Shown: positions 1-45,517 of the stretch, piece after piece | How positions within the stretch are numbered: position 1 is the stretch's first letter | Layout of the letters: every line of letters begins with the position of its first letter | IMG/VR virus record: IMGVR_UViG_3300032282_001088 | Location: 1 to 45,517 of that record | Source: a virus | Length of the DNA: 45,517 nucleotides | Direction: 5' to 3' (one strand) | Translations under genes and position numbers: made by a program | Notes under the pieces: model-generated | What the model saw: only the letters and a program-made list of their open reading frames with translations | The model's database searches: none | Told to the model about the DNA's origin: nothing

Positions 1-1796
1 AGTACTTCATTGATGTCAGGAAGTTTAATCTGTTTAAGAATGCGCTTCTCGACTGCAAGGCGGTTATACAGATCAGGGTTAGCCTGAGCACGCGCAGCGA
101 GGGCTTGAACTTGAGCATAGCGTTGACTCTCCGCAAAGATGTGTGGATCAGAGACTGGTACAACGTCAGAGTTCTTCTCAAAGTCCTTTGAGGTGACGCC
201 AAGCTCTTGGCTCATCTCGTCTGGGTTGTCGTCCAAGTACCAGCGGTTCAGACGCCCGATGATCTTGAGCACCCGTGCTTGGCTTGTGTGCAGCCGTGCG
301 TGGATGGCTGAGAACACAGCAGCGCCCTGCTCGATCAGCGCTTGCGTTGTGCCAACAGGCGCGTTGGATGTCACGTCAGCGATCTTCTCTTCAGCAGTAG
401 TGACGACACCCTTAGCTGCGTCAGTCAACCAACCAAGCAGTTGAAACAGCACGGCAGACGGTTGATTGAACGGCATCGGCATCGCGATCTTGCGCACGTC
501 ATCGACGCCCGGTGCGCCTTCGATCTCCGTGACCTGAGTGGGTTCTACGACGATAGACTGCCCAGACACCTTGCCGCCTTTGAGCTTGAGCATCGTGGGG
601 GCGTTGTTTATATGAGCAGAATCAAGCAGAGCCCGCAGAGCGCCAGTAAGAGCAGCAGACAGACCGCCAATAAGATGGGGCAAACCCACTGCATACGCAC
701 CTCGCCAAGGAATGAATTTATATTCAACGATCCAGTCGAGCTTAGCCATCAGCTCGTCGCCGTCTTCCCAGTTGCGGTACAGACCCACGACCTCAGAGGA
801 CAGCTCGTCAATCATCAGGATGTAAGGCGCACGGTCACCGCCAGACTTCTTGTCGTCTTCGAGCTCCATCCATGTGTAGATGTGGAACACACGACGCACG
901 CCGTCGATGTTGTCGGCTTCTGACTTGCGACCTTCAATCTTGTTGTTTGCCTTCTCGGGCTTGCTCTCTTCAGGTTCTTGGCTTGCGCGATAGACATCTA
1001 AGTCGATGTAAAGCCCCGATGACACGCGAGCCTCAAAGTCGTCTTGCGTGATGTCGTTGACCTCAGTTACACGGCTGGCGGTGTAGAAGTTAGCCGCGGC
1101 AAAGGGCAGGTACACGTTATCGATCGGCAAGAACTCAGCGCACGGGCGACGCTTACTCTCGTCGTACCAGATCTTCATGTACTGCGATCCACCGAGCGGT
1201 AACTGAGTGAGCAATTGCTCTTCCTCGTCGCGGTACTCTTCAATCTTCTCAGTCAACTGGTAGTTCATGTAGTCGCGCTTGCGCTCAGCGATCATCGTCT
1301 TCTGCTCAGTCACCTCGCCTAGAATCTTTGAGCGAACGGGACCGTCTGGCGGAAAGAGCTCCTTGATCGCTCGAGCAGCGAAATCGACGCAGCCCTCAGC
1401 CATGATGGGGTGCACGACCTTGCTCGCCCCCATGAACGAGGCACCGCCGGGCGCGTCTTGCCCGAGCCCCGTTCTGCGCAACCCCTCTTCGTACTGCTTG
1501 TCACGCCCCTCACGCGCTGACTTGTCTTTCTCAACGAGCTCTAAGTACTTGAGCGCAATGCGCGACAGATCGTATGAGTCGATGCTATCAGCAAGATTCT
1601 CGTAGAAGTCAGGCGACTCATCAGGGCCGAGCAAGTCGTCCTCTAGACGCACGATTGCTGAGCCGTCGTCCTGCTCCTCAACGTCAGCCTGATCGAACAG
1701 ATCGACCTCAGCGGTGTCAGCGAACTCGCTGTCGCCGTGCGCCTCGGGGGCGATGAAGCGACCGTAGTCTTGCGGGATGGGATATTCAGTTGCCAT
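1..1796 (-). CDS. Portal protein, 3' end cut by window edge
   Basis: About 598 codons are visible from ATG at 1796, and the frame stays open to the left edge, so the C-terminus is missing. The portal forms the dodecameric ring at the head vertex through which DNA is packaged and ejected. The call rests on resemblance to large podovirus-type portals: an acidic N-terminus, then a segment containing GASFMGASKVVHPIMAEG, a region with FPPDGPVRSKI, and a helical C-terminal part, together with its position after the large terminase. The start overlaps the stop of the upstream gene as TAATG, so translation is coupled. No frameshift was seen in the visible part. The long antisense ORFs across it are shadows. 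Confidence 0.85.
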   Translation of the reverse strand, partial: MATEYPIPQDYGRFIAPEAHGDSEFADTAEVDLFDQADVEEQDDGSAIVRLEDDLLGPDESPDFYENLADSIDSYDLSRIALKYLELVEKDKSAREGRDKQYEEGLRRTGLGQDAPGGASFMGASKVVHPIMAEGCVDFAARAIKELFPPDGPVRSKILGEVTEQKTMIAERKRDYMNYQLTEKIEEYRDEEEQLLTQLPLGGSQYMKIWYDESKRRPCAEFLPIDNVYLPFAAANFYTASRVTEVNDITQDDFEARVSSGLYIDLDVYRASQEPEESKPEKANNKIEGRKSEADNIDGVRRVFHIYTWMELEDDKKSGGDRAPYILMIDELSSEVVGLYRNWEDGDELMAKLDWIVEYKFIPWRGAYAVGLPHLIGGLSAALTGALRALLDSAHINNAPTMLKLKGGKVSGQSIVVEPTQVTEIEGAPGVDDVRKIAMPMPFNQPSAVLFQLLGWLTDAAKGVVTTAEEKIADVTSNAPVGTTQALIEQGAAVFSAIHARLHTSQARVLKIIGRLNRWYLDDNPDEMSQELGVTSKDFEKNSDVVPVSDPHIFAESQRYAQVQALAARAQANPDLYNRLAVEKRILKQIKLPDINEV

Positions 1797-4700
1797 TATT
1801 TAGACCTTGTTAATTCGTGACGCATTGCGTCAACATTTGGGGCGAAGGAGATTTTGCCGCCACGCTTCATATTATTTGGGTCTTCTTGTGATTCAGTTAC
1901 CTCATTTAAGCCTGCGCCAACAGCAACTGGTGCTGCTGAAAACATATGCTTACCGTATTTTTTAAACAATGACATCCGCTCTTCAGGCGTTGAGTATTCG
2001 TGTATGTCAGTAATGCCGTTCTTTTTTAAGATCGCCCTAACTTTATCGGTAGAATTTTTGGGTATGATCGCCCCCGCAAATTCGCTCAAACCAACTGCTC
2101 GTTGTGGTTTGGCTTCAAAGTATCCAGTAGGCAAACTTTTTAATTTATTAACAAATGAAACAATTTCTTTTTTTAACTCAGAAGATACATTGCCTTCGCC
2201 ATAAATCCTGTCCAATACGTTTGGGTTTTTAGTTTCAGCAACCTCTGCCAATGCATCACGCGAATCGTAGCCACTTATTTCCCTAAGTTTTTTATTTAAG
2301 CCCTCAAACTTTTCATCGGTTTCTTTTTTGCTTGTTTCAAAATCTTCTGCGCTAACAATTCTTGATCGTTCTGACTTTACCTCTTTGAAGTTTTTAAACT
2401 TTGGTGTTGCAACGGCACGCAAATAAGCGGGTGACCCAAAAAAACTTTGGCGATTATTGATCCCTTTCATCTCTTTAACAAAGTTTTCAAGGTTGGCATC
2501 AACATAGCGGCGATTACCCATATTGGTGTAACCCTTGAATATGCGTTCCTTTATATCAACCCCGTTGTCGGGCAATGATGCCTGAAAGTTATCCAACCAA
2601 GATTCATATTCATTTTTGTTTTCATTGATGATTTCATTAACAGCACGACTGAAATCATACTTGTGAGCAAAATCATTCTTGTTGGGCAAAACGCCTTTTT
2701 CTTCCAAGAACTTTGATCTTATTAAAGGGTTGTACTCCAACTCTTTGATGTCATCGACAACCCTGTAAAACTCATGGTTACCATCAGGAATGTTCTTAAT
2801 AGTATTTGACAGTAAATTTTTTAAATTGTTTTCGCTTTTAGTGTCTATTGAAAAAGTAATGTTGGGTTTAGTTGCTGTGTAAGCATCTGATCGAAACACA
2901 GGGTTCTTGGCTGATGGCTCAGCTAATGAACTTGGGGCGATCAAAGTAATTTCACCGAAATTCGTCATAGGTTCAGATGCTTTGGATATTGCCAAAGATG
3001 GCACAGGCATCCCGCCCAATGAATCTGCCCCAAATAATTTTGCAGGCGATAAATTGTGGTGAGCAATTAGCTCTTCACCTTCAGGTATTTTAGATTTTGC
3101 TTTGGTTTCTTTCGGCACAACCACAGGTGTCTGCTCGTTTGCGGGGGCGAGTACTCGTGGCGTGACATCCTTAATCGACAACCCCGGCTGCGGTATCGCG
3201 CCTGACTCGTAACCTGAGCGCACAGCCTGATCAATCTTGCTAAGCGCAGGCGCTGCACGCTCTGCACCCAACTTCAGCCCCGCACGCATCTGCGCCACGG
3301 TTGGTGGGTTGTGCACCCATAAGTTTGGGTGCATGCCAAAGCCCATCTCTGAACCAGTCAGGCGTGATCCGATTGTTCCCGCTTCCTGAAGCAACTCAGC
3401 ACCTTCAGCGGTGCGCGGTGACATCAACTCTTCGTAGTCATGACCAGTCGGTGCGTCTTTCAAGTTGCCGTGCTGCAAGTAGTGCAGACCGACTCTACCT
3501 GCGTGAACAGGCACTGCAGCCATACCCAAGCCCATCGTGCGTGCAGCATCCGCCACAGCCAAAGTCCCAGTTGGATCAACACCTGCCAAGGCATCGCCCT
3601 GTTGAGCGCGATAGCGCCTGTTCTCAGCTTCTTGCCGACCTTTCATCGTTAGCTCATAGCGCTGCTGGTCGATCGTTGGTATCGTGCTTGGTACGTCAGA
3701 GCCATACGTCGGCTTCTCAAGCACGCTAAACGGGTTGTACTCGCGGTTGATGTCAATGCCTGACTCAATGTTGACGTGCCCGCCCTCAGCCATCCCAATA
3801 CCATGACGATACTCAGCAAAGGGCACCTGCGCTGTCTGAAAAATGGGGTGACCATCGATGATGCCGCCTTCGGCTTTGTGCACAGCGCCGCCCATGCGCT
3901 TGACCATCTCAATGTGCTCAGGGTTCGTGATGCGAAACCAGTCGTCACGACCGCCAGTGCCAGTCGCGGGTCGCTGATAGCCTGCGAAGTCAGCCGCCTT
4001 GGTGATGCCCGGCATCAACGTGTCGTAGTGCTGACGGTTCTGCGTCATCAGATCATATATCTGCTCGCCTGTCATGTTCGTGTCAGCGGGCAGCTTGCTC
4101 CAGAACTTGCGCATTGCGTTGACTTGCTCAGCGCTGTAGGGCGTCTCGTCCATGCGCAGCAGCTTATCCTCGGGCACGTCAAACTTGTTGAGCACGGGCG
4201 GCCCTTGTATGTTCAGCGCGTCCATCTTGTCGCCTGCTCGCTTGAGCGCATACGCAGGATCGCTTGTCACATCAAACGATCGAGCAACGTCTGGGGTAAT
4301 CTTCGTTGTGCTGCCGTGCATGACGCGCAGTTTGCCGCCGCCTGCCATGCGCTGCGGTTGCTTCTGATTCATCAACGCCAAGTTAGCCAGATCCATGTCA
4401 AGCATTCTGAACGCCTGCGGGTCTTTGATCGTGTTCTTGATCGCCTCTTCGGGGGCGGAGTCTACTATGCCGCCTTGGGCGTAGAAATCAGGCAGCTCGA
4501 TAGCTCGGCGCTGATATGTCTTATCGTCTCTTGGGTCTAAATAATAGGCTTCTGGCTTAACGCGGTTACCAGTGAGTTGCATCTCTTTGTAGAGCGCCTC
4601 GAGGTACTCTTCTTTCGACCGACGGGGGAACGGCTCACGCAGCTCTGAACGAGGCACTAACTGAACCAGACCTGCCTGCTCGCCTGCTGCATCCATTACT

Positions 4701-5149
4701 CGGCTGCGGTGCCTGCCCTCATGCCCAGAGATGTAAGGCAAGCCAGTCGAGCCTTGCTTCATCTTATTGATGTTTAGGTACGGCACATCAGAAAACCCAC
4801 CGTTATTGTGAAAGCCAGTGATATCGGCAATCTTTTGCAAACTTCTGTCTGACAAGTTAGCGTCAAGCGGAGCCGCATAGCGCTCGAAATCCGATGGCTT
4901 CATGGTCATTAGCGCCTGCGCGTTGTCGCCCGTGAACGCTCTCATCAGCGCTTGCTCCTGATACAGCTTCTCGAGGTTCGGGATCTCATCTGCAGCTCGC
5001 TCGACTCGTTGGGCGCCATATTGACCCTCGCTCTGCCGCACGCGGTTAGCAAGATCGGTGATACTACTGCGAGTCATCACGTCGGGCGCCGCAATACTCA
5101 GCGGCGGCACTTTAACCTTCGGTGTCTTAGGTAGTGGCATAGTGATCAC
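1796..5149 (-). CDS. Large polyvalent-type multidomain phage protein
   Basis: An 1117-residue protein between terminase and portal. Visible modules are GHEGRHRSR at residues 142-150, as in other phage polyvalent proteins; an ADP-ribosyltransferase-fold-like segment from VMHGSTTKI (276) through FDVTSDPAYALKRA (292) to WFRITNPEHI (about 404-413); glycine motifs AGGG and AEGG near 270 and 427; and a C-terminal module starting HHNLS (697) with GGMPVPSLAI and FGEITL. The last module (below about position 3100) is plainly richer in A+T than the rest, suggesting a separate origin. Start is GTG at 5149, overlapping the terminase stop as GTGA, or ATG at 5140; neither has a clear ribosome binding site. 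It may be packaged and injected, by analogy with polyvalent proteins; the activity is not known. Confidence 0.7.
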   Translation of the reverse strand: MITMPLPKTPKVKVPPLSIAAPDVMTRSSITDLANRVRQSEGQYGAQRVERAADEIPNLEKLYQEQALMRAFTGDNAQALMTMKPSDFERYAAPLDANLSDRSLQKIADITGFHNNGGFSDVPYLNINKMKQGSTGLPYISGHEGRHRSRVMDAAGEQAGLVQLVPRSELREPFPRRSKEEYLEALYKEMQLTGNRVKPEAYYLDPRDDKTYQRRAIELPDFYAQGGIVDSAPEEAIKNTIKDPQAFRMLDMDLANLALMNQKQPQRMAGGGKLRVMHGSTTKITPDVARSFDVTSDPAYALKRAGDKMDALNIQGPPVLNKFDVPEDKLLRMDETPYSAEQVNAMRKFWSKLPADTNMTGEQIYDLMTQNRQHYDTLMPGITKAADFAGYQRPATGTGGRDDWFRITNPEHIEMVKRMGGAVHKAEGGIIDGHPIFQTAQVPFAEYRHGIGMAEGGHVNIESGIDINREYNPFSVLEKPTYGSDVPSTIPTIDQQRYELTMKGRQEAENRRYRAQQGDALAGVDPTGTLAVADAARTMGLGMAAVPVHAGRVGLHYLQHGNLKDAPTGHDYEELMSPRTAEGAELLQEAGTIGSRLTGSEMGFGMHPNLWVHNPPTVAQMRAGLKLGAERAAPALSKIDQAVRSGYESGAIPQPGLSIKDVTPRVLAPANEQTPVVVPKETKAKSKIPEGEELIAHHNLSPAKLFGADSLGGMPVPSLAISKASEPMTNFGEITLIAPSSLAEPSAKNPVFRSDAYTATKPNITFSIDTKSENNLKNLLSNTIKNIPDGNHEFYRVVDDIKELEYNPLIRSKFLEEKGVLPNKNDFAHKYDFSRAVNEIINENKNEYESWLDNFQASLPDNGVDIKERIFKGYTNMGNRRYVDANLENFVKEMKGINNRQSFFGSPAYLRAVATPKFKNFKEVKSERSRIVSAEDFETSKKETDEKFEGLNKKLREISGYDSRDALAEVAETKNPNVLDRIYGEGNVSSELKKEIVSFVNKLKSLPTGYFEAKPQRAVGLSEFAGAIIPKNSTDKVRAILKKNGITDIHEYSTPEERMSLFKKYGKHMFSAAPVAVGAGLNEVTESQEDPNNMKRGGKISFAPNVDAMRHELTRSK

Positions 5150-6540
5150 ATCGCATAAGGATTCTCACGTCGGATCCGTCGATCCTCTTCGTATTCGTCA
5201 TCATAATGCACAACTGGATCGATTTCAATGAAGTTCATGTCGCGCAGCACCCTGAGCGCTTGCGACAGCGCGTCGCAGTAGTCGTCGTGCTTTGCGTTGG
5301 GAAAGCTGCAGACTTGCGTGACAAAGGGATTGAGCCACTTGCGCGGTTTGCCTGGGCGGTCTTCGCTCTCGGGCAGGTAGACGCGCCCGCGCATGATGAG
5401 GGGGGCGACTAAGTTCAGGCGCATTGTCTTATCAGCGCGACCGGGATTGTACGATCGCACGGGCAGATTCGCTCGCTGCAAGTCTTGAATCAAGCTGATG
5501 CCAGCGCTCTTGTCCTCGATCAGGATCAGGTCGACTTTCTTGCCGTTGCCAAACTCGTTCTCGTCGCCGTAAATACTGGTCGCCTCTTCGATTACCTTGG
5601 GGCGCAGGTCAGGGTAGAGCATGTGCTCTGACCAAGCGTCGATGACCATTGCGCTCATGGGTTTGTCAGGCGACGGTCGAAACACGCCCATCACCACGCA
5701 CGCTGTCGGATCGTTCGATGTCTTGTCGGACGTGGCGCAGTCATACGACTGCACGACGTACTCGAACTGAGGCAGTGGTCGATCTGCGGGCCAGAGCTTG
5801 AACCAGCTCTCGCTAACGATACCGCCCTCGAGATCGCTGATCAGCTCAGCATAGAGTTCTTGACGACCGAGCTGCGTGCCCCCGAACTGGCTGAGCTCGT
5901 CGATGAATGACTTGGCAAGGTTGTCTTTGTTCTCAAACGTCGAGCCAGTCGTCATAATCGTTGACGACTCATCGTCCTCAGCCTCCTCGACCAACTGGCG
6001 TACCAAATCGATAGGCTTAGGCGTCGTGGTCACGATCACCTTGGGGTTCTGGCCAAGCCGAAGACCAAACTTCATCATCGACCACGCCTCGTCTGGGTAC
6101 TGCCACGCCGCGAGCTCATCGCACCAGACAATGTGGTGTTGCGGGCCGCGTAGGCGCGACGGCTCTTCGGCCGAGAACCCACGGATGATAGAGCCGTTCT
6201 TGAGAGTTACCTCAAGCAATGATTTGTTGTAGCCGGATATGATTGAAGGCGGGAGCACCGCCATTAAGCCAGACTCGCCCTCGAGGCAAACGGCGCGCAC
6301 GTCGTTGGTGGTGGGGGCAATGATCCCGCATCGAGTGTTTGCGTTTGTCGCCGCGTACCAGCCGAGCGCTTGAGCGCCAGTCTTTGTCTTACCCCAGCCG
6401 CGACCCGCTAGGATCAACCAAGTGGTGTACCAGTCGCCATCAGGCATGATCTGCTTCTTGCGTGCGGTGTCAAACCAAGCCTCACGCCAGTCGAGCATAA
6501 CGAGCTCATCGATGCTGAGCTCAACCAGATCTTCAGCCAT
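5146..6540 (-). CDS. terL: Terminase large subunit (packaging ATPase-nuclease)
   Basis: A 464-residue packaging motor that translocates DNA into the prohead through the portal and cuts the concatemer. It has a Walker A-like GRGWGKT at residues 46-52, Walker B IVWCDE at about 137-142, the coupling motif TTTPKP near 173, and a C-terminal RNase H-like nuclease with acidic residues in SYDCATSD, IEDKSAG and KHDDYCDA. Its length is normal for the family. The start overlaps the end of the small-subunit gene by 8 bases, and the stop overlaps the next start by 4. Confidence 0.95.
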   Translation of the reverse strand: MAEDLVELSIDELVMLDWREAWFDTARKKQIMPDGDWYTTWLILAGRGWGKTKTGAQALGWYAATNANTRCGIIAPTTNDVRAVCLEGESGLMAVLPPSIISGYNKSLLEVTLKNGSIIRGFSAEEPSRLRGPQHHIVWCDELAAWQYPDEAWSMMKFGLRLGQNPKVIVTTTPKPIDLVRQLVEEAEDDESSTIMTTGSTFENKDNLAKSFIDELSQFGGTQLGRQELYAELISDLEGGIVSESWFKLWPADRPLPQFEYVVQSYDCATSDKTSNDPTACVVMGVFRPSPDKPMSAMVIDAWSEHMLYPDLRPKVIEEATSIYGDENEFGNGKKVDLILIEDKSAGISLIQDLQRANLPVRSYNPGRADKTMRLNLVAPLIMRGRVYLPESEDRPGKPRKWLNPFVTQVCSFPNAKHDDYCDALSQALRVLRDMNFIEIDPVVHYDDEYEEDRRIRRENPYAM

Positions 6541-6868
6541 CTTTTAGACGACGAGCTGCGATCTTCTCGATTAACGCAACGCGCATCTCGACGGGACCGC
6601 CCCCGTCGCCGACGTGCTCTGTGCGAGCTAGTTTCGGGATATGGTACTCGCTGACTGCGAGTAAAGTCTCTAGGGCAACTTTCGGACCATGCTTAGGATC
6701 AGCAGCAACCTGCTCTAGCCACTCTTGCATACGAGGCGCGTTATTGTCCACAAACGCAGCGAAAGCAGCTCTGGCGTTCTGTGTGACCTTATTAGGCACA
6801 CCAGCAGGGCGTCCACCACCCTCTCGGACACCACCTCTGGTTTTTTTAGGTTGTTTTTCAATTTCCAT
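6533..6868 (-). CDS. terS: Terminase small subunit
   Basis: A 111-residue protein that probably recognises phage DNA for packaging. It has a basic N-terminus (KKTRGGVREGGGRPAGVPNK) typical of many phage small terminases, followed by helical segments, and lies directly upstream of the large subunit with an 8-base overlap. The start chosen is ATG at 6868; a TTG at 6874 is also in frame. No Shine-Dalgarno sequence precedes either. A good extended -10 box sits just upstream so that transcription could begin at the ATG, giving a leaderless message. Confidence 0.82.
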   Translation of the reverse strand: MEIEKQPKKTRGGVREGGGRPAGVPNKVTQNARAAFAAFVDNNAPRMQEWLEQVAADPKHGPKVALETLLAVSEYHIPKLARTEHVGDGGGPVEMRVALIEKIAARRLKDG

Positions 6869-6874
6869 ACGCAA

Positions 6875-6883
6875 ATTGTATCA
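6875..6883 (-). promoter_or_regulatory. Candidate extended -10 promoter for the terminase operon
   Basis: On the minus strand the sequence reads TGATACAAT: a TG-n extended -10 followed by TACAAT, which matches TATAAT at five of six bases. No convincing -35 is present. Seven bases downstream is the ATG of the small terminase at 6868, so the predicted transcript starts at or very near the start codon. Confidence 0.4.
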
Positions 6884-6936
6884 AAATCACAACAAAAATA
6901 AAATATTTAAAATATTTGCAAAATAATTGATAAATT

Positions 6937-6966
6937 GTGTTGCATTGTGTTTTTTCGTGTTACTAT
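6937..6966 (+). promoter_or_regulatory. Promoter-like motif, copy 1 (10-bp-phased GTGT steps)
   Basis: Contains GTGTTG, GTGT and GTGTTA starting at 6937, 6947 and 6957, exactly 10 bp apart, ending in TACTAT. The same arrangement recurs at 17504-17533 ahead of another plus-strand block, and both are followed by an ACCGGAG ribosome-binding leader. Read as sigma70, TTGCAT and TACTAT would be only 15 bp apart, so it could be a weak or activator-dependent promoter, or an operator. The region from 6884 to 6936 is very AT-rich. Confidence 0.45.
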
Positions 6967-7016
6967 TTGTTTGTGGACGAACCACACCAACCAGATAAAC
7001 TGACCGGAGAGATAAC

Positions 7017-7370
7017 ATGAAATTAAACTATAAAGCACTTTGCTCGTCCTGCCGCACAGGCGAACACAAAGTTCCTGCTGATGCGTTTGTTACTGGCTAT
7101 GACCAATTCAATCAGCGTCCATTCCGTGGCTACTTGTGCGACAACCATCTTGATATGGTTTTGCATGACGGTCAACTGATAAACGAAAAAATTCGTGAAA
7201 TGAGTGTTGATGCAATCTGTAAAACTGAGCTTGGTTGCACCTTTGACGAGTTTGTTCAGCGCACCTGCTACAACCCTACATTGCGTGGCGAACGCTTTGC
7301 TCGACTCATTGAGGCGTTTAACCTTCATATGTGGTCGCATGACCAACCGTGGCGTGCGTGCAACTATTAA
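7017..7370 (+). CDS. Small cysteine-containing early protein, unknown function
   Basis: A 117-residue protein that I do not recognise. It has CSSC at residues 9-12 and a CDNH cluster near residue 41, a spacing that could form a zinc-binding site. It is the first gene after promoter-like copy 1, and a good ribosome binding site (CCGGAGAG) lies 7-10 bases before the ATG. Neighbours on the same strand are two more small genes, suggesting an early host-takeover or regulatory block. No signal peptide or membrane segment is visible. Confidence 0.7.
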   Translation: MKLNYKALCSSCRTGEHKVPADAFVTGYDQFNQRPFRGYLCDNHLDMVLHDGQLINEKIREMSVDAICKTELGCTFDEFVQRTCYNPTLRGERFARLIEAFNLHMWSHDQPWRACNY

Positions 7371-7375
7371 CCAAC

Positions 7376-7391
7376 GGGGCGCAAGCGCCCC
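7376..7391 (+). other. Intergenic hairpin, CAAG tetraloop
   Basis: Perfect 6-bp stem GGGGCG/CGCCCC with loop CAAG between two small genes. No T-tract follows, so it is not a classical terminator. It is one of four similar hairpins placed just before ribosome binding sites in the plus-strand genes and may protect or process the transcript. Confidence 0.6.
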
Positions 7392-7429
7392 ATCCAACCT
7401 GATCTAATCAAACTGAGGACATACATATC

Positions 7430-7771
7430 ATGCGCAACTTTAACATCACCTCTTTCGAGCACGCTACTGAGATTGCTGCTGCTGAGACCCAATCTACTGG
7501 CAATCTACACATCGCTTGCGACTACGGCGACCACTGCTCGCCACGTTACTACACGATTAAAGTACCTGCTGTCGGCGATCTCGTCAGCTACGCTTTCAAC
7601 GGCGATTACTACCCGTGCGGCTCTATCACTTCAGTCAGCAAGACTCTTAAAAAGATCATGACTAGCGACGGTCAAGTCTTTTATCGTCGTCGTCAAACTG
7701 GCTGTTGGAAAATGAATGGCGTCTGGTCTTTAGTTGGCGGTCACATCGAACGTCAAAATCCTGAGTTTTAA
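7430..7771 (+). CDS. Small early protein, unknown function
   Basis: A 113-residue protein without a recognised family. The C-terminal half looks like a beta-rich fold: VGDLVSYAFNGDYYPCG is followed by a basic stretch (YRRRQTGCW) and WSLVGGHI, reminiscent of conserved small phage proteins with a SH3-like appearance. The start has AGGAC 9 bases upstream in a leader, GGACATACAT, that is shared with the next gene. It lies between two intergenic hairpins. Confidence 0.7.
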   Translation: MRNFNITSFEHATEIAAAETQSTGNLHIACDYGDHCSPRYYTIKVPAVGDLVSYAFNGDYYPCGSITSVSKTLKKIMTSDGQVFYRRRQTGCWKMNGVWSLVGGHIERQNPEF

Positions 7772-7785
7772 TAAATTATTCAATC

Positions 7786-7803
7786 AACTCGCTACGGCGA
7801 GTT
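7786..7803 (+). other. Intergenic hairpin, TACG tetraloop
   Basis: Perfect 7-bp stem AACTCGC/GCGAGTT closed by TACG, a UNCG-type stable tetraloop. It sits immediately upstream of AAAGGAC, the ribosome binding site of the next gene. No T-tract follows, so it is more likely to act in RNA stability or translation than in termination. Confidence 0.6.
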
Positions 7804-7817
7804 AAAGGACATACATT

Positions 7818-7961
7818 ATGCAAATCACAATCACATTCATTGACAGCAAAGGCAACACTCAGCGCGAGCAATATGACTCAATCTATGATCGCTCAGCTCG
7901 TGCGTTGATCAGACAGCTTCATCAACTTTGCTTAGAGTTTCAAATTCAAGAAAAGCATTGA
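7818..7961 (+). CDS. 47-residue early protein, unknown
   Basis: Short protein MQITITFIDSKGNTQ with a charged helical C-terminal half ending in EKH. The ATG is preceded by AAAGGACATACATT, a good Shine-Dalgarno with about 9 bases spacing and the same leader as the gene at 7430. It is the last gene of the left plus-strand block; a rho-independent terminator begins 21 bases after the stop. No family was recognised. The ribosome site and gene order support it as a real gene. Confidence 0.6.
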   Translation: MQITITFIDSKGNTQREQYDSIYDRSARALIRQLHQLCLEFQIQEKH

Positions 7962-7982
7962 TTATTCAAAATTATTAAAACC

Positions 7983-8006
7983 AACCCTCAGAAATGAGGG
8001 TTTTTT
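7983..8006 (+). terminator. Rho-independent terminator
   Basis: 8-bp stem AACCCTCA/TGAGGGTT with a GAAA tetraloop, followed by TTTTTTG on the plus strand. It closes the block of three small plus-strand genes, 21 bases after the last stop. Confidence 0.85.
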
Positions 8007-8034
8007 GTATACATTTTGTTTGTAAAGCAAAACT

Positions 8035-8216
8035 ATGTAGTATTCTGGTATTCATCTTTTTTCATGTAGTATTTAGACTGCGATTTATAATACTACATGG
8101 GGGCTTCAGACCCATGTAGTATCGTGTATTTCACTTAATAGATACCACATGCTCGATACCACATGGAAATAAAGAATTATTTAGTGAAAATAGTGTCATG
8201 TGGTATCATGTGGTAT
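8035..8216. repeat. Cluster of eight ATGTRGTAT repeats; origin or control-region candidate
   Basis: The 9-mer ATGT(A/G)GTAT occurs on the plus strand at 8035, 8064, 8114, 8198 and 8208, and as its complement at 8090, 8142 and 8156. The left four copies have A at the fifth base and the right four have G. Copies pair into hairpins: 8090-8101 with 8111-8122 (perfect), and 8151-8165 with 8207-8221 (one mismatch). Pairs at 8142/8156 and 8198/8208 are direct repeats 14 and 10 bp apart. The region is AT-rich, has no credible ORF, and lies between converging transcription units next to the primase-helicase gene. It could be an iteron-type replication origin or a protein-binding control region. Confidence 0.7.
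8090..8122. other. Perfect 12-bp inverted repeat in the repeat cluster
   Basis: ATACTACATGGG and CCCATGTAGTAT separated by 9 bases (GGCTTCAGA). It contains two of the 9-bp repeats head to head. Neither strand has a T-tract after it, so a terminator is unlikely; a cruciform or dimer-binding site fits better. Confidence 0.7.
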
Positions 8217-8227
8217 TGAGCACACTC

Positions 8228-10192
8228 TCATACATCGTGAGACTTTGTGAAAATTGTACGGTGCGAATTAGCTCTTTTTACGATCTCATCAGGAAACGGC
8301 AAATCAATCATCGAGATCAGCTTTTGACGCGCCATGCCCTTAATAAAATCGAGCGCATTGCCTTTGCCCATAGGCAATAAATCGACTAATTCGTTCATCG
8401 TTCTGTACTCGCTTGGTTGTAACGAATCTAACTCAGCAAGCACTAAGCACTCATACTTCGCTTTTTCTAACTGCTTCGCAGCAGCTTCGCCGCGCTTTTT
8501 GTCTTGCTCTTTCTGCTCTTTTAATGCTTTCTTGCCGCCCGTCTCAATCGCTACGGGGTGACCATGAATCAGAGTTTCTTCAACAGGGTTGCCCAACATG
8601 TCAAAAGTCTTAATCTTATTCACAACTGCTTCAAATTTAATCCCATCAACTTTCGATACAAAACGATGCTTAGCGTCTTTGATCTCCATCCAACGAGTGC
8701 CGTCGTCTTCTTTGATCAAATAAATAACTTGGTTTGCGTCTGCTTCCCACGCGCCTGCGCCGCGAGCGCTGAAATCAGCGACATCAGCGCGTTTGAGCGC
8801 TTTTGAGATGTGACCAACAATACCCATCGGCATGCCCTGAAACCGCTGTTTAAGCACTGCTAGAGCGCGTCCTACGACACTGTTGTCGCTTTCGTTCTCA
8901 AGATCGATCGTCGAGCTGCTCGTGTCAAAGACCGGCCACGGCACTGCCATGTATACCTCGCCTGTCACTGAGCTCACATTTTCAGTCAGCATCGTTAAAT
9001 AAGTCTCAGCGACTTTGACAATCTCAGCGACTGGCAATCGCTTCGCATCGACGATCTTGAAGTAAGTGTGTATCTCTTCTTGACTCGCGCCGCCCAAATG
9101 CCCTGACTCTTGCATTGAGCGCAGAATATTGATGACTTGAGCGCTGTCTTCTGTGATATAGATGATTTTGCGTCTCAGTAGCGGCTTCAACGGGTCATCA
9201 GCATCACACAGATGCGCAATTCTGCACGCGAGCGGCACAAGCTGCGTCGTCTTTCCCGCTGCAGCAGCGCCTGCAATCAGAGTCAAGCCCATGCCAATGA
9301 TGCCATCTAAAATAAACTCTCTCGGCTTCATGTTCGTTAAGTCAAAGTTAACGAATTGAGCAAGAGGGTGAATGTAATCCTCTTTCTTATTGAGCAGCAT
9401 TTTTGCAGCGTCAGCGCCAAGTGCTGTGTCGCGTGCAACATCAAAATCAGGCTCATAGCGCGAGACAGAGCGACTAATTTGTCTGATCTCTGAATCGGGT
9501 AGCGGCGTCGAGCATCGATTATCATTCGTTGCAATGAGCGCTGCTAATATCTCGGGCTCTGTCATGCCTAAGCGCCTGAGAGACCCCGCGATTGCTGTCA
9601 AGCCAGCGTTGCGATTGCCTTCGATCAGATTGCTTTGAGCGTTAACTATGACTTTACGCACTGAAAGCGCTGCGAGCCAAGCCTCAGGTATCTGAAACGG
9701 CGCCACGCCTTCAAACGGATCGCTTGACGCTTCCCAGTCATACTGTCGCCCGTTGATCGTTGAGGGGCTCGCTAGAAAGTATCGACCATTCGAGAGTAGA
9801 TCAATCCCGTCGCGTAGCTTGCAGCTCTTGATGCTGTCTCTGTAGACGCTGATATAGTGCTGACCACCGCCTGCAGTCAACTGATACGCCCCGTCGGGCG
9901 CTGCGCCGTGCTCGTTGAGCCATGTATCCCAACTCGTGTCGCCACCGTTACGCGGATCTATATCAAACACGACGATGTTGCTGATTGCGCCTGCAGCGAT
10001 TCCGATGTTGAACTCTGGGTTCTGCTGCCACCATGCTTTGATTTGCTCAAGATTTGTAGTCGCGTCGTGAACGCCGTGCGCGGTGGCGGGTATTTTTTCG
10101 TTTGGCACAACTGGCAACACGTGCCAACCCCAAGACGCATACGCGAGCGCAGCGTCTAATTTGCTTTGAACAGCCATGTCGCTGTGCCTCAT
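8228..10192 (-). CDS. Primase-polymerase / RepA-like helicase fusion
   Basis: A 654-residue replication protein. The N-terminal primase-polymerase domain carries the metal-binding FDID (76-79) and GGGQHYIS (108-115) motifs. A PriCT-like helical linker follows at about 190-245, then a RecA-fold AAA_25/RepA-type ATPase with Walker A GAAAAGKTT (308-316) and a VFDTSSS stretch resembling its Walker B strand. It should prime and unwind DNA at the phage replication fork. The start is at 10192 because ATGA overlaps the stop of the upstream helix-turn-helix gene; an internal ATG at 10177 is the alternative. The stop is 12 bases from the repeat cluster, a sensible place for an origin. Confidence 0.9.
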   Translation of the reverse strand: MRHSDMAVQSKLDAALAYASWGWHVLPVVPNEKIPATAHGVHDATTNLEQIKAWWQQNPEFNIGIAAGAISNIVVFDIDPRNGGDTSWDTWLNEHGAAPDGAYQLTAGGGQHYISVYRDSIKSCKLRDGIDLLSNGRYFLASPSTINGRQYDWEASSDPFEGVAPFQIPEAWLAALSVRKVIVNAQSNLIEGNRNAGLTAIAGSLRRLGMTEPEILAALIATNDNRCSTPLPDSEIRQISRSVSRYEPDFDVARDTALGADAAKMLLNKKEDYIHPLAQFVNFDLTNMKPREFILDGIIGMGLTLIAGAAAAGKTTQLVPLACRIAHLCDADDPLKPLLRRKIIYITEDSAQVINILRSMQESGHLGGASQEEIHTYFKIVDAKRLPVAEIVKVAETYLTMLTENVSSVTGEVYMAVPWPVFDTSSSTIDLENESDNSVVGRALAVLKQRFQGMPMGIVGHISKALKRADVADFSARGAGAWEADANQVIYLIKEDDGTRWMEIKDAKHRFVSKVDGIKFEAVVNKIKTFDMLGNPVEETLIHGHPVAIETGGKKALKEQKEQDKKRGEAAAKQLEKAKYECLVLAELDSLQPSEYRTMNELVDLLPMGKGNALDFIKGMARQKLISMIDLPFPDEIVKRANSHRTIFTKSHDV

Positions 10193-10362
10193 TTTGAGTT
10201 TTCTAAGTACTGCACAAGACGTGTGATTGCGTCAAAACTCGGGTTCTTGTTCGTGCCGTTTTTGATAGACAGAACAGTGTTGTAGTGCAGACCTGTTGCG
10301 TCTGCAACTTTCGTTGTGATGCGATCTTGTAGATACTCTTTTATTTGCTCTAATGTCAACAT
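10189..10362 (-). CDS. Short helix-turn-helix DNA-binding protein (57 aa)
   Basis: Reads MLTLEQIKEYLQDR, then KVADATGLHYNTVLSIKNGT, a compact Cro/CI-type helix-turn-helix in which the second helix (YNTVLSIKNG) would contact DNA. The ATG is preceded by AAGGTG at good spacing. Its stop overlaps the primase-helicase start as ATGA, so the two are co-translated. It has its own sigma70-like promoter that overlaps, face to face, the promoter of the plus-strand recombination block, and a 12-bp palindrome lies in its leader. It likely controls the early switch or its own operon (inference). Confidence 0.75.
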   Translation of the reverse strand: MLTLEQIKEYLQDRITTKVADATGLHYNTVLSIKNGTNKNPSFDAITRLVQYLENSK

Positions 10363-10371
10363 TTTTACACC

Positions 10372-10383
10372 TTATTTAAATAA
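10372..10383. promoter_or_regulatory. 12-bp palindrome in HTH-gene leader, candidate operator
   Basis: TTATTTAAATAA is a perfect palindrome about 10 bases upstream of the HTH start codon, between its promoter -10 box and ribosome site. It is suited to binding by a dimeric repressor, possibly the HTH product itself. AT-rich palindromes can occur by chance. Confidence 0.35.
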
Positions 10384-10397
10384 ATTACATTTCGCTG

Positions 10398-10427
10398 TTG
10401 ACATATTAAATCATACTGTGCAATAAT
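10398..10427 (+). promoter_or_regulatory. Sigma70-like promoter for the plus-strand recombination block
   Basis: TTGACA (perfect -35) at 10398-10403 and AATAAT at 10422-10427, 18 bp apart. It precedes the Sak4-like gene, whose ribosome binding site TAGGAGAG lies just before ATG 10487. It shares its DNA with the opposing promoter of the HTH gene. Confidence 0.55.
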
Positions 10428-10431
10428 TCAA
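10403..10431 (-). promoter_or_regulatory. Sigma70-like promoter for HTH/primase operon
   Basis: On the minus strand TTGAAT (10431-10426) and TAATAT (10408-10403) are separated by exactly 17 bp. The predicted start is near 10396, giving a leader of about 34 bases that contains the 12-bp palindrome. The promoter lies almost entirely within the divergent plus-strand promoter, so the two are expected to be mutually exclusive. Confidence 0.55.
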
Positions 10432-10486
10432 CCAATCGCTTAACAGATTGTCTGATCAGCGAGATTTAAACATAGGAGAGCCACTC

Positions 10487-11161
10487 ATGGCTATCAACTT
10501 AAAAAGTACGTCCGACTTGTCGGCAAATGGCGTTAAAGCATTAGTGTACGGTCAAGCAGGCGCAGGAAAAACCACTCTTGCTGCGACGATGCCGTATCCT
10601 GTCATTCTAAGCGCAGAGGGCGGTCTTCTGTCAATCAAAGACGCAGATATTGCGTATCTTGAGATCAGCACAATGGCTGATTTGTGGGAAGCATATGACT
10701 GGCTCACAAACGGCGGCGGTCAAGAGTATCAATCTGTTGTGCTTGACTCAATCTCTGAGATTGCTGAGGTAGTGTTGAACAGCGAAAAGAAAAACAACAA
10801 AGACCCACGCGCAGCATATGGGGCGATGCAAGAGCAGATGGCTGACATCATCCGCGCCTTTCGTGATCTGCCACATCGAAATGTGTTGATGACTGCGAAA
10901 GTCGAGAAGACACAAGACGAGATGGGTCGCGTGTTGTACTCGCCGAGTATGCCGGGCAACAAGACGGGGCAGAGCTTGCCGTATTTCTTTGACTTAGTTT
11001 TAGCGTTGCGAGTCGAGAAAGACGCAGAGGGCGTAAGTCAACGAGCTTTGCTTTGCGACTCTGACGGTCTGTGGCTTGCAAAAGATCGTAGCGGAAAACT
11101 TGATGCTTGGGAACCCGCTGACTTTATTGCGTTGATTGAGAAGATTGGGGGTGGGGCATGA
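10487..11161 (+). CDS. Sak4-like RecA-fold ATPase (AAA_24), recombination
   Basis: A 224-residue ATP-binding protein with Walker A GQAGAGKTT (22-30) and Walker B VVLDS (84-88), in the AAA_24 class that includes phage Sak4 single-strand annealing/recombination proteins. The start is ATG 10487, not the upstream in-frame TTG, because TAGGAGAG sits 7-8 bases ahead of it. It heads an operon with DUF7173-like, DUF669-like and PD-(D/E)XK nuclease genes, a common phage recombination set. The next gene overlaps by 4 bases. Confidence 0.85.
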   Translation: MAINLKSTSDLSANGVKALVYGQAGAGKTTLAATMPYPVILSAEGGLLSIKDADIAYLEISTMADLWEAYDWLTNGGGQEYQSVVLDSISEIAEVVLNSEKKNNKDPRAAYGAMQEQMADIIRAFRDLPHRNVLMTAKVEKTQDEMGRVLYSPSMPGNKTGQSLPYFFDLVLALRVEKDAEGVSQRALLCDSDGLWLAKDRSGKLDAWEPADFIALIEKIGGGA

Positions 11162-11364
11162 GTCAATTTAAACCACACGCATTTCCTTTTGATTCAGATA
11201 GACAAACCCGAGGCATGACTCTGCGTGATTATTTTGCTGCTGCAGTGTTGCCTGCAGTTTACGAAGAATTAAACAATGCTGAAGGCATCTTCAAGCGCAG
11301 CGATATTGCGAAACATGCTTATTTAATGGCTGATGCAATGCTTAAAGAGAGAGAAGAAGCATGA
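11158..11364 (+). CDS. 68-residue protein in recombination operon, unknown
   Basis: Not recognised. It is mostly helical, with charged segments (MTLRDYFAAAVLPAVYEEL and a C-terminal KEREEA). It is similar in style to small phage proteins whose core begins with a RDYFAA-type helix. Start and stop overlap both neighbours as ATGA, which supports it as a real coupled gene in the recombination operon. Confidence 0.7.
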   Translation: MSQFKPHAFPFDSDRQTRGMTLRDYFAAAVLPAVYEELNNAEGIFKRSDIAKHAYLMADAMLKEREEA

Positions 11365-11738
11365 GCCTATATCAAGCATGGCTAAACGCCAAACAGACTG
11401 AAGAGATGTCAATCAAAGTTCGTCGTGACTTAGAAGACCAGATGGTCAAGCAATTTGCAATCCCGCCAACCCTTGACGGCACGAAGAGCATTGAAACTTC
11501 TGAGGGCTTCACAATCAAGATCGTTGGGCGCATGACTCGCAAAGTCAACGCAGAGAAGCTGCAAGAGCTCGCTGAAGAGAACGGACTCAGCGATCACTTA
11601 TCAAGTCTGTTTCGTTGGAAACCTGAAATTAACAGCGAGCAATGGGCAGCGGCTGACCCAAGCATTACAACCCCCCTACTAGACGCAATCACGACCACTT
11701 CTGGTCGCCCAACTTTTAAAATCATTGTTAAGGAATAA
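11361..11738 (+). CDS. DUF7173-like phage protein
   Basis: A 125-residue protein beginning MSLYQAWLNAK, with a helix, a beta hairpin around SEGFTIKIVGRMTRKVN and a C-terminal GRPTFKIIVKE. This matches the phage family DUF7173, which is usually next to Sak4-like and DUF669 genes. The function is not established; linkage suggests a recombination accessory. The ATG overlaps the preceding stop by 4 bases. Confidence 0.65.
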   Translation: MSLYQAWLNAKQTEEMSIKVRRDLEDQMVKQFAIPPTLDGTKSIETSEGFTIKIVGRMTRKVNAEKLQELAEENGLSDHLSSLFRWKPEINSEQWAAADPSITTPLLDAITTTSGRPTFKIIVKE

Positions 11739-11740
11739 TC

Positions 11741-12226
11741 ATGGCACAACTAAACGAAGTTTTTGATGTAAATTCAATGCCAAAGTCAGAGCGCTCGTAT
11801 GAGCCGTTGCCCGCAGGTTGGTACAACGTCACAATAACTGGCGCTGATCTCAAGCAAACAAAAGCAGGCACTGGCGAGTACATCGCTGTGCGTTATGACG
11901 TTGCAGGTCCTACGCACGCAGGTCGTGTCGTTTTTGGCAACTTAAACATCAAGAACCCAAACCCGACAGCAGAGAGCATTGGTCGTCAACAACTTGGTGA
12001 ATTGATGCGTGCTGCAGGCTTCGCTAAAGTCGAAGACACTGATCAGTTAATTGGCGGTCAGCTTCAAATCAAACTCGACATTCGCAAAAGCGAGCAGTAC
12101 GGCGACTCAAATGACGTGAAAGGTTTTAAGTCACCAGCAAGCGGTAGTGCAATGCCTACAGTAGCGTCAGCAGCGCAAGCACCTGCAGCGAGTGCAAAAG
12201 CGTCGCCCCCTTGGGTTAAAAAGTAA
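11741..12226 (+). CDS. DUF669-family protein, putative single-strand DNA-binding
   Basis: A 161-residue protein with the DUF669 pattern: LPAGWYNVTITGAD near residue 24, a conserved beta core with NLNIKNPNPTAESIGRQQL, and a low-complexity Ala/Pro/Ser tail ending PPWVKK. DUF669 proteins accompany phage recombinases and are thought to bind single-stranded DNA. It lies 2 bases after the DUF7173-like gene. The acidic tip typical of bacterial SSB is missing. A UUCG hairpin follows. Confidence 0.8.
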   Translation: MAQLNEVFDVNSMPKSERSYEPLPAGWYNVTITGADLKQTKAGTGEYIAVRYDVAGPTHAGRVVFGNLNIKNPNPTAESIGRQQLGELMRAAGFAKVEDTDQLIGGQLQIKLDIRKSEQYGDSNDVKGFKSPASGSAMPTVASAAQAPAASAKASPPWVKK

Positions 12227-12240
12227 TCCATCAACTAAGC

Positions 12241-12260
12241 CCTCACCCTTCGGGGTGAGG
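12241..12260 (+). other. Intergenic hairpin with TTCG tetraloop
   Basis: Perfect 8-bp stem CCTCACCC/GGGTGAGG closed by the very stable UUCG loop, with no T-tract after it. It lies just upstream of AGGAGA, the ribosome binding site of the nuclease gene. Confidence 0.7.
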
Positions 12261-12273
12261 AGCAGGAGACAGC

Positions 12274-13281
12274 ATGGCAAAGTTACCTGAATTAAATCGT
12301 ACTGTGGCAGCAATTGACGCCCACCATGAATCTACTCAAGAGCCGCCCCGCCCCCATATGGGGTGTAGTACTTTGGGGCATCCTTGCGACCGATGGCTCT
12401 GGCTCTCTTTCAGATGGGCGGTGGTCGAGCCATTTAAGGGAAGGATCCTGCGTCTGTTTCGCCGCGGTCAGAATGAAGAGGCAACCGTCGTGGCCGACCT
12501 TAAAGCCATCGGCATGGACGTGCAAAAGACGGGTGCTGATCAATCCCGTGTGGATTTTGGTTGTCACGTCTCGGGCTCGGTTGATGGCGTGATCATGTCA
12601 GGTGTGCTTGAATCGACGAAGCCCCATGTGCTTGAGATCAAGACGCACGGTCTCAAATCATTCACTGACCTTGAGAAAAATGGGGTTGAGAAGTCAAAAT
12701 GGCAACACTACGTTCAGATGCAGCTTTACATGATGGGGCTCAAGTTAGAGCGGGCACTGTACTTTTCAATATGCAAAGATGATGATCGTATCTACACTGA
12801 GCGAGTACGATTTGACAAGGTTGTTGCTGTCAAAGCTCTCGAGCGTGGGCATCGTTTAGTTAAAGATGCTAGGCTTCCGCCCCCCATTAGCACAGACCCG
12901 ACTTGGTTTGAGTGTCGGTTCTGCGCGGCGCATGAATTTTGCCATAAGAGTCGCACTACCAAAGAAGTGAACTGTCGCACTTGCGCACACAGCACAGCAA
13001 AAGAAGACGGCACATGGCTCTGCGAAAAGTACGATCACACGCTAAGCGTCGATGAGCAGCGTATTGGTTGCGTCGCTCACAACATTCATCCGAATCTCGT
13101 GCCGTGGAAATACAGCGCGGGCGAGCACGGTGTGATCTGGCACACCCCACACGGCGATGTCGAGAACAGCGAGATAGATTATCACTCAAGCGAGATCATT
13201 GCGAATGTTGAAGCGTGTGCGAGTGCTGATAACTTTGTCGATGATTTGCGATCAACTACTGGTGCAAGGATTATAGAATGA
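12274..13281 (+). CDS. PD-(D/E)XK nuclease with Cas4-like Fe-S cysteines
   Basis: A 335-residue RecB/Cas4-class nuclease. Active-site residues are visible: E69 in RGQNEE, D104 in GSVDG, E121 and K123 in LEIKTH, and Q148/Q150 in YVQMQLY. One N-terminal cysteine (C38 in GHPCDRW) plus CRFCAAHEFC (C214, C217, C223) matches the four-cysteine iron-sulphur arrangement of Cas4/AddB nucleases. A second C-x2-C...C...C set follows (C234, C237, C250, C266). It probably resects DNA ends for annealing by the Sak4-like protein. The ribosome site is AGGAGA; the stop overlaps the next start. Confidence 0.85.
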   Translation: MAKLPELNRTVAAIDAHHESTQEPPRPHMGCSTLGHPCDRWLWLSFRWAVVEPFKGRILRLFRRGQNEEATVVADLKAIGMDVQKTGADQSRVDFGCHVSGSVDGVIMSGVLESTKPHVLEIKTHGLKSFTDLEKNGVEKSKWQHYVQMQLYMMGLKLERALYFSICKDDDRIYTERVRFDKVVAVKALERGHRLVKDARLPPPISTDPTWFECRFCAAHEFCHKSRTTKEVNCRTCAHSTAKEDGTWLCEKYDHTLSVDEQRIGCVAHNIHPNLVPWKYSAGEHGVIWHTPHGDVENSEIDYHSSEIIANVEACASADNFVDDLRSTTGARIIE

Positions 13282-14135
13282 CTTACTTAAAATCAGTACT
13301 ACAAACAAAAAGACACGAAGCTCTTGATGATTTTTTATTACGTTGTAAAGTATTTCGTAAATTCGATGAAATAAAAATTAAATCTATTGCAAATACTACA
13401 ATCAATTATTTAACGTCGAGCAAAGAAAAACGAAAAACAATTGAATTAGATCAAAAGCTAGAGCAAAGATGGTACGACGCTCTTGCAGCAGGTCGTTACG
13501 ACTACGACGTATACAACAGCGACGACTACATTGCTGAACTCTGGGCGTGTTGGTTCGTCTACTCAAAGCGATATATTTTAGACATGCAGAAAATTAAATC
13601 ATTAGAAACAATGAGCATTTCTGATTACTTGAAGCCAATTTATGCAATTGTGGATTTAGGCTGTGGCTTTGGTTATACATCAGCAGCGTTTAAAGAGCTG
13701 TATCCACACGCATCAGTAACTGGCACAAACATCGAGAACACAATTCAATTTGATGTTGCAAAGAATCTTGGTAAACAATTTGACTTTAAGGTTGAATCTA
13801 ATTTAGAAAACTTAAATGAAGATGTTGATTTAGTTTTTGCTAGTGAATATTTTGAGCACATTGAAGACCCAATAGATCATTTAAGAGAGGTTGTGAAGAC
13901 GATGCACCCGGGAGCATTTTTAATTGCAAACGCTTTTGGCACTCGCGCAGTAGGTCACTTCAATGAGTACAAAATTGATGGTGTATTTGTTGATGCAAAA
14001 AAAGTTTCAAAATTGTTTAACGAAGAAATGAAAAATTTAGGTTACATAAAAATTAAAACAAAATTATGGAACAACAGACCAACTTTTTGGAAACATAAAA
14101 CAACTTTTTTGGACGAAGAAGAAAATTATGAATGA
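13278..14135 (+). CDS. Class I SAM-dependent methyltransferase
   Basis: A 285-residue protein with the glycine-rich SAM motif VDLGCGFGYT (125-134), an acidic second strand end (VTGTNIE) and a post-motif DLVFASEYFEHIEDP. This belongs with small-molecule or generic class I methyltransferases rather than classical DNA methylases; there is no DPPY or PCQ motif. The N-terminal 120 residues are helical and unassigned. It is clearly more AT-rich than its neighbours, suggesting recent acquisition. It lies directly before the TAGT glycosyltransferase, so a role in DNA base decoration is possible but unproven. Confidence 0.75.
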   Translation: MTYLKSVLQTKRHEALDDFLLRCKVFRKFDEIKIKSIANTTINYLTSSKEKRKTIELDQKLEQRWYDALAAGRYDYDVYNSDDYIAELWACWFVYSKRYILDMQKIKSLETMSISDYLKPIYAIVDLGCGFGYTSAAFKELYPHASVTGTNIENTIQFDVAKNLGKQFDFKVESNLENLNEDVDLVFASEYFEHIEDPIDHLREVVKTMHPGAFLIANAFGTRAVGHFNEYKIDGVFVDAKKVSKLFNEEMKNLGYIKIKTKLWNNRPTFWKHKTTFLDEEENYE

Positions 14136-14397
14136 AGACGACAAAACGCTAGACTTGTTTGGCGACGCAGCGTTCGATTGGCGCAAAGAGTGGCAAGATA
14201 TGCCAGAGTTTGAACAAAACAACTTGAAAACAATTCATTCAATTGTTGTCAATTTCATCACTATTGAAGACATGAATGAGTTCTCTGAGCTGATAGGCAA
14301 GCGCATTCACTTCACGACTAAAAGCGTGATGTTTCCTGTCAAAGTGAATAATGATAAAAAAGTATGGGTCGATGACAATGAACAACAATCATCCTAA
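14128..14397 (+). CDS. 89-residue acidic protein, unknown
   Basis: Not recognised. Acidic N-terminus (MNEDDKTLDLFGD) and a motif AFDWRKEWQDMPEF, then a core of the type IVVNFITIEDMNEFSELIG, which resembles a small ferredoxin-like fold seen in phage proteins. It overlaps the methyltransferase by 8 bases and the glycosyltransferase start, so it sits inside the putative DNA-modification group. Confidence 0.65.
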   Translation: MNEDDKTLDLFGDAAFDWRKEWQDMPEFEQNNLKTIHSIVVNFITIEDMNEFSELIGKRIHFTTKSVMFPVKVNNDKKVWVDDNEQQSS

Positions 14398-15220
14398 GTA
14401 TCCTGTGTACATCATCTCTAAAGGTCGCGCTGACACTCGCAAGACAAGCAAAGCGCTTGAGATTATGAAAGTCAATTATAGAATTGCTGTTGAGCCGCAA
14501 GAGTATGAGCAGTATGCTGCTGTGATTGATCGCAGTAAAATACTTGTGTTGCCTTTCAGCAATCACGGTCTCGGCAGCTACCCTGCTCGCAACTGGTGTT
14601 GGGAGCACGCAATCAGTGAGGGTCATAGCTTTCACTGGGTACTCGACGACAACATTCATGCTTTTGCGCGTCTGTACAAAAATAAGCGTATACCGTGCAG
14701 GTCAGGCGCAATCTTTCGCGCAGCAGAAGACTTTGCTGATCGTTACGAAAACGTCGCTCAAGCAGGCTTTCAGTATCGCTTTTTTGCTGAAGAGCGCACA
14801 GATATGCCAGCGTTCAGATTAAATACACGCATTTTTTCGTGCATTTTGATACGCAATGATTTAAAGCATCGTTGGAAACTCAAGTACAACGAAGATGTTG
14901 CTTTGTCGCTTGACGTGCTCAAAGACGGTTGGTGCACGATCATGTTCAACGCTTTTCTTCAAGATAAAGCGACAACGCTCAGCGTGAAAGGCGGCAACAC
15001 AACAGAGCTTTACGCTGACGGCGACAAAAAGAAAGAGAAGTCACAAACGCTTGTTGATGCGTATCCAGACTACGCATCGCTTGCTTGGCGCTACGACAGG
15101 TGGCATCATCGTGTTGATTTTGACGTTTTTAAGAAAAATATACTTAGAAAAAAGCAAAACTTAGTAATAAATCAAGGTATTAACGAGTATGGCATGAAAC
15201 TCATCAATCGCGAGAACTGA
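14378..15220 (+). CDS. TAGT-type glycosyltransferase (TET/JBP-associated family)
   Basis: About 280 residues matching the TET-associated glycosyltransferase family described from phage DNA-modification loci. Features are PVYIISKGRADT near the N-terminus, SNHGLGSYPARNW (61-73), the metal-site-like LDDN (89-92), AGFQY (129-133), YNED (170-173) and KGGNTTE (204-210). Family members are thought to transfer sugars to oxidised bases in phage DNA. No TET/JBP dioxygenase was found in the window. Start is uncertain: ATG 14378 is closest to the family N-terminus; 14372 and 14351 are in frame. The helicase gene follows one base after the stop. Confidence 0.8.
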   Translation: MNNNHPKYPVYIISKGRADTRKTSKALEIMKVNYRIAVEPQEYEQYAAVIDRSKILVLPFSNHGLGSYPARNWCWEHAISEGHSFHWVLDDNIHAFARLYKNKRIPCRSGAIFRAAEDFADRYENVAQAGFQYRFFAEERTDMPAFRLNTRIFSCILIRNDLKHRWKLKYNEDVALSLDVLKDGWCTIMFNAFLQDKATTLSVKGGNTTELYADGDKKKEKSQTLVDAYPDYASLAWRYDRWHHRVDFDVFKKNILRKKQNLVINQGINEYGMKLINREN

Positions 15221-15221
15221 A

Positions 15222-16889
15222 ATGACAAAATTACGCGACTACCAACAACGCGCTTTAACTCAACTCTACACATGGTTCGAGCAGCACGCAGAGGGCAATC
15301 CGTGCATTGTGATGCCTACAGGTTCAGGCAAGAGTCACGTTATTGCAGCGTTTTGTCGTAATGCGCTGCAAGAGTTTCCTGAGACAAAAATTTTGATGCT
15401 CACCCACGTCAAAGAATTGATCCAACAGAACGCAAGCAAGATGCGCGAGCACTGGCCAGACGCCCCGCTAGGCATTTTCAGCGCAAGCATGGGCAAAAAA
15501 GACTTGGGCAAAGAGATCACGTTTGCAGGTATTCAAAGCATTCGTAAGCGTGCTGATCAGCTCGGTCACATCGATATTATTTTGATCGATGAGTGTCATC
15601 TGGTGAGCCACAATGATGAGGGCAGTTATCGTAAGCTGATTACTGACCTCACGATCATCAATCCGCACCTGCGCGTGATTGGTTTGACAGCGACGCCTTT
15701 TAGGCTAGGTCACGGCTTGATCACTGATAAGCCAGCTATCTTTGACGCGCTTATAGAGCCTGTAAGCATCGAATCGCTTGTTGAAGGTGGTTATCTATCA
15801 ACTCTGCGTTCAACGCGCACAGCGCTTCGTTTAGACACGTCTGATGTGCATAAGCGTGGGGGCGAGTTCATTGAGTCTGAATTACAAAAAGCAATTGACA
15901 CAGAAAAGAACAATCGTGAAGTAGTCGAGGAAGTGCTCAAACTCGCAGGCGATCGCAAAGCATGGCTCTTCTTCTGCGCAGGCGTCGATCACGCGCATCA
16001 CATCTCGCATCTGTTGAATGGTTACGGAATCACTTCAGAGTGTGTGACAGGCGAAACGCACAAAAAAGATCGTGAGAAGATTCTCGATGATTTTAAAGCT
16101 GGCAAGATTCAAGCTGTGACAAACGCTAACGTGCTGACGACTGGCTTTGATCATCCTAATATTGATCTGCTCGTAATGTTGCGACCAACAATGTCAGCAT
16201 CTCTCTACGTTCAGATGGCTGGGCGTGGGATGCGCCCTAAGAGCCATACTGATCATTGTCTAGTTTTAGACTTTGCGGGTAACGTCGCAATGCACGGTCC
16301 CGTAACCAACGTGCAGCCAAGCAAGAAAAAGGGTGAGGGCGAGGGCGATCCGCCAACCAAAGTATGTGAGCATTGCCATGAGATTTGCCACATCTCTGCG
16401 AAGATTTGCCCAAACTGCAAAGAGCCATTCCCTCTGCCGCCTGAGAAAAAATTCATTCTCCATAACGATGACATCATGGGGGTCAAGAGCAATGGTGAAT
16501 TGGCCGTTCGCTCATGGACATGGCGCAAGCAGATCAGTCGCACGTCAGGCAAACCGATGCTCTCTGTCACTTACTATGGCGGTCTAAGCGACAAGCCAGT
16601 CATTGAGTACTTGACTGTAGGCTACATGGGCTTCGCAGGCGACAAAGCAATGCGTACACTCTACAACTTGGCGCAAGCGTCTGGCGCACTGCTCACAGGC
16701 GCTGAAAGTATGAGCCAAGACGAAGGTCTGACTTTTCTTGCTGACCAGATGAACAAAGCGCGCCCACCATCATCAATTACATTTAAACTTGATGGCAAGT
16801 TTTATCAAATTTTGACTAGGAGCTGGAGTCGTGCGACACAAGAAACCGCTGTTTTTAGTAGAAGTACCGAAGTGCTGTCACACATGTGA
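15222..16889 (+). CDS. SF2 DEAD/DEAH-type helicase with zinc ribbon
   Basis: A 555-residue helicase resembling RadD and restriction-type SF2 enzymes. Motifs: PTGSGKS (32-38), DECH (123-126), TATPFR (156-161), TTGFDHP (306-312) and QMAGRGMRP (331-339). A zinc ribbon follows, C382-x2-C385 and C396-x2-C399, and then a C-terminal domain of unknown role. It probably serves phage replication or recombination by remodelling branched DNA. The stop lies inside the next small gene. Confidence 0.88.
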   Translation: MTKLRDYQQRALTQLYTWFEQHAEGNPCIVMPTGSGKSHVIAAFCRNALQEFPETKILMLTHVKELIQQNASKMREHWPDAPLGIFSASMGKKDLGKEITFAGIQSIRKRADQLGHIDIILIDECHLVSHNDEGSYRKLITDLTIINPHLRVIGLTATPFRLGHGLITDKPAIFDALIEPVSIESLVEGGYLSTLRSTRTALRLDTSDVHKRGGEFIESELQKAIDTEKNNREVVEEVLKLAGDRKAWLFFCAGVDHAHHISHLLNGYGITSECVTGETHKKDREKILDDFKAGKIQAVTNANVLTTGFDHPNIDLLVMLRPTMSASLYVQMAGRGMRPKSHTDHCLVLDFAGNVAMHGPVTNVQPSKKKGEGEGDPPTKVCEHCHEICHISAKICPNCKEPFPLPPEKKFILHNDDIMGVKSNGELAVRSWTWRKQISRTSGKPMLSVTYYGGLSDKPVIEYLTVGYMGFAGDKAMRTLYNLAQASGALLTGAESMSQDEGLTFLADQMNKARPPSSITFKLDGKFYQILTRSWSRATQETAVFSRSTEVLSHM

Positions 16890-17001
16890 TAAGTACGACT
16901 CAAAAGGTCAGTGCCGCGAATTTAAGTCTGAGCCGCCTGAAGAGTTCGCCGCAACCGTAGATGCTTGTGATAAGTGGGAGGAGGAGCTGTGTCCATTCTG
17001 A
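16831..17001 (+). CDS. 56-residue cysteine-rich protein
   Basis: Starts at GTG 16831, with AGGAG at 16818-16822, and overlaps the helicase end in another frame. Sequence features are KCCHTCDKYDSKGQCREF and DACDKWEEELCPF, giving a C-x2-C ... C ... C pattern suited to zinc. The KxCxxCxxYxSxGxCR core is shared with the 63-residue protein at 17941. Function unknown; the ribosome site and shared motif support it being real. Confidence 0.6.
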   Translation: MRHKKPLFLVEVPKCCHTCDKYDSKGQCREFKSEPPEEFAATVDACDKWEEELCPF

Positions 17002-17342
17002 AAGTACCCTCTGAGCACGTCGAGCAATCACTTTTTGTGCAGTGGTTCAGGCGCAGCTACCCGAACGTGCTGATCTTCGCTATCCCAAATGGCGGTGCTC
17101 GAAGCAAAGCCACCGCGGGCAAACTAAAAGTTGAAGGGGTAGTTGCGGGGGTGCCAGATCTTTTCGTGCCAGAGTGGCGCTTATGGATCGAAATGAAGCG
17201 CATCAAAGGCGGCGTTGTAAGCGCTGAGCAGCAAGGTATGATTGAATATTTACAAAGTGTTGGGTATCGTGCTATTGTGTGCAAAGGTGCTGAACACGCC
17301 AAGGCACAAATACTGGAGATTCTGAATGAAGAAAGAAATTAA
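16989..17342 (+). CDS. VRR-NUC domain nuclease
   Basis: A 117-residue single-domain VRR-NUC protein of the PD-(D/E)XK superfamily. It has the usual order of E (SEHVEQSLFVQWF), IPNGGARSK, then VPDLF and the E-x-K motif WIEMKRIKGG, with SAEQQGMIEYLQSVGYRAIVC in the C-terminal half. Such phage proteins act as structure-specific nucleases, perhaps Holliday-junction resolvases. Start is GTG 16989, with GGAGG six bases upstream; GTG 16974 is a less likely alternative. It overlaps genes on both sides. Confidence 0.88.
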   Translation: MSILKVPSEHVEQSLFVQWFRRSYPNVLIFAIPNGGARSKATAGKLKVEGVVAGVPDLFVPEWRLWIEMKRIKGGVVSAEQQGMIEYLQSVGYRAIVCKGAEHAKAQILEILNEERN

Positions 17343-17475
17343 AGAAAAGTTCGTCACGATTCGTGTACCTGAGTCAATTCTGGCTCAATTGCAAGCAGTC
17401 TGTAAGAGTGAAACTCGCTCTGTGAGTGCTCAAATATTGCATTTTATTAAAAAAGGTTTAGTTATAAAGGATTGA
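17326..17475 (+). CDS. Arc-like ribbon-helix-helix protein (49 aa)
   Basis: Very short protein with KEKFVTIRVPESILAQLQ, a beta strand plus helix typical of the ribbon-helix-helix fold, then TRSVSAQILHFIKKGL as the second helix. The ATG has GGAGA 7-8 bases upstream and overlaps the end of the VRR-NUC gene. It probably binds DNA as a dimer, and the second copy of the promoter-like motif lies immediately downstream, making it a candidate regulator of that promoter (inference). Confidence 0.7.
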   Translation: MKKEIKEKFVTIRVPESILAQLQAVCKSETRSVSAQILHFIKKGLVIKD

Positions 17476-17503
17476 GTCTTTATAACAACAAAATCTATAG
17501 AAT

Positions 17504-17533
17504 GTGTTGAAAAGTGTAAAATCGTGTTAATAT
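17504..17533 (+). promoter_or_regulatory. Promoter-like motif, copy 2 (10-bp-phased GTGT steps)
   Basis: GTGTTG, GTGT and GTGTTA begin at 17504, 17514 and 17524, again 10 bp apart, ending in TAATAT. It aligns with copy 1 at 6937 over about 34 bases and is likewise followed by ACCGGAG before the next start codon. Likely transcription start for the train of small genes from 17597. Confidence 0.5.
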
Positions 17534-17596
17534 TTGTCTCAGCAGTAAAGCAATACAAAAATCTTCAACCTGAATCACAGACCGGAGCTACACAAT

Positions 17597-17905
17597 ATGA
17601 ACGCAATCACCACCACCGAGAATTTGGCACTGACCCTTGCAAGCGACATCGACTCATTGTATGTGCTCGACCAGCAAGCAAAAGCATTGGCTGAGCAAGT
17701 CAAGCAAATGAAAGGCGAGCTCGCTAACAAGTACGGCGAAGGCAAGCACGTTGGTCAATCGCACAGCGTTGAGATCAAGCTCGTACCAGTTATCGGCACC
17801 GTTGACTACTCTGCGCTGTGTGTTGCTTATGGCATCACCGACGCAGTGTTAGATACCTTCCGCAAAGAAGGTCGTGTTGACATCCGCGTAACTGCAAAAA
17901 AATAA
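17597..17905 (+). CDS. 102-residue early phage protein, unknown
   Basis: Begins MNAITTTENLALTLASDIDSL, with a heptad-like helix (QQAKALAEQVKQMKGEL) followed by a small alpha/beta part ending RVDIRVTAKK. ACCGGAG lies 8-9 bases before the ATG. It resembles uncharacterised phage proteins with a helical N-terminus; no enzyme motif is visible. First gene after promoter-like copy 2. Confidence 0.75.
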   Translation: MNAITTTENLALTLASDIDSLYVLDQQAKALAEQVKQMKGELANKYGEGKHVGQSHSVEIKLVPVIGTVDYSALCVAYGITDAVLDTFRKEGRVDIRVTAKK

Positions 17906-17912
17906 ACCAACC

Positions 17913-17928
17913 GCCCCTCACGGGGGGC
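17913..17928 (+). other. GC-rich intergenic hairpin
   Basis: GCCCC pairs with GGGGC across a short loop, directly before AGGAG of the next gene. It follows the pattern of the three other intergenic hairpins but is less perfect. No T-tract. Confidence 0.45.
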
Positions 17929-17940
17929 TAGGAGAAAATC

Positions 17941-18132
17941 ATGGAACAAAAATTCTGCATCAACTGCGAGCACTACAGATCTAACGGCGATTGCCGTGCA
18001 CCTGAGCATGGCGTTGATCTTGTAACAGGTCAGCCTCAAGTTAGACGTTGCGCTGTGCAGCGTTCGCCCGGCGTGGTGAAAGGCTACTGCGGCGAGCAAG
18101 CTCTGTTTTTTCAACCAAAGGTGACAGCATGA
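17941..18132 (+). CDS. 63-residue cysteine-rich protein
   Basis: Contains KFCINCEHYRSNGDCRAPE and later RRCAVQRSP and GYCGEQ, so at least five cysteines in a zinc-ribbon-like pattern. The core closely resembles that of the 56-residue protein at 16831. A good ribosome binding site (CTAGGAG) lies 6 bases before the ATG. The stop overlaps the following start. Function unknown. Confidence 0.7.
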   Translation: MEQKFCINCEHYRSNGDCRAPEHGVDLVTGQPQVRRCAVQRSPGVVKGYCGEQALFFQPKVTA

Positions 18133-18338
18133 AAGTCAAACACTTAAATCATGCAACTGTGATTGAGTGCCGCTTAGGCGGCATGCCAGCTCAGATCGCT
18201 TTGTGGAGCGACGGCGAGTACACAGTCATGGATCGTAAAGGCTACGCAGCAGATTGGCTAGAACGCAAAGTTGGTCAGACTGCAGTGTTTGAGGCAATTC
18301 AAATTGATAAAGAAAATCGTAAGGAGTGGTATTTATGA
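18129..18338 (+). CDS. 69-residue protein, unknown
   Basis: Start is ATG 18129, which overlaps the preceding stop as ATGA and has AAGGTGA upstream; a longer ORF from 18048 is not supported. The protein is MKVKHLNHATVIECRL, then a short beta-rich body and a Trp-rich end (WYL). No family recognised. Confidence 0.7.
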   Translation: MKVKHLNHATVIECRLGGMPAQIALWSDGEYTVMDRKGYAADWLERKVGQTAVFEAIQIDKENRKEWYL

Positions 18339-18508
18339 ATAACGAAAAAACTATTGCAGAGCTTGAAGAAGAGCTTGAGCGCATTGAAAATAAACACAAA
18401 CATTGGCGCAGTCATCCTAATCAAGACGGTTCTTATGAAGCCGCAATCAGTCACGATGGTTACTACATTATTTTGGGCAAAATTGAGAGGTTAATGAAAA
18501 ATGAATAA
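18335..18508 (+). CDS. 57-residue helical protein, unknown
   Basis: Starts at ATG 18335, overlapping the previous stop; AAGGAG is about 8 bases upstream, which rules against the in-frame GTG at 18326. It contains an acidic helix IAELEEELERIENKHKHW and a short beta segment. Probably a small regulatory or structural accessory; no family recognised. Confidence 0.65.
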   Translation: MNNEKTIAELEEELERIENKHKHWRSHPNQDGSYEAAISHDGYYIILGKIERLMKNE

Positions 18509-18587
18509 CTGGCGCTTTATCCTTAAAGAAGCCCTTGGATTCATCGGCTTTGTTGTTATTCTTTTTTATTTAATCTGGATGAATTGA
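18501..18587 (+). CDS. 28-residue membrane micro-protein
   Basis: MNNWRFILKEAL, followed by one hydrophobic segment GFIGFVVILFYLIW and a short tail. It overlaps the preceding gene by 8 bases and ends one base before the next start. One membrane span is likely. Together with the next gene and the one at 19765 it forms a set of early single-span peptides. Coding status is inferred from tight packing only. Confidence 0.45.
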   Translation: MNNWRFILKEALGFIGFVVILFYLIWMN

Positions 18588-18588
18588 A

Positions 18589-18768
18589 ATGGATCAAACT
18601 GATTTAATCATCGCAGGAGCGTTCGTAGCAATTACTGTGCTCTACATAGCATGGCTTTGGCTAACGCGCTACAAACCGCCTGTAGACCCGTTTAAGCACG
18701 CTTGCCGCTGCATACACCCAATTAAGTGCGACACTTTTGACAGGTGCATGAAAAATGGACATTCTTGA
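18589..18768 (+). CDS. 59-residue single-span membrane protein with cysteine tail
   Basis: Hydrophobic N-terminal helix LIIAGAFVAITVLYIAWLWL, then a cytoplasmic or periplasmic tail with KHACRCIHPIKCDTFDRC, whose four cysteines could bind metal or form disulphides. It starts one base after the previous stop and overlaps the next gene by 14 bases. Function unknown; a role in superinfection exclusion or membrane targeting is conceivable. Confidence 0.55.
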   Translation: MDQTDLIIAGAFVAITVLYIAWLWLTRYKPPVDPFKHACRCIHPIKCDTFDRCMKNGHS

Positions 18769-19024
18769 CGCTCAACGCAAAATACTTGCTTTTTGTTCAA
18801 TAGCACGCACGTCTGATGAAATTGCAGCAATGCTTGAACTAAAAAAAACTGAAGTCTATTCAATTCTTAAAAATCTTGTGCGATGCAAAAAGTTGACTAA
18901 AAAAGGCGATGACAAGCGACGCACAAACCCAGCGCTTTTTATTAGAGCTGTTGATGTGCCAGTTATTGTTATTGATGACAATAAGACGAATAACTTTCAT
19001 GCGCATAACCCTTTTGGACTATGA
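18755..19024 (+). CDS. Winged-helix DNA-binding protein
   Basis: An 89-residue protein whose first 60 residues form a winged-helix pattern: AQRKILAFCSIARTSDEIAA, then LELKKTEVYSILKNLVRCKK, followed by a basic wing KGDDKRRTNPALF. It resembles small MarR/phage winged-helix regulators. The C-terminal extension VPVIVIDDNKT is not assigned. Likely transcriptional control within the early operon; target unknown. Confidence 0.65.
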   Translation: MDILDAQRKILAFCSIARTSDEIAAMLELKKTEVYSILKNLVRCKKLTKKGDDKRRTNPALFIRAVDVPVIVIDDNKTNNFHAHNPFGL

Positions 19025-19212
19025 AAATGACTGACAAAGAACTGATTAACGAACAAAAAGAAACAATTCAAGTGTTGCACAGTAACATCCACGACTATGC
19101 TGCAGAGATTGTGCGTTTGCGCTCAAAAATTAACGGTGCACTTGCTCTGTTGCAGACTGGGCAGTCTATTAACGTGGTTGCCGCAATTGAAATGCTTAGG
19201 GGGATGAAATGA
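19021..19212 (+). CDS. 63-residue coiled-coil protein
   Basis: Highly helical, with heptads around QKETIQVLHSNIHDYAAEIV and RLRSKINGALALL. It overlaps the previous stop as ATGA and the next start by 4 bases. M1 or M3 could be the start. No family recognised; it is the type of small oligomerising protein common in phage early regions. Confidence 0.6.
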   Translation: MKMTDKELINEQKETIQVLHSNIHDYAAEIVRLRSKINGALALLQTGQSINVVAAIEMLRGMK

Positions 19213-19409
19213 AAGAAGCCAGAGAACTACAAACACTGCTTGATCAGCTTGAGCATCACATCAATGCGCAGGCAGACGAGATGGATTGCCTACGCAAAGA
19301 TGCTATGCGCTACCGTTGGCTCAACAAGTACACCAGCCAGTTGTTCATGGTGACTGAGCAGCAAATGAACGAAGAGGTTGACCGTGCTATGGCAGGGGGT
19401 GAGAAATGA
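19209..19409 (+). CDS. 66-residue helical protein with DAMRYRWL motif
   Basis: Helical N-terminus and the segment CLRKDAMRYRWLNKY. A D-A-x-R-Y-R-W-L motif is widespread in small proteobacterial phage proteins of unknown function. Coupled to both neighbours by ATGA overlaps. Confidence 0.65.
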   Translation: MKEARELQTLLDQLEHHINAQADEMDCLRKDAMRYRWLNKYTSQLFMVTEQQMNEEVDRAMAGGEK

Positions 19410-19768
19410 ACCGTGAAATCTTGCAGCAAGCGTTACATCATTTAGAAGCACTCGCCGATGACTTACGCAGAATACCTAGCGACATTGCTCAAACTATTGC
19501 AGCACTTGAAGCTGAGATAGCCAAGCCTGAGCAAGAGCCTGTCGGTTACTTTTATTTGAGAAAAGGCGTTTTTTATCACATCTATGAACCGCATAATGCT
19601 GATCCTGAGGTATTTCAGCTTTACACCGCACCACCACGCAAAGAATGGGTCGGGTTGACGGATGAGGAGATCAATGACTTTGATAAAAAGCTGCGAGACA
19701 ACGGCGACTATTGCAGCTTGCATTTTGCGTGGGGTATTTCAGCCAAACTAAAGGAATTAAACACATGA
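19406..19768 (+). CDS. 120-residue small phage protein, unknown
   Basis: N-terminal helix LQQALHHLEALADDLRRIP, then PEQEPVGYFYLRKG and LYTAPPRKEWVGLTDEEIND. The xxPVGYF...LYTAPP...W..LTDEEI arrangement is common in uncharacterised phage early proteins. It overlaps the previous stop. Function unknown. Confidence 0.7.
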   Translation: MNREILQQALHHLEALADDLRRIPSDIAQTIAALEAEIAKPEQEPVGYFYLRKGVFYHIYEPHNADPEVFQLYTAPPRKEWVGLTDEEINDFDKKLRDNGDYCSLHFAWGISAKLKELNT

Positions 19769-19857
19769 ACATCCCTGCTGATCTACCCGAGTGGGCGTTA
19801 TGGTTTTACGGCGCATGGTGCGTATTTATAATCTACCTAAAATGGCTATTTAAATGA
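19765..19857 (+). CDS. 30-residue membrane micro-protein
   Basis: MNIPADLPEWALWFYGAW, followed by a hydrophobic stretch CVFIIYLKWLF. It overlaps both neighbours by 4 bases (ATGA each side). A single membrane span is likely. The exact overlap on both sides supports it as a real coupled micro-gene. Confidence 0.5.
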   Translation: MNIPADLPEWALWFYGAWCVFIIYLKWLFK

Positions 19858-20135
19858 AAGAACTAACCGATTTTCAAAAGAAGTTTTTTGCCCGTGGCAC
19901 AGGCGCTACACTGTTCACGCAGGAAGAGTTTGACGAGGCATTAGCGCTTGCTCGTGCTGAGATCATGCAGATTGCGATTGACACCACCAAGACCGCGATT
20001 GCTATTGAGCGCGACGAGTGCGCAAAGCTCGTCGATGTGATGCGTAATAGCCTAGACACGCCAGATACGCCTATGGTGCTTGATATGGCGCTTACTCAGC
20101 TTGCGCAAGATATTCGCAACAGGACAAAAAAATGA
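19854..20135 (+). CDS. 93-residue helical protein, unknown
   Basis: Almost entirely helical and acidic/basic mixed, with EEFDEALALARAEIMQIA and ERDECAKLVDVMRN. A coiled-coil or helical bundle is expected. Overlaps the previous micro-gene by 4 bases and the next by 4. No family recognised. Confidence 0.65.
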   Translation: MKELTDFQKKFFARGTGATLFTQEEFDEALALARAEIMQIAIDTTKTAIAIERDECAKLVDVMRNSLDTPDTPMVLDMALTQLAQDIRNRTKK

Positions 20136-20275
20136 CTGAAGACGACCTGCTAGACCTATACGCGCTCTTTGCGATGCTCAAGATGAATTGGGATAAGGGA
20201 AGTGAAGACAAAGACGCTGACGACTGTTATACGATCGCTCGCGCTATGCTTCAGGCTAAAGAACGTGCAAAGTAA
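20132..20275 (+). CDS. 47-residue acidic helical protein
   Basis: MTEDDLLDLYALFAMLKMNWDK, then a helix DDCYTIARAMLQAKERAK. It overlaps the preceding gene by 4 bases. Its end crosses, tail to tail, the end of the minus-strand YdaS/Cro-like gene by 25 bases. Function unknown. Confidence 0.55.
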   Translation: MTEDDLLDLYALFAMLKMNWDKGSEDKDADDCYTIARAMLQAKERAK

Positions 20276-20631
20276 AACTCACCCCGCTTCTCAAAGAATG
20301 CGTCGAGCACTAACCCAACCATCTCAGGGTCGTGTTTGATGCTTTCAACGACTGCGCGATCAATCGTAGCGTGCTCAATGAGTTTGACGAATATTGAACG
20401 TGCGACCTCGTTTAAGCCGTCCGGCACAACGACTTTTTTGTCGTACAGGTCAGCTCGCAGATCCTTGCGCGTCACTTTGTTCTTAGTTGCCCGTTCAATT
20501 TTGACCGCAAGTATGGCGCTTGCTAATCGTCGATCATTTGCAACAAGCGATAGCCATGTGCGCGTGACCCCAACCTCCTTTGCCAATTTACCCGTAGTAC
20601 CATGCTTTTTTAGATAATCTTTTAATTTCAT
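20251..20631 (-). CDS. YdaS/Cro-like helix-turn-helix protein
   Basis: A 126-residue protein. Residues 1-60 read MKLKDYLKKHGTTGKLAKEV, then TRTWLSLVANDRR, with LASAILAVKIERATKNKVTRKDLR; this is the YdaS/Cro-type helix-turn-helix, whose final VTRKDLR is characteristic. The C-terminal half (VPDGLNEVARSIFVKLIEHA) is an extra helical domain. It is the only minus-strand gene in the plus-strand early block and faces the gene at 20654 across only 22 bases. It may be a Cro/repressor-like control protein; no integrase was seen. Confidence 0.8.
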   Translation of the reverse strand: MKLKDYLKKHGTTGKLAKEVGVTRTWLSLVANDRRLASAILAVKIERATKNKVTRKDLRADLYDKKVVVPDGLNEVARSIFVKLIEHATIDRAVVESIKHDPEMVGLVLDAFFEKRGEFYFARSLA

Positions 20632-20653
20632 GTTAACGATTGGAGAATGTAAA

Positions 20654-20854
20654 ATGGATAATAATCTGAGTTTAAATGAAAATCACAAACCATACGCGCC
20701 AGCATCTGCAACAAATGTGCAGCGCACTTGGAAGCGAGTCTGCAACTGGGTGCCGCCATCCAAAGATGAGGCAACAATTGCCAAATGGGACTACTACAAA
20801 TCTTTAACCATGCGCAGCGAAGCTGCACTTCAATTCACAAAGGAGCCAAAGTAA
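20654..20854 (+). CDS. 66-residue phage early protein, unknown
   Basis: Start is ATG 20654 with GGAGA 8 bases upstream, rather than the longer ORF from 20630. It has an N-terminal KPYAPASATNVQRTWKR, then a Trp-rich WVPPSKDE. The pattern YAPAS..NV...W....GWVPPS is shared with small proteins found beside Cro-like genes in proteobacterial phages. It faces the YdaS/Cro-like gene. Confidence 0.7.
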   Translation: MDNNLSLNENHKPYAPASATNVQRTWKRVCNWVPPSKDEATIAKWDYYKSLTMRSEAALQFTKEPK

Positions 20855-21081
20855 TGTTAAGTAATGTTGAGATCAAGAGCATCTTCTTAGAATGCGAAAA
20901 TACAAACCCAGACGGCATGTACGCCGACGATGTTGACATCTTTGAGTATGGTCGCGCAGTTGAGAAAGCTGTGCGTGAAGACGAGCGTCGCGCTTGCGTC
21001 AACATGGTTAAGTCACTCAATCACGAAGTCGCTCGTGCGCTTGAAGATTATCGACGATTAGCTGATAAAGTTGAGGGGTAA
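20854..21081 (+). CDS. 75-residue acidic helical protein, unknown
   Basis: Start is ATG 20854, sharing one base with the previous stop (TAATG), and AAAGGAG precedes it by 8 bases; the longer ORF from 20785 is not supported. Sequence is mostly helix with EDERRACVNMVKSL. Last plus-strand gene; the convergent late block ends 58 bases downstream. Confidence 0.65.
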   Translation: MLSNVEIKSIFLECENTNPDGMYADDVDIFEYGRAVEKAVREDERRACVNMVKSLNHEVARALEDYRRLADKVEG

Positions 21082-21106
21082 AAAAAAGCCCGCTGGTTAG
21101 GCGGGC
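21080..21106 (-). terminator. Rho-independent terminator for the late block
   Basis: Inverted repeat GCCCGC/GCGGGC with a 7-base loop. On the minus strand the stem is followed by eight T (complement of 21080-21087), so it terminates leftward transcription that has passed the last late gene at 21139. In the plus direction the tail is AAAACAAC, so it is a poor plus-strand terminator. Confidence 0.8.
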
Positions 21107-21138
21107 AAAACAACCCTGAACGGTTGTGGAGGAGAAAT

Positions 21139-22443
21139 CTATTTGGGCATAACTGAAGAGTTGTAAAGACCGTGTTTTTCTAAATAATCAAGTACTTCTG
21201 GTTTTAAATAATCATAACCCATCAATGCTGCTGCAGAGCCCAAACCCCCAGCTAAAGCGATTGCTTTAGGTATTGGGTGTGGTAATACCCCTAGAGCTTC
21301 TAAAGCAGCGCCAGTGCCCGCTATACCCGCACCCAGCTTGTCACCTGTTTGAGATCTTTCATAAGCCTCAGCGCCACTCATCGCAGCGCCAGCGCCCGTT
21401 AAAGCGCCCGGAACTTTTGCCGCAAGACCTTGCCAACCTAATGATGGTTTGGCATTAGCCGCTTTTGCGCCGCCCAAGTTTGATAAATTAGCCTCACCTT
21501 GCTGCACGGCACGTTGTAATGGATCAATCAAAACTTGACGCTCATTCATGTGTTTAAGCATTTCAGCTTCAGCAGATGAGAATTTTGACCAAGCCCCGCC
21601 AGCTTGTGACGTTGTTTGTTTATGCAGGTCTTTTAAGGCCGCTAACTTTTGCTCTTGAGGCAAATTAGATTCAATAATTTGACGAGCAATTTTTTCAATA
21701 GCTTCTTTGCCAGACGCAGGAGTTAAGACGCCTGTTGGGCTTGCGTAAGTGATGCCGGGGAACTCTACCGTCACACCATGCGGCTTAACAACGCCTTGCT
21801 GCTGCAAAGCGCTTAATGTTTTTTGACCTTCAGCGCCATGCTCTGCAATTTGCTGAGTTGTCGCTTGATAGCCTGAGCCTCGTGAGCGACCTGTACCAAT
21901 GTCGCCCAAAGTGCCGCCAGTGCCTTGTATCTGACGAGTTTGCAAATCAGATGGCGTGACAATTAATTTAGATTCTGGCGTTGTAGCGACCGCAGGGGGG
22001 GCAGCTTTAGACTGCGCAGCAATTAACGCATCTCTTGCAGCAGCTTGATTTTGCAATTCCATTAGATGAAGTTCTTTTAAAGCATCTGCTTGACGTTTAA
22101 GAGCGTCTGCTTTGAGCTCATAATCTGCTAAGCCACCAGATAATCCTAAACGATGCTTTTCAAGTTCTTGTTGAGCGATCAAAGCAGCATTCGGTTTTGC
22201 TTCAGGCGGTTTATACTCGCCCGCCCATTTTGATAGTTTATTGCCAACATAAGCGCCGCCTAGACCTGCTGCGCCTAGCTCAAGCGATCCTGCTTTTAAC
22301 CCCACCGTGCGCTCAGAGGGCGGCGGCGGTGGCGCAGTCGCTGTTTCAGGCTTAGCGTTGAGATCGTAATTTTGCCATTGCGGATCATCAGGATACTTCT
22401 CTCGCATATGAGCAAGAGCTTCTTCTTTTGTCATTTCGCTCAT
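21139..22443 (-). CDS. Virion/internal protein with glycine-rich hydrophobic segments
   Basis: A 434-residue protein with charged coiled-coil stretches at 100-140 and 270-310 and, toward the C-terminus, glycine-zipper-like hydrophobic parts (VPGALTGAGAAMSGAEAYE, AGIAGTGAALEALGVL, ALAGGLGSAAALMG). Such segments suit a protein that enters or crosses the membrane during DNA ejection. It is last in the late operon and separated by one base from the M23 protein gene. No catalytic motif was found. Start is M1 or M4. Confidence 0.6.
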   Translation of the reverse strand: MSEMTKEEALAHMREKYPDDPQWQNYDLNAKPETATAPPPPPSERTVGLKAGSLELGAAGLGGAYVGNKLSKWAGEYKPPEAKPNAALIAQQELEKHRLGLSGGLADYELKADALKRQADALKELHLMELQNQAAARDALIAAQSKAAPPAVATTPESKLIVTPSDLQTRQIQGTGGTLGDIGTGRSRGSGYQATTQQIAEHGAEGQKTLSALQQQGVVKPHGVTVEFPGITYASPTGVLTPASGKEAIEKIARQIIESNLPQEQKLAALKDLHKQTTSQAGGAWSKFSSAEAEMLKHMNERQVLIDPLQRAVQQGEANLSNLGGAKAANAKPSLGWQGLAAKVPGALTGAGAAMSGAEAYERSQTGDKLGAGIAGTGAALEALGVLPHPIPKAIALAGGLGSAAALMGYDYLKPEVLDYLEKHGLYNSSVMPK

Positions 22444-22444
22444 A

Positions 22445-24475
22445 TTACGGCGCTCCTAAAGTTTTATATGCTTTGTAATCTTTGTGATAAGTATCTAAAG
22501 ATTCTTGATATCCGGGGGTGCCAAAAAATCCATATGGCTGAATATTTTTAGCTTTAGTCGTGTTAAACACATCAAACTTTTTGCGCATATCCATCAGATG
22601 AGTATTGGCTATTTTTTGCTCATTTAAGAAATTGTTAATAATCTTGTAAGGATCTCGCGCTGTTGCCATTGTATTTTTCATCTGCAAGTCTTCAAAGTTA
22701 CTAGGCGCAGCTCCAAACGGTTTTGCAGAAACGGCTGTCATATATGCCGAGCCTAGGATTTGATCCAAGCGCTTTAGTTCCGACTGCACTTCTGGCGGTT
22801 GGCTGTTTAACCAAATAGCGTAAGCATCTACCGAGGCGCTCCACGGTCCAACGCGAATACCGTTGTTAAGCGCTGTCATCATACCGGGCACAAAACCTTG
22901 CTTAAACATTTGCCCAAGAATTGGTTTTAATTTTGGATCATTGATAATTTGTTTTGCTTCAACAAAATCAATATTTTGTTTATTTAAAGAGCCAATATCA
23001 AGACCAGCGATTGACTCTAACTTTTTCTCATACACTTTGCCCGTATTGGCCTCAGCTCGCTCTACGTTTTGCTGATACTCTTTCTGCCGTGCCTCGGCGT
23101 ACTCATAACGCTTAGCGTCCGGGACGCTGGCCGGTATCTTAATCTCCGTGCCGTCTGGGTATTGGTAACCGCTTGCGACCATAGGACCCGCAGATGAAGA
23201 TACCGCAGGTGCTGCGCCAGCCGCAGGAGTGCCAGCATTTGCAGGCGCACCACTTGAGATTCCAAAGTATTTCAACGGGTCAACTGGTTTGCCTTCCCCG
23301 TTTTTTATTTCCCAGTGCGCGTGTGGACCAGTAGCGTTACCCGTGGCACCTACGAGTCCAAAGTTAGAGCCCATGGGAACTTCTTGACCCTTTTTAACTA
23401 GTATTTCCGACAGGTGCGCCACTGTGTGCAGGTTGCCGTTTGAGTCTTTAAGCGTAACGTAATTGCCCGAACGCGGGTCACTGCCCGTAGCTACCACTGT
23501 GGAGTCTAGCGGTGCAGCCATAGGCGTGCCACTAGGCACCGCAAAGTCCACTCCGTAATGACCTGCTCTAAAGTTAGTGGTTACCGCTGCGTTAACGTCT
23601 GCACCAAATATCGCAGGAATCTGAACCGCTTCCCTGCTAGGCGCTGCTCCACCCCCGCCCGTGACGGGCGCTGCTCCACCGGCGGCGGGCGCAGGGCGTC
23701 CAGAAGTTGTAACCCCGCCCAATCTCACGCCAGTTTCAGCAAAAAACTTCTCTACGTCTATACCTAATCGCTGCGCTTCAATCGTAAGTTTTTGAATTGC
23801 TAACTGACGCGCAAACTCAGGTGTCTTAGGATCGGTAGCGTAGGCGATGTCTTTTTGCATCGTGCCGGGCTCGTTCCACTTGGTCTGACGCTCAAAGAGC
23901 ATTTTCATTGCAGCGCTTGGATCATACTTAGAGGCGATTAACGCCTGATTAACTTCGTCTTTAGTAAAAGTAGGTTGTGCGGTTGCGCCAATCACACTTT
24001 GCCCTGTGCCAATCATAAATGGCGCTTTGGGCTGACCGACAAGTTGAACGAGCTTAGGATCATCCTCAGCGAGGTTGAGCGTTTTAGCAATCATCGGCAA
24101 GTCAGTGGCAGTGATCATTTGCGGCACGCCACCTGTCATAGCCTCCAACCCTTGCATTGCTTTTGCTTGCTTTTGCATCTCATACTTCTGACCAACTAGC
24201 TGAGCACGCATCTGAGCAACTGGAAGAGCATTTTGCTCTTCAACTTGACGTTGTTGACCCACAACATCCATAGCGCGACCAAACGCTTCAGAAGCGCTGC
24301 CTGTGCGACCGGGGTTCGCTAACGCTCCAGCGATCTGAAACCAGTTTGTACCGCCACGATTCTCGAGCGCAGCCAAGACTTTATCAATTGACTCAGAATA
24401 CTGCTTTTGAATATCAGGATCAGCCGCGCTCATGCCTGTTGGCACGGCTGGAAGTGTTGCTGTTGGGAGAGCCAT
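22445..24475 (-). CDS. Virion-associated M23-family peptidase
   Basis: A 676-residue protein with a central M23 (lysostaphin-like) zinc metallopeptidase domain at roughly residues 295-400. It has RAGHYGVDF (metal-binding H and D), then GPHAHWEI (HxH) and the usual VVATGSDPRSGNYV, LSEILVKKGQEV. The long helical N-terminal arm and C-terminal region indicate a virion ejection protein that locally cuts peptidoglycan during entry. It is distinct from the endolysin at 35.4-35.9 kb. Confidence 0.85.
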   Translation of the reverse strand: MALPTATLPAVPTGMSAADPDIQKQYSESIDKVLAALENRGGTNWFQIAGALANPGRTGSASEAFGRAMDVVGQQRQVEEQNALPVAQMRAQLVGQKYEMQKQAKAMQGLEAMTGGVPQMITATDLPMIAKTLNLAEDDPKLVQLVGQPKAPFMIGTGQSVIGATAQPTFTKDEVNQALIASKYDPSAAMKMLFERQTKWNEPGTMQKDIAYATDPKTPEFARQLAIQKLTIEAQRLGIDVEKFFAETGVRLGGVTTSGRPAPAAGGAAPVTGGGGAAPSREAVQIPAIFGADVNAAVTTNFRAGHYGVDFAVPSGTPMAAPLDSTVVATGSDPRSGNYVTLKDSNGNLHTVAHLSEILVKKGQEVPMGSNFGLVGATGNATGPHAHWEIKNGEGKPVDPLKYFGISSGAPANAGTPAAGAAPAVSSSAGPMVASGYQYPDGTEIKIPASVPDAKRYEYAEARQKEYQQNVERAEANTGKVYEKKLESIAGLDIGSLNKQNIDFVEAKQIINDPKLKPILGQMFKQGFVPGMMTALNNGIRVGPWSASVDAYAIWLNSQPPEVQSELKRLDQILGSAYMTAVSAKPFGAAPSNFEDLQMKNTMATARDPYKIINNFLNEQKIANTHLMDMRKKFDVFNTTKAKNIQPYGFFGTPGYQESLDTYHKDYKAYKTLGAP

Positions 24476-24485
24476 GATTTATTCC

Positions 24486-25673
24486 TTAAATTGGGTTACC
24501 AAATGCATCATAACCAGAGCCGGGGGCAGTAGTGTCATACCCAGAATTTGCTGCGTTATTGATGGCAGTTTGATTTCCGCTTTCAGGGATAGTGGTGCTA
24601 CTACCATTAGGACTGCTCTTAAACGTCTTAGCCAGCCAATCGGTAATGTTTGTGATTGGCGAAGCACCGCCGTTGGGAGCGCTTGTAAACAACCCAGTAA
24701 TACCAGCACCAAGCGAGCCAAGTTGAGCAAGAGGCGAAGATTGATACGCACCCGGAATCGGCCCCGTATAGGTAGACGATACAGACGTCGGAATCGTGAA
24801 CCCTTTCATCAAAGCTGCCTGCTGAGCTGCAACTTGTAGCGGGAACAGTTGCTGATTTTGAGCCATCTGCTGCTGCTGACCACCCATCGTAGAGAGCGCG
24901 TTCACGTCACCCATGCCCAAGTTCTGCGTTGTTGTGCCTAGAGCGCCAATCTGAGCGCCGCCAGTCATCTGACGCGCTAGATCAGCTTGCGCTTGCGTCA
25001 GCGCGTTCTGATAACCACTTGCGAGCAAACCTTGCTGCTGACCGCCTAAGTTCTGCAGGGCGCTTGTGATGTTCTGACCGAGCACGTTAGCGCCACGGGT
25101 CGAACCAAACTGACCGCTACCCACAGCACCCGCAGTTGCCTGAGGCGAGATCGTGTTGCGAATGTTCTGCAGACCTAAGCGACCTGCCTCGTCCACGACG
25201 TTGCTCAGGTACGGGTTCATGTACTGACCCGCTAAGCTCGGAGCAGCCGTCGTCGCAGCGTTCATTGTGAGCGCGTTAGCAGCCTGCAGGTTTGGCTGAT
25301 AGTTACCCACGTTCTGTGCTGTCTGCTCAAACGCTTGCTGCTGCAGAGGCTGCGCACCGATATACTGAGCATTTGCACCTGCTTGCGTACTTGTACCCGC
25401 CAAGTTGTTCAGGTAATCCATGTACCACGCAGGAGCCGCAGTCGCCTGCTGTTGCGTAGTCGTGATATTTGGCAGCGCCGCACCCTGAGTGAACGTGCCA
25501 CTCGAAGGTGTAGAGGGCGTGCCCAACTGAGGTGGCGTCACATAGTTACTAGGTGCAGCGGTCAGGTTCGGACCCGTCGCGGCGTTGAATGTTGCGCCCG
25601 GCGTAGGAGCGGCGAGTGGCGCAGCAGCGGTCAACGGCGATGCGTTGGGATCAAGCATTGTTGGGTCAGCCAT
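24486..25673 (-). CDS. Low-complexity virion/ejection protein
   Basis: A 395-residue protein rich in Ala, Gln, Gly, Thr and Asn. It has the phage internal-protein pattern YMNPYLSNVVDEAGRLGLQNIRN, then VGSGQFGSTRGANVLGQNI and GLLASGYQNALTQAQADLAR. This YMNPYL...GSGQFGSTR segment recurs in uncharacterised virion proteins of freshwater podoviruses. The N-terminus is Pro/Ala/Thr rich; the C-terminus is low complexity. Two bases separate it from the giant gene upstream. Confidence 0.7.
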   Translation of the reverse strand: MADPTMLDPNASPLTAAAPLAAPTPGATFNAATGPNLTAAPSNYVTPPQLGTPSTPSSGTFTQGAALPNITTTQQQATAAPAWYMDYLNNLAGTSTQAGANAQYIGAQPLQQQAFEQTAQNVGNYQPNLQAANALTMNAATTAAPSLAGQYMNPYLSNVVDEAGRLGLQNIRNTISPQATAGAVGSGQFGSTRGANVLGQNITSALQNLGGQQQGLLASGYQNALTQAQADLARQMTGGAQIGALGTTTQNLGMGDVNALSTMGGQQQQMAQNQQLFPLQVAAQQAALMKGFTIPTSVSSTYTGPIPGAYQSSPLAQLGSLGAGITGLFTSAPNGGASPITNITDWLAKTFKSSPNGSSTTIPESGNQTAINNAANSGYDTTAPGSGYDAFGNPI

Positions 25674-25675
25674 GA

Positions 25676-28600
25676 TTATTTCCTTCCTACTTGTTGTAGC
25701 GCTTCTTTCATGTACTCAAGAGGCGATGCCTTGGGGGGTATTTTATCAGCGGGTGCTGATCTTGTATGGTTTCGTAACGACTCACGAAACGCATCTAAAA
25801 GTTTTGCACCTGCATCGCTTGAGCCGTTACCAAGCGTTGAAACGGTCGAGGCGTCAAAGACGTACTCGCCGTCAGCTAACATCGCAGGGATGTCATCTGA
25901 CTGCCCATCGCCTCGACCCCTGACGTAGTGCCCAGTCGCACCTGTGATGAACTCAGGGATGTGCTCACCCTCGCCACCGTGCGCCTGCCCGCCCTCAGCC
26001 ATCGTGCCTGTGGGCAAGTTAGCGATGCCAGTACCCGCCATAGCTAGGGGGTTGGTGCCCGAGCCCTGATAGAGCCAGTCTGAGCCTGCTTTTTGACCTG
26101 TTGGGATCACGGGGATGCCGGGCGTTGGTTTGCCTAGCAATTGACTGCCCGCAAACGTCGTAGGATTGCCGCCAGACGTGTCTTGACCGTAGGTAAAGTA
26201 GTTAGGTGTCGCTCTCTTTTGAAGCACGCCATAGAGGCTTGGATCAACGCCAGAGATGCCTTGCTGTAACTGAGCGAGCTGTAGGGGGCTGCCGCCATCT
26301 TTTGCGTGTACAGGGGCTAGCTGCTGATATACGTTGTAATTTTCAAAGGGGTTGTATTCGTTCACATTTACACCTTGCAAGAATGTACTTTGTAAGTTAC
26401 CGGGCAGTGCGCCGACCGTTGTGCCTTGCGTGCCTGAGCCGTACATGTACGATGGCGTCATTGTAGTAGCAGGCGCTGCGACTTTGGGTGGCGTGATCGC
26501 TGCCTGCACCAACGGCGGTGGGTTGACAATCGGTGGTTTGACGATCGGCGGGTTGATGTCAATCGGCGGGTTGACGATTGGTGGATTGACGCTCGGTGGC
26601 GTCGGAATTGGGGGATTAACAATCGGCGGTGGATTGATGCTTGGGGGCGGCGGATTGATAATCGGCGGCTTAATAATTGGTGGCTTAATAGCTAATGGCG
26701 GGATAACCTCATCCCAAAACTTCTTGTCGGTTTTGGTGCCTGTATTAGTTTTGGTTCCTGTATCAATTGTTGGGGAAACCTTTTCACCAAGCTCAGTCTT
26801 TGTGCCGTTGTTGTTCAATAACCCGAGCTTAATCGCCTCAGCAGGCGTGATACCGAGTCTTGACGCATTGCTGAGCATCTCTAGCTTAGCGGGCAGTTGC
26901 TCGTCAGCGCTAAGCGGCTCAACTGCTTTATCGACTTGTTTTAAGATGACCTCAGGCGGCGCAGACTTATTGTCAAACGTATTTTTAATACCCTCAATCA
27001 CATTGTTAGAATATGCGCCTTCTGCGAATGCACCGTTCCAAAATTTTGCAACAGATGGATCAACTTGGTTTTCTGCAAAGGTTTTGATTGTGGTGTCAAT
27101 AAGCGACTTCTGAGCTTGCAATTGCGGCTCAGTGCGACTGCCCAAGTTTTGGTCAACAACTTTTGCTTGCTCAGTAATCGTAGCCAATGAGCTTGAATCA
27201 AGGTTTGGACCAAGATCAATAGGCTTAATTGCAGGCTCTGCAAACGTCGTAGGCAAAGCACTGCGAGACTCAGGCGCAAGCTGCGTTGCGACAGACGGTT
27301 CTGTTCTTGATAGCGCAGGCACGTCATAGGTCGGGATTCGATCAGCCGCTGCAAACGCATCATTAAAAACGCTTGCAACGTCTCTAGTGGGCGCAACCAC
27401 TTCTGCTGGACTGTATCCCAAAGCAGGCGTTGGCGCTGACAATCTTTCAGGGCTCACATAAGACGGCGCTTCGTCAATTATTTCGCCCAGATTGATGTTC
27501 CTTGTGGGGCTCTCGCCACGCAACAGGCTTGTGTCAGGCGCTCGCGTTAGATCCGCAACAGTTGCGCCAAGGTTGTATGCGCCAGAAGTGTTTGGATCAA
27601 TAATCCCTGTAGCCGCAGCTTCATATCCACGACCAACGTCCTTGACTGCCGTGCCTGCTTCCCTAAGGGTAGATAACGCAGTGCCCGGTCGCATCAAAAT
27701 CGCATCAGTCATTAACCGAATATCACCTGCTGGCAAACCAGTCTTTTGCGATAAATAATCAGCACCTTTGTCTATATTCTCGCTGATAAAACGCAACGCC
27801 TGACCACTTGCCTCGCCCGTGTAACCGGGAGTGTTGGTCACACCAAATGCTTTGCCAACTGGATTGCTGATTGCTTCAGCCACCCTGTTTGATATTTCAC
27901 GCATTAGTTCTGGGTTGGCTTGGTAATTTTTGCCAATAAGTGATGCTGTCAATTCCGCTATTTGATCCGCTGTTCGCAAGCCAAGATAAGACGCCATCTG
28001 AGTGACAGTAGGTAAAATAGCGCCAACAGTGTTATCTAACGCAGAAGCGACGCCCTGTCCAAATGTAGCTAACTTACTTTGTGATGGCGCTAAATCACCA
28101 AACTCGCCTAGAAAGCCGCCAGCGGTGGTATCACTCACCGTTTCAGGCTCGTTCCAGCTAACGCTTACTGGTCCGCTAGAGCTAAATCTATTTGGGGCGA
28201 GGGTGACAGGATTCACATCACTAGTAGTCGCACTAGCAAGGGTGCTTAAAGGCGCGTAAGCAGTCGGATTTTGTTGAAAATTATTGAGCGCCTGCGCCAT
28301 GAGCTCAGCATCGCTTTGACCTGTCGCTTGAGAGATCAAAGGTGGCGTTGTAGGCAAGTTGCGATTCATCGCGTCCTGAGCATCTTGCTGCAAGATGCTG
28401 TTGACTACGTCAGGTTGATTTTCCGCATCTAACGGCGCACTAACTACAGGCTGATTTGAGCCACTAACAGGCAATGCCTGAGCATTTGTCGCGCCTATCT
28501 CGTACTTGATTGAGTCAACAGTTGATGAGATCGTATCTGTCAAACTAGCTTTCAAGTCCTTGACGACTTGGGTATCGCCGATCATGCCAGCAACGCTTGT

Positions 28601-30400
28601 TAAAGCAGAATTGACCGCGCCCATGATTGCAGCCGTGCCAATATCGCCGCCTCTGACTGCTGAAATTACAGAGCTAGAGATAGCCGAGTTAATGGCTTTC
28701 TGAATGCTCGGATCTGTAATGCCAGCACCGTTTAATACGTCAGACGTACCTGTTGGTATGACGTTTGAAAGCGTAGCGGTCAGCGCACCTGTCAGCGCTG
28801 CCTCATAAGGATTCTGCCCTCTTGCCGCTGCGATTGCTGTTGATATAGCAGTTTGAGTGCCAATCTGAGCAAGTGTGCCGCCGCCCATTAAATCAGCTCC
28901 TGCAACGCCCGCACCACCTGTTAAGGCGCCTACTGCACCTGCCTTCAAAACATCGCCTATGTTGCCACCACTCGCAGCAGTAACAGCAGCGTTAATAGCA
29001 GCAGTCTTAGCGGCTTGCGCCGCAACAGCGCTCCAGTTCAATCCTTCTGTAGCAAGTGTGCCGCCCACTGTTGAGGCAGCTCCTGCTTGAGAGAGCGTGC
29101 CGCCCATGAGCTCAGCAGCTTCAATCGCGGTTAAGCCTGCGCCCGCAGCGGGAGCCATGTACGCCATTAACTGAGGCGCAAGCATAGAGCCGTAAATCAT
29201 TGCTGCGTTCTTGCCCAAACTGCGCCAGTCTTTACCTACGTCGCGTGTTGACTCTTTAGCAAGGCGCATCTCCGCGCCGGGCAAATTCGCCTCCGCAGCC
29301 GTGTGCCATGTGTACTCATCCGTGCCAGTCAAGCCGCTATTCGTGCCGAACCAAGCCGCTAACTTACCCGTTGTTGGGTCGTAGTAATGCGTAGGCAAAC
29401 CTTCGTAATGACCACCGCGGGTTAAACCACGCTCGTCAAACCCACGCACACCCTGCTCAAACTTAGTGTTCACATCGGCGTTCGGATCAAGGAACGGCAT
29501 GTTCTTTTTTATGTACTCTTCAGACGTTGTGAAGCCTTTAATCACATCATCAAGCGTGACTGATCCGTCTTTTAGCTGTTTATCATATGCTGCGACTTCA
29601 GTCTTATCAGGCGTGCGATCAAGCAAGCTCTTGTACAGATTGGTGATCTCTGTCTTGTAGCCTGTAATGTTCTTGTCAAACTTTTTAGTGTCAATCGTCT
29701 CGCCCGTGTCAGCGTTTACATAGCTGACGTTACCTGCCTCATCTCGAACAGTTTGAATGTTCATAGGCGCAGCAAGCTCACGACGCTCACCTGTGTTGGC
29801 GTTTTGCCAATACGCTTGAGATGTGCCACTGTCTGTGGCTTGAGGAGGTTGCCATTCCCAGCCTGCATTTGGATTAACATAATTTGGGTTTTGAATGAAC
29901 ATTGGCATACCGGTTGAATCATGACCAGTAATCCATTCATCCGTTGTATTGGTATTGCCACCACCCGTGTCTGGAGACAGGCCGTAAGACTGACCCTCAG
30001 CACTTGTCCTGAGCGCCTCGCGCATTTGCTCGCCGGTCAGTCCTTGATTGAGCAAGTTAGTAAACGACTCCATCCCGCTCGCGTCAGCCTGCCGACCAAA
30101 CTCTTGCTGGTAGATGTCGTTTATTGTTTGCTGCCACTGATTTGCAGGAGCAGGCGTAAGAGGTGCGCCCGAGTAGACGGGGTCATTAAAAGAGGCTGCA
30201 ACGTCGTTAGCAGGCGCAGGTGCAGACTCTGCCGCAGACGCTAATGGCGCAGCAACGGCATTAGGATCAGAAACCTCATCGCCAGTAGCAATCCAAGTAC
30301 CGTCATCTGTGTAGCCCCACAGCCGAAGACCGCGACCGCCAACAGGTGTACCACGCCCTTGAAAGGCTCTAAGCGGTAGCAGGTCTAAACGGTATTTCAT
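25676..30400 (-). CDS. Giant internal virion protein (1574 aa)
   Basis: Probably an ejection or internal virion protein. Near residues 90-150 and 240-300 it has DUF4214-like segments (QQTINDIYQQEFGRQAD, ITNLYKSLLDRTPDK). A long Ala/Gly-rich hydrophobic block with many glycine-zipper-like motifs (about 400-620) may interact with membrane. A proline-rich PPI repeat lies at about 1235-1300. The C-terminal part has AEGG...SDDIPAMLADGEYVFDA and NGSSDAGAKLLDAFRE, a motif conserved in phage internal/tail proteins. Start overlaps the previous gene as ATGA. Ribosomal frameshifts were not seen. Confidence 0.7.
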   Translation of the reverse strand: MKYRLDLLPLRAFQGRGTPVGGRGLRLWGYTDDGTWIATGDEVSDPNAVAAPLASAAESAPAPANDVAASFNDPVYSGAPLTPAPANQWQQTINDIYQQEFGRQADASGMESFTNLLNQGLTGEQMREALRTSAEGQSYGLSPDTGGGNTNTTDEWITGHDSTGMPMFIQNPNYVNPNAGWEWQPPQATDSGTSQAYWQNANTGERRELAAPMNIQTVRDEAGNVSYVNADTGETIDTKKFDKNITGYKTEITNLYKSLLDRTPDKTEVAAYDKQLKDGSVTLDDVIKGFTTSEEYIKKNMPFLDPNADVNTKFEQGVRGFDERGLTRGGHYEGLPTHYYDPTTGKLAAWFGTNSGLTGTDEYTWHTAAEANLPGAEMRLAKESTRDVGKDWRSLGKNAAMIYGSMLAPQLMAYMAPAAGAGLTAIEAAELMGGTLSQAGAASTVGGTLATEGLNWSAVAAQAAKTAAINAAVTAASGGNIGDVLKAGAVGALTGGAGVAGADLMGGGTLAQIGTQTAISTAIAAARGQNPYEAALTGALTATLSNVIPTGTSDVLNGAGITDPSIQKAINSAISSSVISAVRGGDIGTAAIMGAVNSALTSVAGMIGDTQVVKDLKASLTDTISSTVDSIKYEIGATNAQALPVSGSNQPVVSAPLDAENQPDVVNSILQQDAQDAMNRNLPTTPPLISQATGQSDAELMAQALNNFQQNPTAYAPLSTLASATTSDVNPVTLAPNRFSSSGPVSVSWNEPETVSDTTAGGFLGEFGDLAPSQSKLATFGQGVASALDNTVGAILPTVTQMASYLGLRTADQIAELTASLIGKNYQANPELMREISNRVAEAISNPVGKAFGVTNTPGYTGEASGQALRFISENIDKGADYLSQKTGLPAGDIRLMTDAILMRPGTALSTLREAGTAVKDVGRGYEAAATGIIDPNTSGAYNLGATVADLTRAPDTSLLRGESPTRNINLGEIIDEAPSYVSPERLSAPTPALGYSPAEVVAPTRDVASVFNDAFAAADRIPTYDVPALSRTEPSVATQLAPESRSALPTTFAEPAIKPIDLGPNLDSSSLATITEQAKVVDQNLGSRTEPQLQAQKSLIDTTIKTFAENQVDPSVAKFWNGAFAEGAYSNNVIEGIKNTFDNKSAPPEVILKQVDKAVEPLSADEQLPAKLEMLSNASRLGITPAEAIKLGLLNNNGTKTELGEKVSPTIDTGTKTNTGTKTDKKFWDEVIPPLAIKPPIIKPPIINPPPPSINPPPIVNPPIPTPPSVNPPIVNPPIDINPPIVKPPIVNPPPLVQAAITPPKVAAPATTMTPSYMYGSGTQGTTVGALPGNLQSTFLQGVNVNEYNPFENYNVYQQLAPVHAKDGGSPLQLAQLQQGISGVDPSLYGVLQKRATPNYFTYGQDTSGGNPTTFAGSQLLGKPTPGIPVIPTGQKAGSDWLYQGSGTNPLAMAGTGIANLPTGTMAEGGQAHGGEGEHIPEFITGATGHYVRGRGDGQSDDIPAMLADGEYVFDASTVSTLGNGSSDAGAKLLDAFRESLRNHTRSAPADKIPPKASPLEYMKEALQQVGRK
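26515..26694 (-). repeat. Proline-rich repeat inside the giant gene
   Basis: On the minus strand the code repeats PPI(I/V)(N/K)PP-type units for about 60 residues, such as KPPIIKPPIINPPP and INPPIVKPPIVNPP. It is a coding repeat giving a stiff polyproline linker between the middle and C-terminal domains. Because the DNA repeats are GGCGGGTTGACGAT-like, slippage and length variation are likely. Confidence 0.7.
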
Positions 30401-31134
30401 ATCGCCGATACAAAAGATAATGTTGCCACTACAGATGCTGTTGATGGGCGAGTCGGACTAGCGCTTACTGGGTAATACTTAATACTTACGTTAGCACTTG
30501 TTGTAGACCACCAAATCTGCACATTATCGCCTGCATTCATAGACAAAAAGTAGTTCCAGCCCTTAATGTCATGCGACGGGTCTGAAGGTCCTTTTCGTGC
30601 TGACATTCCAATTAACCCCGTAGAACCAACGATGTCTACACCGTTTTGACGCAACCAGATTGAAGTGTCTGTCAGAGCGTTTTCTAAACTCGACACTTGC
30701 ACACTAAATTGTAAGTTATATATTCCCGCATAATCTACAATTATGTCTGAGCTACTGAGCGAAACCGCATTGGCAAAATCTGTTTGACTCAATGTCAGTT
30801 TTGTCGCAGTATTTGCCGTGGTGGTCTGAGTAACATAACTTGAAAACGCACCGTAAGGGAATGTAAAAGAAGCGCCACTTGTTGCCATGTTTGGTCCAGT
30901 TAAATAATCAATATCTATAATTCCAAGCAAGCGAAAAGCCCAATCCTGCCAAGTTTCAAAACCACGACTATCAGGTGCGCCAGATCGACTAAAATATCCG
31001 TTACCCGAAAATGCGTCTGCCCATTCTGTCCAGCGATCCTCAGGCAACATCCCTAATTGCTGCGCTGCAAAAAGCTCATTCATCAACGCGCACCATGAAT
31101 CCCATGTCTGACCACGGGGGTCATAAATGACCAT
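30397..31134 (-). CDS. Virion protein with C1q/TNF-like jelly-roll domain
   Basis: A 245-residue protein. Start is ATG 31134, one base after the previous stop; the longer ORF from 31170 overlaps the nozzle gene. The N-terminal part (VIYDPRGQTWDSWCALMNEL, DRWTEWADAFSG) is a small unassigned domain. The C-terminal part has a C1q/TNF-like beta sandwich pattern: YAGIYNLQFSVQVSS, then TDTSIWLRQNGVDI and LSMNAGDNVQIWWS. Likely a fibre tip or decoration protein that trimerises. Confidence 0.65.
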   Translation of the reverse strand: MVIYDPRGQTWDSWCALMNELFAAQQLGMLPEDRWTEWADAFSGNGYFSRSGAPDSRGFETWQDWAFRLLGIIDIDYLTGPNMATSGASFTFPYGAFSSYVTQTTTANTATKLTLSQTDFANAVSLSSSDIIVDYAGIYNLQFSVQVSSLENALTDTSIWLRQNGVDIVGSTGLIGMSARKGPSDPSHDIKGWNYFLSMNAGDNVQIWWSTTSANVSIKYYPVSASPTRPSTASVVATLSFVSAI

Positions 31135-31135
31135 A

Positions 31136-32905
31136 TTATGGATTCCCAGTGCTGCGCATATCACCGACATCTGCTGAGAGCAGGTTCAGGCCGCACTCGT
31201 AGTTACCATTCACCACGTTGCTCTCAAAGCGCAGGCGCATCTCTCGGCGCTGCTCGCGCATGTCAATCTTGAGCGTTGTGGGCGAGAACACATAAGCGTC
31301 GCTCACCTGATCCACGTCCGTTGCGTAGCCTTTGCCTGTGACGTACAGGTTCATGTCCTCAGACTGCACAAAGTCAGGCTCAACGCGCTCGAGCCTGATG
31401 TAATTGTTCATGCCAACGGGGTCGTTTTGGTTCGGGCCACCGTTGACCCAACCAAGACTATTTGTCTCAAAGTAGCTCTGAATGGCGCTTTCTTGACTCA
31501 AATTCACAAGATTTGTTCCAGTCTCATGCTGCCAAAGCGTGTACTTATTAGATGCGTTTGTGTCTGTACCTGCCCAGATGGGCTTGCGAAACACCTCAGA
31601 GAACGTGCCTGCTGAGCGATGAGCGCCGATCGCCTCGCCTGCGTCGTACCAGACTTTGTCGCGCACGTTAAAGATGATCGCGTCTGTGCACTCTGTTGCG
31701 TCGCCCTTGGGGTAAAACCACCAGATCTCGCCCCAACGCGGGATCTTTGTCGCCCATACTTTTTGGCGTTGGCTGTAATTGACGTTATCAAAAAAGTAAT
31801 TGATGTTCATGTTGTTAGCGACTTCGCTCACAACGCCGTTGTACATCAAGAAGCGATCCACGCCGCACCAGAAGAACAAGCCGTCGTACTCGATGACGCT
31901 CGATGATGACAGGATTGAGCTCTGGCTCGTCACGATGTCGTAGCGCCAGTAAATCGTGCTGGTTCCCACTGTTGTAGGCGCGTAACTCACGCGAATAACT
32001 GAATCCAATGACCAAAACAGCCCTGAGGGCGCAGTCGTGCCGCCCCTGATTGGCAAGCCCTTGACGATCTTGCCTGCAGAAACAGTGTTCTCGTTGGCGT
32101 CAGCCGAGACCCAGTCTTGAAAGTTACCCGCTGAGCAGTTCTTGATTAGGCCGTTATTGCCGTACACAAAGAGGTACGGGTGCAACATCACGCAACCGCC
32201 AGATACGCTCACGTTGTTATTAAACGTCAGCGTCAAAGAGCCCGAAGTTGAGACTGTATTTGAGAGCGTCACGGTTGTGGTGCTAGAACCAACAATCACA
32301 ATGCTCACTGTTGTGTTGGCGGGCACGCCTGTGCCAGTAACCGTCTGACCGACTGCGATGAGCGCGTTAACTGAGGCAATCGTAAACACGCTTGGTGGGC
32401 CAATCACCATCGTGCCAACAGCGGTGAACACACCCACTTGGCTCATCGCACCTGTTGGGAAGTCACCCACTAAAACTGGCGTGTTGAGCGTGTTGTCAAT
32501 GTGCGTGAGGTTAAGACCGGGGTGCGCAATGAGTGTTTGATTGCCCGAGCCGCCTGAGTCAAAGCCGATATCCATCTGCCACAAATTGGTCGGATCAGAC
32601 GTGAAGTTACTCAGCGAGATGTTGGTCGGACCCGAGCCCACGCCGTCATCGTCGTCTGTCACCCACTCTTGCAGACCGTCGCTCCAACCAGAGTAGACGT
32701 AGTTCAAGCCGTTCTCTGAGTTTAGAATCATGCCGCGGCTAATGCCCGAGGCGTTCTGAAATATACCCTTGTAGCCGCCAACCTTGCGAGGGCGACCCCG
32801 CTGGAAGCGCACCCACCTGCCGTCAACGAAGACAGGCGCATCAAACTCGGTACCATCGCGTTGGATGCCCGGCTTAATGTTGAGCGAGATGACTTTAGCG
32901 GTCAA
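31136..32905 (-). CDS. Tail nozzle-type / P22 gp10-like protein
   Basis: A 589-residue protein that begins TAKVISLNIKPGIQRDGTEFD after the TTG start. Features are FVDGRWVRFQRGRPRKVGGYKGI, a central beta-rich part, and the C-terminal LRFESNVVNGNYECGLNLLSAD, similar to the end of P22 gp10-type proteins. It would cap the tail tube. Start: TTG 32905 overlaps the preceding stop by four bases and has AGGGGG 6-7 bases upstream; the longer ORF from 32986 lacks such a site. Confidence 0.7.
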   Translation of the reverse strand: MTAKVISLNIKPGIQRDGTEFDAPVFVDGRWVRFQRGRPRKVGGYKGIFQNASGISRGMILNSENGLNYVYSGWSDGLQEWVTDDDDGVGSGPTNISLSNFTSDPTNLWQMDIGFDSGGSGNQTLIAHPGLNLTHIDNTLNTPVLVGDFPTGAMSQVGVFTAVGTMVIGPPSVFTIASVNALIAVGQTVTGTGVPANTTVSIVIVGSSTTTVTLSNTVSTSGSLTLTFNNNVSVSGGCVMLHPYLFVYGNNGLIKNCSAGNFQDWVSADANENTVSAGKIVKGLPIRGGTTAPSGLFWSLDSVIRVSYAPTTVGTSTIYWRYDIVTSQSSILSSSSVIEYDGLFFWCGVDRFLMYNGVVSEVANNMNINYFFDNVNYSQRQKVWATKIPRWGEIWWFYPKGDATECTDAIIFNVRDKVWYDAGEAIGAHRSAGTFSEVFRKPIWAGTDTNASNKYTLWQHETGTNLVNLSQESAIQSYFETNSLGWVNGGPNQNDPVGMNNYIRLERVEPDFVQSEDMNLYVTGKGYATDVDQVSDAYVFSPTTLKIDMREQRREMRLRFESNVVNGNYECGLNLLSADVGDMRSTGNP

Positions 32906-34128
32906 AACGTGCCCCCTGCGATCCCAACAGGGATCAAAAATCCAGTTGCCGTGAGTGTTGCCGCGTTTGTTGCGTTGAGCGACCAACCGATCTGATTCGT
33001 TGCAGGCTGATACATGCCTGTGCTGGTGTTGCCTGAGAAGTTCAGAGAAGGCGCAGCAGCCGAGCCGGGGTTAATCGTAAGCGTTGTTACCGTACCGCCT
33101 GAGGCGCTCGATGAGTTGTAGACGTTTGTGCCGTCACAGACGACTGTCAAGGTCTGACCCTGTGCGACTGTGACAGTTGCCGCACCAACCGCTGAGGTCT
33201 TGAACGTGAGTGAGAACGCGCCAGTCGTCTGGTTATTCAGGTAATAAATCTGAACGGTTGAGGGCAGCACAATGATCTGATTTGACGTGAGCGCACCGTA
33301 ATACTCCTGCACGACGTTGGCGTACTCAACCGCTGTGAGGGTCGTGGTGCCGCCAGTGACCGTCTTTGCTAGTTGAGTATAGGCAAATGCGTTTGAGCGC
33401 CCGTACGCAAACGTAGAGTAGCCATTAATGCCGTTTGAGACGATGACCAACGACTCAGTCAGTTGAAGCTGCTGCGTAGCTGCTGTGTCAATCGTGTCTG
33501 TGCCGCTTGGGGTAAGGGTTAGGATCCCCGTGCCGCCGTTGCGCACCATCACAAACCAACCGTTACCGACCGTAGACGCTGTGGGCAGCGTGATCGTGCC
33601 CACGCCGCCTGCCCAGACTAAGAACTGAGCGCGGTAGGTGTCATTTAACGTGGTGCTTGAGAACACAGAGCTCTCAGCGTACTCTTGGTTGAGCGTCGTA
33701 CTTGATGCAACTAAACCATATCCTGCAAGCGCCGCAGCATTGGCTGAGGAAGTGCCCGCACCAAACGTAACAGTAGACCAAGTGCCATTATTTGTAGAGT
33801 TATCCGTTAAAAAGATGTATTCAGCGATACCTGAGGCGATTGAGACAATCGTGTTGCCAGAGATATCTGTGACTGTGAATGAGTTTGCGCCAATGTTCTG
33901 AATCAGCACGCTTTGACCCGTGCTCACTTGCAGCGCAGAGGGCAGGTACAGCTTTAAGCTGCCCACGGTTGCGGTAACCTGAATGATTGCGGCAACAACG
34001 TCTGTGCTTGTTGTGCCGTTGATTGGCCAGTCAAGCTCCGTGTCTGCCGAGATCGTCAGCGCTTCGTAGCCGATTTGGCTCGGGTTGATGGTCTGGCCCG
34101 TAATCGGGTTGACGTAGGTGTTGGTCAT
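32902..34128 (-). CDS. Fibre-like structural protein
   Basis: A 408-residue Thr/Ser/Gly/Ala-rich beta-repeat protein, with LQVSTGQSVLIQNIGANSFT, FVMVRNGGTGILTLTPSGTD and LSLNATN-like segments seen in phage fibres. The C-terminus ends IPVGIAGGTF, and the DNA for the GGTF end contains the ribosome site of the nozzle gene. GAGGT precedes the ATG. No enzymatic motif. Confidence 0.6.
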   Translation of the reverse strand: MTNTYVNPITGQTINPSQIGYEALTISADTELDWPINGTTSTDVVAAIIQVTATVGSLKLYLPSALQVSTGQSVLIQNIGANSFTVTDISGNTIVSIASGIAEYIFLTDNSTNNGTWSTVTFGAGTSSANAAALAGYGLVASSTTLNQEYAESSVFSSTTLNDTYRAQFLVWAGGVGTITLPTASTVGNGWFVMVRNGGTGILTLTPSGTDTIDTAATQQLQLTESLVIVSNGINGYSTFAYGRSNAFAYTQLAKTVTGGTTTLTAVEYANVVQEYYGALTSNQIIVLPSTVQIYYLNNQTTGAFSLTFKTSAVGAATVTVAQGQTLTVVCDGTNVYNSSSASGGTVTTLTINPGSAAAPSLNFSGNTSTGMYQPATNQIGWSLNATNAATLTATGFLIPVGIAGGTF

Positions 34129-34136
34129 AGTTACCT

Positions 34137-34766
34137 CTAAGAGTCCACAGCAATTGCTGAGCGGTCACCCACGCGAGTCACGTCCTCGGCTTTAAGCGCC
34201 TGCATTGCCATGTCGTACTTCTGTTGGAATATCTGACGTGCGTCGTCTTTTAGGTAGATCACAGCCTGCAGGAGTGCTCCAAAGAGCATCGCGTTGGGGG
34301 CGTTGTTTGTGATCCAGTTTGTTTGGTTCGCTGACGACAGAGGCTGTAGGCGCTGATAGACGAGCACCTCAAAGGTGTACGCCTGATCAGGAATCGGCGC
34401 CACGAACCAGTTGTCGTAGTCGTAATCTGAATAATATAAGGTCAGACCGCTCGCGCTTTCTGCGTTATAGTTGGTCAGATACTCATACTTGCGTAGGAAG
34501 ACGGGTGTCTTCTCGCCGTTTGAGGTTACCGACATCGACACGGTCTTGCGCCACCGAGCGGGCTTCTGAATGATCGGGTTGCCGATCGACATCACCCCTT
34601 GGGCGACCTCGATCTGGCCGAGCGTCTTGATCTGCTGAGCAATCTCAAACTCAGCCAGCGTGATAAATACAGGGATTTGAGAGACAACCGCAGCGTCATT
34701 ACGCTCGAGGTACTGCTCGATCGTGGATACTAAGTTATCATAAGTTAAAACAAAGCTCGCGGTCAT
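34137..34766 (-). CDS. Head-tail adaptor, SU10-type
   Basis: A 209-residue protein with TYDNLVSTIEQYLERND at the start, FITLAEFEIAQQIKTLG, WRKTVSMSV, then YNWFVAPIPDQAYTFEVLVYQ-like motifs and NAMLFGALLQAVIYLKDD at the end. This matches phage adaptor proteins of the SU10 kind that join portal and nozzle. Start is ATG 34766; a GTG at 34778 is an alternative. It precedes the fibre-like and nozzle genes. Confidence 0.8.
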   Translation of the reverse strand: MTASFVLTYDNLVSTIEQYLERNDAAVVSQIPVFITLAEFEIAQQIKTLGQIEVAQGVMSIGNPIIQKPARWRKTVSMSVTSNGEKTPVFLRKYEYLTNYNAESASGLTLYYSDYDYDNWFVAPIPDQAYTFEVLVYQRLQPLSSANQTNWITNNAPNAMLFGALLQAVIYLKDDARQIFQQKYDMAMQALKAEDVTRVGDRSAIAVDS

Positions 34767-34842
34767 AGCGCCACCCACAAAAGTAAATTTGAGAGCGTTT
34801 TATCACAAAGCGCTTGAATTGACATTTTAACTCTTTTAGGCG

Positions 34843-35403
34843 TTAAGGTAAATTACCACCAACTGGATATGTTGCACCCGCAGGAGCCTGTGTAAACGCT
34901 GTTTCGCCTGCAACAACATGGCTCCCAGTCCAAGGACTTTCCATCACAGGACCATAGCAAGAAGCAAGCATTGCGCCGTTTACTGGTTTAGCCTGACGCT
35001 CACAAATGAATGACCACATGTTACTCATTCCTGATTCGGGCGTTGTGCCAACGGTGTAAGAGCGAAACACGGCGGGAGCTACAGCCCAACTAGGCGCTTG
35101 TGGGTAGCTAGTGACAGGAGGAACACCAAACAATGACCAAACCTTGCCCTTTGGAGCATCGCAAGAACCGCTCATCAAGTCCATGTTGGCAATTGCAGCA
35201 CCGTTAAGAATAGGGCAGACAGCCATGCCTTCTTTAAATGCCTTGCCGTTTACTTTGATGAGATTGCCAGTCAGCGTAGTAGATGATGCAGCGCACAAAG
35301 CGTATTCGCCTGTGCATACGGCTAAGGTTTGAGCTTGGAGTGTAGAAACCAAGGCAGATACCCAAAACAAGATGACTGCGCTAAATGCAATAAGTGTTTT
35401 CAT
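34843..35403 (-). CDS. Secreted cysteine-containing protein in the lysis cassette
   Basis: A 186-residue protein with a signal peptide (KTLIAFSAVILFWVSALVST, cleavage probably after LQA, near residue 24) and a soluble body containing cysteines at CTGEYALCAASS, AVCPILNG, GSCDAPKG, FICERQAK and ASCYGPV. It starts at the endolysin stop (TAATG). It could be a spanin-like or periplasmic lysis accessory, but it has no lipobox or C-terminal transmembrane anchor that would identify it. Confidence 0.6.
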   Translation of the reverse strand: MKTLIAFSAVILFWVSALVSTLQAQTLAVCTGEYALCAASSTTLTGNLIKVNGKAFKEGMAVCPILNGAAIANMDLMSGSCDAPKGKVWSLFGVPPVTSYPQAPSWAVAPAVFRSYTVGTTPESGMSNMWSFICERQAKPVNGAMLASCYGPVMESPWTGSHVVAGETAFTQAPAGATYPVGGNLP

Positions 35404-35936
35404 TACGCCACCATAGTTAAGGCATGTGTTCTGACTTGTCCTACACGATTAAGCCAGCCCTGTTCGTAAGTTGGATTGTTTAAACCTGTGTAAAACTTGA
35501 TCTTTTCTCTACTAAATTCTTCGACCAATTCTTCTGGTGTGTGAGCGTTTACAGCCGCTAAGGTCAGCGGACCAATTGCCCCATCAGGCGTTGTACCAAC
35601 AGCACTTTGCAAAGTCTTAGCACTGCGACCAACGCCAGCGTTAACAGCAAAGTCAAACACAAGATAGTCCACACCTGACGGCAGATCATTACAACGACAC
35701 GCATCCCAGTACTTTTTGCGGTACATCGGTTCAACCATTGCAGGCGTGAGGTTACGCATCTCTTTCTCATTTGACTGTCTACCAACCCAAGACTCCCACA
35801 CTGTTTGCGTCACACCGAGATTAGTAGAGCCTTTACGACCATCGGGCAACCAGTTGCCCTTGTCACGCTCGTCATCGGTGAAGCCGCCTTCGGACTCAAG
35901 CATCATGTCAAACGAGGCTTTCCAGTTCTCTTTCAT
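35403..35936 (-). CDS. Endolysin, glycoside hydrolase family 108 muramidase
   Basis: A 177-residue lysozyme with the GH108 catalytic motif SEGGF (Glu16), the KGSTNLGVTQ and VEPMYRKKYWDA segments, and DLPSGVDYLVFDFAVNAG. A C-terminal peptidoglycan-binding part (VGTTPDGAIGPLTLAAVN) follows. It degrades the cell wall at lysis and is made in the cytoplasm, as it has no signal peptide; the holin would release it. The gene overlaps both the holin-like (ATGA) and the secreted protein (TAATG). Confidence 0.9.
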   Translation of the reverse strand: MKENWKASFDMMLESEGGFTDDERDKGNWLPDGRKGSTNLGVTQTVWESWVGRQSNEKEMRNLTPAMVEPMYRKKYWDACRCNDLPSGVDYLVFDFAVNAGVGRSAKTLQSAVGTTPDGAIGPLTLAAVNAHTPEELVEEFSREKIKFYTGLNNPTYEQGWLNRVGQVRTHALTMVA

Positions 35937-36298
35937 TTCTTTTGTGCGTAAAACAAGGTGCGGTCTCCGAACAAATAAAATCCGACTGCCGACGCAAAGT
36001 TATTCACAGCAGGGTTGACTTGACCTGTGAGCATCATGAATGACCAAGTACCCAGCACAATCGCCCCGACAGCAGGTCGCATCAAGCGCACCACGCTTTC
36101 CACCCACGGATAGGTAGTACCACCACTACCAGCGCTGTTCATCGCCTTGAACATCTCAAGGTCTACGTTACGCATCTGGGTGTACTCAGCTACGTTGGTG
36201 GGCTTATATACGTCAGTCTGGATGAAACGCCCGATCAAGGACTTACCAAGGTCTACGGCAAGTGGTCCGAGCGCAGCTAAGAGAGTAATTGGGTCCAT
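35933..36298 (-). CDS. Putative holin (GTA-type 3-TM family)
   Basis: A 121-residue protein. It starts MDPITLLAALGPLAVDLG, has hydrophobic stretches at the N-terminus and in VESVVRLMRPAVGAIVLGTW and FASAVGFYLFGDRTLFY, and fits the three-membrane-segment holin family. Start is ATG 36298, which shares a base with the preceding micro-gene stop (TAATG) and has GAGG 8 bases upstream; the longer ORF from 36325 would run through that gene. Located directly before the endolysin. Confidence 0.75.
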   Translation of the reverse strand: MDPITLLAALGPLAVDLGKSLIGRFIQTDVYKPTNVAEYTQMRNVDLEMFKAMNSAGSGGTTYPWVESVVRLMRPAVGAIVLGTWSFMMLTGQVNPAVNNFASAVGFYLFGDRTLFYAQKK

Positions 36299-36366
36299 TA
36301 GTAAAACCTCATCGTTTTGAGCCAAGCCTTAAAGTCTTCCCACTTAGCTTCTAGATATTCAATCAT
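36298..36366 (-). CDS. 22-residue micro-gene in lysis cassette
   Basis: Encodes MIEYLEAKWEDFKAWLKTMR plus two residues, a short amphipathic helix. ATGA overlap with the preceding gene, TAATG overlap with the holin, and a strong AAGGTGG ribosome site support translation. Its role may be coupling translation of the holin or serving as a small lysis regulator; this is unproven. Confidence 0.5.
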   Translation of the reverse strand: MIEYLEAKWEDFKAWLKTMRFY

Positions 36367-36620
36367 TTGTCCACCTTGCTATCTAATTTCTCGTAAAGCC
36401 TGTCAAGCAACAACTCGATGCGGTCAAAGCGCTTATCCATTTCTGTTTTTAGCGTTTCAATCTCAGACTTCTTAACGTATGCCTCACTGATGTGCAGGCG
36501 CAGATCGGCAATGTCTGCCTTGAGTTCTTTGACAGAATCCCATAGTTGTCGAGCAAACCAACCAATGACCGCTAAAGATGCGCCAGCGGCGATGTTGATA
36601 AGATTCTGCCAGTCCATCAT
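36363..36620 (-). CDS. Membrane-anchored coiled-coil protein, antiholin/holin-like
   Basis: An 85-residue protein with an N-terminal membrane segment (LINIAAGASLAVIGWFARQL) and a long charged coiled coil with heptads (SEIETLKTEMDKRFDRIELL). The size and layout resemble small phage lysis-cassette proteins. ATG at 36620 overlaps the previous stop; a second ATG follows immediately. Upstream is GAGG. Confidence 0.6.
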   Translation of the reverse strand: MMDWQNLINIAAGASLAVIGWFARQLWDSVKELKADIADLRLHISEAYVKKSEIETLKTEMDKRFDRIELLLDRLYEKLDSKVDK

Positions 36621-36739
36621 TCTGCCTCTTTCTTCGCTGCTTCAGCTTGAATAGCTGTGATTAAGTTAACCACCTCAACATACGGTCTGTTGCCAAGGTA
36701 GCTCAGGATTGCGTTGATGAGTTCAGTTGAGATGTTCAT
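36617..36739 (-). CDS. 40-residue helical micro-gene
   Basis: Sequence begins MNISTELINAILSYLGNRP and ends QAEAAKKEAE. It shares ATGA overlaps with the genes on both sides, a strong sign of a real coupled gene. A GGA ribosome site lies 8 bases upstream. It is probably a small accessory between the tail-fibre-assembly-like protein and the lysis proteins. Confidence 0.6.
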   Translation of the reverse strand: MNISTELINAILSYLGNRPYVEVVNLITAIQAEAAKKEAE

Positions 36740-37245
36740 GGTGTTCCAGTGTAGTCAGGGTCATGCGCCCACTGCACAGCAGGCAGGGCAGCTAATTGAG
36801 CCACAGTCGTACAAGCGTTAATTGCCGTGATGTAGTCAGCAGCCTGTGTGCGAATGGTCTGCCGCCATGTGTTCCATGCAGGAGATACTGTGCCGCCTGT
36901 CTCAACAGCTTTGACCACCATCCAGTCGGTAGGCAAGAGGATTGAGTAGGCAGCAGCGTTGGTTGCGTTGACATCATTAGTCTGGCATTGGGCTAGGTCT
37001 TTAGGCGTGGCGGTGTAGTTAATCTCAACCACCGTGCCGTTATAGACAGGTGCGTCTTGGCTAATCCAGTAATAGACATCTGAAGGATATTGACCGTACA
37101 CCACATCAACCATGCCGATAGCCGCCTTTTCTTCGGGGCTAGATAGGTTGCACCAGTTATTGGCGTACTGAAGTCCATCCCACTCAAAGGCTGTGCCAGC
37201 GGGTACGAACATGGCGATGATACCGTTAGAGATGATTGCAAACAT
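36736..37245 (-). CDS. Tail-fibre-assembly/DUF4376-like protein
   Basis: A 169-residue protein directly downstream of the big fibre. It starts MFAIISNGIIAMFVPAGTAFEWDGLQ and ends with the typical WNTWRQTIRTQAADYITAI, then AALPAVQWAHDPDYTGTP. That W..WR..IR...I.A pattern occurs at the C-terminal end of phage fibre-assembly and DUF4376-type proteins. GAGGT precedes the start. It probably helps fibre folding. Confidence 0.65.
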   Translation of the reverse strand: MFAIISNGIIAMFVPAGTAFEWDGLQYANNWCNLSSPEEKAAIGMVDVVYGQYPSDVYYWISQDAPVYNGTVVEINYTATPKDLAQCQTNDVNATNAAAYSILLPTDWMVVKAVETGGTVSPAWNTWRQTIRTQAADYITAINACTTVAQLAALPAVQWAHDPDYTGTP

Positions 37246-37247
37246 AA

Positions 37248-40247
37248 CTACCTCGCTAAACTATTACGAAAAGGATTTTCTGCAAATGCCATGTAAATTA
37301 AAGTTGCGCCCGACTGATTTACAGTCGTTCCGGCATCCGTCCATTTAAAACCATTTGATAAAAGTTGCAAACTTGAACCAGAAGTTTCTGCGTCTGAAAG
37401 ATTAGGTACAAGACCAAAATTAGTTATGTTGTACGGGTTTCTTGTTGAATCAAAAATAGCCCAATTAGAAACTAAACCTGTATTTTTAACTAGCACAAAT
37501 TTTGGTCTAAAACCAAGATACACAAACGGACCATCAGTCGAACCATTACCCGTGTAGCTACCAAACGCGCTGAATCCGGCTATGGGTGTCCAGCAGTAGG
37601 CAACGTAGCCCACCGCATTGCTGCTAGGCACAGTACCAATGCTAAATACTGAAGACGTTGGGCTAGTGCTATTCCACCGGTTAGTAGCAGTTACCGCCGC
37701 ATTGGTTGCGTTTAACTCTAAAAATTGAGTGTTGCCAATTGACACATGGTAGACGTTCCAAGCATCTGTCGTAACTGTTCCGGTTCTAGGCTTGACAATA
37801 ATTAACTGTGGCGCAACCCCTAGACCGTGACCAATAGTTCCTGCAACAGCCGTACCCGTGTACGTCACCACACTAAACCCAGCAGAAGCATTAACGCTCA
37901 CAGTCGATGTAATTGTGCCATTGGTGTTGGATGACGAAGAACCTTGCCCTGCTTGCCATTGCCACGCAACGTAGGTAGTAGCATTTTCGTTGACCGTTGC
38001 ATTTGGTGATACGTTTACATTAAACCCGTTAGAGTTAATTGCCGGTATAAGGTCAGTACCCGAACCAATTTCAGCATTGGTCACGTTAGATGAAAGGGTG
38101 CGACCAACACCACGCACAGAGTCAACAAGAATATGCCACCATGAAGCAGAACTTCTAGCTTTTGCCCACACCAAATCAGGCTTAAACCCCGCAGCATTAG
38201 TAATTGTCTGCGTTGAGCCATTACCCGTGTACAAGGTCGCATCCATCACCGTGTTGCCCTTGACAATGGTGCTTGTCGGCAAGTTGTATGTGTTCAGGGC
38301 TACAAAGCCTGTGGGGGGTGTGTAGGTGAAGGGGCGTTGACCGAAGTTGTAACTAACTGAACCCGCAGCAGCACCACCAACACCCGTCATTGGCGACAAT
38401 GTTCCGGTAACGCTACTAAACGCTTCGTTTGTTCCAGCAGCAGGGTCGCCGCTACTAAACCAAGTGCCGTTTCTACCAAACCAAATTTTTCCTGTATCCA
38501 TATTCAAGGCATACATCATCACATCGCCATTTGTCCCAGCGGTTGTAATATTAGTTTGAGTAGCGTTAAAAGACTTGTTGCCTGAGTTGTTAGAAAAGCC
38601 CCAACCTCCGGTAGAAGAGCCTGGCCAAGCATCGCCACCAGTTATAGCTTTAGAAGCTGGCGCAACGCCATGTTCGCCAATCAAATTGGCTTCGGTAGAT
38701 GTTATTTCCCAATACCATTTGCCAGTTGACACAAAGAACGATGCTCTTGTACCTTGATATCCGCCCGAATCCCAATTAAGGTTTGCAGCGTTAACAGTCG
38801 CGCCGCCGTTGTCTAAAGGATTCAACACAGCAAAATTAGCCGCCGTAGCACTCGTCAGCGTAGGCACATCTGTCATCGAGTCGTACGTCACACCAGCCGT
38901 GATGCTGATGTTATTTGTTAACCAATTGTTGTTGTTGCCACTGTAGTCTAGCCCTAGACCGTTTCCTGCAAACGGGTATTGAACAGACGTTACAACGCTG
39001 CCTGTGTTAGTAATTGTGTATGCGTTAGTTGAGTTATCAATAATCGTTGCGTTTTGCAGCGTTAACAATTGAGTGCCGCTAATAGCAGTTAACGGAGCAG
39101 TTGGGGGCGTAAAGTTGGCTGTGTACACCGCTGTTGTTGTGTTAATACGAACGTTGCTGATGTAGCCATTTACATACGATGGCGTATTGGTTCTTGCGCC
39201 AATATCCCAAATGGTAATAGTGTTGCTTGATAATGCTGTTGTTGAGCTACCAACAGACGAACCGTTGATATACATAGTATAAGTTGTGCCGCTTCTAACT
39301 AACGCCCAGTGAAACCAAGAGCCAACAGGTTTAGCACTGGCGGCGGTAATGTTGTTAATCGTACCATCACCAACGTAAAGTGTTGTACCGCCAAAGTCGA
39401 TATAGAACTTAACTACACCACTTGCTTTACCAATCAATAGCGAGTCTGTATTTCCAGAGCTATTGCAGTAAGCCCACCCTTCAAGCGTGAACGTGCCTGT
39501 ACTTGGGTTAAACCCAGTTGCCGTCGTAGACAAATATTGACTACTACCATTAAACGAACCAGCATAAGTAGGAACCAAAGCATTATTGGTAAACGGCAAA
39601 TAGAAACCGTTTGTACCGTAAGTGCCTGTGTACCGTGCGGGTTGCCATACGCCTGTTGTGGCGTTGGTTGAGCCAAATGATGAGGGTGTAAGGGCTTGAC
39701 CGTCGATGAAGTTGACTTCGGTTAGGTAGCCGTCTAAAAACTGCGAAGCGTTGTTCCAGTTTGTGCCAATTCGATTGTTGCCATTATTTTTACCAAACGG
39801 TGAGTCTGCGTTCTGTGCAACATAATTAGCAGTACCAAACGCTGTTACTTGTACACCATTAACGTACAACTTGTATCTGTTGCTGGAGGTTGCTTGTGTA
39901 GTATCAACAGCTAAAACAAAATGATACCAAGCACTTGGGTCACGAAATACCTGTGTTGTTGTAAGCGTATTGGTAGACGCGCCGCCAAAGTCAAAATTAA
40001 ACCGGTCGCTAGTATCTAAATAAATAGTAAACGCCGTAGCAGACGTACCATCGTATGCACCAAAGAAATCTCTAACCGTACCTAATGCGCTGCACTTGTA
40101 CCACCAAGAAAAAGTTTGAATCTTGGCGTTTGTTTGGGTATTGCTGTACGTCCGATTCAAATACGCAGACGCACTCGCCCTAAACCGCAGCGAGCGTGTG
40201 AGGTTGTAGCCTGTGGATGCAGAGTTACCGGCAATAACAAAGCTCAT
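37248..40247 (-). CDS. Large tail fibre with LamG, SPRY and DUF7483 modules
   Basis: A 999-residue receptor-binding protein. Modules in order: a LamG-like domain (20-200, WYHFVLAVDTTQ and LDGYLTEVNFIDGQALT); a second LamG-like domain (230-390, FTLEGWAYCNSSGN and WFHWALVRSGTTYTMYING); a SPRY/B30.2-like domain (480-630, GKWYWEITSTE, GWGFSNNSGN, IWFGRNGTWF); and a DUF7483-like C-terminal part (VMDATLYTGNGS, FKPDLVWAKARS). These modules usually bind glycans or proteins. It overlaps the HNH-like gene by 4 bases. Confidence 0.85.
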   Translation of the reverse strand: MSFVIAGNSASTGYNLTRSLRFRASASAYLNRTYSNTQTNAKIQTFSWWYKCSALGTVRDFFGAYDGTSATAFTIYLDTSDRFNFDFGGASTNTLTTTQVFRDPSAWYHFVLAVDTTQATSSNRYKLYVNGVQVTAFGTANYVAQNADSPFGKNNGNNRIGTNWNNASQFLDGYLTEVNFIDGQALTPSSFGSTNATTGVWQPARYTGTYGTNGFYLPFTNNALVPTYAGSFNGSSQYLSTTATGFNPSTGTFTLEGWAYCNSSGNTDSLLIGKASGVVKFYIDFGGTTLYVGDGTINNITAASAKPVGSWFHWALVRSGTTYTMYINGSSVGSSTTALSSNTITIWDIGARTNTPSYVNGYISNVRINTTTAVYTANFTPPTAPLTAISGTQLLTLQNATIIDNSTNAYTITNTGSVVTSVQYPFAGNGLGLDYSGNNNNWLTNNISITAGVTYDSMTDVPTLTSATAANFAVLNPLDNGGATVNAANLNWDSGGYQGTRASFFVSTGKWYWEITSTEANLIGEHGVAPASKAITGGDAWPGSSTGGWGFSNNSGNKSFNATQTNITTAGTNGDVMMYALNMDTGKIWFGRNGTWFSSGDPAAGTNEAFSSVTGTLSPMTGVGGAAAGSVSYNFGQRPFTYTPPTGFVALNTYNLPTSTIVKGNTVMDATLYTGNGSTQTITNAAGFKPDLVWAKARSSASWWHILVDSVRGVGRTLSSNVTNAEIGSGTDLIPAINSNGFNVNVSPNATVNENATTYVAWQWQAGQGSSSSNTNGTITSTVSVNASAGFSVVTYTGTAVAGTIGHGLGVAPQLIIVKPRTGTVTTDAWNVYHVSIGNTQFLELNATNAAVTATNRWNSTSPTSSVFSIGTVPSSNAVGYVAYCWTPIAGFSAFGSYTGNGSTDGPFVYLGFRPKFVLVKNTGLVSNWAIFDSTRNPYNITNFGLVPNLSDAETSGSSLQLLSNGFKWTDAGTTVNQSGATLIYMAFAENPFRNSLAR

Positions 40248-40819
40248 GCTGCCTCCAGATAGCGACCGGTGAAGCCTTTATGCGCTGGTTTAACGCCGCG
40301 CAACACTTTGGTCATGGTGCTGTGGTCTAGGTTGTTCTGCAAACAAAATTGCTTGATATTTGATGCCACAATATGCTCGCCTGAAGGTGTAACGACTTGG
40401 GCTGTTTTATCACGGTTCTTGCCGCGAGGTAACGGGGCAACAAACAAATTTGACTCGTTGCGGCGCAGTCTGCCGTAAATGGTTTCTGGCAAAATTCCAG
40501 ACAACTCAGCGGCTTCAGCCACACACATTTCTGCGCCATTAAGCACAACAAGCTTGGTGTTTGTGCGGTTTCTGCCTTGCTCTTTCCATGTAGCCCATCT
40601 GCAATTGTCAGGCGAGTACCCTTTGTTTGGGTCAATTCTGTCAATCGTCATGCCTTCGGGCTTGTCGCCCATATCGGCGTGAAACTGCTTGGGGTTGTTT
40701 TTCCATTCGGCGCAAACGGTTATGCCCCGACCACCGTATGAGTGGTAGTCTTTATTGGCAACACGATAGCAACGAGCCATCATGTTTGAGTATGCGTACT
40801 CCCACGTTTGCCTAGCCAT
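40244..40819 (-). CDS. HNH-like endonuclease gene between fibre genes
   Basis: A 191-residue protein. Start is ATG 40819, sharing one base with the upstream fibre stop (TAATG); the longer ORF from 40936 runs through that gene. Motif: GGRGITVCAEW, then MTIDRIDPNKGYSPDNCRWAT and GRNRTNTK, a degenerate HNH-like family in which the first His of the usual DH is Arg. The C-terminal helix-turn-helix part (VAEAAELSGILPETIYGRLRR) suits DNA recognition. Looks like a homing-type nuclease lodged between fibre genes. The stop overlaps the next start. Confidence 0.75.
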   Translation of the reverse strand: MARQTWEYAYSNMMARCYRVANKDYHSYGGRGITVCAEWKNNPKQFHADMGDKPEGMTIDRIDPNKGYSPDNCRWATWKEQGRNRTNTKLVVLNGAEMCVAEAAELSGILPETIYGRLRRNESNLFVAPLPRGKNRDKTAQVVTPSGEHIVASNIKQFCLQNNLDHSTMTKVLRGVKPAHKGFTGRYLEAA

Positions 40820-41715
40820 TATGCAACCGCCTGCGAAATACCCTGTTGGTATAAATTGGTTCCATCGCTTCTGAAGGTAAAGTAATCTTTTGCCCCTGCT
40901 GCGGTGGAGAGAGTTGGTGCTGTTCCTGATGCCCATTTAAACACAGAATTAAAAGTGAGCGTGTTTGACCCACCATTTTGAATCACAGCCAACGCATAGA
41001 ACGCACCGTCTTTCAGGTTAGTTGGCGCACCCATAGTCCTGTTTGTTGACACAAACGTAAACGTAGCTACCTGACTTGTTGCTGTGTTCCAAGCAACCGT
41101 TGCCGCATCGGTCAGCGCAAGGTTAGCAGCCCAGCCTGTCGTGGCTTTTACTTCAGCGGGAGCAGTTGTACCCAACGCTGGTGGCGAGGCAAAGTAAGAT
41201 GTAAAGCCTGTGCCTGATACTGTTGAGGATGCCGAGAGTGTTGTGAACGCCCCCGTTGTTGGGGTAGTAGCGCCCACAGTGCCGTTAATGTTGATACTTG
41301 CAGTACCTGTCAGGTTAGTGACTGTACCGCTCGATGGTGTGCCCAGAGCGCCACCGTTGACCACCACAGCGCCTGCAGTGCCAACGTTGACACCGATAGC
41401 AGTCTGCACGCCTGTACCGAGCGCCGTGAGCCCTGTGCCGCCGTTAGCAATCGCCAACGTACCTGCAAGGGTGACAGCGCCAGACGTTGCGGTGCTAGGT
41501 GTAAGTCCGGTCGTGCCGGCGGTAAATGAAGTCACACCTGCTGCAGCGGCTTTTGACGCAAGCACCTGGACAACGCCTGCGCTGTCTTCGTAGTAGAGCT
41601 TGCCGTCGTTGTTGTTAAGCGCTAACTCGCCAGGCTCTAAGTTGGCAGCCGTAGGCACAGCCGCCGCGGTCGTCGAGAGGTAAAGTTTGATTGGGGTAAA
41701 GCCGCTTTGAGCCAT
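40819..41715 (-). CDS. Tail fibre protein with MTD-like N-terminus
   Basis: A 298-residue protein. The N-terminus has TPIKLYLSTTAAAVPTAANL and the ELALNNNDGKLYYED segment shared with phage fibre and MTD-type proteins that attach to the particle. The middle is a Gly/Thr/Ala repeat (GGTGLTALGTG), and the C-terminus is a beta-rich module (FYALAVIQNGGSNTLTFN, FRSDGTNLYQQG). It shares a base with the next fibre gene on one side and the HNH-like gene on the other. Confidence 0.75.
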   Translation of the reverse strand: MAQSGFTPIKLYLSTTAAAVPTAANLEPGELALNNNDGKLYYEDSAGVVQVLASKAAAAGVTSFTAGTTGLTPSTATSGAVTLAGTLAIANGGTGLTALGTGVQTAIGVNVGTAGAVVVNGGALGTPSSGTVTNLTGTASININGTVGATTPTTGAFTTLSASSTVSGTGFTSYFASPPALGTTAPAEVKATTGWAANLALTDAATVAWNTATSQVATFTFVSTNRTMGAPTNLKDGAFYALAVIQNGGSNTLTFNSVFKWASGTAPTLSTAAGAKDYFTFRSDGTNLYQQGISQAVA

Positions 41716-43778
41716 TAGAACGTCCCTCCTGAGATACCACCCGTAGCAGTCAGTGCGCCCGTAGATGGAACAAATGATAATTTAGTTGATGTGACTTTTT
41801 GTGGCAGGTTGCCGGTGTTAGCAGTAACCCAAGTTGGGTACACAGCGACCGCTGTTGCGGCGTCATTTGTGATTGCGGTGTTCGCCGCGTTTGTAGCATC
41901 CGTGGCCGTGCCGACCGACAAAGTGCTCTGGGCAACGTAAGCGGGTGCTGAGGCACCTGCAGTTAAGACGTAGCCATTTGTGCCCAACGCAAGCATTGAA
42001 GTAGCGCCTGCGCCCGTTTGGTAAGGCACCGAGCCTGCTGCGCCGCTTGCGAGGTTAGTCGCAGTCGTTGCAGTGGTGGCCGAGCCCACAGCCAACGTAG
42101 ACTGCGCGACGTACTGCGGCGCACTCGCGCCTGCTGTCAGCACGTAGTTGGTTGCGCCAAGCGCGAGCTTTGAAAGTGCGGTTGCGCCGCTTGCGTAAAG
42201 CAGGTCACCTATTGTGTACGACGCGAGCCCCGTGCCACCGTAACCGACACCAACCGTGCCACTTGTGATCTGGTTACCGTTGATCGCAATCGCAGTGTTG
42301 CCAGCAAGTGTGAGTTGACCTTGCGCGTTAACCGTGAACGTGCCAACTTGCGTAGCTGAGCCGTAAGCCGCTGCAGTCACCGCAGTGTTCGTAATGCTGA
42401 ACTGGGTGCCTGTGAGGGTCAGCCCTGTTCCTGCAGTGTAAGTGCCTGCGCCTGAGAACTGCGTCCACGGCATCGCTGTAACGCCAATTGTGCCTGACTG
42501 ATTAGCGGTCGTTACCCAGCCTGTGTCGGCTTGCGTTGAGCCTGACTCAATGAACGTGAACGAGTTTGGAACCTGCGCCCAAGTGCTCATGTCTGTTGCG
42601 CGTGACCAAGCGCCTGACGCTGCAACATAGATACCGTTGTCTTGTGTCAGCGTCTGGTTTTTAACCAAAACCCGATCACTAGCCGCTACAGTGACGCCGT
42701 CAATTGTCAAGAAACCTGACAACGCAGCTAAGTTAACCGTGGTTGCTACGACACAAGACGCTTTAGCGTCTAAGCCCTGAGCGACAGAATCAACGTAGTT
42801 TTTGTTGGCAATGTCGTTGGCGCTAGACGGCGTGGTCGTGATTGAACCAGTCGTGAGCGTGACGGCATCAATCGTCGTGTTTGCAGCTAGGGTCAGTTGA
42901 CCCTGAGCGTTGACCGTGTAAGTTGGCACCTGATACGATGAGCCGTAAGACGCAGCCGTGACAGCAGTGTTGGCAATTGAAATCGTGCCCGTTGAGGTGA
43001 TCGGACCACCCGTCAAGCCTGTGCCTGTAGCGATTGAAGTAACGCCTACGCTACCGCCTGTGTTCATGACGAACTGCGACCATGTACTGTTAGCGAAGCC
43101 CTCAAACAGACCTAATGTCTCGCTGTAACGAAACATCGAGTTGACGCCAACAGCAGGTCTGAGTGCAGAGGTTCCCGCAGGGACTTGCACCGCGCCCGTG
43201 CCCGGTATCGTCGGATCTGTTGCAATACTGATCGTCGGCGTGCCAACGCCGTTGCCGTTCAAGATAGAAATCTGATTAGTCGTGCCTGTCAAAGTCACGG
43301 GCGAGAGCGTTGAGCCGTTGATCGCCATCAAGCCTGTGCCTGACGTGTTCGCTAAAGCGAGCGGCAAGCCACTCAAAGACAGCGTAGGATCACCGCTTAC
43401 CCCGTTACCGTTGCTCAAAGACAGTCCATTACCGCTTGTAGCGAACGATCGCGCTGTGATCGTATTCGCAGCAGTCTTGACAACAATACCTGTGCCTGCG
43501 CTCTCTAATGAGCCGCTAGTGCCATTTAAACTGATCGTGTAGGGGTTCTGAGCGCCACCGTCAGTGATGCCAAGACCTGTGCCAGTTGAGAAGTATCGGC
43601 TGTTGGGCAAGCCAGACTGCAAGCCAACAGTTAAAAATGTTTGCGTAAGCGACGGGCTCGACATGATCGCAGAGACAGTAGTCTGAACCGTCAAGCCACC
43701 TTGAACGACGGGTACAAGCTCAGCACCTGTGATGGGGCTCTGAGCTGTGGGGAGGGCTGTGATCCTGACGTCGGCCAT
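41715..43778 (-). CDS. Long repetitive tail fibre
   Basis: A 687-residue fibre with an N-terminus MADVRITALPTAQSPITGAE common to phage fibres, several copies of an AVTAA-YGS-x-Q-V-x-T-x-TVNAQGQLTL unit, an internal DAKASC...VAASDRVLVKNQ domain (about 335-420), and repeated LALGT-N-YVLTAGASAP units near the end. It ends GGISGGTF, where the DNA also carries the ribosome site for the next gene. Ser/Thr/Gly/Ala rich; no enzyme motif. Confidence 0.75.
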   Translation of the reverse strand: MADVRITALPTAQSPITGAELVPVVQGGLTVQTTVSAIMSSPSLTQTFLTVGLQSGLPNSRYFSTGTGLGITDGGAQNPYTISLNGTSGSLESAGTGIVVKTAANTITARSFATSGNGLSLSNGNGVSGDPTLSLSGLPLALANTSGTGLMAINGSTLSPVTLTGTTNQISILNGNGVGTPTISIATDPTIPGTGAVQVPAGTSALRPAVGVNSMFRYSETLGLFEGFANSTWSQFVMNTGGSVGVTSIATGTGLTGGPITSTGTISIANTAVTAASYGSSYQVPTYTVNAQGQLTLAANTTIDAVTLTTGSITTTPSSANDIANKNYVDSVAQGLDAKASCVVATTVNLAALSGFLTIDGVTVAASDRVLVKNQTLTQDNGIYVAASGAWSRATDMSTWAQVPNSFTFIESGSTQADTGWVTTANQSGTIGVTAMPWTQFSGAGTYTAGTGLTLTGTQFSITNTAVTAAAYGSATQVGTFTVNAQGQLTLAGNTAIAINGNQITSGTVGVGYGGTGLASYTIGDLLYASGATALSKLALGATNYVLTAGASAPQYVAQSTLAVGSATTATTATNLASGAAGSVPYQTGAGATSMLALGTNGYVLTAGASAPAYVAQSTLSVGTATDATNAANTAITNDAATAVAVYPTWVTANTGNLPQKVTSTKLSFVPSTGALTATGGISGGTF

Positions 43779-43779
43779 G

Positions 43780-44121
43780 TTAAGGACTCAATATATCTAA
43801 ATTACCGTCATTCGGCGTATTGCCTTGCTCAAGTGCGATCCCGACATCGTCTTCGTTCTGTATGTCAGGGTCAAGGATGATGTTGTTATGCGTCTGCGCA
43901 ACATCCTCATCTGGGCGAGGGAAACGTAAGCTAATCTTTTCAGACTGCCTTGCCGGCAACCTATATGGGTCAAACTGGTCACTACACGACTCAGAGCAAA
44001 CCTTTATAGCGGGTATGTTGCCGTCTGCACGCATGTCGCTATAAGCTCTTTTCATCTTGCATCTGTCGCATATGAAAATACTTAAACTACTGTTACCAAT
44101 TGTATCAAGGAAGCGGGGCAT
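43780..44121 (-). CDS. Zinc-finger-like small virion or packaging protein
   Basis: A 113-residue protein. Near the start FICDRCKM (C-x2-C) and KVCSESCSDQFDPYRLPA give a likely zinc site, followed by LRFPRPDED. The CDRCK...C...DPYRLPARQ sequence is conserved in phage proteins between adaptor and fibre genes. Function unknown. AGGGGG lies before the ATG. It lies 10 bases from the preceding adaptor gene and ends just before the fibre. Confidence 0.75.
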   Translation of the reverse strand: MPRFLDTIGNSSLSIFICDRCKMKRAYSDMRADGNIPAIKVCSESCSDQFDPYRLPARQSEKISLRFPRPDEDVAQTHNNIILDPDIQNEDDVGIALEQGNTPNDGNLDILSP

Positions 44122-44131
44122 TTTATACCCC

Positions 44132-45190
44132 CTACCTAGTGTACATACTAATATTCGGACTAATCATAATGGGCGACTTGTCACGGTTCTCATTCTGCGC
44201 CAACATGAAGTGCTTCTCGTACTGGGCTTCGCAATACTGAATCCGTGCAGGGTCAACCTGCGGCAGCTCGCAAGCCATTTGGTGAGCAAGACCCCACTGG
44301 ATGGCTAGATAGAAGTACTGGGGTATCTCAATCTCGCCGCTCAAGTCGCCCACGTCCTGAATGTAGCGGTTCAACCACAGCTCAAGCTGCGGCTGGATGC
44401 TGTTTGGCACGGGCCAGACTTCCATATTTGGCTGCGGAATCGTGCGATTAAACCAGTACTGAAGCGGTCTAAGCGCTGTAAATGAGCGGTTTGGGAGGCT
44501 TGAATAGTCATCACGATTCATGCGCGACATGTTGATCGACATCGGCATGGTGCCAAAAACGACCTGATAAAAGCCCATATTTACGCCAGAAACCTGCTGA
44601 ATACGCCAAAAAGGGGCGGTTGCAGAGGGGTCTAGGTCGTAATAAATCCAAGTATTTGCCGTCCAAGTGACCGCACCGGGGGCATAAGCCGTCACCCAAG
44701 TCGTGCCATCTTGCGAATACTGCAGGTTTACCGTCACAACGCCCGACACCGCAGGCAAGATACCGATCGTGCTGATGTAGACAGGGCTGCTCGTGCCGTT
44801 TGCGATGCCGATAGAGCCCGTGTTGCTTGTCAGTTGACAGATACTCTGCCCTACGCCGTCAAATGCGTTCAGCGTCGTTCCTGAGCTGCTGTAAGCACCT
44901 GTTGAGACGTTAGTCAGCGTGCGATAGTTGGCGTTGAGCACGTCAACCGTGCCGACAGGCAAGAAGTACTCAAATTGATCGGGCTGCAGACCAACGATAA
45001 CTTTGTTGATTGCCCAGTAATTGACGCCATAATTGCTCAGACTTGAGAGCAAGTAGTATAAGCTCTGCTTAGACGCCTGAACCTGCTCAACAGTCAGCTC
45101 TTCGGCGAGCTTACCCGCACGGCGTGCGCCGTGATCAATGAGCTGCTGGACAGAGATCGTAGTCTGAGAGACTGTGCCGCTAGTTGACAT
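44132..45190 (-). CDS. Head-tail connector, P22 gp4-like, with inserted beta domain
   Basis: A 352-residue protein. The N-terminal helices (ISVQQLIDHGARRAGKLAEE, SLYYLLSSLSNYGVNYWAI) and the C-terminal LWLNRYIQDVGDLSGEIEIP, YFYLAIQWGLAHQMACELPQVD match gp4-type connector proteins. Between about residues 100 and 205 lies an added discoidin-like beta region (SICQLTSNTGSIGIANG, VTVNLQYSQDGTTWVTAYAP, APFWRIQQVSG). It joins the portal to the tail. It starts right after the DUF6321-like gene stop. Confidence 0.7.
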   Translation of the reverse strand: MSTSGTVSQTTISVQQLIDHGARRAGKLAEELTVEQVQASKQSLYYLLSSLSNYGVNYWAINKVIVGLQPDQFEYFLPVGTVDVLNANYRTLTNVSTGAYSSSGTTLNAFDGVGQSICQLTSNTGSIGIANGTSSPVYISTIGILPAVSGVVTVNLQYSQDGTTWVTAYAPGAVTWTANTWIYYDLDPSATAPFWRIQQVSGVNMGFYQVVFGTMPMSINMSRMNRDDYSSLPNRSFTALRPLQYWFNRTIPQPNMEVWPVPNSIQPQLELWLNRYIQDVGDLSGEIEIPQYFYLAIQWGLAHQMACELPQVDPARIQYCEAQYEKHFMLAQNENRDKSPIMISPNISMYTR

Positions 45191-45517
45191 CTACCACCCC
45201 GCGCATTTCCAGCGTTTTAGTGAGGCTTTTGCGCGTGGCGCATCGCCGCTTGCATGCTTGACTACGCCGCTCATTCTTGCGCAGAATGAATCCTTACGAC
45301 TGCCGCCTTGTGGCTGCGGCGCTTTTAAGTGGCTACCTGTCTCACGATTATACTTGGCTCTGCCCTTTGCAGTCAATCCTGCGCCCTGACTTGTTGGTAA
45401 CTTCTCACCACGACCAACAGCGAGCGATACGCCGCCGCCTTTAGCCTTTTTCACAGTCTTTGCAGATTCAACAAAAGCCTGTGCACTAGGAGCACCCTTG
45501 GCGCCCGCCTTACGCAT
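45191..45517 (-). CDS. DUF6321-like basic protein, first late gene in window
   Basis: A 108-residue very basic protein containing GLTAKGRAKYNRETGSHLK and the C-terminal KDSFCARMSGVVKH and ALKRWKC, the pattern of DUF6321. Members occur in phages near head genes; the function is not known. Its ATG lies at the very right edge, so its ribosome binding site is outside the window. Stop abuts the connector gene. Confidence 0.75.
   Translation of the reverse strand: MRKAGAKGAPSAQAFVESAKTVKKAKGGGVSLAVGRGEKLPTSQGAGLTAKGRAKYNRETGSHLKAPQPQGGSRKDSFCARMSGVVKHASGDAPRAKASLKRWKCAGW

What the first reader, a model, noticed from the sequence alone, without database searches (positions are those of the whole stretch)
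1796..5149. Polyvalent-type protein between terminase and portal, with AT-rich grafted C-terminal module
The 1117-residue protein has an HEGRHRSR segment, an ART-fold-like segment and a C-terminal HNLS...GGMPVPSLAI...FGEITL module, in a place where most podoviruses have no gene. The C-terminal third (below about 3100) changes sharply to AT-rich DNA, at about the same point where the HNLS module begins (residue about 697), which points to a module gained by recombination. Such proteins may be injected with DNA and act on host targets. The activity is inferred, not shown.
Basis: partly seen in the sequence, partly recalled or inferred. Interest (0 to 1): 0.72.

Follow-up and report, generated by a model that had tools for sequence, protein, structure and literature searches.

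The report
Swappable phage cargo protein with tag
This phage gene, wedged between the DNA-packaging motor gene and the portal gene, encodes one of a series of swappable cargo proteins; its AT-rich last third is a foreign toxin-like cassette, and across 49 different relatives every cargo ends in the same short peptide, which may be the address label that loads it into the virus particle.

Summary
The 1117-aa ORF (1796-5149, -) lies between TerL and portal, and its GC falls from 0.56 to 0.39 at 3112 (residue 680). The HEGRHR part is a ParB/Srx-like domain. The 'ART-like' segment gets no support. The HNLS module is Pfam PBECR5 (75 bits, cut-off 25). It is a clean cassette swap: residues 4-673 and 1083-1117 occur in relatives' cargo proteins, 674-1082 in none of them. 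In the window's clade this place is a cargo slot holding 1-2 giant, largely unrelated ORFs; four relatives keep TerL and portal at 94-96% identity while only 3-23% of this protein aligns. What does not change is a short C-terminal tail, GG.[VI]...[LIV]DAMRHEL....: 49 of 49 distinct last ORFs have it (portal identity 73% or more), separate upstream ORFs often have their own version, and it is absent from other genes. It is constrained at the protein level. I read it as a candidate capsid-targeting (cargo-loading) signal, like those of T4 internal proteins and P1 DarB. The nearest named relatives of the module sit in the gp16 (ejected protein) position of T7-like phages Ab9 and Carin1. Packaging, injection and enzyme activity are inferred, not shown.

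The parts
1796..5149 (-). Cargo (polyvalent-type) protein, 1117 aa
   Evidence: ORF between TerL and portal; slot filled by unrelated giant ORFs in relatives
5146..6540 (-). Terminase large subunit (upstream flank)
   Evidence: PF03237 E 3e-23, PF17289 E 2e-11
3..1796 (-). Portal-like protein, cut at the window edge (downstream flank)
   Evidence: Homologues annotated head-to-tail connecting or portal protein; used as anchor for 80 relatives
4466..5071 (-). ParB/Srx-like N-terminal domain, residues 27-228
   Evidence: 15-sequence alignment A2; AF2 model, Foldseek hits mostly ParB/Srx fold
4706..4723 (-). HEGRHR motif, residues 143-148
   Evidence: Invariant in all 15 sequences
4328..4474 (-). 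GG-bounded spacer, residues 226-274 (GGIVDS...MLDMDLANLALMNQKQPQRMAGGG)
   Evidence: Recurs after other upstream domains in relatives; GG motif enriched in slot proteins
3890..4327 (-).
   Evidence: Homologous to the C-terminal part of the FIRST slot ORF of L034 and L093; ART identity not supported
3131..3742 (-). Pre-cargo region, residues 470-673, ending in hinge PGLSIKDVTPRVLAPANEQ
   Evidence: 77% identical in L048 (470-653) and L034 (631-673)
1782..3112 (.). AT-rich segment, GC 0.39 against 0.56 on both sides
   Evidence: Segmentation
1904..3130 (-). Grafted cassette, residues 674-1082, absent from the clade relatives' slot proteins
2789..3097 (-). PBECR5 (PF18814) match, residues 685-787; conserved His 698
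   Evidence: E 9e-21, 75.2 bits, cut-off 25
2138..2842 (-). Helical insert splitting the PBECR5 core, residues 770-1004
   Evidence: AF2 secondary structure
2093..2131 (-). PTGYFEAKPQRAV, second conserved block of the module, residues 1007-1019
   Evidence: Nearly invariant across 14 sequences
1799..1870 (-). C-terminal tail MKRGGKISFAPNVDAMRHELTRSK, residues 1094-1117
   Evidence: Tag at this end in 49/49 distinct last slot ORFs
1811..1831 (-). Tag core DAMRHEL, residues 1107-1113
   Evidence: Slot-exclusive; protein-level constraint

Best explanation
The gene is the occupant of a cargo slot. It encodes a polyvalent-type protein made with the head genes, loaded into the capsid and delivered to the next host with the DNA. 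It has four parts: a ParB/Srx-like N-terminal domain; a linker and pre-cargo region ending in the hinge LAPANEQ; an exchangeable effector cassette, here PBECR5, which most likely acts on a host nucleic acid or protein early in infection; and a constant tail GG-KISFAPNV-DAMRHEL-TRSK, which I propose is the loading tag that recruits whatever cargo precedes it, through the scaffold, the inside of the capsid or the portal. Recombination between the constant hinge or linkers and the constant tail replaced the clade's usual terminal module by an AT-rich PBECR5 cassette. Shown here: slot position, cassette boundaries, domain matches, universality and protein-level constraint of the tail. Inferred: packaging, injection, enzyme activity, function of the tag.
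For: Composition break and homology break coincide. Both junctions are in frame and the flanks are conserved; L036, L039, L059 and L048 have TerL 94-96% and portal about 95% identical to the window's, yet only 3-23% of the window protein aligns with their slot proteins. PF18814 75 bits. 31 positions are invariant between the window module and 13 distant homologues, so nothing in it looks decayed. Tag: 61 matches in 86 slot proteins against 0.3 in shuffles; 3 matches in 468 other ORFs of the same loci, all in two misassigned slot ORFs; C-terminal in 49/49 distinct last slot ORFs, with 8 of 18 separate upstream ORFs carrying their own C-terminal version and 17 last ORFs an N-terminal one; it follows 8 clusters of mutually unrelated modules. 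Codons vary while residues do not: Arg by four codons, Leu by five, median dN 0.18, dS 1.0. A scan of all IMG/VR contigs for DAMRHEL finds 24 such tails and 9 unrelated internal peptides. Module relatives lie in the gp16 position of Ab9 and Carin1, near annotated internal virion proteins. Precedents: T4 internal proteins are a highly diverse set sharing only a capsid targeting sequence (PMC3012670); 30 N-terminal residues of P1 DarB send a reporter into the capsid (PMC9024508).
Against: No virion proteome was found for this clade; no experiment shows packaging. The tag is predicted as a helix but at very low confidence. Its last codons overlap the portal's likely ribosome-binding region, so part of the conservation could serve the portal gene, though not the N-terminal copies or those of upstream ORFs. 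Tails in phages with portals 67-70% identical differ (a second type in 7, none or degenerate in 9). The catalytic layout described for PBECR (His in an N-terminal helix, Ser/Thr near the C-terminus) is not seen clearly: the model puts the His at the end of strand 1, and no Ser/Thr is invariant in the C-terminal half. The PBECR5 cassette in this setting is known from one contig only.
Confidence: 0.52

Rival explanations
1. The tail is not a targeting signal. It is the stump left beside the portal gene when cassettes are exchanged, kept because it carries the portal's translational coupling and ribosome-binding site; the proteins act inside the producing cell.
For: The tail abuts the portal start and in the window overlaps it as TAATG, with AAGG within the last codons.
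Against: The motif also ends separate upstream ORFs (GG...PS.EEMRIEMMER.YG), begins other ORFs (LDQMKLELVKK) and sits inside proteins after GGEV. Synonymous codons vary freely in the core.
Confidence: 0.2
2. The slot proteins are structural internal proteins (core or scaffold-like), and the domains are relics without enzymatic work in the host.
For: Position in the head operon; large size; GG-rich linkers; slot filled in close relatives with both flanks visible.
Against: Content turns over almost completely between phages with nearly identical portals. Distant relatives do without the gene. Domains are of effector families: PBECR5, ART-PolyVal, PcfJ, LPD23.
Confidence: 0.13
3. The grafted module is an effector of another chemistry than an RNase, for example an ADP-ribosyltransferase-like transferase with His on strand 1, Ser before strand 2 and Glu near a late strand.
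For: AF2 places the conserved His on strand 1 and Ser just before strand 2; DarT entries appear among the weak Foldseek hits.
Against: Those hits have E values of 5-6. hhalign of the module against 11 DarT and 26 ART-PolyVal sequences gives probabilities under 1%. Pfam places it in PBECR5 far above cut-off.
Confidence: 0.22

Closest known systems
Polyvalent proteins of phages and conjugative elements (Iyer et al. 2017, PMC5512222)
   Same: Large multidomain protein among head genes; PBECR, ART, LPD and PcfJ-type domains in the clade; rapid domain shuffling as described for Helicobacter jhp1044
   Different: Here the exchange happens in one fixed TerL-portal slot between constant ends, with a recurrent short terminal tag; I found neither described in the papers searched
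Phage T4 internal proteins with a capsid targeting sequence (PMC3012670)
   Same: Highly diverse cargo sharing only a short terminal peptide
   Different: T4 cargo is small (general knowledge); here the peptide is usually C-terminal, on proteins of 268-2424 aa, with an unrelated sequence
Phage P1 DarB (PMC9024508)
   Same: About 250-kDa virion-packaged protein, gene next to the portal in P1's ORF numbering; a terminal signal within 30 residues is sufficient for capsid entry
Encapsulin cargo targeting peptides (PMC10960027)
   Same: Short, usually C-terminal peptide behind a glycine-rich linker loads different enzymes into an HK97-fold shell
   Different: Bacterial nanocompartment, not a virion; different peptide; binding partner here unknown
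Ab9 CDS16 and Carin1 gp32 giant proteins (T7-like gene order)
   Same: Carry the same PBECR5 module (33-64% identity over aligned stretches)
   Different: Module lies mid-protein in the gp16 position, not in a TerL-portal slot

Membership tests
Polyvalent proteins (Iyer 2017) | Two or more domains of disparate predicted activity in one polypeptide | tested here: met
   ParB/Srx-like domain (fold evidence moderate) plus PBECR5
Polyvalent proteins (Iyer 2017) | Gene among virion or late genes of a phage | tested here: met
   Between TerL and portal
Polyvalent proteins (Iyer 2017) | Packaged and injected with DNA | not testable with these tools
   No virion proteome; only indirect support
PBECR5 (PF18814) | Sequence profile match above gathering score | tested here: met
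   75.2 bits against 25; covers profile 7-111 of 239
PBECR RNases | Catalytic His in an N-terminal helix and Ser/Thr in a C-terminal strand | tested here: inconclusive
   His invariant but modelled at the end of strand 1; no invariant Ser/Thr after residue 1004; model moderate (mean pLDDT 69)
PBECR RNases | Metal-independent RNA cleavage | not testable with these tools
   Needs a biochemical assay
ParB/Srx fold | Fold similarity to sulfiredoxin or ParB N-domain | tested here: inconclusive
   Most of the top Foldseek hits are ParB/Srx (Srx prob 0.92, TMt 0.44; ParB, Noc, SbnI, PadC, Osa), but best E is 0.05
ParB/Srx fold | Arg-rich G-x-R-type nucleotide motif before the helix (pattern from general knowledge) | tested here: met
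   HEGRHR invariant in 15 of 15, modelled at the start of helix 143-154
ART-PolyVal (PF18760) | Profile match of residues 270-420 | tested here: not met
   No Pfam hit at E<=1; hhalign probability 1.8% over 13 columns
Capsid targeting sequence (T4/P1 type) | Short terminal peptide shared by otherwise unrelated internal proteins of one phage group | tested here: inconclusive
   Shared by 49/49 last ORFs after 8 unrelated module clusters; that these are internal virion proteins is not shown
Capsid targeting sequence (T4/P1 type) | Necessary and sufficient for entry into the capsid | not testable with these tools
   Needs a reporter-fusion experiment

The most novel reading that the evidence does not exclude
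A whole clade of uncultivated podovirus-like phages has a standard, portable terminal loading tag (GG linker + [LIV]DxMR[HYL][EA]L) that delivers exchangeable giant effector cargo into the virion, with a dedicated cassette slot between terminase and portal: a modular injected-effector system with a readable address code.
Probability: 0.45. Interest if true: 0.75.

Novelty: new variant of a known kind. Interest (0 to 1): 0.6.

Why it matters
Polyvalent proteins have been predicted to be injected since 2017, but the signal that puts them into the virion is known only for cases such as P1 DarB, where no consensus among the packaged proteins was found. A tag of about 24 residues that is the one constant element across unrelated cargo proteins makes the question testable with a single fusion. 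It would also let phage cargo proteins be recognised in metagenomes by their tag rather than their domains. The graft itself is a clear example of effector cassette exchange between two conserved genes.

Tried and rejected
ART identity of residues 270-420: no Pfam hit, no hhalign support, poor model. PBECR5 as a disguised DarT/ART, suggested by the His on strand 1 and by weak DarT hits: 11 DarT and 26 ART-PolyVal sequences aligned and compared, no support. ART-PolyVal in 199 genomes: nothing rang anywhere, uninformative. PDB sequence search with both profiles: only chance hits. NCBIfam and PADLOC: no match. The C-tail of the 1574-aa structural protein (PLEYMKEALQ) as another copy of the tag: its acidic position is not conserved in relatives, set aside. 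Chimeric assembly: unlikely, since both junctions are in frame and fall at hinge and tail, but no second contig carries this cassette in this setting. Papers on the tag or on a TerL-portal cargo slot: none found in the searches made.

Full report
1. Observation. GC is 0.56, then 0.39, then 0.56, with breaks at 3112 and 1781 (log-likelihood gain 66); GC3 falls from about 0.64 to 0.36 at codon 680. The window is a virus record of 45,517 bases. The portal runs off its left edge.

2. What surrounds it. The portal was used as an anchor to fetch 80 relatives. In loci where both flanks are visible, the TerL-portal interval holds one or two large ORFs, mostly of 268-2424 aa. Their contents vary far faster than their neighbours. 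L036, L039, L059 and L048 share TerL at 94-96% and portal at about 95% with the window, yet only 3-23% of the window protein aligns with theirs; L032 (portal 96%, slot ORF cut at the contig edge) shares nothing detectable. Among more distant named phages the slot is empty in Caulobacter RW, Roseobacter CRP-902 and Planktothrix Pag-Yong1, and filled in MW202545, DSL-LC04 (PcfJ-like) and HTVC027P. So it is an accessory cargo slot.

3. The graft. Against all clade slot proteins, residues 4-673 and 1083-1117 of the window protein are shared and 674-1082 are not found in any. The left edge lies just after the hinge PGLSIKDVTPRVLAPANEQ, after which several relatives carry another terminal module (...PLHYMDITPAMRKEF...). 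The right edge lies before the tail MKRGGKISFAPNVDAMRHELTRSK. Composition and homology borders agree within 7 codons on the left. Some relatives also have an AT-rich block in the terminal part of their cargo (L052, L081).

4. What the cassette is. Pfam PF18814 (PBECR5) matches residues 685-787 at 75 bits, cut-off 25. phrog_22978 matches 843-1059. Thirteen distant viral homologues (22-29% identity) align with the module: HN, GGxPxPSxA, DA(W/Y)T and PTGYFEAKPQRAV are kept almost throughout, so it looks intact. AlphaFold2 gives a core at pLDDT about 85 with a roughly 235-residue helical insert. Foldseek finds no significant solved relative. Relatives in cellular assemblies are mostly in Clostridia and Bacteroidales, many from gut or rumen, at 23-39% identity, so the donor is unknown. 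The nearest named phage relatives are Acinetobacter phage Ab9 (33-34% in two stretches) and Cobetia phage Carin1. There the module lies in 2839- and 2854-aa proteins in the gp16 position of a T7-like operon, after tail or nozzle, small internal virion proteins and lysozyme, and in Carin1 just before the depolymerase. T7 gp16 is an ejected internal protein (general knowledge).

5. The N-terminal domain. Fifteen sequences share HEGRHR. The model of residues 27-225 (pLDDT about 80) has ParB/Srx topology, and most of the top Foldseek hits are of that fold: sulfiredoxin (prob 0.92), ParB-CDP, Noc, SbnI, PadC, Osa, although no E-value is below 0.04. In L034, L093 and L055 this domain sits in the second slot ORF, and in L034 and L093 the window's 275-420 segment ends the first ORF: modules move between ORFs.

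6. The tail. The motif [LIVM][DE]xM[RK]x[EA][LM] occurs 61 times in 86 distinct slot proteins, 0.3 expected from shuffles. Among 468 other ORFs of the same loci there are 3 matches, all in two slot ORFs that had been misassigned. In loci with portal at least 73% identical, 49 of 49 distinct last ORFs end with a slightly looser form, 17 also begin with it, and 8 of 18 separate upstream ORFs end with their own version (PSxEEM[RL]IEMMER). By chance 0.09 proteins would carry a terminal copy; 57 of 67 do. It follows 8 clusters of mutually unrelated modules. Arg is written with four codons, Leu with five; median dN 0.18, dS 1.0. A degenerate-DNA scan of all IMG/VR contigs for DAMRHEL gives 33 sites: 24 are GG...DAMRHEL tails 11 or 15 residues before a stop, 9 are unrelated internal peptides. 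More distant phages have a second tail type, GGSINLNQEYKLENMRRRYG. A GG-centred linker is also enriched in slot proteins, 222 against 16.5 expected from shuffles.

7. Mechanism. [quoted passage not shown] In P1, the first 30 residues of DarB are enough to carry a reporter into the capsid (PMC9024508). Encapsulins load cargo by short, mostly C-terminal peptides behind glycine-rich linkers (PMC10960027). The slot proteins have the same layout: diverse cargo, GG linker, constant short helix-like end. I therefore propose a cargo-loading tag. This is inference; the partner could be scaffold, capsid or portal. The rival reading, a stump kept for portal translation, does not explain the N-terminal copies and those of upstream ORFs.

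8. Limits. The cassette is seen in this setting in one contig. PBECR5's nuclease activity is a prediction for its family (PMC5512222), and the catalytic layout described there is not clearly seen in the model. No virion data were found.

Noticed in passing
L013 4912-8300: A different phage (portal upstream of the cargo genes) shows another repeated short tag after GG in consecutive ORFs (GGSIVGKALMLTSKK, GGFIVDHALHLTRKRRHHYADGG); possibly the same design with a different peptide.
   Followed up: no
window 25676-30400: A 1574-aa structural-type protein ends in PPKASPLEYMKEALQQVGRK, superficially like the tag; in relatives the acidic position varies (E, M, Q, A).
   Followed up: partly
L104-L111, L098: Slot proteins of phages with portals about 67% identical mostly end in a second constant tail, GGSINLNQEYKLENMRRRYG.
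   Followed up: partly
L114 11260-12801: Roseobacter phage CRP-902 has an empty slot, but a gene annotated 'nuclease' downstream carries a stretch similar to the start of the PBECR5 module (38% over about 69 residues).
   Followed up: no
L063-L091, first slot ORF: Small upstream ORFs begin MxYDEELARMRAQMLAKEEEE, a tag-like N-terminus, and end in Lys/Pro-rich tails.
   Followed up: no
window 3-1796 and 45191-45517: The portal is cut at the left edge and does not continue at the right edge; the head genes found downstream of portal in relatives (GroES, capsid) appear to be missing, so the record looks like a fragment of a larger genome.
   Followed up: partly
L204 293-314 (-): Another contig with the tag (GGQITFANDLDAMRHELTRNK) after a preceding sequence unlike those listed, beside a portal start.
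   Followed up: no
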